From Rhodanobacter sp. C03 (GTDB taxonomy: Bacteria > Pseudomonadota > Gammaproteobacteria > Xanthomonadales > Rhodanobacteraceae), in contig NZ_MUNT01000001.1 of NCBI RefSeq assembly GCF_002001175.1, positions 992,001 to 1,056,000 on the forward strand: a DNA stretch of 64,000 nt, given 5' to 3'. The notes under the pieces are model-generated. The model was not told where the DNA came from. It did not search any database and saw nothing but the letters and a program-made list of their open reading frames with translations. Positions 1 to 64,000 of this stretch are shown here, in pieces. The position numbers and the translations under genes are program-made. Within the stretch, counting starts at the first letter, position 1; each line of letters begins with the position of its first letter.

Positions 1-327
1 GCGGCCGTGCCGGTCGGTTTCGTCTGGCTGGATACCGATGCAGGCAGTGGCGGCATCGGCATCGCCGAAATCGACGTGCTGCCGGAATATGGTCGGCGCG
101 GCATCGGCGCGGCGCTGCTGGAACATGCCTGCGCGTGGGCGCGGGCGGCCGGATACCGGCGCGTCGATCTGGGTACCCTGGCCGATGTGCCGTGGAATGC
201 GCCGTTCTATGCAAACCACGGGTTTTCGGTGGTCGACAAGCACGATCCGATGTTTGCTTTTGCACGCCAGCGTGATCGGGAGAATGGCTTCCCCGAGGAT
301 CTGCGGGTGTTCATGAGCCGCCCGCTG
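1..327 (+). CDS. GNAT-type N-acetyltransferase domain, 5'-truncated, in frame with ispE
   Basis: The window opens inside a reading frame encoding the C-terminal half of a GNAT acetyltransferase. Visible are the acetyl-CoA loop (PEYGRRGIGAALLEHA, the R/Q-x-x-G-x-G/A motif) and the later W-x-x-x-x-F-Y-x-x-x-G-F segment typical of the family. The substrate cannot be predicted. The last strand (EDLRVFMSRPL) resembles the usual GNAT C-terminus, but no stop codon follows: the frame runs straight into IspE, and the only ATG for IspE (313) lies inside this strand. In related gammaproteobacteria lolB usually sits upstream of ispE; here the acetyltransferase takes that place. The N-terminus is outside the window, so the end given is the approximate domain end, not a stop. 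Confidence 0.7.
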
Positions 328-1200
328 TTGCCGCTGTCCCACGGCGAATGGACGGTATGGCCGGCGCCGGCGAAGCTGAACCTGTTCCTGCGCATCACCG
401 GGCGGCGGCCGGATGGTTACCACGAACTGCAGACCGTGTTCCGCCTGCTCGACTGGGGCGACGAGATCCGCCTTCGCGTGCGCGACGACGGCGAAATCAG
501 GCGTGTCCGCGAGGTGCCTGGTGTGCCCGAAGCCAGCGACCTGGTGGTGCGGGCGGCACGGCTGCTGCAGGCGCATGCGGGCGTCGCGCTCGGTGTCGAG
601 ATCGAGGTGGACAAGCGCATCCCGATGGGTGGCGGGCTGGGCGGCGGCAGTTCCGATGCCGCGACCGTACTGGTTGCGCTGAACCTGCTGTGGCAGCTGG
701 ATCTGGACGAGGACCTGCTGGCCGAACTCGGGCGCCAACTGGGTGCCGACGTGCCGGTATTTGTGCGCGGCCGTTCAGCCTGGGCCGAGGGCATCGGCGA
801 GCAGCTCACGCCGATGCGCCTGCCGCGGCGCCACTACGTGGTACTCGATCCGCACGAATCGGTGCCTACCGCTGCGCTTTTTCAAGCCGCTGAATTGACA
901 CGAAATGCCCCGCGGGCGACAATTTCATCCTTTGCTTCCGGCGAAACGACGGAAAACGCCTTCGCGCCAGTGGCGCGCGCGCGCCATCCGCGGGTAGCTG
1001 CGGCGCTGGACTGGCTCGGCCGGTTTGGGATGGCGCGGCTTTCCGGCAGTGGTGGTTGTGTGTTTCTGGAAGCGAAATCATTCGATCGGGTCGTGGCGAT
1101 AGCCGCGCAATGCCCGAGCGCATTCACGGCATGGATGGCCGCGGGTGTCGAGGTTTCATCCTTGCAGGATGCACTGGCGCGTCATCGCGGTATCAACTGA
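313..1200 (+). CDS. ispE: 4-diphosphocytidyl-2-C-methyl-D-erythritol kinase (IspE)
   Basis: GHMP-family kinase that phosphorylates the 2-hydroxyl of CDP-methylerythritol with ATP in the non-mevalonate (MEP) isoprenoid pathway; cytosolic. The protein shows the N-terminal PAPAKLNLFL strand with the catalytic Lys, the ATP-binding glycine loop PMGGGLGGGSSDAA, the LGADVPVF segment with the catalytic Asp, and a C-terminal LSGSGGCVF motif. From ATG 313 it has 295 residues, close to the family norm. There is no stop between the upstream GNAT domain and this gene, so either translation starts internally at 313 (a GAGG lies 14 nt upstream, a loose spacing) or the product is a GNAT-IspE fusion. tRNA-Gln and prs follow, the common order in Xanthomonadales. 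Confidence 0.93.
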   Translation: MSRPLLPLSHGEWTVWPAPAKLNLFLRITGRRPDGYHELQTVFRLLDWGDEIRLRVRDDGEIRRVREVPGVPEASDLVVRAARLLQAHAGVALGVEIEVDKRIPMGGGLGGGSSDAATVLVALNLLWQLDLDEDLLAELGRQLGADVPVFVRGRSAWAEGIGEQLTPMRLPRRHYVVLDPHESVPTAALFQAAELTRNAPRATISSFASGETTENAFAPVARARHPRVAAALDWLGRFGMARLSGSGGCVFLEAKSFDRVVAIAAQCPSAFTAWMAAGVEVSSLQDALARHRGIN

Positions 1201-1279
1201 GCACACGGACAAGACGACGGCTGTCGGCGGCAGGGCAGCGATCGACGAATACAGATACAGGCACGAGCGAACAAAATAC

Positions 1280-1356
1280 TGGGGCGTCGCCAAGCTGGTT
1301 AAGGCACGGGATTTTGATTCCCGCATACGCAGGTTCGAATCCTGCCGCCCCAGCCA
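1280..1356 (+). tRNA. tRNA-Gln (anticodon TTG)
   Basis: A complete cloverleaf can be folded. The 7-bp acceptor stem pairs 1280-1286 with 1346-1352; the anticodon stem CGGGA/TCCCG encloses loop TTTTGAT with anticodon TTG; the T arm has a GCAGG/CCTGC stem with TTCGAAT loop. Discriminator G is at 1353 and the encoded CCA at 1354-1356. It lies between ispE and prs. Confidence 0.96.
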
Positions 1357-1390
1357 CTCATGATGGTCGTTGCTTTCGAGGTTACCCACT

Positions 1391-2350
1391 GTGGACACGT
1401 CCACCCCGATGATGCTGTTTAGCGGTAACGCCCACCGCGCCCTCGCCGATGATGTCGCCCATCGCCTGGGTGTTCCGCTCGGCAAGGCGCTGGTCAGCAC
1501 GTTCAGCGACGGCGAAGTGCAGATCGAGATCGAGGAAAACGTCCGCCGGCAGGAAGTGTTCGTGCTGCAGCCGACCGGTGCACCGAGTGCGGTCAACCTG
1601 TTCGAGCTGCTGGCCCTGGGTGACGCGCTCAAGCGTGCTTCGGTGGCCAGCGTCACCGCGGTGATCCCGTATTTCGGCTATGCCCGGCAGGATCGTCGCC
1701 CGCGTTCGGCGCGCGTGCCGATCACCGCCAAGCTGGCTGCCAGGATGATCGGCGCCGCGGGCATCGACCGGGTGCTGACGGTGGATCTGCATGCCGACCA
1801 GATCCAGGGTTTCTTCGATATCCCGGTCGACAACGTGTACGCCTCGCCGGTGCTGCTGGCCGACATCTGGCGCAATCACAGCATGGACGACCTGATCGTG
1901 GTCAGTCCGGACGTGGGCGGCGTGGTGCGTGCTCGTGCGATCGCCAAGCGGCTGGATGACGCCGATCTGGCGATCATCGACAAGCGTCGGCCGCGTGCGA
2001 ACGTGTCCACCGTGATGAACATCATCGGTGACGTGGATGGCAAGACCTGCGTGATGGTCGATGACATCGTCGACACCGCCGGTACGTTGTGTGCGGCGGC
2101 GGCGGCGTTGAAGGATCGTGGTGCCCGCAAGGTGGTCGCGTACTGCGTGCATCCAGTGCTGTCGGGTGCGGCGATCAGCAATATCGAAGGCTCCCAGCTC
2201 GACCAGCTGGTGGTCACCAATACCTTGCCGCTACGCCCGGAAGCGAAGGCCTGTGCGAAAATTCGCCAGCTTTCGGTCGCCGAGCTGCTGGCGGAGACCA
2301 TTCGCCGGATCGCCTTCGGCGAATCGGTGAGTTCGTTGTACGTCGACTGA
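1391..2350 (+). CDS. prs: Ribose-phosphate pyrophosphokinase (PRPP synthetase)
   Basis: Makes 5-phosphoribosyl-1-pyrophosphate from ribose-5-phosphate and ATP, feeding purine, pyrimidine, NAD, histidine and tryptophan synthesis. The protein contains the N-terminal [34 protein letters not shown] (ATP loop), the [13 protein letters not shown] segment with the metal-binding DLH, and the PRPP-binding [13 protein letters not shown] motif. I chose GTG 1391 because GAGG lies 10 nt upstream and it gives 319 residues, close to the family norm; the frame is open upstream to TTG 1370, and ATG 1409 is a less likely alternative. The gene begins 34 nt after tRNA-Gln and is followed by rplY. Confidence 0.96.
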
Positions 2351-2440
2351 GGGATTCGTCCCTTTACTCGGTTCCTCTGGTCGCGGGGGAACCATTCAAG
2401 CCGCCGCGAGGCGGCAAACACAACCTAAGGCAGTACTGAA

Positions 2441-3106
2441 ATGATCAAGACTCATGAAATCAAGGCGCAGAGCCGCAAGGACGAGGGGAAAGGTGCGAGC
2501 CGCCGCCTGCGTCATGCGAGCTTCGTGCCTGCCGTCGTCTACGGCGCCGGCCAGGACCCGCAGAGCATCCAGATCGAGCACAACACCATCCTGCTCGCCG
2601 CCAAGCACGAGTGGTTCTTCTCCTCGGTGCTCGACCTCAACGTCGACGGCAAGGTGCAGAAGGTGTTGGTGCGTGACTGGCAGAAGCATCCGTTCAAGCA
2701 GCTGATGATGCACATGGACTTCCTGCGCGTGGACGAGAACGTGGCCATCCGTGTCAGCGTGCCGCTGCACTTCCTGAACCAGGAGAAGTCGGCTGCCGGC
2801 AAGACCTCCGGCGTGGTGATCTCGCATAACCTGACCGAAGTGGAAATCACCTGCCTGCCGAAGGATCTGCCCGAATTCATCGAGCTGGATCTGGGCGAGC
2901 TGAATCCGGGCGACATTGTCCACCTGTCCGAGCTGAAGCTGCCGGCGAATGTCGAAATTGTCGCGCTGCATCTGGGTGAGAGCCACGATATCGCGGTGGT
3001 CACGGCGAACACTGTGCAGGAAGAGGTCGAGGAAGCTCCGGCCGAAGGCGACACTGCTGCTCCGGCGGCCGCTGCTGCTCCGGCCAAGAAAGACGACAAG
3101 AAGTAA
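2441..3106 (+). CDS. rplY: 50S ribosomal protein L25, Ctc/TL5-type long form
   Basis: Binds 5S rRNA in the large subunit. At 221 residues it is the long, two-domain form: an N-terminal L25 5S-binding domain (about 1-95) and a C-terminal beta domain (about 100-195), ending in an Ala/Pro tail and then basic KKDDKK. The short E. coli L25 lacks the second domain. The 90-nt spacer after prs holds a GCCGCC/GGCGGC tetraloop hairpin (2400-2415) shortly before the start. prs-rplY-pth-ychF is a conserved order, and all four genes read the same way. The ATG start gives the expected MIKTHEIKAQ N-terminus. Confidence 0.96.
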   Translation: MIKTHEIKAQSRKDEGKGASRRLRHASFVPAVVYGAGQDPQSIQIEHNTILLAAKHEWFFSSVLDLNVDGKVQKVLVRDWQKHPFKQLMMHMDFLRVDENVAIRVSVPLHFLNQEKSAAGKTSGVVISHNLTEVEITCLPKDLPEFIELDLGELNPGDIVHLSELKLPANVEIVALHLGESHDIAVVTANTVQEEVEEAPAEGDTAAPAAAAAPAKKDDKK

Positions 3107-3113
3107 GCCGCGA

Positions 3114-3141
3114 CGACCCGCACTCCACCGAGTGCGGGTCG
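3114..3141 (+). terminator. Perfect 11-bp hairpin between rplY and pth
   Basis: Arms 3114-3124 (CGACCCGCACT) and 3131-3141 pair perfectly around a 6-nt loop, starting 7 nt after the rplY stop and ending 18 nt before pth. There is no U-run after it, so it is more likely an RNA-stabilising, processing or weak attenuating hairpin than a classical terminator. Confidence 0.5.
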
Positions 3142-3159
3142 CCACTGCTGCTTGTCCGC

Positions 3160-3747
3160 ATGGCTGGTTTGCGACTCATTGTCGGGCTGGGCAACCCCGG
3201 TGCCGAATACCTCCGAACCCGGCACAACGCCGGGTTCTGGTTTGTGGATGCCTTGGCCAGCGGGCTGGGTGGGCGCTTCGGTTTCGACGGCAAACTGCAC
3301 GGCGAAACCTGCAAGGTGCACATCGGCAGCGAGCCGGTATGGCTGCTCAAGCCAGCTACCTTCATGAACAAGAGCGGCATCGCCGTGGTTTCGGCGCTGC
3401 GCTATTACAAGATCGAGCCGGATGAATGCCTGATCGCGCATGACGATCTGGACCTGCCTGCCGGTACCGTGCGGATGAAGTTCGACGGCGGCCACGGCGG
3501 CCAGAACGGCCTGCGCGACACCATGGCGCATCTGGATCACGGCAAGTTCCATCGCCTGCGCGTGGGTATTGGCCATCCCGGTCACCGCGATCAGGTCACG
3601 CCGTGGGTGCTGGGTCGCCCATCGGTGCAGGACGAGAACGCGATCCTCGATGGCATTGCGCGCGCGCTGGACGTGCTGCCGCTGGCGGTGGATGGCCAGT
3701 TCGACAAGGCGATGCAGCAGTTGCACACGACGGGAAATCGGGAATAG
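3160..3747 (+). CDS. pth: Peptidyl-tRNA hydrolase
   Basis: Cleaves the ester bond of peptidyl-tRNAs that drop off the ribosome, recycling tRNA. The 195-residue protein has the family signature [12 protein letters not shown] with its conserved Asn, the [11 protein letters not shown] segment with the catalytic His, [10 protein letters not shown], the [12 protein letters not shown] stretch with the essential Asp, and [11 protein letters not shown]. Length and start (ATG 3160) fit the family. It follows rplY after a 53-nt spacer with a strong hairpin and precedes ychF by 74 nt. Confidence 0.97.
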
Positions 3748-3821
3748 CGCATCGGGAGCTATTGATTCCGCACTACTGTTCCGATTTTCCACCAACGATT
3801 TTATTTTCCGGATTCAAAGTC

Positions 3822-4910
3822 ATGGGCATCAAATGCGGCATCGTCGGTCTGCCTAACGTCGGCAAGTCCACCCTGTTCAATGCGCTGACCAAGGCGGGCA
3901 TCGCCGCGGCGAACTTCCCGTTCTGCACGATCGAGCCGAACGTGGGCGTAGTGCCGGTGCCAGATCCGCGCCTGGGCGCGCTGGCTGCCATCGTCAATCC
4001 GCAGAAGGTGATCCCCACTGCGGTCGAGTTCGTCGATATCGCCGGCTTGGTGGCTGGTGCGTCGAAGGGTGAGGGCCTCGGCAACAAGTTCCTCGCGCAC
4101 ATCCGCGAGGTAGATGCGATCGCCCATGTGGTGCGTTGTTTCGAAGGTGACGTGATCCACGTCGCCGGCAAGGTCGACCCGATCTCCGACATCGATACCA
4201 TCGATACCGAACTGGCGCTGGCCGACCTGGAATCGGTGGACAAGGCGCTGAACCGCGCCGAGCGTGCGGCCAAGGCGAATGACAAGGAGGCCATGGCGAA
4301 GAAGCCAGTGCTGCAGAAGCTGTCCGCCGGCCTCAACGAGGGCAAGTCCGCACGCAGCCTCGGCCTGGACGAGGAAGAGAAGGCGCTGGTACGCGACCTG
4401 TTCCTGCTCACCCTGAAGCCGTTGATGTACATCGCCAATGTCGCCGACGATGGCTTCGAGAACAATCCGCTGCTCGACGCGGTGCGCGCCCGTGCCGTCA
4501 CTGAGGGGGCCGAAGTGGTGCCGGTGTGCGCTTCCATCGAAGAGGAAATGGCACAGCTGGAAGACGCCGATCGCGACGAATTCCTGAAGGACATGGGGCT
4601 GGACGAGCCGGGTCTGAATCGGGTGATCCGCGCCGGCTACCGGCTGCTCGACCTGCAGACCTACTTCACTGCCGGCGTGAAAGAGGTGCGCGCATGGACG
4701 ATCAAGCGCGGTTTCACCGGGCCGCAGGCGGCGGGTGTGATCCATACCGATTTCGAGCGCGGTTTCATTCGCGCCGAGACGATCAGTTACGACGACTTCA
4801 TTCAGTACAAGGGTGAGGCTGGCGCCGGTGCGGCGGGTCGACTGCGCAAGGAAGGCAAGGATTACATCGTCAAGGATGGTGACGTGCTGCACTTCCTGTT
4901 CAACGTCTGA
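3822..4910 (+). CDS. ychF: Redox-regulated Obg-family ATPase/GTPase YchF
   Basis: Universally conserved P-loop NTPase of the Obg family that associates with ribosomes and in E. coli binds ATP rather than GTP. Visible are the Walker A loop GLPNVGKST, the switch region [10 protein letters not shown], the DIAGLV G3 motif and NVADDG at the altered G4 position (E. coli has NxxE; here Asp replaces Glu). A C-terminal TGS domain begins near [11 protein letters not shown]. The start ATG 3822 gives 362 residues, as expected. The frame is open upstream into pth, but that extension is not conserved-looking. A good intrinsic terminator follows at 4930, closing this gene set. Confidence 0.97.
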
Positions 4911-4929
4911 GCTTCGCTCTGCTGCATGC

Positions 4930-4957
4930 AAAGCCCCGGCCTGTCTGGGGCTTTTTT
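4930..4957 (+). terminator. Intrinsic terminator after ychF
   Basis: AAGCCCC and GGGGCTT arms form a 7-bp stem around a 9-nt loop, followed directly by a T-run (4952-4957). It begins about 20 nt after the ychF stop. Confidence 0.85.
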
Positions 4958-5044
4958 GTGCGCATTCGCTTGCCGGGCAACAGGTTGACTGCCGCAGTAG
5001 GCATAATGTGGATTCCATTCTTGGTTGGTTCCGCCGGAGTCCAC

Positions 5045-5533
5045 ATGCCAGGTCAGCAGAGTGAGGTGACGTTCCGCTTTCTCGCCGAGCCCACCGACGT
5101 CAACTTCGGCGGCAAGGTGCATGGCGGCATGGTGATGAAGTGGATCGACCAGGCCGGCTATGCCTGTGCGGTGGGCTGGAGCGGAGCGTATTGCGTCACC
5201 GCCTCGGTCAGCGGTATCCAGTTCGTGGCTCCGATCCTGATCGGCGACATGGTCACGGTGCGGGCGCGGTTGATCCACACCGGTACCTCCAGCATGCATC
5301 TCGCCGTGGATGTGCTGGCGCGTGACCTGCGCAAGGACGAGCACCGGCTGGCGACCAGTTGCGTGATGGTGTTTGTGGCGCTGGACAGTCAGGACGGCAA
5401 GCCGACCCCGGTGCCGCATTGGGAGCCGCGCGACGACAGTGAGCGTCAGCTGCAGGCGCAGGCGAAGCAATTGCTGGAACTGTCCAAGGGAATGGAGAAG
5501 CTGGTCGACCTGCGCGCCGCATCAGTGGGCTGA
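5045..5533 (+). CDS. Acyl-CoA thioesterase, hotdog fold (YciA/BACH-like)
   Basis: Predicted to hydrolyse acyl-CoA thioesters. The sequence carries the hotdog features of the acyl-CoA hydrolase family: DVNFGGKVHGGMVMKWIDQAGYACA (active-site Asn/His region; helix after the GG turn), a VTASVSGIQF strand and a VTVRARLIHTGTSSM strand. I chose ATG 5045, which has GGAG 5-8 nt upstream; the open frame reaches back to 4958 but that part lies next to the ychF terminator. The protein is then 162 residues. It stands alone before the tRNA cluster. The preferred chain length is unknown. Confidence 0.85.
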   Translation: MPGQQSEVTFRFLAEPTDVNFGGKVHGGMVMKWIDQAGYACAVGWSGAYCVTASVSGIQFVAPILIGDMVTVRARLIHTGTSSMHLAVDVLARDLRKDEHRLATSCVMVFVALDSQDGKPTPVPHWEPRDDSERQLQAQAKQLLELSKGMEKLVDLRAASVG

Positions 5534-5593
5534 GATGGACGCAAAATTTCGCTGGAAATTCACGCCGGCATGCGAATTTGGCACCGGGAGGTG

Positions 5594-5622
5594 TTGACAG
5601 TTTGGGGCTCGATCCACACAAT
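5594..5622 (+). promoter_or_regulatory. Predicted sigma-70 promoter for the tRNA-Tyr/Gly transcript
   Basis: A perfect -35 box TTGACA (5594-5599), a 17-nt spacer and CACAAT (5617-5622) at -10. The predicted start is near 5629, a few nucleotides before tRNA-Tyr at 5637. Confidence 0.7.
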
Positions 5623-5636
5623 ACGCGTTCTTTGTT

Positions 5637-5722
5637 GGAGGGATACCCAAGCGGCCAACGGGGGCAGACTGTAAATCTGCTGGCTTACGCCTTCGGTGGT
5701 TCGAATCCACCTCCCTCCACCA
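5637..5722 (+). tRNA. tRNA-Tyr (anticodon GTA)
   Basis: Class II tRNA with a long variable arm. The acceptor stem pairs 5637-5643 (GGAGGGA) with 5712-5718; anticodon GTA sits in the loop after CAGAC; the T loop is TTCGAAT; CCA is encoded at 5720-5722. It is the first gene of the Tyr-Gly-Thr-tuf cluster, which matches the E. coli tyrU-glyT-thrT-tufB order. Confidence 0.96.
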
Positions 5723-5740
5723 GCAAGAGTTCCGCGCAGG

Positions 5741-5814
5741 GCGGGAGTAGTTCAATGGTAGAACATCAGTTTTCCAAACTGATTACGCGGGTTCGATTCC
5801 CGCCTTCCGCTCCA
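5741..5814 (+). tRNA. tRNA-Gly (anticodon TCC)
   Basis: Acceptor stem 5741-5747 pairs with 5804-5810 with one G-U pair. The anticodon loop TTTCCAA carries TCC; the T arm is CGGG/CCCG around TTCGATT. CCA is encoded at 5812-5814. It lies 18 nt after tRNA-Tyr. Confidence 0.96.
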
Positions 5815-5837
5815 TTGCGCTGCAAGTGTCAGGTGCT

Positions 5838-5877
5838 GTTGATCGAAGCAATTGCTGCATAGATCGACGCTTTTTTT
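5838..5877 (+). terminator. Intrinsic terminator after tRNA-Gly
   Basis: GTTGATC (5838-5844) pairs with GATCGAC (5862-5868), with a G-U pair; the loop contains a small AGCAATTGCT palindrome. Seven T residues follow at 5871-5877. This should end the Tyr-Gly transcript before tRNA-Thr and tuf, unlike the continuous E. coli operon. Confidence 0.65.
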
Positions 5878-5884
5878 GAATTGT

Positions 5885-5930
5885 CCAGCATGGATGCCGG
5901 TCTGTTCTTTGCCATCATGGAGGATGGCTG
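5885..5930 (-). repeat. Inverted copy of the double-hairpin element (fourth copy in the window)
   Basis: Read on the minus strand: a first hairpin with arms GCCATC and GATGGC, the linker AAAGAACA, then a second hairpin with arms CCGGCA and TGCTGG around TCCA. The same design occurs three times in tandem at 20805-20967. In this copy the second stem has a G-U pair on the minus strand (an A-C mismatch on the plus strand), suggesting the minus strand is the structured one. It lies between tRNA-Gly and tRNA-Thr, just after the terminator. Confidence 0.7.
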
Positions 5931-5940
5931 AAATACATAC

Positions 5941-6016
<76 letters not shown>

Positions 6017-6093
6017 TCTTTTCGACCGTCAAGGTCACCGCCCCGCAAGGGCCAGTTCCATCAATTCATTGACTCCATCGGGGTTTAGCGCGC

Positions 6094-7284
6094 ATGGCAA
6101 AGGGTAAATTCGAACGCACCAAGCCGCACGTCAACGTCGGCACGATTGGTCACGTGGATCACGGCAAGACGACGCTGACGGCAGCGCTGACGAAGGTCGG
6201 TGCGGAACGTTTTGGTGGCGAGTTCAAGGATTACAGCTCGATCGACGCGGCGCCGGAAGAGAAGGCGCGCGGCATCACGATCTCGACCGCCCACGTGGAA
6301 TACGAGTCGCCGAACCGCCATTACGCGCACGTCGACTGCCCGGGCCATGCGGACTATGTGAAGAACATGATCACGGGTGCGGCGCAGATGGACGGCGCGA
6401 TCCTGGTGTGCTCGGCCGCGGACGGCCCGATGCCGCAGACGCGCGAGCACATCCTGCTGTCGCGTCAGGTCGGTGTGCCGTACATCATCGTCTACCTGAA
6501 CAAGGCGGACCTGGTGGACGACGCCGAGCTGCTCGAGCTGGTCGAGATGGAAGTGCGCGAGCTGCTGTCGAAGTACGACTTCCCGGGCGACGACACCCCG
6601 ATGATCCACGGTTCGGCCCGTATGGCGCTGGAAGGCGATCAGAGCGAGATCGGCGTGCCGTCGATCATCAAGCTGGTCGACGCGCTGGATAGCTATATCC
6701 CGGAGCCGACGCGCGTCATCGACCGTCCGTTCCTGATGCCGGTGGAAGACGTGTTCTCGATCTCGGGCCGCGGCACCGTGGTGACCGGTCGTATCGAGCG
6801 CGGCATCATCAAGGTCGGCGACGAAATCGAAGTGGTCGGCATCCGCGACACGCAGAAGACCACGGTCACCGGCGTGGAAATGTTCCGCAAGCTGCTGGAC
6901 CAGGGTCAGGCAGGCGACAACGCCGGTCTGCTGCTGCGCGGCCTGAAGCGTGACGACGTGGAGCGTGGCCAGGTGCTGGCCAAGCCGGGCACGATCACCC
7001 CGCACACGGACTTCGAGGCTGAGGTGTATGTGCTGTCGAAGGACGAGGGTGGCCGTCATACGCCGTTCTTCAAGGGTTACCGTCCGCAGTTCTACTTCCG
7101 CACGACCGACGTGACCGGCGCTTGCCAGTTGCCGGAAGGTGTGGAGATGGTGATGCCGGGTGACAACGTGAAGATGGTGGTGAGCCTGATCCACCCGATC
7201 GCGATGGACGAAGGCCTGCGTTTCGCCATTCGCGAAGGCGGCCGCACCGTCGGCGCCGGCGTCGTGGCCAAGGTCATCAAGTAA
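6094..7284 (+). CDS. tuf: Elongation factor Tu, copy 1
   Basis: GTPase that brings aminoacyl-tRNA to the ribosomal A site. Of 396 residues, it shows GHVDHGKT (P loop), DCPGH (G3), NKAD (G4), and the effector-loop region [10 protein letters not shown], followed by beta-barrel domains 2 and 3. The encoded protein is identical to that of copy 2 at 23206; the two DNA sequences differ only at a handful of silent third positions, all in the last 60 percent of the gene. This copy lies in the tRNA-Thr - tuf - tRNA-Trp - secE arrangement, equivalent to E. coli tufB. Confidence 0.98.
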
Positions 7285-7327
7285 GATACGGGCAGCGCGC
7301 TTCGGTGCGCAGCTCAAACTCCACGGG

Positions 7328-7351
7328 GCGAGCGGACTCAAGGCCGCTCGC
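7328..7351 (+). terminator. 8-bp hairpin between tuf and tRNA-Trp
   Basis: GCGAGCGG (7328-7335) pairs with CCGCTCGC (7344-7351) around an 8-nt loop. Another small UUCG-loop hairpin precedes it near 7296. There is no strong U-run, so it may be a processing or pausing structure in a tuf - tRNA-Trp - secE transcript. Confidence 0.4.
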
Positions 7352-7377
7352 TGTCGTGTTTCAAGTTCAAGCCATGT

Positions 7378-7453
<76 letters not shown>

Positions 7454-7533
7454 CTTCCCCGAGGATCGAGACGGGTGACGATGGCAAGGCCGACCGCAGG
7501 GTCCGGCGTGCTGCTGACACCCGATCACTGTGC

Positions 7534-7929
7534 ATGAATACCAAGGTAGAACAGCCCAAGGGCACGAACGCCGCCGACATCGGCAAGCTGGTACTGGCGT
7601 TGCTGGTGCTGGTTGCCGGTATCGTCGCCTATTCCTGGTTCGGACGGGACGGCAGTATTTCCTCGTCGGTACGCCTGCTGGGTGTGCTGGCCGCGCTGGT
7701 GCTTGCGCTGGCAATCGCCGCCTTCACCGCACTGGGGCGGCGGGTGCGGAACTTCATCGCCGAGTCGCAGTTCGAAATGCGCAAGGTGGTCTGGCCGACT
7801 CGCGACGAGACGATCAAGACGACCGGCATCATCATTGTGGTGGTGATCATCCTGTCGCTGCTGCTGGGTCTGATCGACCTGATCCTGAAGTCAGTCATTC
7901 TCGACTGGCTGCTGAAGTTGGGTGCCTGA
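7534..7929 (+). CDS. secE: Preprotein translocase subunit SecE
   Basis: Small essential membrane subunit of the SecYEG channel; it clamps SecY. The 131-residue protein has two N-terminal hydrophobic segments (about residues 18-37 and 45-65), then the amphipathic [22 protein letters not shown] signature region and a C-terminal membrane helix (about 100-125). This is the three-helix form seen in gammaproteobacteria. ATG 7534 was chosen as the conserved-looking start; the frame is open back into tRNA-Trp, which cannot be coding. nusG follows by 7 nt, so the two are co-transcribed. Confidence 0.95.
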
Positions 7930-7936
7930 GGTGAGC

Positions 7937-8497
7937 ATGAGCAAGCGCTGGTATGTGGTGCACGCCTATTCGGGTTTCGAGAATCAGGTGAAGCGTTCCC
8001 TCGAGGAGCGTATCAAGCGCGCCGAGATGGAAGAGCGGTTCGGCGAAGTGCTGGTGCCGACCGAGGAAGTGATCGAGATGCGCGGCGGCCAGAAGCGGCG
8101 CAGCGATCGCAAGTTCTTCCCTGGTTACGTGCTGGTGCAGATCGAGACGAATACCGAGGGCAAGGCGCCGCGGATCGATGACGAGTGCTGGCATCTGATC
8201 AAGGAAACCCCGAAGGTGATGGGTTTCATCGGCGGTACCGCCGATCGTCCGCTGCCGATCAAGGACAGCGAGGCCGAAGCCATCCTCAGCCGCGTCCGCG
8301 AGGGTGTCGAGAAGCCCAAGCCCAAGGTGCTGTTCGAGCCGGGCGAGATGGTGCGAGTCACCGAGGGTCCGTTCAACGATTTCAACGGCGTGGTCGAGGA
8401 AGTCAACTACGAGAAGAGTCGCCTGCGCGTTGCAGTGCTGATCTTCGGCCGTTCGACCCCGGTCGAACTGGAATTCGGTCAGGTCGAGAAGGCCTGA
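7937..8497 (+). CDS. nusG: Transcription termination/antitermination factor NusG
   Basis: Binds the RNA polymerase clamp, suppresses pausing, and links polymerase to Rho or to ribosomal protein S10. The N-terminal NGN domain ([17 protein letters not shown] to about residue 120) and the C-terminal KOW domain ([25 protein letters not shown]) are both present, 186 residues in total. Start ATG 7937 sits just behind GAGGTG; in-frame GTG codons at 7922 and 7931 are weaker options. It forms an operon with secE and precedes the rplK promoter. Confidence 0.97.
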
Positions 8498-8528
8498 TCT
8501 GGCGGGTAGCGTCATCTTGGCACGGGGC

Positions 8529-8557
8529 TTGCTGAAAGCCTGACCAATCTCTATACT
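8529..8557 (+). promoter_or_regulatory. Predicted sigma-70 promoter for rplKAJL-rpoBC
   Basis: TTGCTG (8529-8534), a spacer of exactly 17 nt and TATACT (8552-8557). The predicted transcript starts near 8564, leaving a leader of about 130 nt before rplK with two hairpins. Confidence 0.75.
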
Positions 8558-8568
8558 GCGCGGTTCAC

Positions 8569-8624
8569 GCTGGATCTTTTTGATCCGGCGTGCCCGCGTT
8601 TCAGGATCCGCATGAGGCGGATCC
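8569..8624 (+). promoter_or_regulatory. rplK leader with two hairpins that share complementary arms
   Basis: Hairpin 1 pairs GCTGGATC (8569-8576) with GATCCGGC (8582-8589) around TTTTT. Hairpin 2 pairs GGATCCGC (8604-8611) with GCGGATCC (8617-8624) around ATGAG. All four arms contain GGATC or GATCC, so arms of one hairpin can also pair with the other. In E. coli the rplK leader is where L1 represses its own operon; whether this structure is the L1 site is an inference. Confidence 0.5.
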
Positions 8625-8693
8625 GTTCCTTTCATCCACGGACCGGTGCACAGCGAGGAGCCGCAAGGCGCCTGGACTCGCGAGGAAAATCCC

Positions 8694-9122
8694 ATGGCAA
8701 AGAAAGTTGTCGGTTACATCAAGTTGCAGGTCAAGGCCGGTCAGGCCAATCCGTCGCCGCCGGTGGGCCCCGCCCTCGGTCAGCGCGGTCTGAACATCAT
8801 GGAGTTCTGCAAGGCGTTCAACGCCGCCACGCAGAAGCTGGAGCCGGGTCTGCCGATTCCGTGCATCATCACCGCGTACTCCGACCGCAGCTTCACCTTC
8901 ATCACCAAGACCCCGCCCGCCACGATTCTTCTGAAGAAGATCACCGGCACCGCGAAGGGTTCGCCGAAGCCGAATACCGACAAGGTTGGCAAGGTTACCC
9001 GCAAGCAGCTGGAAGACGTGGCAAAGCAGAAGGAGCCGGATCTGACGGCTGCCGATCTCGACGCCGCGGTGCGCACCATTGCCGGTAGCGCCCGCAGCAT
9101 GGGCCTTGTGGTGGAGGGTTAA
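8694..9122 (+). CDS. rplK: 50S ribosomal protein L11
   Basis: Binds the GTPase-associated region of 23S rRNA and is needed for factor-dependent GTP hydrolysis and RelA activation. The 142-residue protein has the N-terminal [20 protein letters not shown] segment, where thiostrepton-type drugs act in other species, and the C-terminal rRNA-binding [12 protein letters not shown] and SARSMGL region. ATG 8694 gives the usual [12 protein letters not shown] start and GAGGAAAA lies just upstream. rplA follows after 3 nt. Confidence 0.98.
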
Positions 9123-9125
9123 GAC

Positions 9126-9833
9126 ATGGCAAAGCTCACGAAGCGTATGAAGTCGGCTACGGCCGCAGTGCAGCCGGGCAAGTTTTATGGCCTGGAAGAA
9201 GCCCTCAAGATCGTCAAGGACAACGCCACGGCGAAGTTCGCCGAGTCGGTGGATGTGTCCGTGCGTCTGGGCATCGATGCAAAGAAATCCGACCAGGGCG
9301 TACGTGGTTCCTCGCTGCTGCCGCACGGCACCGGCAAGACCGTCAAGGTCGCCGTGTTCTGCCCGCCGGGCGAGAAGGCCGAGGCTGCCAAGGCTGCCGG
9401 TGCCGACGCCGTCGGCATGGACGACCTGGCCGAACGCATGCAGGCCGGTGATCTCGACTTCGGTCGTGTGATCGCCACGCCGGACGCGATGCGCGTGGTC
9501 GGCAAGCTCGGCCAGCTGCTCGGCCCGCGCGGCCTGATGCCGAACCCGAAGGATGGCTCGGTCACTGCCGACGTCGCCACCGCGGTCAAGAACGCCAAGG
9601 CCGGCCAGGTGAAGTTCCGCAACGACAAGGCGGGCATCATCCACGCCACCATCGGCAAGGCCAGCTTCGAGGCGTCCCAGCTCGCGGACAACCTCAACAC
9701 GCTGATTGCCGACCTGCTGAAGGCCAAGCCGTCCACGGCGAAGGGTCAGTTCCTGCAGAAGGTTGCCCTGTCCAGCACGATGGGCGTCGGCGTCGCCGTC
9801 GATACCTCGTCGCTGAACATCGCGGCCAAGTAA
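9126..9833 (+). CDS. rplA: 50S ribosomal protein L1
   Basis: Forms the mobile L1 stalk that handles deacylated tRNA at the E site, and in E. coli represses the rplK-rplA message when in excess. The 235-residue protein has the expected two-domain sequence, including [11 protein letters not shown] in the insert domain and the [13 protein letters not shown] loop of domain I. It lies 3 nt after rplK, so translation is coupled. A hairpin with a T-run follows 10 nt after the stop. Confidence 0.98.
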
Positions 9834-9842
9834 GAATCAAGT

Positions 9843-9878
9843 CCTGCATCGGCGTTTCGTCGATGCAGGCAAGTTTTT
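9843..9878 (+). terminator. Terminator-like hairpin after rplA
   Basis: CCTGCATCG (9843-9851) and CGATGCAGG (9861-9869) make a 9-bp stem with a 9-nt loop, followed by CAAG and five T. It could partly separate rplKA from rplJL-rpoBC. Confidence 0.6.
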
Positions 9879-9916
9879 GAAGGCAGCCCCGGCTATGTAG
9901 GCCGGAGCAGCCGTCA

Positions 9917-10046
9917 AAGACCGCAGGCGCGATCAGCGCGCGATGACGACGGGCAGGAAGCTCGCACTGGCATGGAATCGCCGTCGTCGCCAGCGGGACC
10001 GCTTAATCGGGTTTCTTGCAAATCCGGCCTGCGCAGATGGTGCTGC
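9917..10046 (+). promoter_or_regulatory. Ribosomal L10 leader (autoregulatory mRNA structure)
   Basis: The 345-nt spacer between rplA and rplJ contains the hallmarks of the gammaproteobacterial L10 leader: AGACCGCAGGCGC (9918-9930), a GCTTAATC block (10001-10008) and CCTGCGCAGATGGTG (10028-10042), which pairs back to the first block. In E. coli, L10(L12)4 binds this fold and represses rplJL translation. The rest of the spacer (10047-10178) shows no gene; rplJ has GGAGG shortly before its ATG. Confidence 0.75.
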
Positions 10047-10178
10047 CCGATCTGGAATTGTTCGACTGTTCTGGAAAGGCCAACACCCGGGACACCCAGT
10101 GTCCCCGACGTCAAGGATGGCGTCGCCCAGGACCGCAAGCGGCAGGAGCCGTGAGCGGAGTTCATTTGGAGGAGTGCA

Positions 10179-10712
10179 ATGGCTCTAAATCTGTCTCAGA
10201 AGCATGAAGTAGTCGCCGAACTGGCAGAAATCGCCGCGAAGGCTCACTCCTTGATTGCTGTCGAGTATGCGGGCACCACGGTCGAACAGATGACCGCGAT
10301 GCGCAAGAAGGCTCGTGAATCCAGTGTGTACTTGAAGGTTGTCAAGAACACGCTCGCTTCGCGCGCTGTAGTCGGTACCGAGTTCGAGGTCGTCAAGGAC
10401 GCCCTGGTCGGTCCGCTGCTGTACGCATTCTCGATGGAAGAACCCGGCGCTGCCGGGCGTCTGATCAAGGAATTCGCCAAGGGCAACGACAAGCTGAAGG
10501 CGAAAATCGTCTCGGTGGAAGGCAAGTTGCTGCCGGCTGAGCACGTCGAAGTGCTGGCCTCGCTGCCGACCCGCCAACAGGCTCTGGCCATGCTGGCCCG
10601 TTTGCTGGCCGAACCGGCTTCGATGTTTGCCCGCGCCGTCAAGGCTGTGGCCGACAAGCAGGGTGGTGACGAAGTCGCCGCCGAAGCCCCGGCCGAAGTC
10701 GAGCCCGCCTAA
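10179..10712 (+). CDS. rplJ: 50S ribosomal protein L10
   Basis: Base of the L7/L12 stalk; anchors L12 dimers to the large subunit and regulates its own message. The 177-residue protein begins [19 protein letters not shown], has the rRNA-binding [10 protein letters not shown] segment and a C-terminal helix for L12 binding, ending with an Ala/Glu/Pro-rich tail. GGAGG at 10169-10173 is a strong ribosome-binding site for ATG 10179. rplL follows after 45 nt. Confidence 0.98.
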
Positions 10713-10757
10713 GTTCGTCGTCTATCTAAACTGAATCCATTTCCAGAGGTAAATCAA

Positions 10758-11126
10758 ATGTCCCTGTCCAACGAACAAATCGTTGAAGCCGTAGCCGCCA
10801 AGTCACTGATGGAAGTGATGGATCTGGTCAAGGCCATCGAAGAGAAGTTTGGCGTGTCCGCTGCTGCCCCGGTTGCCGCTGCTGGCCCGGCTGCTGCTGC
10901 TGTGGTTGCCGAAGTACAGACCGAATTCGACGTCATCCTGAAGAACGCCGGCGCCAAGAAGGTCGACGTGATCAAGGCTGTTCGCGCGATCACCGGCCTG
11001 GGCCTGAAGGAAGCCAAGGACCTCACCGAGGCCGGCGGCGTCCTGAAGGAAGCCGTGTCGAAGGAAGACGCCGAGAAGTTCAAGAAGGACCTCGAAGCTG
11101 CCGGCGCCACGGTCGAACTGAAGTAA
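10758..11126 (+). CDS. rplL: 50S ribosomal protein L7/L12
   Basis: Flexible stalk protein that recruits translation GTPases. The 122-residue sequence has the N-terminal dimer domain ([22 protein letters not shown] region), an Ala/Pro-rich hinge at about residues 36-52, and a C-terminal domain with the [22 protein letters not shown] helix that contacts EF-G and EF-Tu. AGAGG lies upstream of ATG 10758. The gene ends 43 nt before a hairpin attenuator that precedes rpoB. Confidence 0.98.
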
Positions 11127-11168
11127 TTGGCGCCTTGCGCGTCGTCAGTTTGATCTAGCGTCAAGCAA

Positions 11169-11195
11169 GCCTGGGGGCGTGAGCCCCCGGGCTTT
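11169..11195 (+). terminator. rplL-rpoB attenuator hairpin
   Basis: GCCTGGGGGC (11169-11178) and GCCCCCGGGC (11183-11192) form a 10-bp GC-rich stem with a GTGA loop and only three T after it. A partial terminator at this position keeps RNA polymerase subunits below ribosomal protein levels in E. coli; the same role is inferred here. Confidence 0.65.
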
Positions 11196-11228
11196 GCCTG
11201 CTTAGGCGCGAAAGAGTTGAGCGAGGAG

Positions 11229-11277
11229 GGGAATGGAGAATAAGGATTCGCCTGTCGATTCCACATTCTCGATTCCC
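11229..11277 (+). repeat. Long imperfect inverted repeat in the rplL-rpoB spacer
   Basis: Two 22-nt arms (11229-11250 and 11256-11277) match at 18 positions around a 5-nt CCTGT loop. The arms are built of GGGAAT and GAGAAT blocks. A related but weaker inverted repeat of GGAAATCGGGAATAG type spans the pth-ychF spacer (about 3731-3746 and 3775-3790). It looks like a dispersed hairpin element rather than part of the attenuator. Confidence 0.5.
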
Positions 11278-11363
11278 AGATCCACGGATTTGTGAACACC
11301 TGATTTTTCATTCAGCCGGTGTGTGCACCACCGGCGTCACTGCGAACCGAGGCGCTACCGATC

Positions 11364-15524
<4,161 letters not shown>

Positions 15525-15549
15525 TCCGCGCAGTCACCGGAGATTTCGA

Positions 15550-19764
<4,215 letters not shown>

Positions 19765-19793
19765 GCCCGGCCAGGGCTTCACTCGCTGACATA

Positions 19794-19830
19794 CGAAATG
19801 AGGCGCACGGATGCGCCTCGTGTTCGGGCC
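19794..19830 (+). repeat. Short hairpin element shared with the rpsJ leader (copy 1)
   Basis: CGAAATGAGGCGCA is followed by a hairpin with arms GAGGCGCA (19800-19807) and TGCGCCTC (19812-19819), then GTGTTCG. Nearly the same 33-36 nt occurs at 24585-24622 in the rpsJ leader. Here it lies before the predicted rpsL promoter. Confidence 0.6.
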
Positions 19831-19850
19831 CAGGACGGCAGGGTGCTGGC

Positions 19851-19879
19851 TTGCCTATGGCAGGTTGCCCATGTTAAAT
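19851..19879 (+). promoter_or_regulatory. Predicted sigma-70 promoter of the str operon (rpsL)
   Basis: TTGCCT (19851-19856), a 17-nt spacer and TTAAAT (19874-19879). Transcription would start near 19886, about 55 nt before rpsL. Confidence 0.65.
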
Positions 19880-19941
19880 TCCCGCTTCTTGGCAGACCGA
19901 GCTTATTCGGGCTGCCTTTATGTTTTCAGGAACAGCTTCGC

Positions 19942-20316
<375 letters not shown>

Positions 20317-20328
20317 AGGACTCGAAAC

Positions 20329-20796
20329 ATGTCGCGTAAAGGTTCACATCCCGCCCGTCTGGTTCTGCCGGATCCCAAGCATGGCAGCCAGCTGATCGCC
20401 CGTTTCATCAACATGGTGATGAAGAGCGGCAAGAAGTCCGTGGCCGAGAGCATCGTTTACGGTGCGCTGCAGCACATTGGCGAAAAGAATGCCGAGCCGG
20501 TGGCTCTGGTCGAGAAGGCGCTCAACAACATCGCTCCGGCGGTTGAGGTGAAGTCGCGTCGCGTCGGTGGTGCCACCTATCAGGTGCCGGTCGAAGTGCG
20601 TCCGGGTCGCCGCATGGCGCTGGCGATGCGCTGGGTCATCGATGCTGCGCGCAAGCGCGGCGAGACGTCGATGCCGCGCAAGCTGGCCGCCGAGCTGCTC
20701 GAAGCTTCGGAAAGCCGTGGTGGTGCCGCCAAGAAGCGTGAAGAAACGCATCGCATGGCAGAAGCCAACAAGGCCTTCTCGCACTATCGCTGGTAA
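20329..20796 (+). CDS. rpsG: 30S ribosomal protein S7
   Basis: Primary binding protein of the 16S 3' domain; organises the head of the small subunit and contacts E-site tRNA. The 155-residue protein begins [22 protein letters not shown] and has the beta-hairpin [24 protein letters not shown] region (arm near the E site). In E. coli S7 represses the str operon. A 242-nt spacer full of hairpins separates it from fusA, much longer than in E. coli. Confidence 0.98.
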
Positions 20797-20804
20797 TTGT
20801 TTTG

Positions 20805-20967
20805 CTTTGCCGTCTCCATGACGGCAAAGAACAAATCCGCCGCCCGAGGCGGATTCTTGAAGTTCATGCCGTCTTCCTTGGCGGCTAAGAACAAGCCGGC
20901 ATCTATGCCGAGATCTGATTCAAACCGTCATCCTTGACGGCAAAGAACACCCCGCCATCCATGGCGG
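20805..20967 (+). repeat. Three tandem double-hairpin elements (six stem-loops) between rpsG and fusA
   Basis: Six stem-loops lie in a row: 20805-20829 (10 bp), 20834-20855 (8 bp), 20868-20885 (6 bp), 20897-20910 (5 bp), 20925-20940 (6 bp) and 20952-20967 (6 bp). They group in pairs joined by the linker (A/T)AAGAACA. Loops are variants of CATCCATG while stems change with compensation, for example CCGTCA/TGACGG versus CCGCCA/TGGCGG. An inverted copy lies at 5885-5930. This is not coding and not a CRISPR: units differ and no unique spacers are present. Confidence 0.8.
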
Positions 20968-21038
20968 ACTCCTAAATAGAGCACGGCCCGGACGGCTGTT
21001 TTGAATCAGGGCAGGTAGCCCGACACAGGTAAATATTC

Positions 21039-23156
<2,118 letters not shown>

Positions 23157-23205
23157 TAAGGCCGACTTTCCAACATATACCGTTCTTTTCTAGAGGTTCA
23201 GAGTC

Positions 23206-24396
23206 ATGGCAAAGGGTAAATTCGAACGCACCAAGCCGCACGTCAACGTCGGCACGATTGGTCACGTGGATCACGGCAAGACGACGCTGACGGCAGCGCT
23301 GACGAAGGTCGGTGCGGAACGTTTTGGTGGCGAGTTCAAGGATTACAGCTCGATCGACGCGGCGCCGGAAGAGAAGGCGCGCGGCATCACGATCTCGACC
23401 GCCCACGTGGAATACGAGTCGCCGAACCGCCATTACGCGCACGTCGACTGCCCGGGCCATGCGGACTATGTGAAGAACATGATCACGGGTGCGGCGCAGA
23501 TGGACGGCGCGATCCTGGTGTGCTCGGCCGCGGACGGCCCGATGCCGCAGACGCGCGAGCACATCCTGCTGTCGCGTCAGGTCGGTGTGCCGTACATCAT
23601 CGTCTACCTGAACAAGGCGGACCTGGTGGACGACGCCGAGCTGCTCGAGCTGGTCGAGATGGAAGTGCGCGAGCTGCTGTCGAAGTACGACTTCCCGGGC
23701 GACGACACCCCGATGATCCACGGTTCGGCCCGCATGGCGCTGGAAGGCGATCAGAGCGAGATCGGCGTGCCGTCGATCATCAAGCTGGTCGACGCGCTGG
23801 ACAGCTATATCCCGGAGCCGACGCGCGTCATCGACCGTCCGTTCCTGATGCCGGTGGAAGACGTGTTCTCGATCTCGGGCCGCGGCACCGTGGTGACCGG
23901 TCGTATCGAGCGCGGCATCATCAAGGTCGGCGACGAAATCGAAGTGGTCGGCATCCGCGACACGCAGAAGACCACGGTCACCGGCGTGGAAATGTTCCGC
24001 AAGCTGCTGGACCAGGGTCAGGCAGGCGACAACGCCGGTCTGCTGCTGCGCGGTCTGAAGCGTGACGACGTGGAGCGTGGCCAGGTGCTGGCCAAGCCGG
24101 GCACGATCACCCCGCACACGGACTTCGAGGCTGAGGTGTATGTGCTGTCGAAGGACGAGGGTGGCCGTCATACGCCGTTCTTCAAGGGTTACCGTCCGCA
24201 GTTCTACTTCCGCACGACCGACGTGACCGGTGCTTGCCAGTTGCCGGAAGGCGTGGAGATGGTGATGCCGGGTGACAACGTGAAGATGGTGGTGAGCCTG
24301 ATCCACCCGATCGCGATGGACGAAGGTCTGCGTTTCGCCATTCGCGAAGGCGGCCGCACCGTCGGCGCCGGCGTCGTGGCCAAGGTCATCAAGTAA
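23206..24396 (+). CDS. tuf: Elongation factor Tu, copy 2
   Basis: Second gene for the aminoacyl-tRNA carrier GTPase, last gene of the str operon (E. coli tufA position). It encodes the same 396 residues as the copy at 6094, with the same [13 protein letters not shown] and NKAD motifs. Over 1191 nt I see about six differences, all silent, and the first roughly 525 nt are identical, a sign of ongoing gene conversion. Flanking DNA differs completely from copy 1. A perfect 24-nt palindrome follows the stop. Confidence 0.98.
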
Positions 24397-24404
24397 GTCC
24401 TGTT

Positions 24405-24428
24405 ATCCCGGCAGCTAGCTGCCGGGAT
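24405..24428. terminator. Perfect 24-nt palindrome after the str operon
   Basis: ATCCCGGCAGCT (24405-24416) is followed directly by its reverse complement (24417-24428), beginning 9 nt after the tuf stop. It can form a 10-bp hairpin with a CTAG loop. There is no U-run, so it may protect the mRNA 3' end or terminate weakly. Confidence 0.55.
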
Positions 24429-24509
24429 GACTTCCGTCGTTGATCCGGCCTGTTGGTCGGATAGCGCCGGGCAAGTGGGGGCCCTCTGCGATGTTTTTCA
24501 TCGGGGTAC

Positions 24510-24538
24510 TTCACTAAGCCGAAATTTGCATGTATACT
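24510..24538 (+). promoter_or_regulatory. Predicted sigma-70 promoter of the S10 operon
   Basis: TTCACT (24510-24515), 17-nt spacer and TATACT (24533-24538). The transcript would start near 24545 and carry a leader of about 307 nt before rpsJ. The 24429-24509 stretch shows nothing else. Confidence 0.65.
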
Positions 24539-24584
24539 TCGCAGCTTGCTTATCGATAGAGGCTGGTCCTCGGTCGATCTACCG

Positions 24585-24622
24585 CGAAATGAGGCGCAGG
24601 ATGCGCTTCGAGTTCGCAGGCC
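24585..24622 (+). repeat. Short hairpin element shared with the rpsL upstream region (copy 2)
   Basis: CGAAATGAGGCGCA, then GGATGCGC, TTCG and AGTTCG match the element at 19794-19830 at about 30 of 33 positions. Arms GAGGCGCA (24591-24598) and TGCGCTTC (24602-24609) pair with one G-U. Here the element lies inside the transcribed S10 leader. Confidence 0.6.
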
Positions 24623-24701
24623 GGGATGGCCCTCGCAATTCAATGTAATCACAGGGTGCATCCCTGCTGATTATGTTTTTTTGCGTGATACGCAACTACG
24701 T

Positions 24702-24736
24702 CCAAGCGAGCCGCCTAGCGCTCGCTTGGTCTTTTT
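24702..24736 (+). terminator. Terminator hairpin inside the S10 operon leader
   Basis: CCAAGCGAGC (24702-24711) and GCTCGCTTGG (24720-24729) form a perfect 10-bp stem with an 8-nt loop, followed by TC and five T. It lies between the predicted promoter and rpsJ, so it should act as a premature terminator. L4-controlled attenuation of the S10 leader is known in E. coli; the same control is an inference here. Confidence 0.75.
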
Positions 24737-24851
24737 GAATTTGGGGCCGTGTAGTTGGTTTGCGGCTGCCGATGTGGTGGTAAAGGGTTGTGCGAGGCGG
24801 TGAGAAGCCGTTTCGTTTCACATTACGTTCTTTCGACAACAGGACACGGTT

Positions 24852-25163
24852 ATGGCGAACCAGAAGATTCGGATTCGGCTGAAAGCGTACGATCATCGTC
24901 TGATCGACCGCTCAGCCAGTGAGATCGTCGAGACGGCCAAGCGCACTGGCGCAACGGTACTCGGCCCGATTCCACTCCCGACGAAAATCGAGCGTTACAC
25001 CATCCTGACGTCGCCGCACGTCGACAAGGATGCACGCGACCAGTACGAGACCCGTACTCACAAGCGTGTGCTCGACATCATCGACCCGAACGACAAAACC
25101 GTGGACGCGCTCATGAAGCTTGATCTCGCCGCTGGCGTCGATGTTCAGATCAAGCTCGGTTGA
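24852..25163 (+). CDS. rpsJ: 30S ribosomal protein S10
   Basis: First gene of the S10 operon; a small-subunit head protein that also acts as NusE in transcription antitermination with NusB and NusG. The 103-residue protein begins [21 protein letters not shown] and ends with a VDVQIKLG strand, typical of the family. AGGA lies upstream of ATG 24852. rplC follows after 20 nt. Confidence 0.98.
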
Positions 25164-25183
25164 GCGACAGACAGGATACGAAG

Positions 25184-25825
25184 ATGAGTATCGGATTGGT
25201 TGGCCGCAAATGCGGCATGAGCCGACTCTTCACTGAAGATGGCCGCTCGATTCCGGTGACGCTGATTGAAGCGACGCCGAACCGCGTGACCCAGTTGAAG
25301 ACGGACGATAACGATGGCTACAGCGCCGTCCAGGTTTCCGCGGGCAGCAAGCGCGCGAACCTGCTGACGCAGCCGCTGAAAGGTCACTACGCGAAGGCCA
25401 AGGTTGAGCCGGGTCGTGGCTTGTGGGAATTCCGTGTGTCTGCCGACGATCTCGGCAAGTACACCGTGGGCAGCGAGATCAAGGCAGACGACGTGTTCAC
25501 CGTCGGCCAGATTGTCGACGTTGCCGGCGTGTCGAAAGGCAAGGGCTTCCAGGGCACGATCAAGCGCTGGAACTTCAAGATGGGTGACGCTACCCACGGT
25601 AACTCGCTGTCGCATCGCGCGCCGGGTTCCATCGGTCAGCGTCAGACCCCGGGCCGCGTGTTCCCGGGCAAGAAGATGTCCGGTCACATGGGTGCGGTCA
25701 ATCGCACGCAGCAGGGTCTGGAAGTGGTCAAGGTCGACGCCGAGCGTCATCTGATCGCGGTGAAGGGTGCGGTACCGGGTGCAACCGGTGGCGACGTCAT
25801 CATCCGCCCGACGACGAAGAGCTGA
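25184..25825 (+). CDS. rplC: 50S ribosomal protein L3
   Basis: Early-assembly protein near the peptidyl transferase centre. The 213-residue protein starts [16 protein letters not shown] and has the long loop region [37 protein letters not shown] that reaches into the core; its Gln in GQRQTPG is the PrmB methylation site in E. coli. ATG 25184 is preferred over the TTG at 25160, since it matches the family start. rplD follows by 10 nt. Confidence 0.98.
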
Positions 25826-25835
25826 GGAGAACGCC

Positions 25836-26438
25836 ATGGAACTCAATGTTATTGGCGCCAAGTCGCTCAGCGTGTCGGACGAAGTGTTCGGCGGTGAGTA
25901 CAAGAAGGCCCTGGTTCACCAGGTCGTGATCGCCTACCAGGCGGCCGGCCGTGCCGGTACCCAGTCGCAGCTGTCGCGCGGCGAGATGTCCGGTACCACC
26001 AAGAAATTCAAGAAGCAGAAGGGCGGCGGCGCCCGTCACGGTGATTACCGTGCACCGATCTTTGTCGGTGGTGGCCGCACCTTCGCGGCGAAGCCGCGCA
26101 GCTACGAGCAGAAGGTCAACCGCAAGGCCTACCGCGTCGCGATCCGTTCGATCTTTTCTGAACTGATTCGTCAGGATCGCCTGAAGGTTGTCGAGAGTTT
26201 CGACATCGAGACGCCGAAGACCTCCGCGATGGTGGCCAAGCTGGCCGAGCTGGAAGTGTCCGGTCGCGTGTTGCTGGTGTCGGAAGATGCCAACGAATCC
26301 GTGTTCCTGGCTGCGCGCAACATTCCTTATATCCATGTGCTGGATGTGATGGGCCTGAATCCGGTCAGCCTGGTCGGTTCCGACCATGTGGTGGTCACGG
26401 TTGACGCGGTGAAGAAGATCGAGGAGTGGCTGGCATGA
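25836..26438 (+). CDS. rplD: 50S ribosomal protein L4
   Basis: Large-subunit protein lining the exit tunnel; in E. coli also the repressor of the S10 operon. The 200-residue protein has the extended tunnel loop with [22 protein letters not shown] and then [10 protein letters not shown], where macrolide-resistance changes occur in other bacteria. GAGGAGAA precedes ATG 25836. Its stop overlaps the rplW start (ATGA). A leader terminator upstream of rpsJ fits L4-mediated feedback. Confidence 0.98.
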
Positions 26439-26728
26439 ACAACGAACGCATTCTCGATACGCTGCGCGCGCCGCACATCTCTGAGAAATCGGCGCGTCTG
26501 GCCGAGCATAACCAGTACGTATTCGTCGTTGCCCCCGCGGCAACCAAGGCCGATGTCCGCGCTGCCGTGGAGAAGTTGTTCGACGTCAAGGTCGAGCAGG
26601 TGAACCTCGTCAACACCAAGGGCAAGGTCAAAGCCTTTCGTCAACGCGCTGGCAGCCGCCAGGGCAAGCGCAAGGCCTATGTGCGTCTTGCCGATGGTCA
26701 AACCATCGACGTGTCCGCCAAGGCCTGA
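26435..26728 (+). CDS. rplW: 50S ribosomal protein L23
   Basis: Sits at the exit of the peptide tunnel and is the docking site for trigger factor and SRP. The 97-residue protein contains [15 protein letters not shown] and the [27 protein letters not shown] loop region. ATG 26435 overlaps the rplD stop by the ATGA arrangement, implying coupled translation; an in-frame GTG nine nt upstream is unlikely to be used. Confidence 0.97.
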
Positions 26729-26745
26729 GCCAGGAGTTTTGTGAG

Positions 26746-27570
26746 ATGGCATTAATCAACCACAAGCCGACCTCGCCCGGCCGTCGTGACGCGGTAAGCG
26801 TCCGTACGGAAGGTCTGCACAAGGGCGCGCCGTACGCGGCGTTGACCGAGTCGCAGTCCAAGACTGGCGGTCGTAATCATCATGGTCGCATCACGGTGCG
26901 TCATCGTGGCGGCGGTCACAAGCAGCAATACCGCATCATCGATTTCAAGCGTGACAAGGAAGGCATCGCCGCCCGCGTCGAGCGCATCGAATACGATCCG
27001 AACCGCACCGCGCACATCGCGCTGCTGTGCTACGCCGATGGCGAGCGTCGCTACATCATCGCGCCGAAGGGCGTGGCGGTGGACGATCGTCTGGTGTCCG
27101 GTCGCGATGCGCCGATCAAGGCTGGCAACTGCCTGCAGCTGCGCAATATCCCGATGGGTAGCACGATCCATTGCATCGAGCTGCGTCCGGGCAAGGGTGC
27201 GCAGATCGCCCGCAGCGCCGGTGCCTCGGTGCAGCTGGTGGCTCGCGAATCCGGTTACGCCACGCTGCGTTTGCGCTCCGGCGAGATGCGTCGCGTCTCG
27301 GTCGATTGCCGCGCCACGATTGGTGAAGTCGGCAACGGCGAGCACAGCCTGAAGAAGCTCGGCAAGGCTGGCGCGAAGCGCTGGCTGGGTATCCGCCCGA
27401 CCGTTCGCGGTGTGGTGATGAACCCGGTCGACCATCCGCACGGTGGTGGCGAAGGCAAGACTTCAGGTGGTCGTCATCCGGTCAGCCCGTGGGGCACGCC
27501 GGCCAAGGGCTACAAGACCCGTAACAACAAGCGCACGCAGCAGTTCATCGTGCGTCGTCGTACGAAGTAA
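26746..27570 (+). CDS. rplB: 50S ribosomal protein L2
   Basis: One of the most conserved ribosomal proteins, needed for subunit joining and peptidyl transferase function. The 274-residue protein shows the [20 protein letters not shown] region and the C-terminal [20 protein letters not shown] motif with the critical His. ATG 26746 has AGGAGT upstream. rpsS follows after 12 nt. Confidence 0.98.
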
Positions 27571-27582
27571 CAGGAAACCGAC

Positions 27583-27855
27583 ATGCCTCGCTCTCTGAAG
27601 AAAGGTCCGTTCGTCGACCTTCACCTCGTAAAGAAGGTGGAAGCTGCGGTTTCCGCCAACAACAAGCGCCCGATCAAGACCTGGTCGCGTCGCTCGATGA
27701 TCCTGCCGGAAATGGTCGGCTTGACCATCGCCATCCACAACGGCCGTCAGCACGTACCCGTCCTGATCAACGAGAACATGGTCGGGCACAAGCTCGGCGA
27801 GTTCGCGGTGACCCGTACGTTCAAGGGCCATGTCGGCGACAAGAAGGGTAAGTGA
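27583..27855 (+). CDS. rpsS: 30S ribosomal protein S19
   Basis: Head protein of the small subunit that contacts L5/5S rRNA across the intersubunit bridge. The 90-residue protein begins [19 protein letters not shown] and has [21 protein letters not shown] and [16 protein letters not shown]. Its stop (TGA 27853-27855) overlaps the first base of the rplV ATG, so the two genes are translationally coupled. Confidence 0.98.
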
Positions 27856-28190
27856 TGAGCACCGAAGCCAAAGCGATCCTGCGTGGCGCCCGCATCTCGG
27901 CGCAAAAGGCACGCCTGGTGGCTGATCTGGTCCGCGGGCTTCCCGTGGGCCGGGCCAGCGACGTGCTGACCTACACCAACAAGAAGGCTGCGGTCCTTGT
28001 TCGCAAGGTGCTGCTGTCGGCCGTCGCCAACGCCGAGAACAATCTCGGTGCTGATGTCGACGAGCTGAAAGTATCCAGCATCTTCGTTGATGAAGGTCCG
28101 GCGATGAAACGCATGCACGCCCGCGCCAAAGGCCGCGGTTCGCGCATTCTCAAGCGCACCAGCCACATCACTGTGGTTGTTGGTAACTGA
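27855..28190 (+). CDS. rplV: 50S ribosomal protein L22
   Basis: Large-subunit protein with a long hairpin lining the exit tunnel. The 111-residue protein has [17 protein letters not shown] at the N-terminus and the hairpin region [22 protein letters not shown] 27855 forms TGATG with the rpsS stop; the GTG one codon earlier is not needed. rpsC begins 15 nt downstream. Confidence 0.97.
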
Positions 28191-28205
28191 CCGAGGATAT
28201 AGACG

Positions 28206-28961
28206 ATGGGTCATAAAGTTCATCCCACCGGTATCCGCCTCGGCATTGCCAAGGACTGGAACTCGAAGTGGTTCGCCAACAAGGGCGATTATGCAAAGTA
28301 TCTCGTGGCCGACATCAAGGTCCGCGACATGCTCAAGAAGAAGCTGGCTGCCGCTGGCATCTCGAAGATCCAGATCGAGCGTCCGGCCAAGACCGCACGC
28401 GTGACGATCCACACCGCCCGTCCGGGCGTGGTGATCGGCAAGAAGGGCGAGGATATCGAGAAGCTGCGCAAGGAAGTCAGCGACATGATGGGCGTTCCGA
28501 CGCACATCAACGTCAATGAAGTGCGCAAGCCTGAGCTGGACGCGCAGCTGGTGGCCGAGTCGATCGCGCAGCAGCTCGAGCGCCGCATCATGTTCCGCCG
28601 CGCGATGAAGCGCTCGGTCGGCAACGCGATGCGCCTGGGTGCGCTGGGCATCAAGATCAACGTCTCCGGTCGTCTGAATGGTGCCGAGATCGCCCGTTCC
28701 GAGTGGAGCCGCGAGGGTCGCGTGCCGCTGCATACGCTGCGTGCCGATATCGACTACGGCACCGCCGAAGCGAAAACCACCTACGGCATCATCGGCATCA
28801 AGGTGTGGATCTACAAGGGTGAGGTCTTCGATCTGGCGGCGGCATCGCAGGAGTCGAAGGACGAGCCGTCCTCGCAGCCGCGCCGTGAAGGTGGCGAAGG
28901 TCGTCGTAACGATTCGCGTCGCGAGGCCGGTGACGGCCGCCGCGAGCGGACTGCGAAGTAA
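28206..28961 (+). CDS. rpsC: 30S ribosomal protein S3
   Basis: Small-subunit head protein at the mRNA entry tunnel, with helicase-like activity together with S4 and S5. The 251-residue protein has a KH type II domain with [20 protein letters not shown] (GKKG loop) and the C-terminal S3 domain. A basic, Glu/Arg-rich tail after residue about 215 ([10 protein letters not shown] region) makes it somewhat longer than E. coli S3. rplP follows by 11 nt. Confidence 0.98.
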
Positions 28962-28972
28962 GGAGAGTTGCC

Positions 28973-29386
28973 ATGTTGCAACCCAAGCGAACCAAATACC
29001 GCAAGCAGTTCAAAGGCCGTAACGACGGTCTGGCCCAGTGCTCCAACCTCGTCAGCTTTGGCGAGTACGGCCTGAAGGCAACGACCCACGGTGCGCTCAC
29101 CGCGCGCCAGATCGAAGCCGCCCGTCGTTGCATCACCCGTTTCGTCAAGCGTGGTGGCAAGCTGTGGATCCGCGTGTTCCCGGACAAGCCGATCACCAAG
29201 AAGCCGATCGAAGTGCGAATGGGCGCGGGCAAGGGCAGTGTCGAGTTCTGGGTCGCCCCGATCCAGCCCGGCCGCATGCTTTATGAAATCGAGGGCATCG
29301 ACGAGGCAACGGCACGCGAGGCATTCCGCCTGGCCGCCGCCAAGCTCTCGGTGCAGACACAGTTTGTTACCCGGGCGGTGATGTGA
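28973..29386 (+). CDS. rplP: 50S ribosomal protein L16
   Basis: Binds near the A site and helps tRNA accommodation. The 137-residue protein has [16 protein letters not shown], the [11 protein letters not shown] segment with the [10 protein letters not shown]-type helix ([15 protein letters not shown] here), and [19 protein letters not shown]; the Arg in the AR-x-A region matches the hydroxylation site of E. coli L16. The stop overlaps the rpmC ATG by one base (TGATG). Confidence 0.98.
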
Positions 29387-29571
29387 TGGCCACCAAAGAT
29401 ATCAATAACCAGTCGGCCGAAGAGCTGAACCAGCATCTGCTGGATCTGCGCAAGGAGCAGTTCAATCTGCGCATGCAGAAAGGCTCCGGCCAGCTCACTC
29501 AGCCGCACCAGCTTCGCCGCGTTCGGCGTGACATCGCCCGCACGAAGTTTGTGCTCGGCGGCAAGAAGTAA
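29386..29571 (+). CDS. rpmC: 50S ribosomal protein L29
   Basis: Small helical protein at the tunnel exit next to L23. The 61-residue protein has the two-helix family pattern with SAEELNQHLLDLRKEQFNLR, then GQLTQPHQLRRVRRDIARTK. ATG 29386 overlaps the rplP stop; an in-frame GTG directly before it is not needed. rpsQ follows after 12 nt. Confidence 0.96.
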   Translation: MATKDINNQSAEELNQHLLDLRKEQFNLRMQKGSGQLTQPHQLRRVRRDIARTKFVLGGKK

Positions 29572-29583
29572 GGGACGGCCGAC

Positions 29584-29859
29584 ATGAGCGACAACCAGAT
29601 TCAACAAGTAGAAAAGCAGACGCGTACCCTCGAAGGTCGCGTTACCAGCAACAAGATGGACAAGACGGTCACCGTACTGGTCGAGCGTCAGGTTCAGCAC
29701 TGGCTGCTCGGCAAGATCATCCGCCGTTCGACCAAGCTGCATGCGCAGGACGACCTGGGTGCAAACGAGGGTGACCTCGTGCGTATCGCTGAGTGCCGTC
29801 CGTTGTCCAAGACCAAACATCACCGCGTGGTTGAAATCATCACGCGCGCCAAAGTCTAA
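29584..29859 (+). CDS. rpsQ: 30S ribosomal protein S17
   Basis: OB-fold protein that binds the 5' domain of 16S rRNA early in assembly. The 91-residue protein has [33 protein letters not shown] and the conserved [19 protein letters not shown] block. It is the last gene of the S10 operon; rplN of the spc set follows after only 14 nt with no promoter or terminator visible, so the two operons may be read through here. Confidence 0.98.
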
Positions 29860-29873
29860 GGGAGGGTGCAGCC

Positions 29874-30242
29874 ATGATCCAGATGCAAAGCACGCTTTCC
29901 GCAGCGGACAACAGCGGCGCGAAGGAGCTGATGTGCATCAAGGTGCTCGGCGGCTCCAAGCGCCGTTACGCCGCGATCGGTGACGTCATCAAGGTCACCG
30001 TGAAGGATGCGATTCCGCGCGGCAAGGTAAAGAAGGGTGAGGTGTACAATGCCGTGGTGGTTCGTACCGCCAAGGGTGTGCGCCGTCCCGATGGCTCGCT
30101 GATCCGTTTCGACGGCAATGCAGCGGTCCTCCTCAACAACAAGCTCGAGCCGATCGGCACCCGTATTTTCGGACCGGTTACCCGCGAGCTGCGCAGCGAG
30201 AAGTTCATGAAGATCGTCTCGCTCGCGCCCGAAGTGCTCTGA
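29874..30242 (+). CDS. rplN: 50S ribosomal protein L14
   Basis: Interface protein contacting 16S rRNA helix 14 and the binding target of the silencing factor RsfS. The 122-residue protein begins [27 protein letters not shown] and has the [23 protein letters not shown] block. GGGAGG lies upstream of ATG 29874. First gene of the spc set; rplX follows by 14 nt. Confidence 0.98.
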
Positions 30243-30256
30243 GCGGAGATCACAAA

Positions 30257-30571
30257 ATGAACCGTATCCGTAAGGGTGATCAGGTCCTCGTGATCACCGG
30301 CAAAAACAAGGGTCAGCGCGGCGATGTGCTGCGTGTTGCAGACGACCGTGTGTTCGTCTCCAACGTGAATCTGATCAAGCGTCACACCAAGCCGAATCCG
30401 CAGGCCAACCAGGCTGGCGGCATCGTCGAGCGTGAGGCCTCGATCCATCTCTCCAATGTGCAGCTGTTCAACCCCGCCACGAACAAGGGTGAACGCGTCG
30501 GCACCAAAACGCTCGAAGATGGGCGCAAGGTCCGCGTGTTCCGTTCGACTGGCGAGGTCGTGGACGCGTAA
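30257..30571 (+). CDS. rplX: 50S ribosomal protein L24
   Basis: Assembly initiator with a KOW domain that binds the 5' end of 23S rRNA. The 104-residue protein has [19 protein letters not shown] (KOW) and [13 protein letters not shown]; no zinc site is seen. It lies 14 nt after rplN and 11 nt before rplE. Confidence 0.98.
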
Positions 30572-30582
30572 GGAACACGATC

Positions 30583-31122
30583 ATGACGCGCCTTGAAAAT
30601 TTTTATAAAGACCAGGTAGTAGCCAAGCTCACCGAGCAGTTCGGCTATCAGAATGTGATGCAGGTTCCCCGCATCACCAAGATCACGCTGAACATGGGCG
30701 TGGGCGAAGCTGCGGGCAACAAGAAAGTGCTCGAGAACGCCGTGGCCGACATGGCCAAGATCGCCGGCCAGAAGCCGATCACGACCAAGGCGCGCGTTTC
30801 CGTGGCCTCGTTCAAGATCCGTGATGGTTGGCCGATCGGCTGCAAGGTCACCTTGCGCCGCGCGCAGATGTGGGAATTCCTGGATCGCCTGATCAACATC
30901 TCGCTGCCGCGCGTCCGCGACTTCCGTGGTGTGTCGGCACGTGCCTTTGATGGCCGTGGCAACTACAACTTCGGTATCAAGGAACAGATCATCTTCCCTG
31001 AGATCGATTTCGATCAGGTCGATGCGCTGCGTGGCATGGATATCTCCATCACCACCACCGCGAAGACCGACGACGAGGCGAAGGCCTTGTTGACTGCATT
31101 CAGCTTCCCGTTCCGCAACTGA
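30583..31122 (+). CDS. rplE: 50S ribosomal protein L5
   Basis: 5S rRNA-binding protein of the central protuberance that contacts P-site tRNA. The 179-residue protein has [20 protein letters not shown], the [20 protein letters not shown] block and [21 protein letters not shown]. In E. coli, S8 represses the spc message near this gene. rpsN follows after 14 nt. Confidence 0.98.
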
Positions 31123-31136
31123 TAGGCGCGTAATCC

Positions 31137-31442
31137 ATGGCCAAGACATCAATGGTGAACCGCGATATCAAGCGGACCAAGCTCGTCCAGAAGTTCGCCG
31201 CCAAGCGCGCCGGCCTGAAGGCGATCGTGCTGAGCCCAGCTTCTTCGTATGAAGAGAAGATGGAAGCCCAGTCCAAGCTGCAGAAGCTGCCGCGCGACGC
31301 CAGCCCGTCACGTCAGCGCACCCGCTGCGCCTTGACCGGTCGGCCGCGTGCGGTTTACGCAAAGTTCGGCCTTGGCCGCAACAAGCTGCGTGAAGCGACC
31401 ATGCGCGGCGACGTGCCTGGTCTGCGCAAGGCCAGCTGGTAA
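31137..31442 (+). CDS. rpsN: 30S ribosomal protein S14 (zinc-free long form)
   Basis: Head protein of the small subunit. At 101 residues with no CxxC pairs it is the long C-minus form, which does not need zinc. It carries the family block [20 protein letters not shown] and [18 protein letters not shown] at the C-terminus. A 221-nt spacer with its own leader-like hairpins follows, unlike the tight spacing elsewhere in this operon. Confidence 0.98.
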
Positions 31443-31537
31443 TACCCGACACGGACCGGTTCGCGGAGTCGAGGCTTCGCGATCGGTTCACCCGGCGGCA
31501 TGTTTGTGCCGCCGCTGATGCGACTACCGCATCGAGA

Positions 31538-31567
31538 TTCGCTAAAATCTGGAAATGCTGATATAGT
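31538..31567 (+). promoter_or_regulatory. Possible internal promoter and leader upstream of rpsH
   Basis: TGATATAGT at 31559-31567 is an extended -10 (TGn plus TATAGT); a weak TTCGCT at 31538-31543 lies 18 nt before the hexamer. Downstream, GCCGAC and GTCGGC form a small hairpin with a GTTTT loop (about 31588-31604). The 221-nt rpsN-rpsH spacer has no other gene. A weak alternative -10 (TAAAAT) lies at 31543. Confidence 0.3.
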
Positions 31568-31663
31568 CGGCGGTCTGCGCAAGGCAGGCCGACGTTTTGT
31601 CGGCTCACAATCTGATTGATTTCCGGTTTTATCGGATATCGGTGCACTCTGAAGGATGTTTTC

Positions 31664-32059
31664 ATGAGCATGACTGATCCCATCGCCGATCTGTTCACGC
31701 GTGTCCGCAATGCCCAGGCCATGGGCAAGCCGGCCGTGCGTATGCCGTCGTCGAAACTGAAGGTGGCGATCGCCGACCTTCTCAAGAACGAGGGCTACAT
31801 CCTCGACGCCAAGACTTCCGCCGAGGAAGGCAAGCCGGTGCTCGAGATCAAGCTCAAGTATTTCGAGGGCCAGCCGGCCATCGAGACCATCTCCCGTGTC
31901 AGCCGCTCCGGCCTGCGTGTGTATCGCGGCAAGGACGAGCTGCCGAAGGTCCTCGGCGGCCTGGGTATCTCGATCATTTCGACTTCCGCCGGTCTGTTGA
32001 CCGATGCGCAGGCCCGTGCCAAGGGTCTGGGCGGCGAAGTCATCGGCCAAGTGGCATAA
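31664..32059 (+). CDS. rpsH: 30S ribosomal protein S8
   Basis: Primary 16S rRNA-binding protein of the platform and, in E. coli, repressor of the spc operon. The 131-residue protein has [16 protein letters not shown] and the C-terminal [20 protein letters not shown] block. ATG 31664 has GAAGGATG about 8 nt upstream; an upstream extension of the frame to 31616 is not conserved-looking. rplF follows by 11 nt. Confidence 0.97.
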
Positions 32060-32070
32060 GGAGTCTTTCG

Positions 32071-32598
32071 ATGTCACGTGTAGCCAAGAAACCGATTTCC
32101 CTGCCGAAGGGTGTGGAGCTGACCGTCGCTGCCGACGCGATCTCCGTGAAGGGCCCGAAGGGCACCTTGTCCGTGCATCACCTGCCGGGCGTCACTGTCG
32201 CTGTGGACAATGGTGTTGCCACCATCAGCCTCGCTGAAGGCACCGACGACAAGTTCGGCGGTACCGCTCGCGCGCTGCTGGCCAACATGGTCACCGGCGT
32301 TTCCACCGGCTACGAGCGCAAGCTTGAGCTGGTCGGCGTGGGTTACCGCGTCGCCATGCAGGGCAAGTCGCTGAACCTGAGCTTGGGCTTCTCGCATCCG
32401 GTGGTATTCGAGGCGCCGGAAGGCATCAGCATCGAAACCCCGACGCAGACCGAAGTCCTGATCAAGGGCAACGACAAGCAGGTTGTGGGTCAGGTCGCGG
32501 CCAAGATTCGCGGCTTCCGTCCGCCGGAGCCCTACAAGGGTAAGGGCGTGCGCTATGCCGGTGAGAAGATCACGCTGAAGGAAGCCAAGAAGGCTTAA
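32071..32598 (+). CDS. rplF: 50S ribosomal protein L6
   Basis: Two-domain protein near the sarcin-ricin loop and GTPase centre. The 175-residue protein begins [19 protein letters not shown] and has [24 protein letters not shown] and the conserved C-terminal [24 protein letters not shown] precedes ATG 32071. A 94-nt spacer with a repeated hairpin element separates it from rplR. Confidence 0.98.
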
Positions 32599-32618
32599 GT
32601 ACGCAGTCCCTGCGTGTG

Positions 32619-32655
32619 GAAGCGGCCATTCATTGCCGCACTCCTCACAAGAGCT
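32619..32655 (+). repeat. 37-nt element upstream of rplR (copy 1 of 2)
   Basis: GAAGCGGCCATTCATTGCCG and the following bases to AAGAGCT match the element upstream of rplQ (38241-38277) at 33 of 37 positions. It can form a GCGGC/GCCGC hairpin. It ends 37 nt before the rplR start. Confidence 0.6.
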
Positions 32656-32692
32656 GCCAAATCAAGTCGATCCGCTTTCTGGAGATATCACG

Positions 32693-33046
32693 ATGAACAA
32701 GAACGAAAATCGCCTGCGTCGCGCCAAGTCCACGCGCTGCCATATCCGCAAGCTGGCTGTTGCCCGCCTGTCGGTACACCGCACCGGTCAGCACATTTAC
32801 GCACAGGTGTTCGATGCTTCCGGCGTGAACGTGGTGGCTGCGGCCTCCACCGTGCAGAAGTCGGTTGCCGAAGGCCTCAAGGGTACCAAGAACCTGACCG
32901 CTGCTGCTGCGGTGGGCAAGGCAGTTGCCGAACGTGCGATGGCGGCGGGTATCGAGTCGGTGGCGTTTGATCGCTCCGGCTTCCGCTTCCATGGCCGCAT
33001 CAAGGCGCTGGCCGATGCCGCGCGTGAAGCGGGCCTCAAGTTCTAA
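32693..33046 (+). CDS. rplR: 50S ribosomal protein L18
   Basis: Binds 5S rRNA and docks it on the large subunit. The 117-residue protein begins [20 protein letters not shown], has [17 protein letters not shown] and ends with [26 protein letters not shown] lies upstream of ATG 32693. The 98-nt spacer to rpsE contains an 8-bp hairpin (GGGAATCA 33058-33065 with TGATTCCC 33075-33082). Confidence 0.97.
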
Positions 33047-33144
33047 AAGCGCTACCTGGGAATCAGGCAGGTCTTGATTCCCGTTGCTTCACCTACAACT
33101 CCAAGCGGCTCAGCCGCAAGTAAAGTCCTGGCCTAGCCGGGCAC

Positions 33145-33666
33145 ATGGAAAAGAACATGTCTTCTAACGATCGCGAAAATTCGGACGGCTTGCTCGAGAA
33201 GCTTATCGCCGTCAACCGCGTGGCCAAGACCGTCAAGGGTGGCCGCCAGATGAGCTTCACCGCACTGACCGTGGTCGGTGATGGCGAGGGCAAGGTCGGC
33301 TTCGGTTATGGCAAGGCGCGTGAAGTGCCGGTCGCCATCTCCAAGGCGATGGAGCGTGCCCGCCGCCAGATGGTGAACATCGAGCTGAACAACGGCACCC
33401 TGTGGTACGCCATCAAGGCCAACCACGGTGCAGCCCGCGTCTACATGCAGCCCGCTTCGGAAGGTACTGGCGTGATCGCCGGTGGCGCCATGCGCGCTGT
33501 GCTGGAAGTGGTCGGTGTCAAGAACGTGCTGGCCAAGGCCGTCGGTTCGCGCAACCCGATCAACCTGGTGCGCGCGACCATCAAGGGCCTGCAGGCGGTT
33601 GCCTCGCCCAAGAAGATCGCCGCCAAGCGTGGCAAGACCCTGGATGAGGTGCTCGGCAATGGCTAA
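33145..33666 (+). CDS. rpsE: 30S ribosomal protein S5
   Basis: Small-subunit protein at the mRNA entry and decoding fidelity region. It has an S5 double-stranded RNA-binding domain ([16 protein letters not shown], then [20 protein letters not shown]) and the C-terminal [18 protein letters not shown] block. ATG 33145 gives 173 residues; ATG 33157, preceded by GGAAAAG, gives 169 and may be the true start. The last 8 nt overlap rpmD. Confidence 0.97.
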
Positions 33667-33859
33667 GTCTCAACAAACTGCCGACAAGACCGTGCGCGTG
33701 CGCCTGGTCAAGGGCCTGCGCGGCGTGCAGGCGCGTCATCGCCTCAGCGTCAAGGCGCTGGGCCTGGGCAAGATCAACGATGTCCGCGACCTGAAGGACA
33801 GCCCGCAGGTGCGCGGTCTGATCAACACGGTCTATTACCTGGTCCGGGTCGAGGAGTAA
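33659..33859 (+). CDS. rpmD: 50S ribosomal protein L30
   Basis: Small 23S-binding protein, 66 residues: [20 protein letters not shown], then the [20 protein letters not shown] motif and [16 protein letters not shown] end. ATG 33659 overlaps the rpsE stop by 8 nt, which implies translational coupling. rplO begins 5 nt downstream. Confidence 0.95.
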
Positions 33860-33864
33860 GCATC

Positions 33865-34296
33865 ATGCGTTTGAATACACTTAAGCCGAACGACGGCTCG
33901 CACAAGACGCGTCTGCGCGTTGGTCGTGGTATCGGTTCGGGCATGGGCAAGACGGCGGGCCGCGGACACAAGGGTCAGCACGCTCGCGCCGGTGGTACCC
34001 ACAAGTTCGGTTTCGAAGGCGGTCAGATGCCGCTGAATCGTCGGATGCCGAAAGTCGGCTTCCGTTCGAAGAAGAAAGTCGAGAGCCAGGAAGTAATGCT
34101 GTATCAGCTGGCCAACCTCAAGGCTGACGTGATCGACGTCGTCGCGCTGCATCAGGCTGGCCTGATCAGCAGCCGCGCGAAGAAGGTCAAGGTCGTTCTC
34201 AAGGGTGAAATCGGTCGCGCGGTGAAGTTGTCGGGTCTGCTGGCTACCGCCGGCGCCAAGGCAGCCATCGAGGCGGCCGGCGGCAGCGTGGAGTAA
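33865..34296 (+). CDS. rplO: 50S ribosomal protein L15
   Basis: Late-assembly protein with a long Gly/Arg-rich N-terminal extension ([19 protein letters not shown] and [19 protein letters not shown]) that threads into 23S rRNA. 143 residues. It lies 5 nt after rpmD and 4 nt before secY, so ribosome and Sec channel synthesis are coupled. Confidence 0.98.
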
Positions 34297-34300
34297 TCAG

Positions 34301-35623
34301 GTGGCAGCAGCCAAGGGCAATGCACTCGGCAAGCTCGGCAAACTGACCGAGCTGCGTCAGCGCATCTTCTTCGTGATCGGTGCGCTGGTGGTGTTCCGGC
34401 TGGGTTCGTTCATTCCGGTTCCGGGCGTCAATCCGGAGGCGATGACCAACCTGGTCAACGGCAACGGTCTGATGGACATGTTCAACATGTTCTCGGGTGG
34501 TGCACTGGCGCGCTTCTCGGTGTTCGCACTCGGCGTGATCCCGTACATCTCGGCGTCGATCGTGTTCCAGATGATGGGCTCGGTCGTGCCAAGCCTGCAG
34601 GGCTTGCGCAAGGAAGGCGAGGCCGGCAAGCGCAAGATGACGATGTATACGCGCTATGCCACGGTGGGTTTGGCCGCGTTCCAGTCGTTCGGTATTGCGG
34701 TGGCGTTGCAGAATCAGGTCGCCGCGGGTGGCGCGCCGGTGGTCTACACGCCAGGCTTCGGTTTCATCATGTCATCCGTGGTCGGACTGACCGCCGGCAC
34801 GATGTTCCTGATGTGGCTGGGCGAGCAGATGACGGAGCGTGGCATCGGCAACGGCATTTCGCTGCTGATCTTCGCCGGTATCGTCGCCGGTCTGCCAGGT
34901 GCGGTGGTGCATACGTTGGGCATGGCCAACAACGGCGAGCTGTCGCTGATCAAGCTGCTGATGGTGTTTGGCTTGGTGATGCTGGTGACTGCTTTCGTGG
35001 TGTTCATGGAGCGTGCGCAGCGACGGATCACGGTGAACTACGCTCGGCGTTCGGGTGGGCAGAAGGCCTACATGAACCAGAGCTCGAGCTTGCCGCTGAA
35101 GATCAACATGGCGGGCGTGATCCCGCCGATCTTTGCCTCGAGCCTGCTGATGTTCCCGGCGACCGCGATCAGCTGGTTCAGCACCGGTCAGCAGTCGCGC
35201 TGGCTGCAGGATCTGACGCAGTCGCTGAGTCCAGGTAATCCGCTGTACTCGATCGTGTTTTCGGTATTGGTGATCGGTTTTGCGTTCTTCTATACGGCGA
35301 TTGTGTTCAACGCCGATGAGACCGCCGACAACCTCAAGCGGTCGGGTGCGCTGATTCCGGGCATTCGTCCGGGTCGTGCCACGGCCAGTTACATCGATGC
35401 GGTGATGACCCGGCTTACCGGCGTCGGCGCGTTGTATCTGGTACTGGTGTGTCTGGTGCCATCGTTCATGCAGCAGGCCTGGCATGTGCCGTTCTATTTC
35501 GGTGGCACGTCGCTGCTGATCGTGGTGGTGGTGGTGATGGATTTCACGGCTCAGGTGCAGGCGCATCTGGTCAGTCACCAGTACGAGAGTCTGCTCAAGA
35601 AGGCCAATCTGCGTCGCAGCTGA
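34301..35623 (+). CDS. secY: Preprotein translocase subunit SecY
   Basis: Core of the SecYEG channel in the inner membrane, 440 residues with about ten hydrophobic segments. Visible are the N-terminal [20 protein letters not shown], the plug-side [20 protein letters not shown], the cytosolic loop [15 protein letters not shown] that contacts SecA and the ribosome, and [19 protein letters not shown]. It starts with GTG 34301, which has GGAG 7 nt upstream; no better ATG exists. rpmJ, which follows secY in E. coli, is absent from the 127-nt spacer. Confidence 0.97.
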
Positions 35624-35679
35624 GGCTGTCAACAGAGTGGTCATAGTCGGGGAGTCGCGGCACCGTGGTGTCGCAGGGC

Positions 35680-35708
35680 TTTCCAGTCAGGGTAATTCAG
35701 GTTAGAAT
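35680..35708 (+). promoter_or_regulatory. Predicted sigma-70 promoter of the alpha operon
   Basis: TTTCCA (35680-35685), 17-nt spacer and TAGAAT (35703-35708) lie upstream of rpsM. The transcript would begin near 35715 and drive rpsM-rpsK-rpsD-rpoA-rplQ. Confidence 0.6.
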
Positions 35709-35750
35709 TGCGCGTTTACCGCGCACGAAAAGCATCGGAGAAAGTACATC

Positions 35751-36107
35751 ATGGCGCGCATCGCGGGTGTCAATTTGCCGGTCCAGAAGCATGTCTGGGT
35801 TGGTCTGCAGAGCATTTTCGGTATCGGCCGTAGCCGAGCCAAGAAGGTCTGCGTGGATGCTGGCGTGGTTCCCACCACCCAGATCAAGTCCCTCAGTGAA
35901 GGCGAGGTGGAGAAGATCCGCCACGAAATCGCCAAGTACACCGTCGAAGGCGATCTGCGCCGTGAGGTGGGTATGGCCATCAAGCGCCTGATGGACCTGG
36001 GTTGCTACCGTGGCCTGCGCCATCGTCGCGGCCTGCCGGTGCGCGGCCAGCGCACGCGTACCAACGCACGTACCCGCAAGGGTCCCCGTCGCGCGATCAA
36101 GAAGTAA
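35751..36107 (+). CDS. rpsM: 30S ribosomal protein S13
   Basis: Head protein contacting tRNA and L5 across the subunit bridge. The 118-residue protein begins [20 protein letters not shown] and has the helix-turn region and a basic C-terminal tail ([17 protein letters not shown]) reaching the P site. First gene of the alpha operon; rpsK follows after 12 nt. Confidence 0.98.
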
Positions 36108-36119
36108 CGGATTCCGAAT

Positions 36120-36506
36120 ATGGCTAAGCCGGTCAAAACCAAGAAGAAGATCAAGCGCGTTGTCACGGATGCCGTGGCACACGTGCAGGCCTCCTTCAAC
36201 AACACCATCGTCACCATCACCGATCGCCAGGGCAATGCCTTGTCGTGGGCTACTGCCGGCGGCGCCGGTTTCCGTGGCTCGCGCAAGTCGACCCCGTTCG
36301 CTGCGCAGGTGGCCGCCGAAAAGGCTGGCCGTGCTGCAGGCGACTACGGCGTGAAGACTGTCGAAGTGCGCATCAAGGGTCCAGGCCCGGGTCGCGAGTC
36401 GGCGGTGCGTTCACTGAACGCGTTGGGCTACAAGGTGCTCAACATCATCGACGTCACGCCGATTCCGCATAACGGCTGCCGTCCCCCCAAGAAGCGTCGA
36501 GTCTAA
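36120..36506 (+). CDS. rpsK: 30S ribosomal protein S11
   Basis: Platform protein next to the E-site codon. The 128-residue protein has [35 protein letters not shown] and the invariant C-terminal [11 protein letters not shown]. The Asn-Gly of PHNGCRPP is the deamidation/isoaspartate site known in E. coli S11. It lies 12 nt after rpsM and 11 nt before rpsD. Confidence 0.98.
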
Positions 36507-36517
36507 GGAGCATACCC

Positions 36518-37144
<627 letters not shown>

Positions 37145-37159
37145 TCACCGGAGTTCTGC

Positions 37160-38158
37160 ATGGCAGTTTCGTCAACTAGTGTGCTGCGGCCACGAGGCCT
37201 CAGCGTCGAACAGCTCGGAGCCAACCGCGCCAAGGTGGTGGTCGAGCCGCTCGAGCGTGGCTTCGGCCATACCCTGGGCAACGCGCTGCGTCGCGTACTG
37301 CTCTCCTCGATCCCTGGCAGCGCCATCGTCGAGGTTGAAATCGACGGCGTGCTGCACGAATACACCACCCTGGAAGGTCTGCAGGAGGACGTCATAGAAG
37401 TCCTGCTCAACCTCAAGGACGTGGCGATTCTTCAGCATACCGGCGATGAAGTCACCCTGACTTTGTCCAAGAAGGGCAAGGGCGTGGTCACGGCCGGCGA
37501 CATCGTCGTCGATCATTCGGTTGAGATCATCAACCCCGATCACGTGATCTGTCATCTGACCAAGGATGTCGCGCTCAACATGCGTCTGAAGGTGCGTCGC
37601 GGCGTCGGCTACCAGCCGGCCAGCACGCGTCAGCATCCGGATGATGAGGCACGTCCGATCGGTCGCCTGCAGCTGGACGCGTCGTTCGCGCCGGTGTTGC
37701 GCGTGGCTTACGAAGTGGACGCGGCTCGTGTCGAACAGCGCACCAACCTCGACAAGCTGGTCCTCGATATCGAGACCAATGGCACGATCGGTGCGGAAGA
37801 CGCAGTCCGCAAGGCTGCCGAGATCATCAACGATCAGCTGTCCGTGTTCGGTGATTTCTCGCGTCGCGAGAGCGCCACCGACAAGGCGGAGAAGAGCGGT
37901 TTCGATCCACTGTTGCTGCGCCCGATCGACGATCTGGAGCTCACCGTGCGTTCGGCGAACTGCCTGAAGGCCGAGAGCATCTACTACATCGGCGATCTGG
38001 TACAAAAGACCGAAGTCGAGCTGCTGAAGACGCCGAACCTGGGCAAGAAGTCGCTGACCGAAATCAAGGACGTGCTGGGCGGGCGTGGTCTCGCACTCGG
38101 CATGAAGCTTGAGAACTGGCCGCCGCCGGGCTTGTCCCACGGCATGCAGCTGGGTTGA
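37160..38158 (+). CDS. rpoA: DNA-directed RNA polymerase subunit alpha
   Basis: Scaffold for RNA polymerase assembly. The 332-residue protein has the N-terminal dimer domain with [20 protein letters not shown], a flexible linker near residues 235-250 and the C-terminal domain that binds UP elements and activators ([20 protein letters not shown], then [12 protein letters not shown]). It lies between rpsD and rplQ; a 208-nt spacer with hairpins follows. Confidence 0.98.
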
Positions 38159-38170
38159 TGAGTTGTTTTT

Positions 38171-38188
38171 GCGATCACACATGATCGC
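38171..38188 (+). repeat. Hairpin in the rpoA-rplQ spacer
   Basis: GCGATCA (38171-38177) and TGATCGC (38182-38188) form a 7-bp stem with a CACA loop, 12 nt after the rpoA stop. No T-run follows; it may trim or protect the upstream message. Confidence 0.45.
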
Positions 38189-38240
38189 AGCGGTATCGGC
38201 GCACTGGCGAGTTTGGGCATAGCTCTCTCGCCAGGTGCCA

Positions 38241-38277
38241 GAAGCGGCCATTCATGGCTGCACTTCTCATAAGAGCT
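38241..38277 (+). repeat. 37-nt element upstream of rplQ (copy 2 of 2)
   Basis: GAAGCGGCCATTCATGGCTG and the following bases to AAGAGCT match the element before rplR (32619-32655) at 33 of 37 positions. The GCGGCCA and TGGCTGC arms (38244-38250 and 38255-38261) pair with one G-U around TTCA. A GAGCTC inverted pair follows (about 38273-38293). Confidence 0.6.
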
Positions 38278-38366
38278 CGTTCTTATAGAGCTCATAATAG
38301 CGGGCAACCGCGGAAAGTCGGACCTGAGTGCCGGCTTTTCATAACAACAGATAGAGAGTTATTGCC

Positions 38367-38750
38367 ATGCGCCACCAAAAATCTGGACGCAAGCTCAACC
38401 GCACCAGCAGCCACCGCGAAGCGATGTTCAAGAACATGGCCTCGTCGCTGATCAAGCATGAGCTGATCCGTACCACCCTGCCCAAGGCGAAGGAACTTCG
38501 CCGTGTGGCCGAGCCGCTGATCACGCTCGCCAAGACCGACGGTGTTGCCAATCGCCGCCTCGCCTTCTCGCGCCTGCGCGACAAGGAAGCGGTCGGCAAG
38601 CTGTTCGTCGAGCTGGGCCCGCGTTACAGCGAGCGTCCCGGTGGCTACCTGCGCATCCTCAAGTGCGGCTTCCGTCCCGGCGACAATGCGCCGATGGCGT
38701 ATGTCGAGCTGGTCGGTCGCCCGCAGGTCGAGGCAGTCGACGCCGAGTAA
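38367..38750 (+). CDS. rplQ: 50S ribosomal protein L17
   Basis: Large-subunit protein near the tunnel exit. The 127-residue protein begins [20 protein letters not shown], has the [20 protein letters not shown] helix and ends with [16 protein letters not shown] followed by a short acidic tail. Last gene of the alpha operon; a strong terminator follows 48 nt later. Confidence 0.98.
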
Positions 38751-38797
38751 GCCGCCCGGGGTAACCCGATCGGACTGGCGTTCAGACGTCCATACAC

Positions 38798-38829
38798 AAA
38801 AACCCGGCCGGGCAACCTGCCGGGTTTTT
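38798..38829 (+). terminator. Intrinsic terminator of the alpha operon
   Basis: AAAAACCCGGC (38798-38808) and GCCGGGTTTTT (38819-38829) form an 11-bp stem with a 10-nt loop; the 3' arm itself ends in a T-run and the 5' arm starts with an A-run, so it could work in both directions. Confidence 0.9.
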
Positions 38830-38934
38830 GCTTTTTGAGCGTGGCAGGCAGCCAATTTCGACCGAATGCCATCGACCTGCTGACAGCGCGCCGGCGAACA
38901 GGTAAGGTCGTTGTTCCGCAACGCAGCATGTGCC

Positions 38935-39438
38935 ATGAATCCATTCCGCTGGTCCTACCGTGTCAGTTTTTTTCTCGGCTTCCTGATCTGCGTCGGCCTG
39001 CTCGGCTTCGCGCTGTATGCCGAATATCAACTGGGCATGATTCCTTGCCCGCTGTGCATCTTCCAGCGGATCGGCTTCATCGTGATGGCCGTGTTTTTTC
39101 TGCTGGGCGCGCTGTTTGCGCCGCGCGGTGGCACCCGCTGGGTATTCACCGGAGGGGCGTTGCTCGGAGCGATCTTCGGCATCGCCGTGGCCGCTCGGCA
39201 TCTGTGGATCCAGACGCTGCCGGCTGACCAGATCCCGTCCTGCGGACCGCCGCTGGACTACATGTTCAGTGCGTTCCCGTTTGCCAAGGTGCTGCAACTG
39301 GTGTTTACCGGTTCCGGCGAATGCGCCAAGGTCGAACCGATCCTCGGCCTGCCGATGCCGGCTTGGAGCCTGCTGTGGTTCATCGTGCTGGCCGTGTTGG
39401 CGATCGTGGCCACGTGCCGCCGAACCCAGTCGAAGTGA
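38935..39438 (+). CDS. dsbB: Disulfide bond formation protein B
   Basis: Inner-membrane quinone reductase that re-oxidises periplasmic DsbA. The 167-residue protein has four hydrophobic segments, the first periplasmic cysteine pair in IPCPLCIFQRIGF and a second pair in the long loop (Cys in IPSCGPPLDYM and in GSGECAKV). ATG 38935 was chosen; upstream is the alpha-operon terminator. The downstream DAHP synthase starts within 35 nt. Confidence 0.96.
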   Translation: MNPFRWSYRVSFFLGFLICVGLLGFALYAEYQLGMIPCPLCIFQRIGFIVMAVFFLLGALFAPRGGTRWVFTGGALLGAIFGIAVAARHLWIQTLPADQIPSCGPPLDYMFSAFPFAKVLQLVFTGSGECAKVEPILGLPMPAWSLLWFIVLAVLAIVATCRRTQSK

Positions 39439-39470
39439 CTGCTGCTTCCACCGTGATCGAGACCGTACCG

Positions 39471-40838
39471 ATGAATGCCGGTTTGCCCAGCGCCTCCGTT
39501 CCCACGCCGTGGGCTCCCGACTCATGGCAGCAGCATGAGGCGTTGCAGCAGCCGCAGTATGACGATGCCGTCGAGCTGGCGGCGGCCGGCGCCCAGCTCG
39601 CCAGGTTGCCACCCCTGGTGACGTCGTGGGAGGTGCTGGCGTTGAAGCAGGCGCTGGCCGAGGCGCAGGAGGGCCAGCGCTTCCTGTTGCAGGGCGGCGA
39701 TTGTGCGGAGAGTTTCGCCGATTGCACCAGCCCGATCATTTCCAACCGGCTGAAAGTGCTGTTGCAGATGAGCCTGGTGCTGGTGCACGGGCTGAAGAAG
39801 CCGGTACTGCGCGTGGGCCGTTTTGCCGGCCAGTATGCGAAGCCGCGCTCGACTGACAGCGAGACTCGTGATGGACAGACGCTGCCCAGTTTTCGCGGTG
39901 ACGTGGTCAATGGGCCCGAGTTCACCGTGGCCGCGCGTCGCCCCGATCCACAACGGCTGATCCAGGCGCACGCGCATTCGGCGCTGACCATGAACTTCGT
40001 GCGTGCACTGATCGACGGCGGCTTCGCCGATCTGCATCACCCGGAATACTGGGATCTGGCTTGGGTCGAGCATTCGCCGCTGGCTGCTGAATACAGGCAG
40101 ATGGTCGCCGGCATCGGCGATTCGCTGCGCTTCATGGAGACATTGGCTGGCCCGATTGCCGGTTTCTCAAGGGTGGATTTCTTCACCTCGCACGAGGCCC
40201 TGCTGCTGCACTACGAGCAGGCGCTGACGCGACAGGTGCCGCGTCATCCCGGCTTTTTCAACCTGTCCACCCATTTCCCGTGGATCGGCATGCGCACGGC
40301 CGCGCTGGACGGCGCGCACGTGGAATATTTCCGCGGCATTCGCAACCCGATCGCGGTGAAGGTTGGACCGTCCGTAACGCCGGCGCAGCTGCTGCCGCTG
40401 ATCGATGCGCTGAACCCGCAGGACGAACCGGGTCGTCTGACCCTGATCCATCGCATGGGCAATGCAAAGATCGCCGCCGCGTTGCCTCCGTTGCTGGAGG
40501 CAGTGAAGCACGAGGGTCGCCGCGTGCTGTGGGTAGCCGATCCGATGCACGGCAATACCGAGAGCACCTCGAACGGTTACAAGACGCGGCGCTTCGACAA
40601 TATCCGCGGCGAACTGGATCAGGCGTTCGACATCCACGCCGCGGCAGGTACGCGGCTGGGTGGCGTGCATCTGGAGCTGACCGGCGAAGATGTCACCGAG
40701 TGCATGGGTGGCGCCCGTGACCTGTCCGAGACGGATCTCGACCGTGCCTACAAGTCGATGGTCGACCCGCGCCTCAATTACGAGCAGTCGCTGGAACTGG
40801 CGATGCTGATTGTGCGCAAGTCGGGCGGGATGGCCTGA
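39471..40838 (+). CDS. 3-deoxy-7-phosphoheptulonate (DAHP) synthase, class II
   Basis: First enzyme of the shikimate pathway: condenses phosphoenolpyruvate and erythrose-4-phosphate. At 455 residues the sequence is of the plant-like class II type (AroA-II), not E. coli AroFGH. Motifs include WAPDSWQQHEALQQPQYDD at the start, LQGGDCAESFADC, RVGRFAGQYAKPRS, WIGMRTAALDGAHVEYFRG, the metal/PEP-binding VKVGPS, HRMGN and WVADPMHGNT. ATG 39471 fits the family start; GTG 39453 is an in-frame alternative. The frame is open upstream into dsbB, but that part is not family-like. Confidence 0.95.
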   Translation: MNAGLPSASVPTPWAPDSWQQHEALQQPQYDDAVELAAAGAQLARLPPLVTSWEVLALKQALAEAQEGQRFLLQGGDCAESFADCTSPIISNRLKVLLQMSLVLVHGLKKPVLRVGRFAGQYAKPRSTDSETRDGQTLPSFRGDVVNGPEFTVAARRPDPQRLIQAHAHSALTMNFVRALIDGGFADLHHPEYWDLAWVEHSPLAAEYRQMVAGIGDSLRFMETLAGPIAGFSRVDFFTSHEALLLHYEQALTRQVPRHPGFFNLSTHFPWIGMRTAALDGAHVEYFRGIRNPIAVKVGPSVTPAQLLPLIDALNPQDEPGRLTLIHRMGNAKIAAALPPLLEAVKHEGRRVLWVADPMHGNTESTSNGYKTRRFDNIRGELDQAFDIHAAAGTRLGGVHLELTGEDVTECMGGARDLSETDLDRAYKSMVDPRLNYEQSLELAMLIVRKSGGMA

Positions 40839-40871
40839 CGCGTATCGCTTGAAAGCGGGTCCGCTGCGAGC

Positions 40872-41753
40872 CTAACGCGCGGCGTGACCCTGCTGTTCTT
40901 TGACAAGGCGCGCTTCGAGCTTGAGACCAGCCGCGGCGGCATAAGCCTGGCAGGCATGCGGATCGATCAACGGATCCGGTTGCCGTCCTCGATTGCGTGC
41001 GGCCACCTTGTCCATGAAGTCGATGGCGTCCGGATGCGGGGCCATCAGGATATTGCAGGGCAACGCGGCAACCGTCGCGATGGAGCGACGGAAATCCTCC
41101 GCGCGATGCGTGTGTGTGGCGTCGTCGCTGAAACGGAAGCCGTTCGCACTGATGGCAGCAAGACTGTCGGCGTAAACCATGGACAGACAGCGACCCTGTT
41201 CACACGAACGCCAGGTCCACGACGTGCTGCCGGGAGTGTGTCCCGGCGTGTAGTGCGCCGTCAGGGTGATGTCGCCCACGCGTACTGTGCCTCCGTCGGC
41301 TACCACGCCGACATGGGCGACGGGCGGATAGAGCAAAGCCTCGCCGAATAGCGGATCTTCCGGATCGTTGCCGCCAGCCATCAAGGCGCGCGCACCCGCC
41401 GCACTGGCCCGCACCTGTGCGCCGCTGGCGCGTGCCAGTTCGGCGATGGCGCCCGCATGATCGGAATGCGCATGCGAGTTCAGAATCACGCGAACATCCT
41501 CGACGCGCAATCCGAGCGCGCGGATATTGGCTTCGATCAGTGGCGCATTACATTGCAGGGTGCCGTCGATCAGGATGCTTCCCTGTGACGAGGTGATCAG
41601 GATGGCACTGAGGCCCTCGGTGCCGACGTAGTACGTGTTGCCGTAAACCCGGAATGGCTTGTGCGGCTGGTGCCAACTGGGTTCTTCGGCATGGGCTGAC
41701 AATGCGGTGATCGCAGCTAAGCCGATCAGCAGACGGCAGGCGGATCGTTTCAT
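40872..41753 (-). CDS. Subclass B3 metallo-beta-lactamase
   Basis: Periplasmic zinc hydrolase predicted to open beta-lactam rings. From ATG 41753 it has 293 residues with a signal peptide (MKRSACRLLIGLAAITALSA, cleavage after AHA). All zinc ligands of the B3 class are present: H94, H96, D98 and H99 in NSHAHSDHAG (BBL 116, 118, 120, 121), H172 in YTPGHTPGS (196) and H240 in MAPHPDAIDF (263). The C-terminal DPLIDPHACQAYA block is also B3-like. ATG 41765 is an alternative start. It converges on the DAHP synthase gene. Substrate range cannot be told from sequence. Confidence 0.88.
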   Translation of the reverse strand: MKRSACRLLIGLAAITALSAHAEEPSWHQPHKPFRVYGNTYYVGTEGLSAILITSSQGSILIDGTLQCNAPLIEANIRALGLRVEDVRVILNSHAHSDHAGAIAELARASGAQVRASAAGARALMAGGNDPEDPLFGEALLYPPVAHVGVVADGGTVRVGDITLTAHYTPGHTPGSTSWTWRSCEQGRCLSMVYADSLAAISANGFRFSDDATHTHRAEDFRRSIATVAALPCNILMAPHPDAIDFMDKVAARNRGRQPDPLIDPHACQAYAAAAGLKLEARLVKEQQGHAAR

Positions 41754-41904
41754 GCGGTTATCCATGCGAATGGCTCGTGGGTCGAGGAAAGCTGGTGGTG
41801 ACGACGCGTGGCGCCATTTACGCCAACGACTTCCACAGTCTGTCCTGCCTACGGGGCCGAACAGGGCGACCCGCCGGTCACCCATGTGGCCGATTTGGGG
41901 AGAT

Positions 41905-43548
41905 TTACGGACTGCCGGCGAGTTGCGACTTGCCTTCCACCGTGTCGAGAAACTGCGGAGGCTGCCATGCTTGGGCGTGCTGTTCGAAACCGTAGGCGAT
42001 TGAGATCAGCGTGGGTTCGCTCCACTTCGCGCCGAACAGCACGATGCCGACCGGCAGGCCATGGGTCCAGCCGGCCGGCACGGTGATCGAGGGATAACCG
42101 GCCACCGCGGCGGGTTGTGAGGCGCCGCCGATGGTCGGGTCACCGCTGAGGATATGGTCGCCGAGGATTGGGTCGGTGACGAAGGCCGGCCCTTGTGACG
42201 GCGCCAGCAAGGCGTCCAGGTGATCCTTCGCCAGTGCCGCGTCGATGCCATCCGGGCCGGCCAGCTGCTTCGCCTTCGCCAGTGCATCGGTATAAGCCTT
42301 TTCCGAGAGCGGCCCTTTCGCCTCGGCCCGCTCGAACAGTTCCTGCGCGAACCAGTGCATCTCGCGTGCGGCCTCGCGCTGGTCGAATGCAATCAGGTCG
42401 GCCAGAGTCTTCACCTTCAAGCCGGTGCGGGTGGCGAGATAGGCGTTGATGTCGTGCTTGAAGTCGTACTGCAGCACCGTCGATTCCGCGGCACCCAATT
42501 CACTGAGATGGGGCAGCGCGACCGGGTCGACAATGATCGCGCCTTGCGCCTTCATGGTCGCGATCGCCTGCTCAAGCACGCGGTCAGCGTTCGGCTCGGC
42601 ACCGGCCAGCTGACGCACCACGCCGATGCGCTTGCCCTTCAGGCCATTCGGGTCGAGGGAGTGGCTGTAGTCAACAGCATGTTTGTCGGCGTCGGCAGTG
42701 GCAGGGTCACGCGGGTCGCTACCGGCGATCACGCTCAGCAGCGCGGCGGCATCGGCCACGTTGCGTGCCAGCGGACCGGCGGTGTCCTGGTTGTGGCTGA
42801 TCGGCACGATGCCGCTGCGGCTGACCAGCCCTAAGGTGGGTTTGATCCCGACGATGCCGTTCATCGAGGCCGGGCAGATGATCGAGCCGTCTGTTTCGGT
42901 GCCGATCGCCACCGTGACGAGTCCGGCCGCCACGGCTGCCGCCGAGCCTGCACTCGAGCCGCAGGGGTTGCGGTCGAGTGCGTAAGGATTGCGTGTCTGT
43001 CCGCCGACTCCGCTCCAGCCACTGCTGGCATTGCTGGAACGGTAATTGGCCCATTCACTGAGATTGGTCTTGCCCAGGATCAGCGCGCCGGACTTGCGCA
43101 GGCGTTCCACCAGTGCGGCGTCGTGCGGTGCCGGCGCATCCGTGAGCGCAAGCGAGCCGGCCGTGGTGAGCATGCGATCGCCAGTGTCGACATTGTCCTT
43201 GAGCAGCACCGGAATGCCGTACAGCGGACTGCGTGTCTTGCCACGGCGTGCCGCGTCGAGCGCAGCGGCAAGCTGCAGTGCGTCGGGGTTCGTCTCGAGC
43301 ACCGCATGCAGGGCAGGGCCTGACTGATCGATCTGCCGGATGCGTTCGAGAAATTGTCGGGTCAGCTTACGGCTGTCGAGTGTGCCCGCGTCCATGCGCT
43401 GCTGCAGCTGCGCGATCGAGGCGTAGGCTGTCGTCGGTGGCGCGGGATCGGCGGCGCTGGCCGGGGCAGCGAGCAGGGCAGTGAAGAGTGCGGCTAAACA
43501 GACGGCTGGACGGCTCACGGTAACCCCCGGGTTCGACGAATGCGGCAT
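41905..43548 (-). CDS. Secreted amidase (amidase-signature family)
   Basis: Ser-cisSer-Lys hydrolase of amide bonds, 547 residues. The triad is visible: Lys117 in GIPVLLKDN, the cis-Ser in [14 protein letters not shown] (about 198-202) and the nucleophile Ser222 in [13 protein letters not shown] hydrophobic signal segment ([18 protein letters not shown]) suggests export. GTG 43518, preceded by GGGGG, would give a tighter signal peptide than ATG 43548. The natural substrate is unknown; related enzymes act on peptide amides or fatty amides. The divergent cytochrome operon starts 70 nt away. Confidence 0.9.
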
Positions 43549-43618
43549 GTTGTCGCGAGGCGCCAGCTTAGCGCCATGCGTGACCGATCATCAGCTGCCG
43601 CGCGCGTACAATCGCACG

Positions 43619-44380
43619 ATGAACACAAATGCCAGCCTGCGTCCTGCCAAGTCGTTCGGTACCGCGGCCCTGCTTGTGGCCGCCATGTTGTTCGGCGCTC
43701 CTCTGCGCGCCGCCGATGCACCACCGACACATCCAACACCTCCGGACACCTTGCAGCAGCGTATTGCCGCCTGCACCACCTGCCATGGCGTGCATGGCGA
43801 AGGCACGCCGGGCAGCGGCTATTTCCCGCGTCTGGCCGGCAAGCCAGCCGCCTATCTGGCGCGGCAGATGCAGGATTTCCAGAACGGCCTGCGCAAGTAC
43901 GCGCCGATGGAATACACCGTGCGCCAGCTGAGCCCGGCCTACATGCAGGAGATTGCCGAATACTTCGCGGCGCAGCAGGTGCCGTACAGCCGCTCGCCGC
44001 TGCCGCCGGTTTCCGCGGCGACGTTGCAGCGCGGCGAACAACTGGTCAGCAAGGGCGATCCCGCGAACAAGATTCCCGCCTGCGCCAGTTGCCACGGCAG
44101 CCAGCTGACCGGCGTGCAGCCGTCCACGCCGGGGCTGGTCGGCCTGCCGTATGACTACCTCAGCGCGCAGCTGGGTTCCTGGCGCACGCATACCCGCGGC
44201 ACCGTGGCGCCGGACTGCATGGCGGTGGTGGCGAATCGGCTAAGTGATTCGGATATCACCGCGGTGGCGGCAGCGCTGGCCAGTCGCCAGCCGCCGGCCG
44301 ACACGCATGCACAGGCCGCCGGCTCGGTGACGCCGCCGTTGCCGTGCGGTGTCCTGGGCGCGACGGGAGACGGCTCATGA
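43619..44380 (+). CDS. Diheme c4-type cytochrome c
   Basis: Periplasmic electron carrier. The 253-residue protein has a signal segment (TAALLVAAMLFGAPLRAA) and two class I heme-binding sites, CTTCH at 52-56 and CASCH at 155-159, with Met ligands likely in YAPMEYT and later. ATG 43619 was chosen; the frame is open farther upstream over the amidase start. The stop overlaps the ATG of the next cytochrome gene (ATGA), so the two form an operon. Confidence 0.92.
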   Translation: MNTNASLRPAKSFGTAALLVAAMLFGAPLRAADAPPTHPTPPDTLQQRIAACTTCHGVHGEGTPGSGYFPRLAGKPAAYLARQMQDFQNGLRKYAPMEYTVRQLSPAYMQEIAEYFAAQQVPYSRSPLPPVSAATLQRGEQLVSKGDPANKIPACASCHGSQLTGVQPSTPGLVGLPYDYLSAQLGSWRTHTRGTVAPDCMAVVANRLSDSDITAVAAALASRQPPADTHAQAAGSVTPPLPCGVLGATGDGS

Positions 44381-45666
44381 AATGGCTGCTTCGGCTGTTG
44401 CTGTTGATCGCGGTGCTGGTCGTGCTGCTGCTGGGCTGGCTGTTTTTCGGTGGCGCTCAGCGGCCGACATCACCGGCGATGAGCAAGGTGACTGCGGCAA
44501 CGCTGCACGATGCTGACTTGATCGCGCGTGGCAAGTATTTGGTTACGGTCGGCGACTGCGCCGGCTGCCATACCGCGCAGGGTGGCGCCGCGTTTGCCGG
44601 AGGCCGTTCGCTGGCCACGCCGTTCGGCAATATCCCGGTGCCCAACATCACGCCGGATCGCGAGACCGGTCTGGGCAACTGGAGCTTCGAGGATTTCTGG
44701 CAGGCGCTGCATGCCGGCAAGGGCCGGCACGGCGAACTGCTGTACCCGGCGTTCTCGTACACCTCGTACACCAGGGTGACACATGACGATGCGCTGGCGA
44801 TGTTCGCCTACCTGCAGTCGCTGCCGCCGGTGCATCGACCGGCCACCGCGTCGACGCTGGAGTTTCCGTACAGCGTGCGCAACAGCCTCGCTGCATGGCG
44901 CGCGCTGTACTTCAAGGAGGGCGTGTTCAAGCCCGATCCGGCGCAGTCGGCGCAATGGAATCGCGGCGCCTACCTGGTGCAGGGGCTGGGTCATTGCAAC
45001 GAATGCCATGCGGCGCGCGACTCGCTCGGCGGCACGCCGCAGGACGTGCATCTGACCGGTGGCCAGATCCCGCAGCAGAACTGGTACGCGCCGGATCTGA
45101 GCACGCGACAGAACGGTGGCCTGCGGGGCTGGAGCGAACAGGACATCGTCGACCTGCTGAAAACCGGCCAGTCATCGAAGGGCGCCGCGTTCGGCCCGAT
45201 GGCCGACGTGGTGACGACCAGCACCCAGCACATGAGTGACGACGACCTGCACGCGGTGGCGACCTATCTGGGTTCCTTGCCGGCGCGAGCAGCCGCACCG
45301 GAGGAGCCGTCAGCGTTCAACGCCAAGGCGCTGGTGGCGCAGGGCGAGAAGGTCTACACGCAGCGTTGCGCGGATTGTCACGGCAAGGACGGCAACGGCG
45401 TCGCCGGCGTCTATCCGCCGCTCAACGGCAATTCATCGGTCACCGAGCCGAGCGGCATCAACGCCACTCGCGCCGTGTTGCTGGGCGGCTTCGCGCCGCT
45501 GACGGCGGCCAATCCACGACCGTATTCGATGCCGCCGTTCGCGCAACAATTGAGTGACGCGGACGTGGCTGCCGTCGTCAGCTATATCCGCGGCTCATGG
45601 ACGAACAAGGCACCGGCGGTGCTGGAACGTGATGTCAGCAAGTATCGGCAGACGCCGATTGATTGA
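44377..45666 (+). CDS. Membrane-anchored triheme cytochrome c (alcohol/gluconate dehydrogenase subunit type)
   Basis: 429 residues with an N-terminal membrane anchor (LLRLLLLIAVLVVLLLGWLFF) and three heme c sites: CAGCH at 61-65, CNECH at 207-211 and CADCH at 331-335. This is the layout of the cytochrome subunit of membrane-bound alcohol, aldehyde or gluconate dehydrogenases, which passes electrons to ubiquinone or an oxidase. No dehydrogenase gene lies nearby, so its partner is unknown. ATG 44377 overlaps the upstream cytochrome stop. Confidence 0.9.
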   Translation: MKWLLRLLLLIAVLVVLLLGWLFFGGAQRPTSPAMSKVTAATLHDADLIARGKYLVTVGDCAGCHTAQGGAAFAGGRSLATPFGNIPVPNITPDRETGLGNWSFEDFWQALHAGKGRHGELLYPAFSYTSYTRVTHDDALAMFAYLQSLPPVHRPATASTLEFPYSVRNSLAAWRALYFKEGVFKPDPAQSAQWNRGAYLVQGLGHCNECHAARDSLGGTPQDVHLTGGQIPQQNWYAPDLSTRQNGGLRGWSEQDIVDLLKTGQSSKGAAFGPMADVVTTSTQHMSDDDLHAVATYLGSLPARAAAPEEPSAFNAKALVAQGEKVYTQRCADCHGKDGNGVAGVYPPLNGNSSVTEPSGINATRAVLLGGFAPLTAANPRPYSMPPFAQQLSDADVAAVVSYIRGSWTNKAPAVLERDVSKYRQTPID

Positions 45667-45753
45667 GGGTGTGCTTGAGGGCGGAGCATTTTTGGAATAG
45701 CCGCTTCGAAAGCAGTCGTTTGTGTTGTCCAGCTTACGACAGTAACGAAAAGA

Positions 45754-46263
45754 TCAAAGCTTGCTGATGCAGTCAGACAGCATTTCCCAAGGAAGAAAAT
45801 CCCAATGCCCGCGCGCCTGTCCGGAAGGCGACGGCAGCACGAATAGCTGTGTGCTACCGATGGCTTCGGTCTGCAAACCATAGTGGACGGCACGGCCCAG
45901 CGCCGCACGCGCCGCATTCTTGCTGGTGAATGCGAGCATTCGCGGCTGGTAGCGCTCGATCTTGGTGATCAGGGCCGCCATATCGAACGCATCGCGCGGC
46001 AGTTCGTCATCGTTGCCGCTGTGACGCTTGGCCAGATCGGTGAGTCCGATGCCGTATTCGAGCAGATTGGGAAACTCCGACGGTGTGAGCTGACGCGGAG
46101 TCAGCCCGGCTTCGTACAGCGCGCGCCAGAACAGGTTGCCGGGATGGGCGTAGTAGGCGCGTTCCGCCGCCGAGCGCTTGCCCGCGGCGGTGCCGCAGAA
46201 CACCAACTGCAGACCCGGCCGAAGCACGTCGGGCAGGATATGGCCCTCAGCTTTTCGCGGCAT
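45754..46263 (-). CDS. mug: Mismatch-specific uracil/thymine DNA glycosylase (Mug/TDG family)
   Basis: Base-excision enzyme predicted to remove uracil or thymine from G:U or G:T mismatches. The 169-residue protein has the family active-site strand LVFCGTAAGKRSAAERAYYAHPGN (catalytic position after the G-x-A/N loop; E. coli Mug has GINPG here), and the LTDLAKRHSG and FTSKNAAR segments. ATG 46263 gives the natural start; ATG 46284 would overlap the next gene more. It lies directly downstream of a PP-loop ATPase gene and overlaps its end by 17 nt. Confidence 0.85.
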   Translation of the reverse strand: MPRKAEGHILPDVLRPGLQLVFCGTAAGKRSAAERAYYAHPGNLFWRALYEAGLTPRQLTPSEFPNLLEYGIGLTDLAKRHSGNDDELPRDAFDMAALITKIERYQPRMLAFTSKNAARAALGRAVHYGLQTEAIGSTQLFVLPSPSGQARGHWDFLPWEMLSDCISKL

Positions 46264-46954
46264 CGCGGTCGAGCCGGTTGTCATCGAGCAGGAAATCGGT
46301 GAACTGGAAACGCCCGTCGCGCAGCACCGATTCGCCGCGGCGCAGTTTGAGCGGCTGGCGGAAGAGCGGGCCGCCGTAACTCAAAGTGTGGAATTCGCCG
46401 CGTTCCCCGCAAGGATCGACGCCGGCCGGCAGCATGTCGAGCAGGGCGGCATCGTAGGCGCGGCCGCAATAGTCGGCGTCGAGCTGCTGGGTATCCACGC
46501 AGCACAACAAGGCGCGATGACCTTCGCTGACGAAGCGCCGCGACAGCGCGGCGGTGTCCTCACCCCATAGCGGAAACACCGCGCGCCAGTTCTCGCGACC
46601 GAGCTGGCGCACGCGATAGTCGCGCACATCCTCCAGGAACAGGTCGCCGAACGCGCAATGGCGGATGCCGGGCCAGCGCATGCGCGCCTCGACCAGCCCC
46701 TGCGCATGGGCTTGCTCGTAGGCTTCGTTGCTGCCCGGCCAGTCCAGCATGACCTCGACCAGCGGCAGGCCGAGCGCAGCCGTCTGCGCCAGCAGTACCT
46801 CGCGCTGCACGCCGTGCATCGCCACGCGCGCGTAGTTGCGATTGACCGTGGTGAGCAGGCCGACTACCTGCCATTGCGGATCGGCAAGCAGACGCTGCAG
46901 TGCCAGCAGGCAGTCCTTGCCACCGCTCCAGGCCAGCAGTATCGGCGTGGTCAT
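46247..46954 (-). CDS. PP-loop ATP pyrophosphatase, diphthine-ammonia ligase family
   Basis: 235-residue protein starting MTTPILLAWSGGKDCLLALQ, where SGGKDC is the PP-loop of adenine-nucleotide alpha hydrolases. The conserved NRNYARVAMHGV, AFGDLFLEDVRDYR, and GERGEFHTLSYGGPLF blocks match the diphthine-ammonia ligase domain. Bacteria have no diphthamide, so the substrate is unknown; an amide- or thiolation-type activation by AMP is implied by the fold. The start at 46954 is clear; the frame stays open upstream across rng, which is coincidence. It overlaps the glycosylase gene. Confidence 0.88.
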   Translation of the reverse strand: MTTPILLAWSGGKDCLLALQRLLADPQWQVVGLLTTVNRNYARVAMHGVQREVLLAQTAALGLPLVEVMLDWPGSNEAYEQAHAQGLVEARMRWPGIRHCAFGDLFLEDVRDYRVRQLGRENWRAVFPLWGEDTAALSRRFVSEGHRALLCCVDTQQLDADYCGRAYDAALLDMLPAGVDPCGERGEFHTLSYGGPLFRQPLKLRRGESVLRDGRFQFTDFLLDDNRLDRDAAKS

Positions 46955-47076
46955 GATTCCTGAACTCCCGGGTTTTCGATGGACCGCGATAGAGCGGTCG
47001 CCGCGCAACAGCCTGCGTGCAGACAGCTTATTTTGCGGCATCAGGGACGGGAATGCTGATTCGCTGTCATGGTTCA

Positions 47077-47106
47077 TCGACAGCCTGTGGCTGCAGCCGC
47101 TATAAA
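47077..47106 (+). promoter_or_regulatory. Predicted promoter of rng
   Basis: TCGACA (47077-47082), an 18-nt spacer and TATAAA (47101-47106). The start would fall near 47113, which excludes ATG 47108 as a start codon and supports GTG 47132. Confidence 0.55.
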
Positions 47107-47131
47107 GATGACTTGTCCGGGGGAGTATGCG

Positions 47132-48619
47132 GTGAGTGAAGAAATACTGATCAACGTGACCCCACGCGAGACACGGGTCGGGGTGGTCGAGAACGGCATG
47201 TTGCAGGAGGTTCACGTCGAGCGGGCCTCCAAGCGCGGTTATGTCGGCAATGTGTACAAGGGCCGGGTGCAGCGGGTAATGCCCGGCATGCAGGCGGTGT
47301 TCGTCGAGATCGGGCTGGAGCGGGCGGCGTTCCTGCACGCCTCGGACATCGTGCGGCCCGCACCGGCGGCCAGCGCCGAAGGCGTGGAATCGAACGGCAA
47401 CGGTAACGGGCACATCCCATCGATCAGCGAACTGGTGCACGAAGGTCAGGAGATCGTGGTGCAGGTGGTGAAGGATCCGATCAGCACCAAGGGTGCGCGG
47501 CTGTCGGCACATTTGTCGATCCCCTCGCGCTACCTGGTGCTGTTGCCGTATGCGCGCACGCTGGGTATTTCCGCGCGCATCGAGGACGAGACCGAACGCC
47601 AGCGGTTGCGCGACGTGCTGACCCCGCTGATCGGTGAGAACCCATTGGGCTACATCGTGCGCACCAATGCCGAGGGCCAGAGCGCCGAGTCGCTGGCGTT
47701 CGACGTGGCTTACCTCACCAAGGTGTGGCGGGTGGTGCAGGAGAACATCGCCAAGGCGAAGATGGGCGAGCGCGTTTACGAGGAGTTGTCGCTGCCGCTG
47801 CGCAGCCTGCGCGACATGCTCAACGACGACATCGAGAAGGTGCGGGTGGATTCGCGCGACACCTTCGAGAAGGTGACCAAGTTCGTGCACAAGTTCATGC
47901 CGAGCCTGGACGACCGCATCGAGCACTACGACGGCGAGCGGCCAATCTTCGACCTGTACGGGGTCGAGGACGAGATGCAGCGGGCGTTGAAAAAGGAGGT
48001 GCCGCTGAAATCCGGCGGCTACCTGATCGTCGACCAGACCGAGGCGATGACCACGATCGACGTCAATACCGGCGCCTATCTCGGTTCGCGCAACCTGGAG
48101 GAAACCGTCTACCGCACCAACCTGGAGGCGGCGCAGGCGGCGGCCCGCCAGCTGCGGCTGCGCAACCTGGGCGGCATCATCATCATCGACTTCATCGACA
48201 TGAACGATGAGGAGCACAAGCGTCAGGTGCTGCGCATGCTGGGCAAGGGCCTGGCGCGCGACCACGCCAAGACCACGGTATACCCGATGTCGGCGCTGGG
48301 TCTGGTCGAAATGACCCGTAAGCGCACCACCGAGAGCCTGGCGCGGCAGTTGTGCGAACCGTGCCCGGCCTGCAACGGCCGCGGCGTGCTGAAGACCGCC
48401 GAAACGGTGACTTACGAGATCTTCCGCGAGATCACCCGCGCGGTACGCCAGTTCAATGCCCAGCAGCTGCTGGTGATGGCGAACCCGCTGGTGGTCAACC
48501 GCATCCTGGAGGAAGAGTCCACCGCGGTGGCCGAACTGGAAGAGTTCATCTCCAAAAGCATACGATTTCAAGCTGAAGAACATTATTCGCAGGAACAGTT
48601 TGATGTCGTCTTGCTGTAA
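47132..48619 (+). CDS. rng: Ribonuclease G
   Basis: Endoribonuclease that matures the 16S rRNA 5' end and degrades some mRNAs. The 495-residue protein starts VSEEILINVTPRETRVGVVE, has an S1 domain (GNVYKGRVQRVMPGMQAVFV), the catalytic Asp motifs DVNTGAYLG and IIDFIDMNDEEHKRQ, and the zinc-link CPACNGRG. GTG 47132 is preceded by GGGGGAG with ideal spacing; ATG 47108 lies upstream of the predicted transcript start. yhdP follows, the usual rng-yhdP-tldD order. Confidence 0.96.
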   Translation: MSEEILINVTPRETRVGVVENGMLQEVHVERASKRGYVGNVYKGRVQRVMPGMQAVFVEIGLERAAFLHASDIVRPAPAASAEGVESNGNGNGHIPSISELVHEGQEIVVQVVKDPISTKGARLSAHLSIPSRYLVLLPYARTLGISARIEDETERQRLRDVLTPLIGENPLGYIVRTNAEGQSAESLAFDVAYLTKVWRVVQENIAKAKMGERVYEELSLPLRSLRDMLNDDIEKVRVDSRDTFEKVTKFVHKFMPSLDDRIEHYDGERPIFDLYGVEDEMQRALKKEVPLKSGGYLIVDQTEAMTTIDVNTGAYLGSRNLEETVYRTNLEAAQAAARQLRLRNLGGIIIIDFIDMNDEEHKRQVLRMLGKGLARDHAKTTVYPMSALGLVEMTRKRTTESLARQLCEPCPACNGRGVLKTAETVTYEIFREITRAVRQFNAQQLLVMANPLVVNRILEEESTAVAELEEFISKSIRFQAEEHYSQEQFDVVLL

Positions 48620-48640
48620 ATCCCGCCTGGATTACTGCGC

Positions 48641-51600
48641 GTGAACATGCGGTGGCTGCGCTGGCCGCATTTTTGCGCCCGTGCACTGGGCTGGGTAGCA
48701 GGCGTCACGGTGATTCTGCTGGCCGTGCTGATGGCGTTGTCGCAACTGCTGCTGCCGCTGCTGGCGCGGCACCCGGCGTGGGTGGCCGCACAGCTCAGTC
48801 AGCGTATACAGCGGCCAGTCACGTTCACTTCCATGGAAGGACGCTGGGCACCGTCCGGTCCGCTGTTCATCATGCACAACGTGACCGTGGGTGCGGCACC
48901 TGGCGAGCAAGGCACCGTACTGCAGCTTCCGGAGTCCGAACTGAAGCTGGATTTTGGCGGCTGGCTGCTGCCATCGCGGCACCTGCTCAACCTGCACGTG
49001 CGTGGCCTGCAACTGGATCTGGCGCGGGACACCGCTGGCTGGCACATCAACGGCATCGGCGTCGCCGGTGGCACCAACAAGCAACCGTTCTCGCCGGGTC
49101 GGCTTTCACTGGATCTGTGGCTGGAAGACCTGCGGCTGGATATCACCGACACCGTTCGCGGCAAGCACTACATCTTGCTGGCCCCACAATTACGGCTGAG
49201 TCGGCAAGGCAGCCAGATCCGCTTCGGCGGCCGGTTGCAGCGTGGTGGCGTGGACACCGCCTTGCGCGCGGCTGGTCGCTTCCGTGACGACGGCAGCAGC
49301 GGCCAGATCTGGTTGGGCGCTGCCGATGTCGAGCTCAAGCCGTTGCTGGATGGCATCGATATGGGCGGCTATACGGCCGATCAAGGCCATGGTCGATTGT
49401 CCGCGTGGCTGGACTGGCACAAAGGCCAGTTGACCAACAGCCTGATCCGTTTCGACCTGGACGCACTGGCAGTGACTTCGCCGGCGGGTGCCACGGCCAG
49501 CGTGCCGAGTCTGCATGGACTGGCTGGAATGCGACAGACCAAGGATGGCTACGATGTGCGCTGGGCCGACGACGGCGGCAGCGCGCTGGCGCTGAGCCTG
49601 CATCAACCTGGCGGCCCACAGCTCAGCGTCGGCGTCGCTGCGCGCGAGCTGCAGCTGGCCCCATTGCTGCCTTGGCTGGCATTGGCGCCGGACGTGCCAC
49701 CGGGCCTGGCGCAGTGGCTCGGCAGCGGCCATCCGCGCGGCGATCTGAGCACGGTCGCGTTGCAGTGGAGTCAGGCCAACGGGTTAAGCGCGGCGGATGT
49801 GACCTTCAAGGATCTGGGTATCGACCCGGTCGGCAAACTGCCAGGCGTGGGTGATCTGCATGGCGAGCTGCGTGGCGATGCCGAGGCGGTGTCGCTGGAG
49901 TTGCCCGATCAACCCGCCACGCTGCAATTTCCACATCTGTTCCGCCAGCCATTCGTGCTGTCGAAGCTGACCGGCACGCTGGCGTTCTGGTCACAGGACG
50001 ACGGCTGGCATATCGGGGCCGATACGCTTGATTTCGGCGGTGCCGGCTACGCCGGTCAGGCCCGTGGCGAGGCGATCCTGCCGACGCAAGGCGGCGCGCC
50101 GTTCCTCGATTTGTACGCTGCGGTGGATCAAGCCGACGTGCCGGCGGCCAAGCTGTTCTGGCCGGTCAGCGTGTTGCCGCCGGGCACCGTCGCGTGGCTG
50201 GACCGGGCGTTGGTGGCCGGCCATATCGACCAGGCGCAAGTACTGGTGCGTGGCGACTTGGCGGACTGGCCGTTCCATCACAACGAAGGTCGCTTTGAGG
50301 CACATGCGCAGATCAGTGACCTCACCTTCGACTACGGCGATGCGTGGCCGCACGCGGAAGGTGTCAGCGCGGTGGCCAGCTTCGTCAACAGCGGCATGCT
50401 GATCGAGGCCAGCGGCGGTCAGTCGCTCGGCGTGAAGGCGGACAAGGCCGTCGCGTTGATCCCGGATTTCGGCGAGGGTTTGCTCGACCTCAACGTGCAG
50501 GGCAGCGGCAGCGGAGCGAGCCTGATGAACTTCGTGAGCAAGAGCCCGATCGGCATCCATCAGGCCGACACGCTGGCCAAGCTGAATCTGGGCGGCACCG
50601 GCAGCTTCGATTTCCACCTGAGCATGCCGCTGAAAAAGATCGAAGACGCCCAGCTCAGCGGCGCCGCCCAACTCCAGGATGCCGACCTCAGCGCGCCGGA
50701 GTGGAACCTCAAGCTGGACAAGATCAACGGGCCACTGCGCTTCGACCTGCACGGCATGCAGGCCAGTGCCTTGAGTGCGGGTTTTCGCGGCCAGCCGTCC
50801 AAGCTGCAACTGGCGATCGCCGGGGCCAATAGCGATCCGAGCACCGTGTTCTCTGCGCAGTTGCAAGGCAGCTACAAGGTGGCCGAACTGGTGCAGGACT
50901 ATCCGTCGCTGGACTGGCTGGGCCAGCTGGCCGATGGGCGCAGCGACTTCAGCATCGGCTTTGCGATTGCGAAAATTGCCGGCCACGCCGCGCTGGCACA
51001 GACCCTCACCATCGACTCGCCGCTTAGCGGGATAACGCTGAATCTGCCGGCACCGCTGGACAAGCCGGCGCCAGCCAACCTGCCACTGCACATGACGATG
51101 GGCTTGCCGATCAGCGGTAGCGATCTGCAAGTGGCATTGGGGCAGGTGATGCGCGCGCATTTTCGTCTGTCCACCGCGGATTCGAAACAGCCGCTGGCAG
51201 CCACTATCGCGTTCGGCAACCAGATGCCGGAGGCGTTGCCGGCGCGCGACCTGCGCATTCGCGGCCATGCCAACGAACTGGATGTTACCGGCTGGGTGCA
51301 ACGCACCGTTGCCGGCAGCGGCGGCAACGGCCCGGGGCTGGAAAGCATCGACGTCACTACTGATCAGGCGCAGTTGTTCGGCCAAACGGTGGGGGCGATG
51401 AAGATCAAGGCCACGCCACAAGCCGACATGCTGAGTATGGACGTGGATGGCGCTGCGCTCGCCGGCAATTTCAGCGTACCGATGCAGGACCTGAACAAGC
51501 GTGGCATCACCGCGCGATTGCAGCGGCTGTACTGGCCGAAGAGCCAGCCGGCACCGGCCGGCACGGTGGCTCCGGCTGCCGCGAGTGCGCCCGCGCCCAC

Positions 51601-52567
51601 GGGCAATCCCGCCAATACCGGTATCAATCCGGCCGCGCTGCCGCCCTTTCATCTGTGGGTGAGCGACCTGCGCATCGGTGATGCGAAGCTTGGTGAGGCA
51701 CGCCTGGAAACATGGCCGACAGCCAATGGCCAGCACATCGAACAACTGCGCGCGCTGTCCAGTCAGGTACAGATCAATGCCAGCGGCGACTGGAACGGCA
51801 GCGCCACCGACAGCCATACGCAGATGAAGATCAGTTTTTCAGCCGAGGACCTTGGTGCGATGCTGAGCGCCCTGGGTTACGACGGACTGGTGCAAGGTGG
51901 CAAGACGCAGGACCAGCTCGATGCAAGCTGGCCTGGTTCACCGATCGCACTGTCGCTGGCCACGATGGACGGCACGCTGAGCATCCACGTCAGCGACGGT
52001 CGCATCCCGGATGCATCGCCCGGGGCGGGGCGGCTGCTTGGGCTCGTCTCGCTGGGCGAATTGCCACGCCGGCTCAGCCTGGATTTTGGCGACGTGTTCG
52101 GCAAGGGATTTGCGTTCGATTCGATTACCGGTGACTTCAAACTTGCCAATGGCAATGCCACGACCAGCAATATGGAGATCAATGGTCCGGCGGCGAACAT
52201 TCGCATCAGCGGTCGCACGGGCCTGCGTGCAAAGGACTACGACCAACAGATGCTGGAGACCCCGCATGTCGGCAACAGCCTGCCCCTCGTCGGCGCCGTG
52301 GTGGGCGGTCCGATCGGGGCGGCTGCCGGGTTTGCCGTGCAGGGGTTGCTCGGCAAGGGCCTGAATCATGCGGCCATCCGGCGCTACCACATCACCGGTA
52401 CCTGGGATAAACCGGTGATGACACTGGTGGAGAAGCGCGATATCCAGCTCAAGCCGGCGCTGACCGCGCCGTCACTGTTGCCCGCGCCGACGTCGAGTGT
52501 GCTGCCGCCACTGGCCAGCCCCGCACCAGCCATTCCTGCGCCTGCCAGCAGCACGGGTAGCCACTGA
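48641..52567 (+). CDS. yhdP: YhdP-family AsmA-like protein (phospholipid transport to the outer membrane)
   Basis: Very large envelope protein, about 1306 residues. An N-terminal membrane anchor (VAGVTVILLAVLMALSQLLLPLL) is followed by long beta-rich repeats of AsmA/TamB type and a C-terminal region with NSLPLVGAVVGGPIGAAAGF. In E. coli, YhdP, TamB and YdbH bridge the periplasm and carry phospholipids to the outer membrane. GTG 48641 or ATG 48647 is the start. A Pro/Ala-rich tail ends the protein. It directly follows rng. Confidence 0.93.
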   Translation: MNMRWLRWPHFCARALGWVAGVTVILLAVLMALSQLLLPLLARHPAWVAAQLSQRIQRPVTFTSMEGRWAPSGPLFIMHNVTVGAAPGEQGTVLQLPESELKLDFGGWLLPSRHLLNLHVRGLQLDLARDTAGWHINGIGVAGGTNKQPFSPGRLSLDLWLEDLRLDITDTVRGKHYILLAPQLRLSRQGSQIRFGGRLQRGGVDTALRAAGRFRDDGSSGQIWLGAADVELKPLLDGIDMGGYTADQGHGRLSAWLDWHKGQLTNSLIRFDLDALAVTSPAGATASVPSLHGLAGMRQTKDGYDVRWADDGGSALALSLHQPGGPQLSVGVAARELQLAPLLPWLALAPDVPPGLAQWLGSGHPRGDLSTVALQWSQANGLSAADVTFKDLGIDPVGKLPGVGDLHGELRGDAEAVSLELPDQPATLQFPHLFRQPFVLSKLTGTLAFWSQDDGWHIGADTLDFGGAGYAGQARGEAILPTQGGAPFLDLYAAVDQADVPAAKLFWPVSVLPPGTVAWLDRALVAGHIDQAQVLVRGDLADWPFHHNEGRFEAHAQISDLTFDYGDAWPHAEGVSAVASFVNSGMLIEASGGQSLGVKADKAVALIPDFGEGLLDLNVQGSGSGASLMNFVSKSPIGIHQADTLAKLNLGGTGSFDFHLSMPLKKIEDAQLSGAAQLQDADLSAPEWNLKLDKINGPLRFDLHGMQASALSAGFRGQPSKLQLAIAGANSDPSTVFSAQLQGSYKVAELVQDYPSLDWLGQLADGRSDFSIGFAIAKIAGHAALAQTLTIDSPLSGITLNLPAPLDKPAPANLPLHMTMGLPISGSDLQVALGQVMRAHFRLSTADSKQPLAATIAFGNQMPEALPARDLRIRGHANELDVTGWVQRTVAGSGGNGPGLESIDVTTDQAQLFGQTVGAMKIKATPQADMLSMDVDGAALAGNFSVPMQDLNKRGITARLQRLYWPKSQPAPAGTVAPAAASAPAPTGNPANTGINPAALPPFHLWVSDLRIGDAKLGEARLETWPTANGQHIEQLRALSSQVQINASGDWNGSATDSHTQMKISFSAEDLGAMLSALGYDGLVQGGKTQDQLDASWPGSPIALSLATMDGTLSIHVSDGRIPDASPGAGRLLGLVSLGELPRRLSLDFGDVFGKGFAFDSITGDFKLANGNATTSNMEINGPAANIRISGRTGLRAKDYDQQMLETPHVGNSLPLVGAVVGGPIGAAAGFAVQGLLGKGLNHAAIRRYHITGTWDKPVMTLVEKRDIQLKPALTAPSLLPAPTSSVLPPLASPAPAIPAPASSTGSH

Positions 52568-52568
52568 G

Positions 52569-53756
52569 TCAGGGTTTCGTCGTCTCGCGCTGGCGCCGGA
52601 ACGGAAACAGCTGCTGCTTCACGAAGCCGTCCGGCATGTAATCGCCGACCACGCCGTACTGCTCCGGGAACTTGTTTTTCGACTTCACCGCGGTGCCGAA
52701 CAGGTAGTCGAGAAACGCATAGTGCGCGGCGTAGTTCTTGTCGATCGCCTCGTCATCGGAGGCGTGGTGCCAGTGGTGGAAATCTGGCGTCACCAGCACG
52801 TAGCGCAGCGGTCCCCACGGCAGATGCACGTTGGCGTGGTTGAACACCGCCTGGAAGCCGACGATCAGGATATAACCGTTCATCGCCGCCTCGCTGAAAC
52901 CGAGGATATACAGCGGCGCCAGCACGCACACGCGGGTGAAGATCAGCTCCAGCATGTGCTGGCGTGAGCCGGCCAGCCAGTCCATCGTCTTCACGCTGTG
53001 ATGCACGGAATGGAAGCGCCACAGGAACGGCACCTCGTGATACGCGCGGTGCGTCCAGTACTGCGCCATGTCCGCGACCAGCACGCACAGCAGCAGCTGC
53101 GGCAGGAACGGGATGTCACGCACGGTCTGCTGGAAGTGGCTGCTGACCAGCCAGCCGAACAGGTGGTGCAGCAGGAAATTCACCGTCAGCAGCGCCAGCC
53201 CCACGATGAAATGGTTCACCGCGAAGTGCTTCAGATCGGTCTGCCATTCCTTGCGGAAGATCGCCTGGCCCTTGTACAGCGGAAACAGTTTCTCGATCAC
53301 CACGAAGATCAGGGTCGAGCCGAGCAGGTCGAGGATGAACCAGTCCAGCCCGATATACGGCGTGTGATCCGGAAAGTTGCCCACCGGCACGCGCGAGCCA
53401 CCCAGCGCGACCGCCGCAAATACCAGCAGGAACGCCACGATGTTGAGGTTGCGCTGGCGGTTGAGGATCAGATTGCCCAGCGAGATGCCGCCGGCCACCA
53501 GCAATCCGACCAGCAGCAACTGTCGGATTACGTCGACCGAATACTTGTGGCGCAGGTCCGGCGTGGTCAGGTATTGCGGGAAGTGGAACGCGAGCACCGC
53601 CAGCAGGCACAGGAAGCCCAGCGACAGCGCAATCGTGCTGGTGATCCAGCCTTGGCCCGCCTTCATCTCGCCGGCGTCGTTCAGCAGTGCGCGGGTTTCC
53701 GCGACTGGCGCCTTGACGGCGCGGCCAATGGCTTCGCGTTTGGAGTGTTCGCTCAT
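52569..53756 (-). CDS. Membrane sterol desaturase / fatty acid hydroxylase-type di-iron enzyme
   Basis: 395-residue integral membrane protein with about six hydrophobic segments. Histidine clusters typical of the family are present: [19 protein letters not shown] (HxxxH and HxxHH), HANVH and PDFHHWHHA. Such enzymes use a di-iron centre to hydroxylate or desaturate lipids; the substrate here is not known. It lies between yhdP and tldD in the opposite direction, converging on yhdP (2 nt between the stops). The start ATG 53756 gives [11 protein letters not shown]. Confidence 0.9.
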
Positions 53757-53889
53757 GGTGATCCTTCACGTCGGGCGCCGGCTGGCATTGCCGTGCATGG
53801 TAGCCCAGCGCCCGCGCCGAGGCTTTAAAGCGGCCGGCGGCAACCCCATGTGGGATAGTTCCAGAACGACCGCAGACGAACAAAGCCCC

Positions 53890-55329
53890 ATGGATTCCCT
53901 GATCGCGCTAGCCGAAAGCAAATTGTTGTCCCCCGGCGGCATCGCCACCGGCGACCTCGACCGCGTATTCACCCAGCTGATGGGCCCGTCGATCGACGCC
54001 GCCGACCTGTACTTCCAGCATTCGCGCAGCGAGTCGTGGCTGCTGGAAGAGGGCATCGTCAAGGACGGCAGCCATTCAATCGAGCAGGGCGTGGGCGTGC
54101 GCGCGATCAGCGGCGAGAAGACCGGCTTCGCCTATTCCGACGAGATCGTGCTGCCGCAGTTGCTGGAAGCCTCGAAAGCCGCGCGTGCGATCGCGCACGA
54201 CGGCAATGGCGCCGGCAAGCCGCTGGCACTGAACGGCGCGCGTCAGCTGTATCCGGCGATCGATCCGGTCGAGAGCCTGCCGAATCCCGACAAGATTGCG
54301 TTGCTGCGCGAGGTCGATGCCTATGCGCGCTCGCGCGATCCGCGCGTCAAGCAGGTCATCGTCAGTCTCGCCGCCACCATCGACACGATCCTGATCGCCG
54401 CCTCCGACGGCACCCTCGCCGCCGACGTACGCCCGCTGGTGCGGCTCAGCGTGCAGGTGATTGCCGAGCAGAACGGCCGGCGCGAGCAGGGCAACTCCGG
54501 TGGCGGTGGTCGTTACGGCTACCGTGAATTGATCGAGAACGGCCGTGCGCTCGCGTTCGCCGACGAGGCAGTGCGTCAGGCGCTGGTGAATCTGGATGCG
54601 GTCGATGCCCCGGCCGGCAACATGACCGTGGTGCTCGGACCCGGCTGGCCCGGCGTGCTGCTGCACGAGGCGATCGGCCACGGCCTCGAAGGCGACTTCA
54701 ACCGCAAGGGCAGCTCCGCGTTCTCCGGTCGTATCGGCCAGCGCGTGGCCGCGAAAGGCGTCACCATCGTCGACGACGGCACCCTGCCGGGTCGTCGCGG
54801 CTCGCTCAGCATCGATGACGAAGGCACGCCGACCGAATGCACCACCCTGATCGAAGATGGCATCCTGAAAGGCTACATGCAGGACAAACTCAATGCGCGC
54901 CTGATGGGCATGGCGCCGACCGGCAACGGCCGCCGCGAATCGTTCACCAGCCTGCCGATGCCGCGCATGACCAACACCTACATGCTCGCCGGCTCGCACG
55001 ATCCGGCCGAGATCATCCGCTCGGTCAAGAAGGGTTTGTACGCACCGAATTTCGGCGGCGGCCAGGTCGACATCACCAACGGCAAGTTCACTTTCTCCGC
55101 TAGCGAGGCGTATCTGATCGAGGACGGCAAGATCACACGGCCGGTGAAGGGTGCCACGTTGATTGGCTCCGGTCCGGATGTGCTCAATCGGGTGTCGATG
55201 ATTGGCAACGATCTGGCACTGGATGAAGGTGTGGGCGTGTGCGGCAAGGATGGGCAGAGTGTGCCGGTCGGCGTGGGTCAGCCGACGTTGAAGATTGATT
55301 CGATGACGGTGGGTGGGACGGCCTCGTAA
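53890..55329 (+). CDS. tldD: TldD metalloprotease subunit
   Basis: With PmbA (TldE) it forms the zinc protease that matures microcin B17-type peptides and degrades unfolded short peptides such as CcdA. The 479-residue protein has the zinc site [14 protein letters not shown] (H259, E260, H264) and the C-terminal [12 protein letters not shown] block. ATG 53890 is the family-like start; the frame is open much farther upstream across the divergent desaturase gene. pmbA lies about 8.5 kb downstream, separated by the accessory island. Confidence 0.97.
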
Positions 55330-55356
55330 GTTTTGGCCTCACACCCCATGCTCGTC

Positions 55357-55376
55357 ATTCCGGCGAAGGCCGGAAT
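55357..55376 (+). repeat. REP-like hairpin after tldD
   Basis: ATTCCGGC (55357-55364) and GCCGGAAT (55369-55376) with a GAAG loop, preceded by CGTC. This CGTCATTCC-type palindrome is common in intergenic regions of many proteobacteria. Confidence 0.6.
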
Positions 55377-55396
55377 CGCATCTGCTCTCTCGTTTT

Positions 55397-55671
55397 AGAG
55401 CGAAGAGCTTTCACCCTCCTTCGGAGGGCGAGTTACTTCTCTTTTGCTTGTCCAAAAGAGAAGTAACCAAGAGAAAACGACACCCCGCTTGGCGCTTGCC
55501 GGGCATCCATGCCCGGCAAGTCCGTGAGCCGGTGTCGGGCTTTTCGATCGGACTCCCGTCCGAGCGAAAAGGAGTCGACATCCTTGTCGCCTCCCGCTGC
55601 GCGGCCTGTCGTCCCCGACTCACCGCCGCACAGGGGCCCCGGGTAGAGCAGCGGGCCATCCTGTCCCGCAC
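55397..55671 (+). repeat. Structured inverted repeat, left copy (A)
   Basis: About 275 nt that match the reverse complement of 57328-57600 at high identity. It contains a string of hairpins: CCCTCC/GGAGGG; ACTTCTCTTTT/AAAAGAGAAGT (around 55434-55464); TTGCCGGGC/GCCCGGCAA (55496-55519); TCGGAC/GTCCGA inside CTTTTCG/CGAAAAG (55540-55571); and GGAGTCGAC/GTCGcCTCC (55571-55594). Copy B changes several stems with compensation. The surrounding spacer 55330-55869 holds no credible gene; a further hairpin CGCAACCGC/GCGGTTGCG lies near 55678-55699. Confidence 0.85.
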
Positions 55672-55869
55672 TCGGTGCGCAACCGCTGCGCGGTTGCGAG
55701 AGCTGAAGGGCCGAAATGCCAAGTCCTCGAATTAGGTTGCGAGTTCCTGTTGCTGCAAATGTCTGCTATCGGCTAGGACGAGGTGGTCGTAGTCTCTTTC
55801 AATCCTCACGACAGCGGCTATTTGAGGTGCGCTTTGGCCGTTTTTTTGGGATCAACATCGCGCATCTGC

Positions 55870-56994
55870 TCATTGACTAACCCAAGGATTAGGGCTGACA
55901 TCCTTCCCTCGCATGAAGAGTGGCGTACCACCACTGAATGAGAAGTTGGAGCGATAAGCAACATCCAAGTTCCAGCGCGCAACTATCTTGGCCTGTTCTT
56001 TCGGCAACTTGAACTGGGATTCGTAATACCTTGCTAGCGCTAATTCTGCCGCCGGATAAGCGCGCTTGATTCGTGCGTACAGGCGAGCAGAAGAAGGTCC
56101 AGTTTGCGACCACTGCAACAATCCCTCGTCAGCCTGATCCTTTGAGTTGTATGTGTCTTTGTCCGACAAAGCCCAAGGACGATACACAACATTTCTCCAG
56201 ATATGCTGCGAATACATACGAAGGCTCGCTGTGGGCTGCAGCGTACCTTCCTCAGGGCCATAGCCCAGCGTCTGGTCCAAAAGTTTAGCAAGCTGTCTGA
56301 CTTCTTCCGGAAGAATGCGTGGCGCCCTAGCTTGACCCTGTTCCGGCCAGAATTTGATTTGGCATGCTGACTTGAAGCCATCGTCATCAGCCAAATAGAC
56401 CTCCCACTGTCCGATCGGCTCGTATGGTTCATCGACGATAATGAACCATGACTTTTCGGTGGTGTTGGACAAAAAAACCAGCGGTGTTCGCCACCCGCGA
56501 TCCAACAAGGGCTTGTAACGATGACGCGGATTGGTATCTGCCAGATCAGCGTGGAATTGCTCCGGCGTAACGTCGCTCTGAAGGACGTAGAGCGAGTACA
56601 TGTCTCCACGCCAACCAGCGCTATCCGCGGTGATGACGATCCGTCCAGCGGTGGTGACATCTCTGCCCCAGTGAATGTGCCGATATGACGGGTCCTTCAG
56701 ATCCGGAAACGGGTTTCCGAAGTGATCGGTGCTTTCAGGGATCGCATCGCCGCCAGAGATGTCTACGTCCGCTGCGCCAAGGACTATGGTGCTGCCCAGA
56801 TGGTCAGGCAGTTGCAGAGGTGCGTAGACATAAGCTGAAGTGGATGCGTACATATGTTTGGCGATAGCCATCGCATCCATACATTCCGGAGCCGACACCC
56901 TGCCGAAAATATGGGGAGATGGCTGGGCGGCCACTGTCCCGCAGCAAACCAGTGACAAAACCGCCCACAACAAACCCGCAATGCGTCGTTTCAT
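55870..56994 (-). CDS. Unrecognised exported protein within an AT-richer island
   Basis: 374-residue protein with a signal peptide (MKRRIAGLLWAVLSLVCCGT, cleavage near VAAQ). I do not recognise a family. It is rich in Tyr, Trp and Asp; notable are a C-terminal region resembling a short Sel1-like helical repeat (AYPAAELALARYYESQFKLP) and a WRTPLVFLSNTTEKSWFII strand pair. Start ATG 56994 has AGGGG 9 nt upstream; an in-frame ATG at 57033 lacks the signal-peptide shape. Codon use and base content are visibly less GC-rich than all neighbours, and the gene lies inside an inverted repeat pair, both signs of recent transfer. Confidence 0.75.
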   Translation of the reverse strand: MKRRIAGLLWAVLSLVCCGTVAAQPSPHIFGRVSAPECMDAMAIAKHMYASTSAYVYAPLQLPDHLGSTIVLGAADVDISGGDAIPESTDHFGNPFPDLKDPSYRHIHWGRDVTTAGRIVITADSAGWRGDMYSLYVLQSDVTPEQFHADLADTNPRHRYKPLLDRGWRTPLVFLSNTTEKSWFIIVDEPYEPIGQWEVYLADDDGFKSACQIKFWPEQGQARAPRILPEEVRQLAKLLDQTLGYGPEEGTLQPTASLRMYSQHIWRNVVYRPWALSDKDTYNSKDQADEGLLQWSQTGPSSARLYARIKRAYPAAELALARYYESQFKLPKEQAKIVARWNLDVAYRSNFSFSGGTPLFMRGKDVSPNPWVSQ

Positions 56995-57033
56995 CTCAAT
57001 CCCCTGTTTACACCAGTATGCAATAGCATCCAT

Positions 57034-57327
57034 GCCGTTCTAATGGCGTAAGTGGGGAGAAAATCTGATAGCCAAAATAGAACCGCTAATATGGCGCTCG
57101 ATTTTCCATACACCTTTCTGCATTCAGGAACATTGTGTGGACTAGTCAGTCAAGTAGGCAAGCCATGGTTTACTTCGGGTCGAAAATAGACATTTAAGAC
57201 CATATTGCGATTGGAGCGATAGTTGGTTTCGCTCGCTAGAAGAATTATCAACCTTCGGCTGAGCGGCTTGTCCGATTAAAATTCTTCAGCCGCTGCTCTG
57301 CGGATTCTTGATCGGGCTCTTCTGAAT
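57034..57327. other. AT-rich spacer without a recognisable gene
   Basis: About 294 nt upstream of the orphan gene with clearly lower GC than the window. No ORF, tRNA or promoter stands out. A loose AGCGGCT/AGCCGCT inverted pair lies near 57263-57295. It is probably part of the acquired segment. Confidence 0.4.
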
Positions 57328-57600
57328 AGTGCGGGCCACGATGGCCCGCTGCTCTATCGGGGCCCCTGTGCGGCGGTGAGGTGGGGACGACAGGCCCGCA
57401 GGGGAGTCGACAGGGATGTCGACTCCTTTTCGTCAGGACAGGAGTCCTGTCGAAAAGCCCGGCCCCGACTCACGGACTTGCCGCCCATGGATGGGCGGCA
57501 AGCGCCAAGCGGGGTGTCGTTTTCTCTTGGTTACTTCTCGTTTGGACAAGCAAAAGAGAAGTGACTCGCCCTCCGAAGGAGGACGAAAGCTCTTCGCTCT
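57328..57600 (-). repeat. Structured inverted repeat, right copy (B)
   Basis: Reverse complement of copy A at 55397-55671. Hairpins on the minus strand are conserved with compensatory changes: TTGCCGCCC/GGGCGGCAA (57478-57501), CAGGAC/GTCCTG inside CTTTTCG/CGAAAAG (57426-57457), GGAGTCGAC/GTCGACTCC (perfect here), and GCGGGCCA/TGGCCCGC at the inner end (57331-57349). The AGAGCGAAG ends of A and B face outward. Confidence 0.85.
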
Positions 57601-57611
57601 GACTGCCACAG

Positions 57612-57636
57612 CATCGCGACTGAAGTCGCTCCTACA
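57612..57636 (-). repeat. REP palindrome of the GTAG (SMAG-like) type
   Basis: On the minus strand TGTAGGAGC is followed by GCGAC, TTCA and GTCGC. The GTAG core next to an imperfect palindrome matches REP sequences of Stenotrophomonas and Pseudomonas that are moved by RAYT transposases. The rest of 57637-57752 shows nothing. Confidence 0.6.
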
Positions 57637-57752
57637 TGCGCCTGTCGCGGAGCACTTGGCTTTCGGTCAACCTCAGGGACAGAGCGCACTCGCAGAGGTG
57701 GTGCCTGCCTCCTTGGCAAGCCGGACATTGCGCGCTGCGCCGGCTCAAACGA

Positions 57753-57776
57753 CGAAGGGCGCCGAGGCGCCCTTCG
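57753..57776 (-). terminator. Hairpin terminator after the DUF1232 gene
   Basis: CGAAGGGCGC and GCGCCCTTCG arms form a 10-bp stem with a 4-nt loop, about 25 nt after the stop of the minus-strand gene at 57801; only three T follow on the minus strand. Confidence 0.55.
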
Positions 57777-57800
57777 CAACATGCAGATCCAGCGTCGCGG

Positions 57801-58373
57801 TCAATGCACGTGGAACAACAGCGGCGACCACTTGCCGCCGGTATACGACTCTTCGCGACGCCGGTGGATGCGTTCGAGGATCTCCACTCGCCGCGCCTCG
57901 GCCCACTCGACCCGGGTCAGCATGAGTTCGGCGGCATTCACGCCGCGCCGTGAGGCTTCGTTGTCGCGCCAGAAACGGAAGTCGCGATAACCCTCGATCT
58001 CGGGCTTCAGATCGCGCACGCACAACTCGATCATGATCGCATCGTCGAGGAAGCCGAGCACCGGCACATTGTCAGGGATGATGTCGTCCGGGCTGGTGAA
58101 ATAGGTCAGTGCAGCCAGCACGTTTTCACGATCTGGTTCCGGCAGGCCGAAGCCGGCATCCTCGACCATCTCGATCATGGTTTCCACATGCTTCATGCGG
58201 GTGCTGACGAAATCCGGCAGGGTGCGGCCGGTAGTGTCTTCCAGCAGCTTGCGCGCGGCACCGACAATGCTGAGCGGATCCAGCTTGTCGACCTTTTTTT
58301 GCGCGCTCTTCATGCCATCGACAAAAAGCTTGAGGTCGGCGTCACTCAAGGAGATGCTGATATCCATACTCAT
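57801..58373 (-). CDS. YkvA-family DUF1232 protein
   Basis: 190-residue protein with the DUF1232 signature ALTYFTSPDDIIPDNVPVLGFLDDAIMI at about residues 88-115. The family is often found in small membrane-associated proteins of unknown function. Here the domain is flanked by charged helices (N-terminal DADLKLFVDGMKSAQKKVDK and C-terminal RRVEILERIHRRREE), which may be coiled. ATG 58373 starts MSMDIS; a second Met at codon 3 is an alternative. It reads the same way as the TPR genes but is 282 nt downstream of them; that spacer shows nothing. Confidence 0.8.
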   Translation of the reverse strand: MSMDISISLSDADLKLFVDGMKSAQKKVDKLDPLSIVGAARKLLEDTTGRTLPDFVSTRMKHVETMIEMVEDAGFGLPEPDRENVLAALTYFTSPDDIIPDNVPVLGFLDDAIMIELCVRDLKPEIEGYRDFRFWRDNEASRRGVNAAELMLTRVEWAEARRVEILERIHRRREESYTGGKWSPLLFHVH

Positions 58374-58655
58374 GGTCGGCTATTCACAAGGCGTGTAAGA
58401 AGTATCGGCCAGCCTATGCCAGTCGTGCATGGCCGTCAATTGCACCTGGGCCGTATGCAATCCGGCCGGTGGCACGGTCAGTCAGCGCGCGACTCCAGCG
58501 ACCATGCTGGGCAGATAGCCGTCCAGCAGATGGAGCCGGGATTTTTCCTGACAGCAGGGAAGCTTGGAGAGCCGGCCCATGGCGGTCATCCGGAGACTTG
58601 CAGCGACACCGGGATGACCTGGCTGAGCCGAAACGGCAGAGAGCGAGTGGCACGT

Positions 58656-60509
58656 TCATGGCATGCGTTCGCTGGTGGAGACGGGTGCTGCCGAGGCCGT
58701 CGTTGCCGCGCTTGTCGGCTTTTTTCCAGGCGCCGGCAATCCGACTTTCCGGCAGAACGCGGCGAAGCGCGGATCGGCGTACAGCCCGCGCAACAGCGGG
58801 TCATACGTCAAACCCACCAGCTCGCTATCGTGCTGCTTGATGGCCCGCTCCAACCATGCGAAGGCCACGTCGTGGTCGCCTGACCAGGCATAGACGGTCG
58901 CGATCAGATAGGCACTGTCCATCGCGTGGGTGGCGATCAACCGATCCAGCGCGGACTTCGATTGTGCGGCATGACCGAGATCGTGTTCGGCCATGGCCAG
59001 TCCCGCCGGCCTGTCCAGTCGGGCAAACATCTGCCGTGCAGCGGCAGGGTCGCCTTGCAGCAGCGACAGGATTCCGAGGTAGGACGATGCGAGCCTGAAT
59101 TCGGGATCGATGGCCAGCACGCGTTTCATCGTCTGGCGCGCACCCTCGTAATCGGCCTGGGCGGTCCTGATTCGCCCCAGCCAGTACCAGCAGGGCGGGA
59201 ACAGTGGATCATGATTCGTGCATTTTTCGAGAGCGTCGCTTGCCTCCGGCAGGCGGTCCAGCGCCGCCAGCAGATAGCCGTAACGCAGCTGGTTTCTGCC
59301 ATCCCCGGGATCGAGGCTGACCGCCTTGAGCAGATCCACTTCGGCGCCCTGCCAGTTCCAATCATCGTTGCCGCGCAGATAACCGCGCGCGCCATAGGCG
59401 TCTCCAAGCTCGGGGTCGAGTGCCACCGCCCGCTCGGCGGCGGCCATTGCGCGTCGCCTGCCCAGTACGGCGAGGGTGGGATCCGGATTTTCTTCGGCCG
59501 CAAAACTTTCCGCCATCGCCAGGCCGGAATAGGCCTCGGCATAGTCCGGGTCCAGTGCGACGGCTTGACGGAACGCCTCGACGGCCGTCGTCGCGGTACC
59601 CGAAGCGGTGTTATGCGTCAGCAGCTGCCGCCCCAGCAGGAAATGATCGTAGGTTTCAAAGCTGGGCACATGATGCCTGCTGTTCGCTCCGGCATGGCTG
59701 GACATCAACGTCACCTTGAGCGAATCGGCAACGGCCTGGGCGATGCCGGCCTGCACCGCGAAAATGTCTTTCAGCTCGCGGTCGTAAGTCTGCGACCACA
59801 GTTCCCGGCCGTCTGCGGCATTGATCAGTTCGGCGACGATGCGCACGCGTTCACCCTGCCTGCGCACGGTGCCTTCCAGCAGCGTATCGACGCCCAGCTT
59901 CTCGCCGATCATCTTGCTGTCGGCGCCTCCGCCCTTGAAGCGGAACGACGAGCTGCGGCCGATCACTTTCAGGCCGTCGATCTGCGCCAGGCTGGCGATC
60001 AGTTCCTCGGACAGGCCATCGGAGAAGTAATCCTCATGCGGGTCGCCGCTTTCATTGAGCAGTGGCAGCACGGCGATCGACTTGAGCAGAGACGGCGCAA
60101 GCGTGCCTGGTGTGGCCGGGGTCGCCGAGGTGGCGGCGATGGTGTTCGCGTCCCGGTGCAGCACGAACTGGTTGGTCAGCAGCAGCACCACTGCCAGCGC
60201 CAGCATCGCGATGATCCAGCGATCGAGCTTCTTGCCGGTGTGCTGGGTAATCGAGTCGGCCGGATCGATCTCGCTTTCGCGTTTGAGGCCGGTCGGAGTG
60301 AACTCGTAGAACCACGCAAATGCCAGGAAGAACGGGAAGCCGATCGTGGCCGCCACCACGATCCAGCGCACCACCCAGTCGGGCACGCCGAATACCGGAA
60401 ACAGCTGGGCCAATCCCTGCGCCAGCGCCCACACGGCGCCGATATACAGCGCGCCGGCGCGCAGCACGTTGCGGCGCTTGAGTTCGGCGAGGAAGGACGG
60501 CTTGCTCAT
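58656..60509 (-). CDS. Membrane TPR protein, second of a tandem pair
   Basis: 617 residues. An N-terminal module (SFLAELKRRNVLRAGALYIG, with three hydrophobic segments at about 17-38, 45-68 and 96-113) is followed by a KSIAVLPLLNESGDPHEDYF domain related to the region next to adenylate-cyclase or CadC-like regulators, then TPR helices (about 290-560). The domain order matches a large paralogous family in Xanthomonadales with no proven function; signalling or protein scaffolding is a guess. Its ATG overlaps the stop of the upstream paralogue (ATGA at 60506-60509), so the two are co-translated. A low-complexity Ala/Ser/Thr tail ends the protein. Confidence 0.88.
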   Translation of the reverse strand: MSKPSFLAELKRRNVLRAGALYIGAVWALAQGLAQLFPVFGVPDWVVRWIVVAATIGFPFFLAFAWFYEFTPTGLKRESEIDPADSITQHTGKKLDRWIIAMLALAVVLLLTNQFVLHRDANTIAATSATPATPGTLAPSLLKSIAVLPLLNESGDPHEDYFSDGLSEELIASLAQIDGLKVIGRSSSFRFKGGGADSKMIGEKLGVDTLLEGTVRRQGERVRIVAELINAADGRELWSQTYDRELKDIFAVQAGIAQAVADSLKVTLMSSHAGANSRHHVPSFETYDHFLLGRQLLTHNTASGTATTAVEAFRQAVALDPDYAEAYSGLAMAESFAAEENPDPTLAVLGRRRAMAAAERAVALDPELGDAYGARGYLRGNDDWNWQGAEVDLLKAVSLDPGDGRNQLRYGYLLAALDRLPEASDALEKCTNHDPLFPPCWYWLGRIRTAQADYEGARQTMKRVLAIDPEFRLASSYLGILSLLQGDPAAARQMFARLDRPAGLAMAEHDLGHAAQSKSALDRLIATHAMDSAYLIATVYAWSGDHDVAFAWLERAIKQHDSELVGLTYDPLLRGLYADPRFAAFCRKVGLPAPGKKPTSAATTASAAPVSTSERMP

Positions 60510-62572
60510 GGTGTGATCTTCGCCTGCGCGGCTGCATCATCGGCGATCAGCTTCTGGAAGCGCGGATCCTTGCGCAGCGGGTCCCAGACCGGATCGAGTT
60601 TCAGCAACGCGGGCGAGGCGACGTGGCCGGCGGGTATCGCGGATAACTGGTCGAGCAGGTCGAGTGCGCTGTTGTCGTCGCCCAGACGCATGTCGAGTTG
60701 CGCGAGGAACACCAGATAGTCTGGGCCGCTGAGTGCATCGACGCTGACGGGCGCCAGCGCGGCGACCTTCTGTCCTTCGCGCACAGCGTCCTGTTTGAGA
60801 CCGAGCCCGGCGTCGGCGAACGCGAGTGTCAGATGGACGTTGGGATCGTCGGGTTGTGCAGCCTGGGTCGTTTGTGCCTGGTCCTTCAGGCTGGTGTATA
60901 GCGCGGTGGCCTTCGCGCGTTCGCCAAGCGCCTCATACGCCCATGCAAGATAAAGATGCGCTGGCAGGATGACGTTGCTGCGGTCGATCCAGTCTTCAAC
61001 GGTACTCGTTTCAGATGTTTCGGCGGCAGCCTGGTAATCCCGCGACCACCAACCCAGATGGTAGAAGTTGATCGCATTGCCGGCATAGCCATCGCTGTCA
61101 GGAAGCAGCGCGCCCAAGGCGGAACGCAGCGGCGTCAGGTTGCCCTTCCAGATCACATCGTTCAACGCATAGCGAACCCGTTCGTCGGAGGCGTCCTCGG
61201 TCAAGGCTGCTGCCTTGGCATACTCCTGTTCGGCCAGCGCGTAGCGGCGCAGGACCTGGTAGGTCTGCCCGAGCTGGCCGGGAGATTGCGAGCTGCGTGG
61301 GCCGAGCACCATGGCGCGCTGATAGCTGGCGATCGCATCGTCCCAATGGCCCTGGCGGCGCGCGATGGACGCGACGAAGAACTCGATGTCCGCATTGTTT
61401 GGCAGCGTGCGGCGAGCCAGATCGAGCTGCTGCAGCGCCTGCGCGTAATCGCGATGTCCCCAGTAATAGTAGACCGCCAGGGCCAGATGGCCTTCGCCCA
61501 GATTCGGCTGCAGGGCCAGCGCCTGTTCTGCGGCTGTTTTGGCCGCCGCCAGATGCGCTGCCCGGTGATCGGACGCGTACCAGTACATGTATAGCTGCGC
61601 TTGCGCGAGACCGCATGCGGCAAGCGCAAAGTGTGGATCGCGCTCCAACGCCTGCTGGTACAACACGATCGCCTGGGGCATTTCCACAAGGACAACAGCG
61701 TCCTGATCGAACGCGCGATTGGCGTGGTTGCCGGCACGCAGATACAGATCGTAGGCTTCCGGATCCTGGGTCGGCACGCTGGCGAGGCGTGCGGATTCGG
61801 CCGGCAGCAGCTGCGCCTTCAACGCGTCAGCGACTTTTTCCGCGACGTCGCTCTGCACCGCAAACACGTCCTTGAGATCGCGGTCATAGTTCTGTGCCCA
61901 CAGATGACTGTCGCTCTGTGCATCGATCAACTGCAGGTCGATCCGCACCTTGCCATCCGCTTTCTGCACGCTGCCTTCGAGCACCGTGGCCACGCCGAGT
62001 TGTTCGGCGACGATCTTCAGATTCGGCGGACGGCTCGCGTACTGTTCGGTCGAGGTACGCGAGATGACCTTCAGGTCGCGGATGCCGGCCAGTCGGGTGA
62101 GGATTTCATCCTGCATGCCGCTGGCGAAATAGGCGTTGCCCTTGTCGTCGCTGAGGTTCTCGAACGGCAGCACGGCGATGGATTTGGCGGGCGTCATCGC
62201 GAGCTTGCCCGAATCCTTGTGCAGCACGAAGCGGTCGGTCAGCAGCAACACCACCGCCACGGTGAGCACGCCGATGATCCAGAAATCCAGCTTGCGGCCG
62301 GTGGAGTGGGCGATGGAATCACCCGGTGCGATCTCGCTTTCGCGCTTCAGGCCGCTCGGGGTGAACTCGTAGAACCACGCAAACGCGAGCCAGAACGGGA
62401 AGCCGATGCACGCCGCAACCAGGAACCAGCGCGTCACCCAGTCCGGCGCACCCACCGAAGGCCCCAGTTGCGAGATGCCCTGCGCCAGCGCCCACAACGC
62501 ACCGGCGTACAGCACCGCCGCGCGCAGCACGTTGCGGCGGCGCAGTTCGGTGATCCACGCGGCGATGTTCAT
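60506..62572 (-). CDS. Membrane TPR protein, first of a tandem pair
   Basis: 688 residues, paralogous to the next gene. It shares ELRRRNVLRAAVLYAGALWA, three N-terminal membrane segments, the EFTP-x-GLKRESEI linker, and KSIAVLPFENLSDDKGNAYF; then come more TPR-like helices (about 270-640) and a YLAWAYEALGERAKATALY repeat. The gene lies first in the minus-strand pair. Membrane topology places the TPR part either in the cytosol or periplasm; sequence alone does not decide. Function unknown. Confidence 0.88.
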   Translation of the reverse strand: MNIAAWITELRRRNVLRAAVLYAGALWALAQGISQLGPSVGAPDWVTRWFLVAACIGFPFWLAFAWFYEFTPSGLKRESEIAPGDSIAHSTGRKLDFWIIGVLTVAVVLLLTDRFVLHKDSGKLAMTPAKSIAVLPFENLSDDKGNAYFASGMQDEILTRLAGIRDLKVISRTSTEQYASRPPNLKIVAEQLGVATVLEGSVQKADGKVRIDLQLIDAQSDSHLWAQNYDRDLKDVFAVQSDVAEKVADALKAQLLPAESARLASVPTQDPEAYDLYLRAGNHANRAFDQDAVVLVEMPQAIVLYQQALERDPHFALAACGLAQAQLYMYWYASDHRAAHLAAAKTAAEQALALQPNLGEGHLALAVYYYWGHRDYAQALQQLDLARRTLPNNADIEFFVASIARRQGHWDDAIASYQRAMVLGPRSSQSPGQLGQTYQVLRRYALAEQEYAKAAALTEDASDERVRYALNDVIWKGNLTPLRSALGALLPDSDGYAGNAINFYHLGWWSRDYQAAAETSETSTVEDWIDRSNVILPAHLYLAWAYEALGERAKATALYTSLKDQAQTTQAAQPDDPNVHLTLAFADAGLGLKQDAVREGQKVAALAPVSVDALSGPDYLVFLAQLDMRLGDDNSALDLLDQLSAIPAGHVASPALLKLDPVWDPLRKDPRFQKLIADDAAAQAKITP

Positions 62573-62901
62573 GCGGGCCTGGCGCCGGCGCGATCGGCGT
62601 TCCTGGATAGCGCGGGGGCGGCACTCAGGCAGGTGTCAGATGGGTGCCGGATGGTCGGATCGGGCGCGGCGGCGGAAGACACACGCACTGCATCCGTCGA
62701 CAGGGACTCGAACCACACTTTTCCCGCGTTGGCGCGACTGGCCAGCGTTGCAAGCAGGCGCAAATGTCTTTGCTCCCCCATACACAGTCACACCTTGGCG
62801 AGCTGTATTGGCCAAGCTTAGCGGATATGTGATGGGAGGGAGGCGATGGAAGCGTGAGCAGGAGCGGGTGGGACGTTGTGTTTCAGCGCTGCCCGCGTGT
62901 T
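62573..62901. other. Spacer between the TPR pair and yjgA
   Basis: 329 nt upstream of the TPR pair and downstream of yjgA on the minus strand. I find no convincing promoter, hairpin or gene. A 70-codon minus-strand frame starts at 62781 but overlaps the TPR start and lacks conserved-looking features. Confidence 0.4.
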
Positions 62902-63456
62902 TCAGGGCTCAGGCGGGGCATCGGCCTGGGCCAGCTCTTTCAACAACTGGAAGATTTCCCGATACGCCCGCGGCGGCTTGTTCGGGACTTCCTTTTCCAG
63001 GCGTGCCTGCCGCACCAGCGAACGCAGATGCTGACGATCGACCTGCGGATACTCGGCGATCAGTTCGGACAACGCGCCTTCGTCTTCGGCGATCAGCCGA
63101 TCGCGCATCGCTTCGAGGCGATGCATGGCGGCGTTTTCCTGGCGCTGCTTCTCGCGGTTCTCGCCGAGTTCGGCGCGTACCGCAGCAAAATCCTCCTCGC
63201 CAAAGCGACGCATGACCTTGGCGAGGAAGGCGAGCTGGCGCTTCTTCGCGCCGTGGGAGGTGGTGCGCCGGGTGACGTCGATTTCGTGGCGCACGTCGTC
63301 CGGCAGCGCGAGCTTGGCGAGCCGGCTCGGTTGCAGGTCGACCAGTTGCTGCGCCAGCACCAGCACGGCGAGCGCTTCGCGGCGTTGCTGGGTGCGGCTG
63401 GGACCGTAGTCCTCTTCGTCGAGTTCGTGCTGGTTGCGGCTGCGGCTCGGGCTCAC
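62902..63456 (-). CDS. yjgA: Ribosome-associated protein YjgA/DarP (DUF615)
   Basis: 184-residue, highly charged protein with the DUF615 pattern: SRTQQRREALAVLVLAQQLV, then LPDDVRHEID and AKKRQLAFLAKVMRR, and a helical C-terminus ending YREIFQLLKELAQ. In E. coli DarP (YjgA) binds late 50S precursors and helps assemble the large subunit. It lies next to pmbA in divergent order, as in many gammaproteobacteria, with a small DUF1653 gene between them. Confidence 0.93.
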   Translation of the reverse strand: MSPSRSRNQHELDEEDYGPSRTQQRREALAVLVLAQQLVDLQPSRLAKLALPDDVRHEIDVTRRTTSHGAKKRQLAFLAKVMRRFGEEDFAAVRAELGENREKQRQENAAMHRLEAMRDRLIAEDEGALSELIAEYPQVDRQHLRSLVRQARLEKEVPNKPPRAYREIFQLLKELAQADAPPEP

Positions 63457-63485
63457 GGTTTCAATTCCAGAAGATAGAACGTGGA

Positions 63486-63725
63486 TCAGGTGTGGTCGTC
63501 GTCATTCGCCGGTTCGGCCTGTTCCAGCGCAAAACGGGCGATTGGTTCGCCATCCAGCTCGATGGTTTCGCTGAACATTGCCGCCGGACGTACCCACAGT
63601 CCGTGATCGCCGTAAAGCGCCTGATAAACCACCAGCGGCTCCAGCGTTTCGCTGTGGTGGGCAGTGCCCAGCACGCGGTAGCGCTGACCCTTGTAGTGGC
63701 GATAGATGCCGGCGGTTAGTTGCAT
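63486..63725 (-). CDS. DUF1653 family small protein
   Basis: 79-residue protein with the DUF1653 pattern: GIYRHYKGQRYRVLGTAHHS, then ETLEPLVVYQALYGDHGLWV and a RPAAMF block. The fold is an SH3-like beta barrel in related proteins; function unknown. It lies 29 nt upstream of yjgA on the same strand, and 106 nt from the divergent pmbA. Confidence 0.85.
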   Translation of the reverse strand: MQLTAGIYRHYKGQRYRVLGTAHHSETLEPLVVYQALYGDHGLWVRPAAMFSETIELDGEPIARFALEQAEPANDDDHT

Positions 63726-63831
63726 GGGCTTCCTCCGCAGCTCTTTGCATTTCGTCGCCGTGGCCCCATTTCGGAGGTCCAGCGGCCGCGAACCGCCTAT
63801 TCTACCCGTCTAACCCCCAGGAAAGCCCAAC

Positions 63832-64000
63832 GTGAGCGAAGTAGTCATCAGTCAGGACCGCAGCCAACAGGAACTTGACCGGCTGGCCGAACTGGCCGAG
63901 GACGTGATCCGCCGTGCCCGTGCTGCCGGCGCCAGCCAGGCCGAGGTGGCCGCCAGCATCGACACCGGACTGAGCGTGAACGTGCGTCTGGGCGAGGTGG
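63832..64000 (+). CDS. pmbA: PmbA/TldE metalloprotease subunit, 3'-truncated
   Basis: Starts with GTG 63832, preceded by AGGAAAG at a good distance, and runs open to the window end (56 codons). The N-terminal sequence (QQELDRLAELAEDVIRRARA, then AGASQAEVAASIDTGLSVNV) matches the start of PmbA, the partner of TldD encoded at 53890. The rest of the gene is outside the window. Confidence 0.85.
   Translation, partial: MSEVVISQDRSQQELDRLAELAEDVIRRARAAGASQAEVAASIDTGLSVNVRLGEV

Follow-up and report, generated by a model that had tools for sequence, protein, structure and literature searches.

What kind of element sets a single gene between two long, inverted, hairpin-rich repeats? The question arises at a locus of Rhodanobacter sp. 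C03, in a 64,000-nt stretch of DNA (hereafter the window) in which a left copy (55397–55671, plus strand) and a right copy (57329–57600, minus strand) are 90% identical in inverted orientation. The first-pass annotation had described long inverted copies around one AT-richer gene, with no transposase, and that description held: G+C was 0.52 between the copies versus 0.62 in the whole window, no transposase ORF lay between the window's two copies, and the sole gene in the gap (55870–57033, minus strand; likely start 56994) encodes a 387-aa putative exported protein, with a signal-peptide-like start by eye and no family match in Pfam, NCBIfam or PADLOC at the limits used.

By repeat comparison, alignment and folding, both copies are multi-hairpin arms of one type, T1. 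Beyond the earlier description, we found two palindromic cores of ~30 bp inside the arms and one REP palindrome outside each arm. On the left, a CGTC-type REP (55353–55377, plus) is followed inward by the arm, an H-type inner end (55672–55702, plus; CGGT and a hairpin at 55678–55698) and an alpha core at the cargo border (55758–55787, plus; 27.8 bits). On the right, the opposite cargo border is a beta core (57165–57194, minus; 20.9 bits, not in training), followed outward by an F-type inner end (57314–57328, minus; TATTCAGAAGAGCC), the arm, and a GTAG-type REP (57613–57635, minus). The window's REP pair, assigned from sequence and the REP orientation rule, is mixed, CGTC at one side and GTAG at the other, with the tag outermost in both. 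When the window was left out of training, its beta and alpha cores were the two best matches of the 64 kb (21.2 and 20.8 bits; next, 10.7 bits).

The arm was present in all 25 Rhodanobacter genomes searched (at least 3 to at least 27 matches per genome), and weak matches occurred in 3 of 16 genomes outside the genus; about 150 matches were listed, with up to 18 candidates scored per genome. The central pattern of the arm was found at a minimum of 111 loci, the best 80 of which lay mostly in Rhodanobacter, with one in Dyella and some in MAGs under other names. Neither deposited phages nor deposited plasmids contained an arm match. Among the matches listed, 16 of 19 neighbors less than 10 kb apart were arranged inward ('+-'; p = 1e-7 against one quarter). 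Forty copies were first seen alone: 18 stood close to a partner of another type (T2), forming cargo-free units of ~0.5–0.9 kb; one belonged to a gene-enclosing T1/T1 pair; one had only a weak neighbor on the same strand; and 20 stayed single, one of those being a mistyped region. Gene-enclosing pairs consisted of two T1 arms with different inner ends, either H (CGGT plus hairpin) or F (TTCAGAAGAGCC and variants). One H and one F end were present in 12 of 14 such pairs (11 fitting, 1 with a degenerate F), as typed by a loose pattern set by eye, 6 of the 12 fitting pairs lying at one site and not being independent; the rule failed in L047 and L050.

Some arms had no detected partner. Three single T1 arms from three genomes (L078, L085 and L104) share 0.7–1.5 kb on their inner sides at about 90–92% identity and, because this inner sequence is homologous, may be relatives of one another, cassettes of which a single arm was detected. 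Another single arm (L105, 4474–8711) adjoins ORFs of 980 and 432 aa, the second of which resembles a BREX-type ATP-binding protein by eye.

We then considered the fold of the arms, for which the first-pass annotation had suggested a function on the basis of covariation. Folded as single-stranded DNA, the left copy with its shoulder (55397–55730) reached -96 kcal/mol (z = -8.9 versus 100 shuffles). In 56 T1 copies, 98.5% of cells in an 81-pair predicted structure were paired, compared with 44–50% in slid controls, and 406 cells carried double changes, compared with a shuffle mean of 123, in a structure derived from the same alignment as that tested and thus biased in its favor. The two-sided changes that the annotation had noticed between the two window copies recurred in this larger alignment, in 34 of the 81 pairs. 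One of five covariation measures, further pair types, stayed at the shuffled level (66 versus 63.4; 95 of 500 shuffles as high). Outside two fixed G·T pairs, mismatch cells comprised 31 G·T and 30 A·C; this equality suggests DNA rather than RNA, because RNA would be expected to favor G·U on its own strand. The two pairs set aside, nearly always G·T in arm copies, point in the opposite direction, towards RNA. The arms had no Rfam match at the gathering score (best for the element, 23.3 bits versus a 39-bit cut-off), and this, together with the equal G·T and A·C counts, disfavors an RNA reading. Equal mismatch counts fit symmetric DNA hairpins or templated palindrome correction, the latter of which could itself generate covariation, so that the fold is conserved but a function of the folded form is only a possibility. 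In T1 and T2 arms, several hairpins have a CATCC-like loop in common and stems that alternate among a few sequences; some arms bear an additional hairpin module within a loop.

Of 95 arms, 36 had a REP of the GTAG or CGTC type no more than 110 nt away: 13 of the 19 cargo arms, 12 of the 55 short-pair arms and 11 of the 21 single arms. Among random control windows, the count was 40 of 4000. In all 36 cases the tag was outermost, and the reverse orientation was found in none; 6 of the 19 cargo arms had no REP within 110 nt. Both REP kinds have been described (PMC3733652). As far as the accessible parts of two reports go (PMC2817692, PMC3733652), REP dimers, REPINs and BIMEs likewise have inverted GTAG or CGTC palindromes at their outer ends, retain complementary changes and enclose a spacer, but their spacers are short, mostly 20–100 bp, whereas the Rhodanobacter elements have ~275-nt arms and about 1–6 kb of gene cargo. 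Inverted REPs ended many of our elements, though not all, and in place of a short cargo-free spacer we found cassettes of 1.1–5.4 kb. Since that spacer is a defining feature, we do not claim membership among REP dimers. The frame is nevertheless likely to be related to them, and the REPs outside the arms suggest that it arose as a REP-dimer-like element. RAYT was found in 13 of 18 genomes, and the RAYT gene of this genome lies amid 13 copies of GTAGGAGC. PF01797 had no match in G009, G014, G016 or G022, although these genomes carry 7 to 21 arm matches, and an arm match lay near 1 of 30 RAYT loci; both observations weaken RAYT as a sole mover.

The inner shoulders of the arms end in a palindrome, whose arm-side half is common and whose cargo-side half is variable at site 2, a second locus, flanked by a conserved gene and by one identified by eye as ketoacyl-synthase-like. 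Two kinds of core were distinguished by their centers, TCGGCC in alpha and TCGACC in beta. With a matrix built from 18 sites and a threshold of 18 bits, 46 matches, training sites included, were obtained in 1.34 Mb, and none in the reversed sequence. Inward-facing neighbor cores were one alpha and one beta in 11 of 11 pairs, and alpha stood on the H side wherever both cores were read, in 7 elements, of which 4 lie at site 2. Among 14 two-armed elements found via their arms, 7 had both cores, 3 had one and 4 had none at 18 bits. The gene is bracketed by the repeats, as the first-pass annotation had it, but in roughly half of the elements separate cores inside the repeats delimit the cargo. Two elements found via their cores (L380 and L383) also have arms, and four core pairs (L375, L376, L378 and L379) have no detected arm; one core each in L376 and L379 scored below 18 bits (15.7 and 15.9, respectively). 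L379, which retains a shoulder of the H kind, contains another Pycsar pair, ~57% identical at the protein level to the pair of G044. In a single case, exchange could be followed base by base within a core: the sequences of G006 and G044, two different species, match at 97.6% identity outward through a DUF6988 gene, starting 7 nt inside the beta core, and are unrelated inward.

The exact alpha core was not found in viral contigs. Among 72,556 plasmid records, the alpha consensus had 1482 matches at E up to 10 and the beta consensus 233; 1256 of the alpha matches were only 80–90% identical, and they may therefore include chance ones. On a Pantoea plasmid (NZ_CP034149.1, 90530–103726; L384, L388 and L389), related palindromes with the centers GTGCCA and ATGAGCG lie, at several places, on both sides of an individual gene or small operon and sometimes stand back to back, ~40 nt apart. 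With 3 mismatches allowed, three 50-kb stretches contained 27, 14 and 26 such palindromes, compared with 21, 14 and 10 in shuffled and 15, 15 and 20 in reversed sequence. These counts are not much above the controls, and REP doublets ~40 nt apart could mimic the pattern; we treat the Pantoea pairs as a lead only.

Site 2 allowed filled and empty states to be compared. Of 45 genomes, 38 were assessable at this site (7 were not), 28 being empty and 10 filled; the flanking genes were 207–476 nt apart in 28 genomes and 1.6–8.1 kb apart in 8, and G002 and G044, whose arms lie at contig ends, were counted as filled. Two arms were present in 6 filled genomes; the other 4 had a single arm or a fragment. 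Ten empty sites were read: a terminator-like hairpin was seen in five and, in the corresponding position, a short pair of inverted REPs in five. The cargo comprised a nitrilase-like gene, an AAA ATPase and DUF6988 in G006, PDC-S19 in G019, PDC-S06 in G002, and a full Pycsar pair with DUF6988 in G044; that of G041, G059, G013, G060 and G048 had no PADLOC match (G042 was left out of the scan). Defense families near full length were found in 2 of 7 further site-2 elements scanned. The cargos were mostly unrelated by blastn, the common parts being shoulders of ~70–95 nt and, between G006 and G044, also the last 785 nt. The arms were up to 97% identical to one another and to arms elsewhere. In a tree built from tldD, all ten filled genomes fell inside a group of 17 that also included 6 empty ones, with 4 changes needed; filled site 2 may have a single origin.

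These data bear on the suggestion of a non-autonomous mobile element. Other inverted pairs do enclose cargo genes, and relatives do have empty sites, at site 2 rather than at the window locus. Yet the arms persist there while the cargo differs, and the long repeats therefore behave more like a frame than like the moving ends of a transposon. No target duplication was established.

The window element shares its place, between tldD and pmbA (site 1), with two others, one carrying TIR in G014 and one carrying DUF5131 in G016. Some arm match (E 0.001) was present in 17 of 40 fetched tldD stretches, several of them very short. Neither a clean empty site nor a target duplication, for which the first-pass annotation had proposed a comparison from tldD to ykvA, was found at the window's own locus: ykvA lay within only 3 of the 40 stretches, and G054, the nearest sister genome, is different throughout the interval, which made the interval unsuitable as an empty-site test. 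At the tldD locus of G014 (L141, 1733–1846), the final 38 codons of tldD occur once more (92% protein identity), ~1.2 kb past the intact gene and directly ahead of the arm, as if DNA had entered the 3' end of the gene. Separately, the element is adjoined (window 58656–60509 and L137 6690–7673) by a TPR protein gene and by another gene with 47% identity to a portion of the TPR gene; G049 has three such genes at the same locus.

To ask what the elements carry, we examined the first ten T1/T1 pairs, in which the right arm of L051 is cut by a contig end and the left arm of L080 is partial. Known or candidate anti-phage families near full length were present in six: Lamassu in L050 and L051, TIR and PDC-S35 in L053, PDC-S19 in L056, PDC-S52 adjoining an AAA ATPase in L049, and DUF5131 and PDC-M30B in L080, where a neighbor matches PDC-M30A only partly. 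The window element, L047, L052 and L048 had no defense match; the cargo of L048 is ordinary metabolism, with one of its three proteins, a short-chain dehydrogenase, left out of the PADLOC scan. Of 10 proteins encoded around the window element and three other elements, 3 matched weakly and in part, and none matched near full length. Cargo genes were rare among 45 genomes of the genus (L052, 1; L056, 2; L053, 4, counting distant TIR proteins), and cassette G+C was below that of the flanks in 13 of 13.

The window gene itself was present in 2 of the 45 genomes. Its protein matched no PADLOC family (E 0.01), viral contigs contained no relative, a PDB sequence search gave a single match (E 0.68), and the predicted structure, with a mean pLDDT of 33, was set aside. 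A homologue (35% identity) occurs on Variovorax plasmids, in an uninformative neighborhood. A role in defense is only suggested, by the company of the other cassettes. G046 has a copy of the gene without arms, 90% identical from 55786 to 57067; homology begins 2 nt from the window alpha core's inner edge and ends ~100 nt before beta, and the copy has no core (best score, 0.1 bits).

We think it somewhat probable that the locus is a cassette slot in which cargo is exchanged at alpha and beta. From the outside in, the locus consists of a REP, a ~275-nt multi-hairpin arm with an H or F end, a core (alpha at H, beta at F) and the cargo, which would be swapped by recombination near the alpha and beta centers. 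In favor of this reading, which fits the data best, stand the inward orientation of neighbors, the unlike inner ends, the filled and empty states and differing cargo of site 2, the frequency of defense families, the mixed core pairs, the rank of the window's own cores, the junction inside beta, and the low G+C and rarity of the cargo. Because these centers differ and face each other, a cassette would enter in one direction. A candidate recombinase would act in trans, and the arms may assist by single-strand folding or by offering homology. Several observations count against a slot of this kind: no recombinase was identified, both cores are present in no more than half of the two-armed elements, 4 of 10 filled site-2 genomes retain a single arm or a fragment, the G046 copy, which has no arms, also has no core and loses homology before beta, exchange inside a core was followed base by base only once, and 4 of the first 10 elements, among them the window's and L048 with its metabolic cargo, have no defense match. 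The serious rival, which we rate as unlikely, is homologous recombination via similar arms or flanking core genes, the cores being hairpin repeats incidentally at the borders. The up to 97% identity of site-2 arms and the conservation of the flanking genes would suit it, as would the elements that lack cores; however, the shoulders inside the arms stay common and the change at site 2 falls at the core, G006 and G044 switch inside the beta core next to a 97.6% identical gene, and all 11 inward core pairs are mixed.

A decidedly improbable alternative is that the whole unit, from REP through arm, cargo and arm to REP, moves as a cargo-loaded REP dimer, with a RAYT (Y1) transposase acting in trans on the REPs or the folded arms. 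The invariant tag orientation of REPs outside 36 arms, the short inverted REP pairs at five of ten empty sites and the position of the genome's own RAYT gene among GTAGGAGC copies all speak for it, but four arm-bearing genomes have no PF01797 match, 1 of 30 RAYT loci is near an arm match, 6 of 19 cargo arms lack a nearby REP, and the arms remain at site 2 under changing cargo. It is less probable still that structured repeats and REPs pile up in permissive intergenic hotspots at which defense genes arrive independently by unrelated means: such accumulation disagrees with the inward bias, with the pairing of H with F ends and of alpha with beta, and with cargo borders that fall within cores, even though 20 of 40 lone copies stay single, 18 of 40 are in short cargo-free pairs, and REPs are common in loci of the genus.

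The cassette-slot reading invites comparison with known systems. Integron gene cassettes are single genes or small operons with short palindromic sites, some of them anti-phage, and their attC sites stand in the same orientation in arrays. The Rhodanobacter elements resemble them in single-gene or small-operon cassettes, short palindromic borders and much defense cargo, but have two unlike inverted sites, one cassette per slot and no array; in 11 of 11 inward pairs the cores were inverted and of two kinds. No integron integrase was noticed among the ORFs read, and the attC consensus was not seen by eye. Mobile insertion cassettes and MITE-like elements, as generally understood, likewise hold passenger genes between inverted repeats without a transposase; here, however, long multi-hairpin arms stay as cargo changes, and a parent transposon was not found. 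Recombinase-mediated cassette exchange with heterospecific sites also uses two unlike facing sites for directional exchange, but it is an engineered tool and the Rhodanobacter slot is natural. In the literature, covered by titles and abstracts with subscription papers mostly outside, neither the arm family nor the cores were described for Rhodanobacter.

As a wider and more tentative proposal, which we put forward as possible, defense and orphan genes would circulate with alpha and beta ends and be swapped in REP-bounded folded frames by an undescribed trans-acting recombinase, in a natural two-site cassette exchange. Defense genes turn over fast, and their precise replacement at fixed chromosomal places is often poorly explained; here, the borders are known to a few bases, and a culturable genus offers species with the slot filled and species with it empty for comparison. 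The cores provide a search key for more defense and orphan cassettes and for the enzyme. If the proposal is true, the related palindrome pairs of Pantoea plasmids would broaden the class into a gene-cassette system outside integrons.
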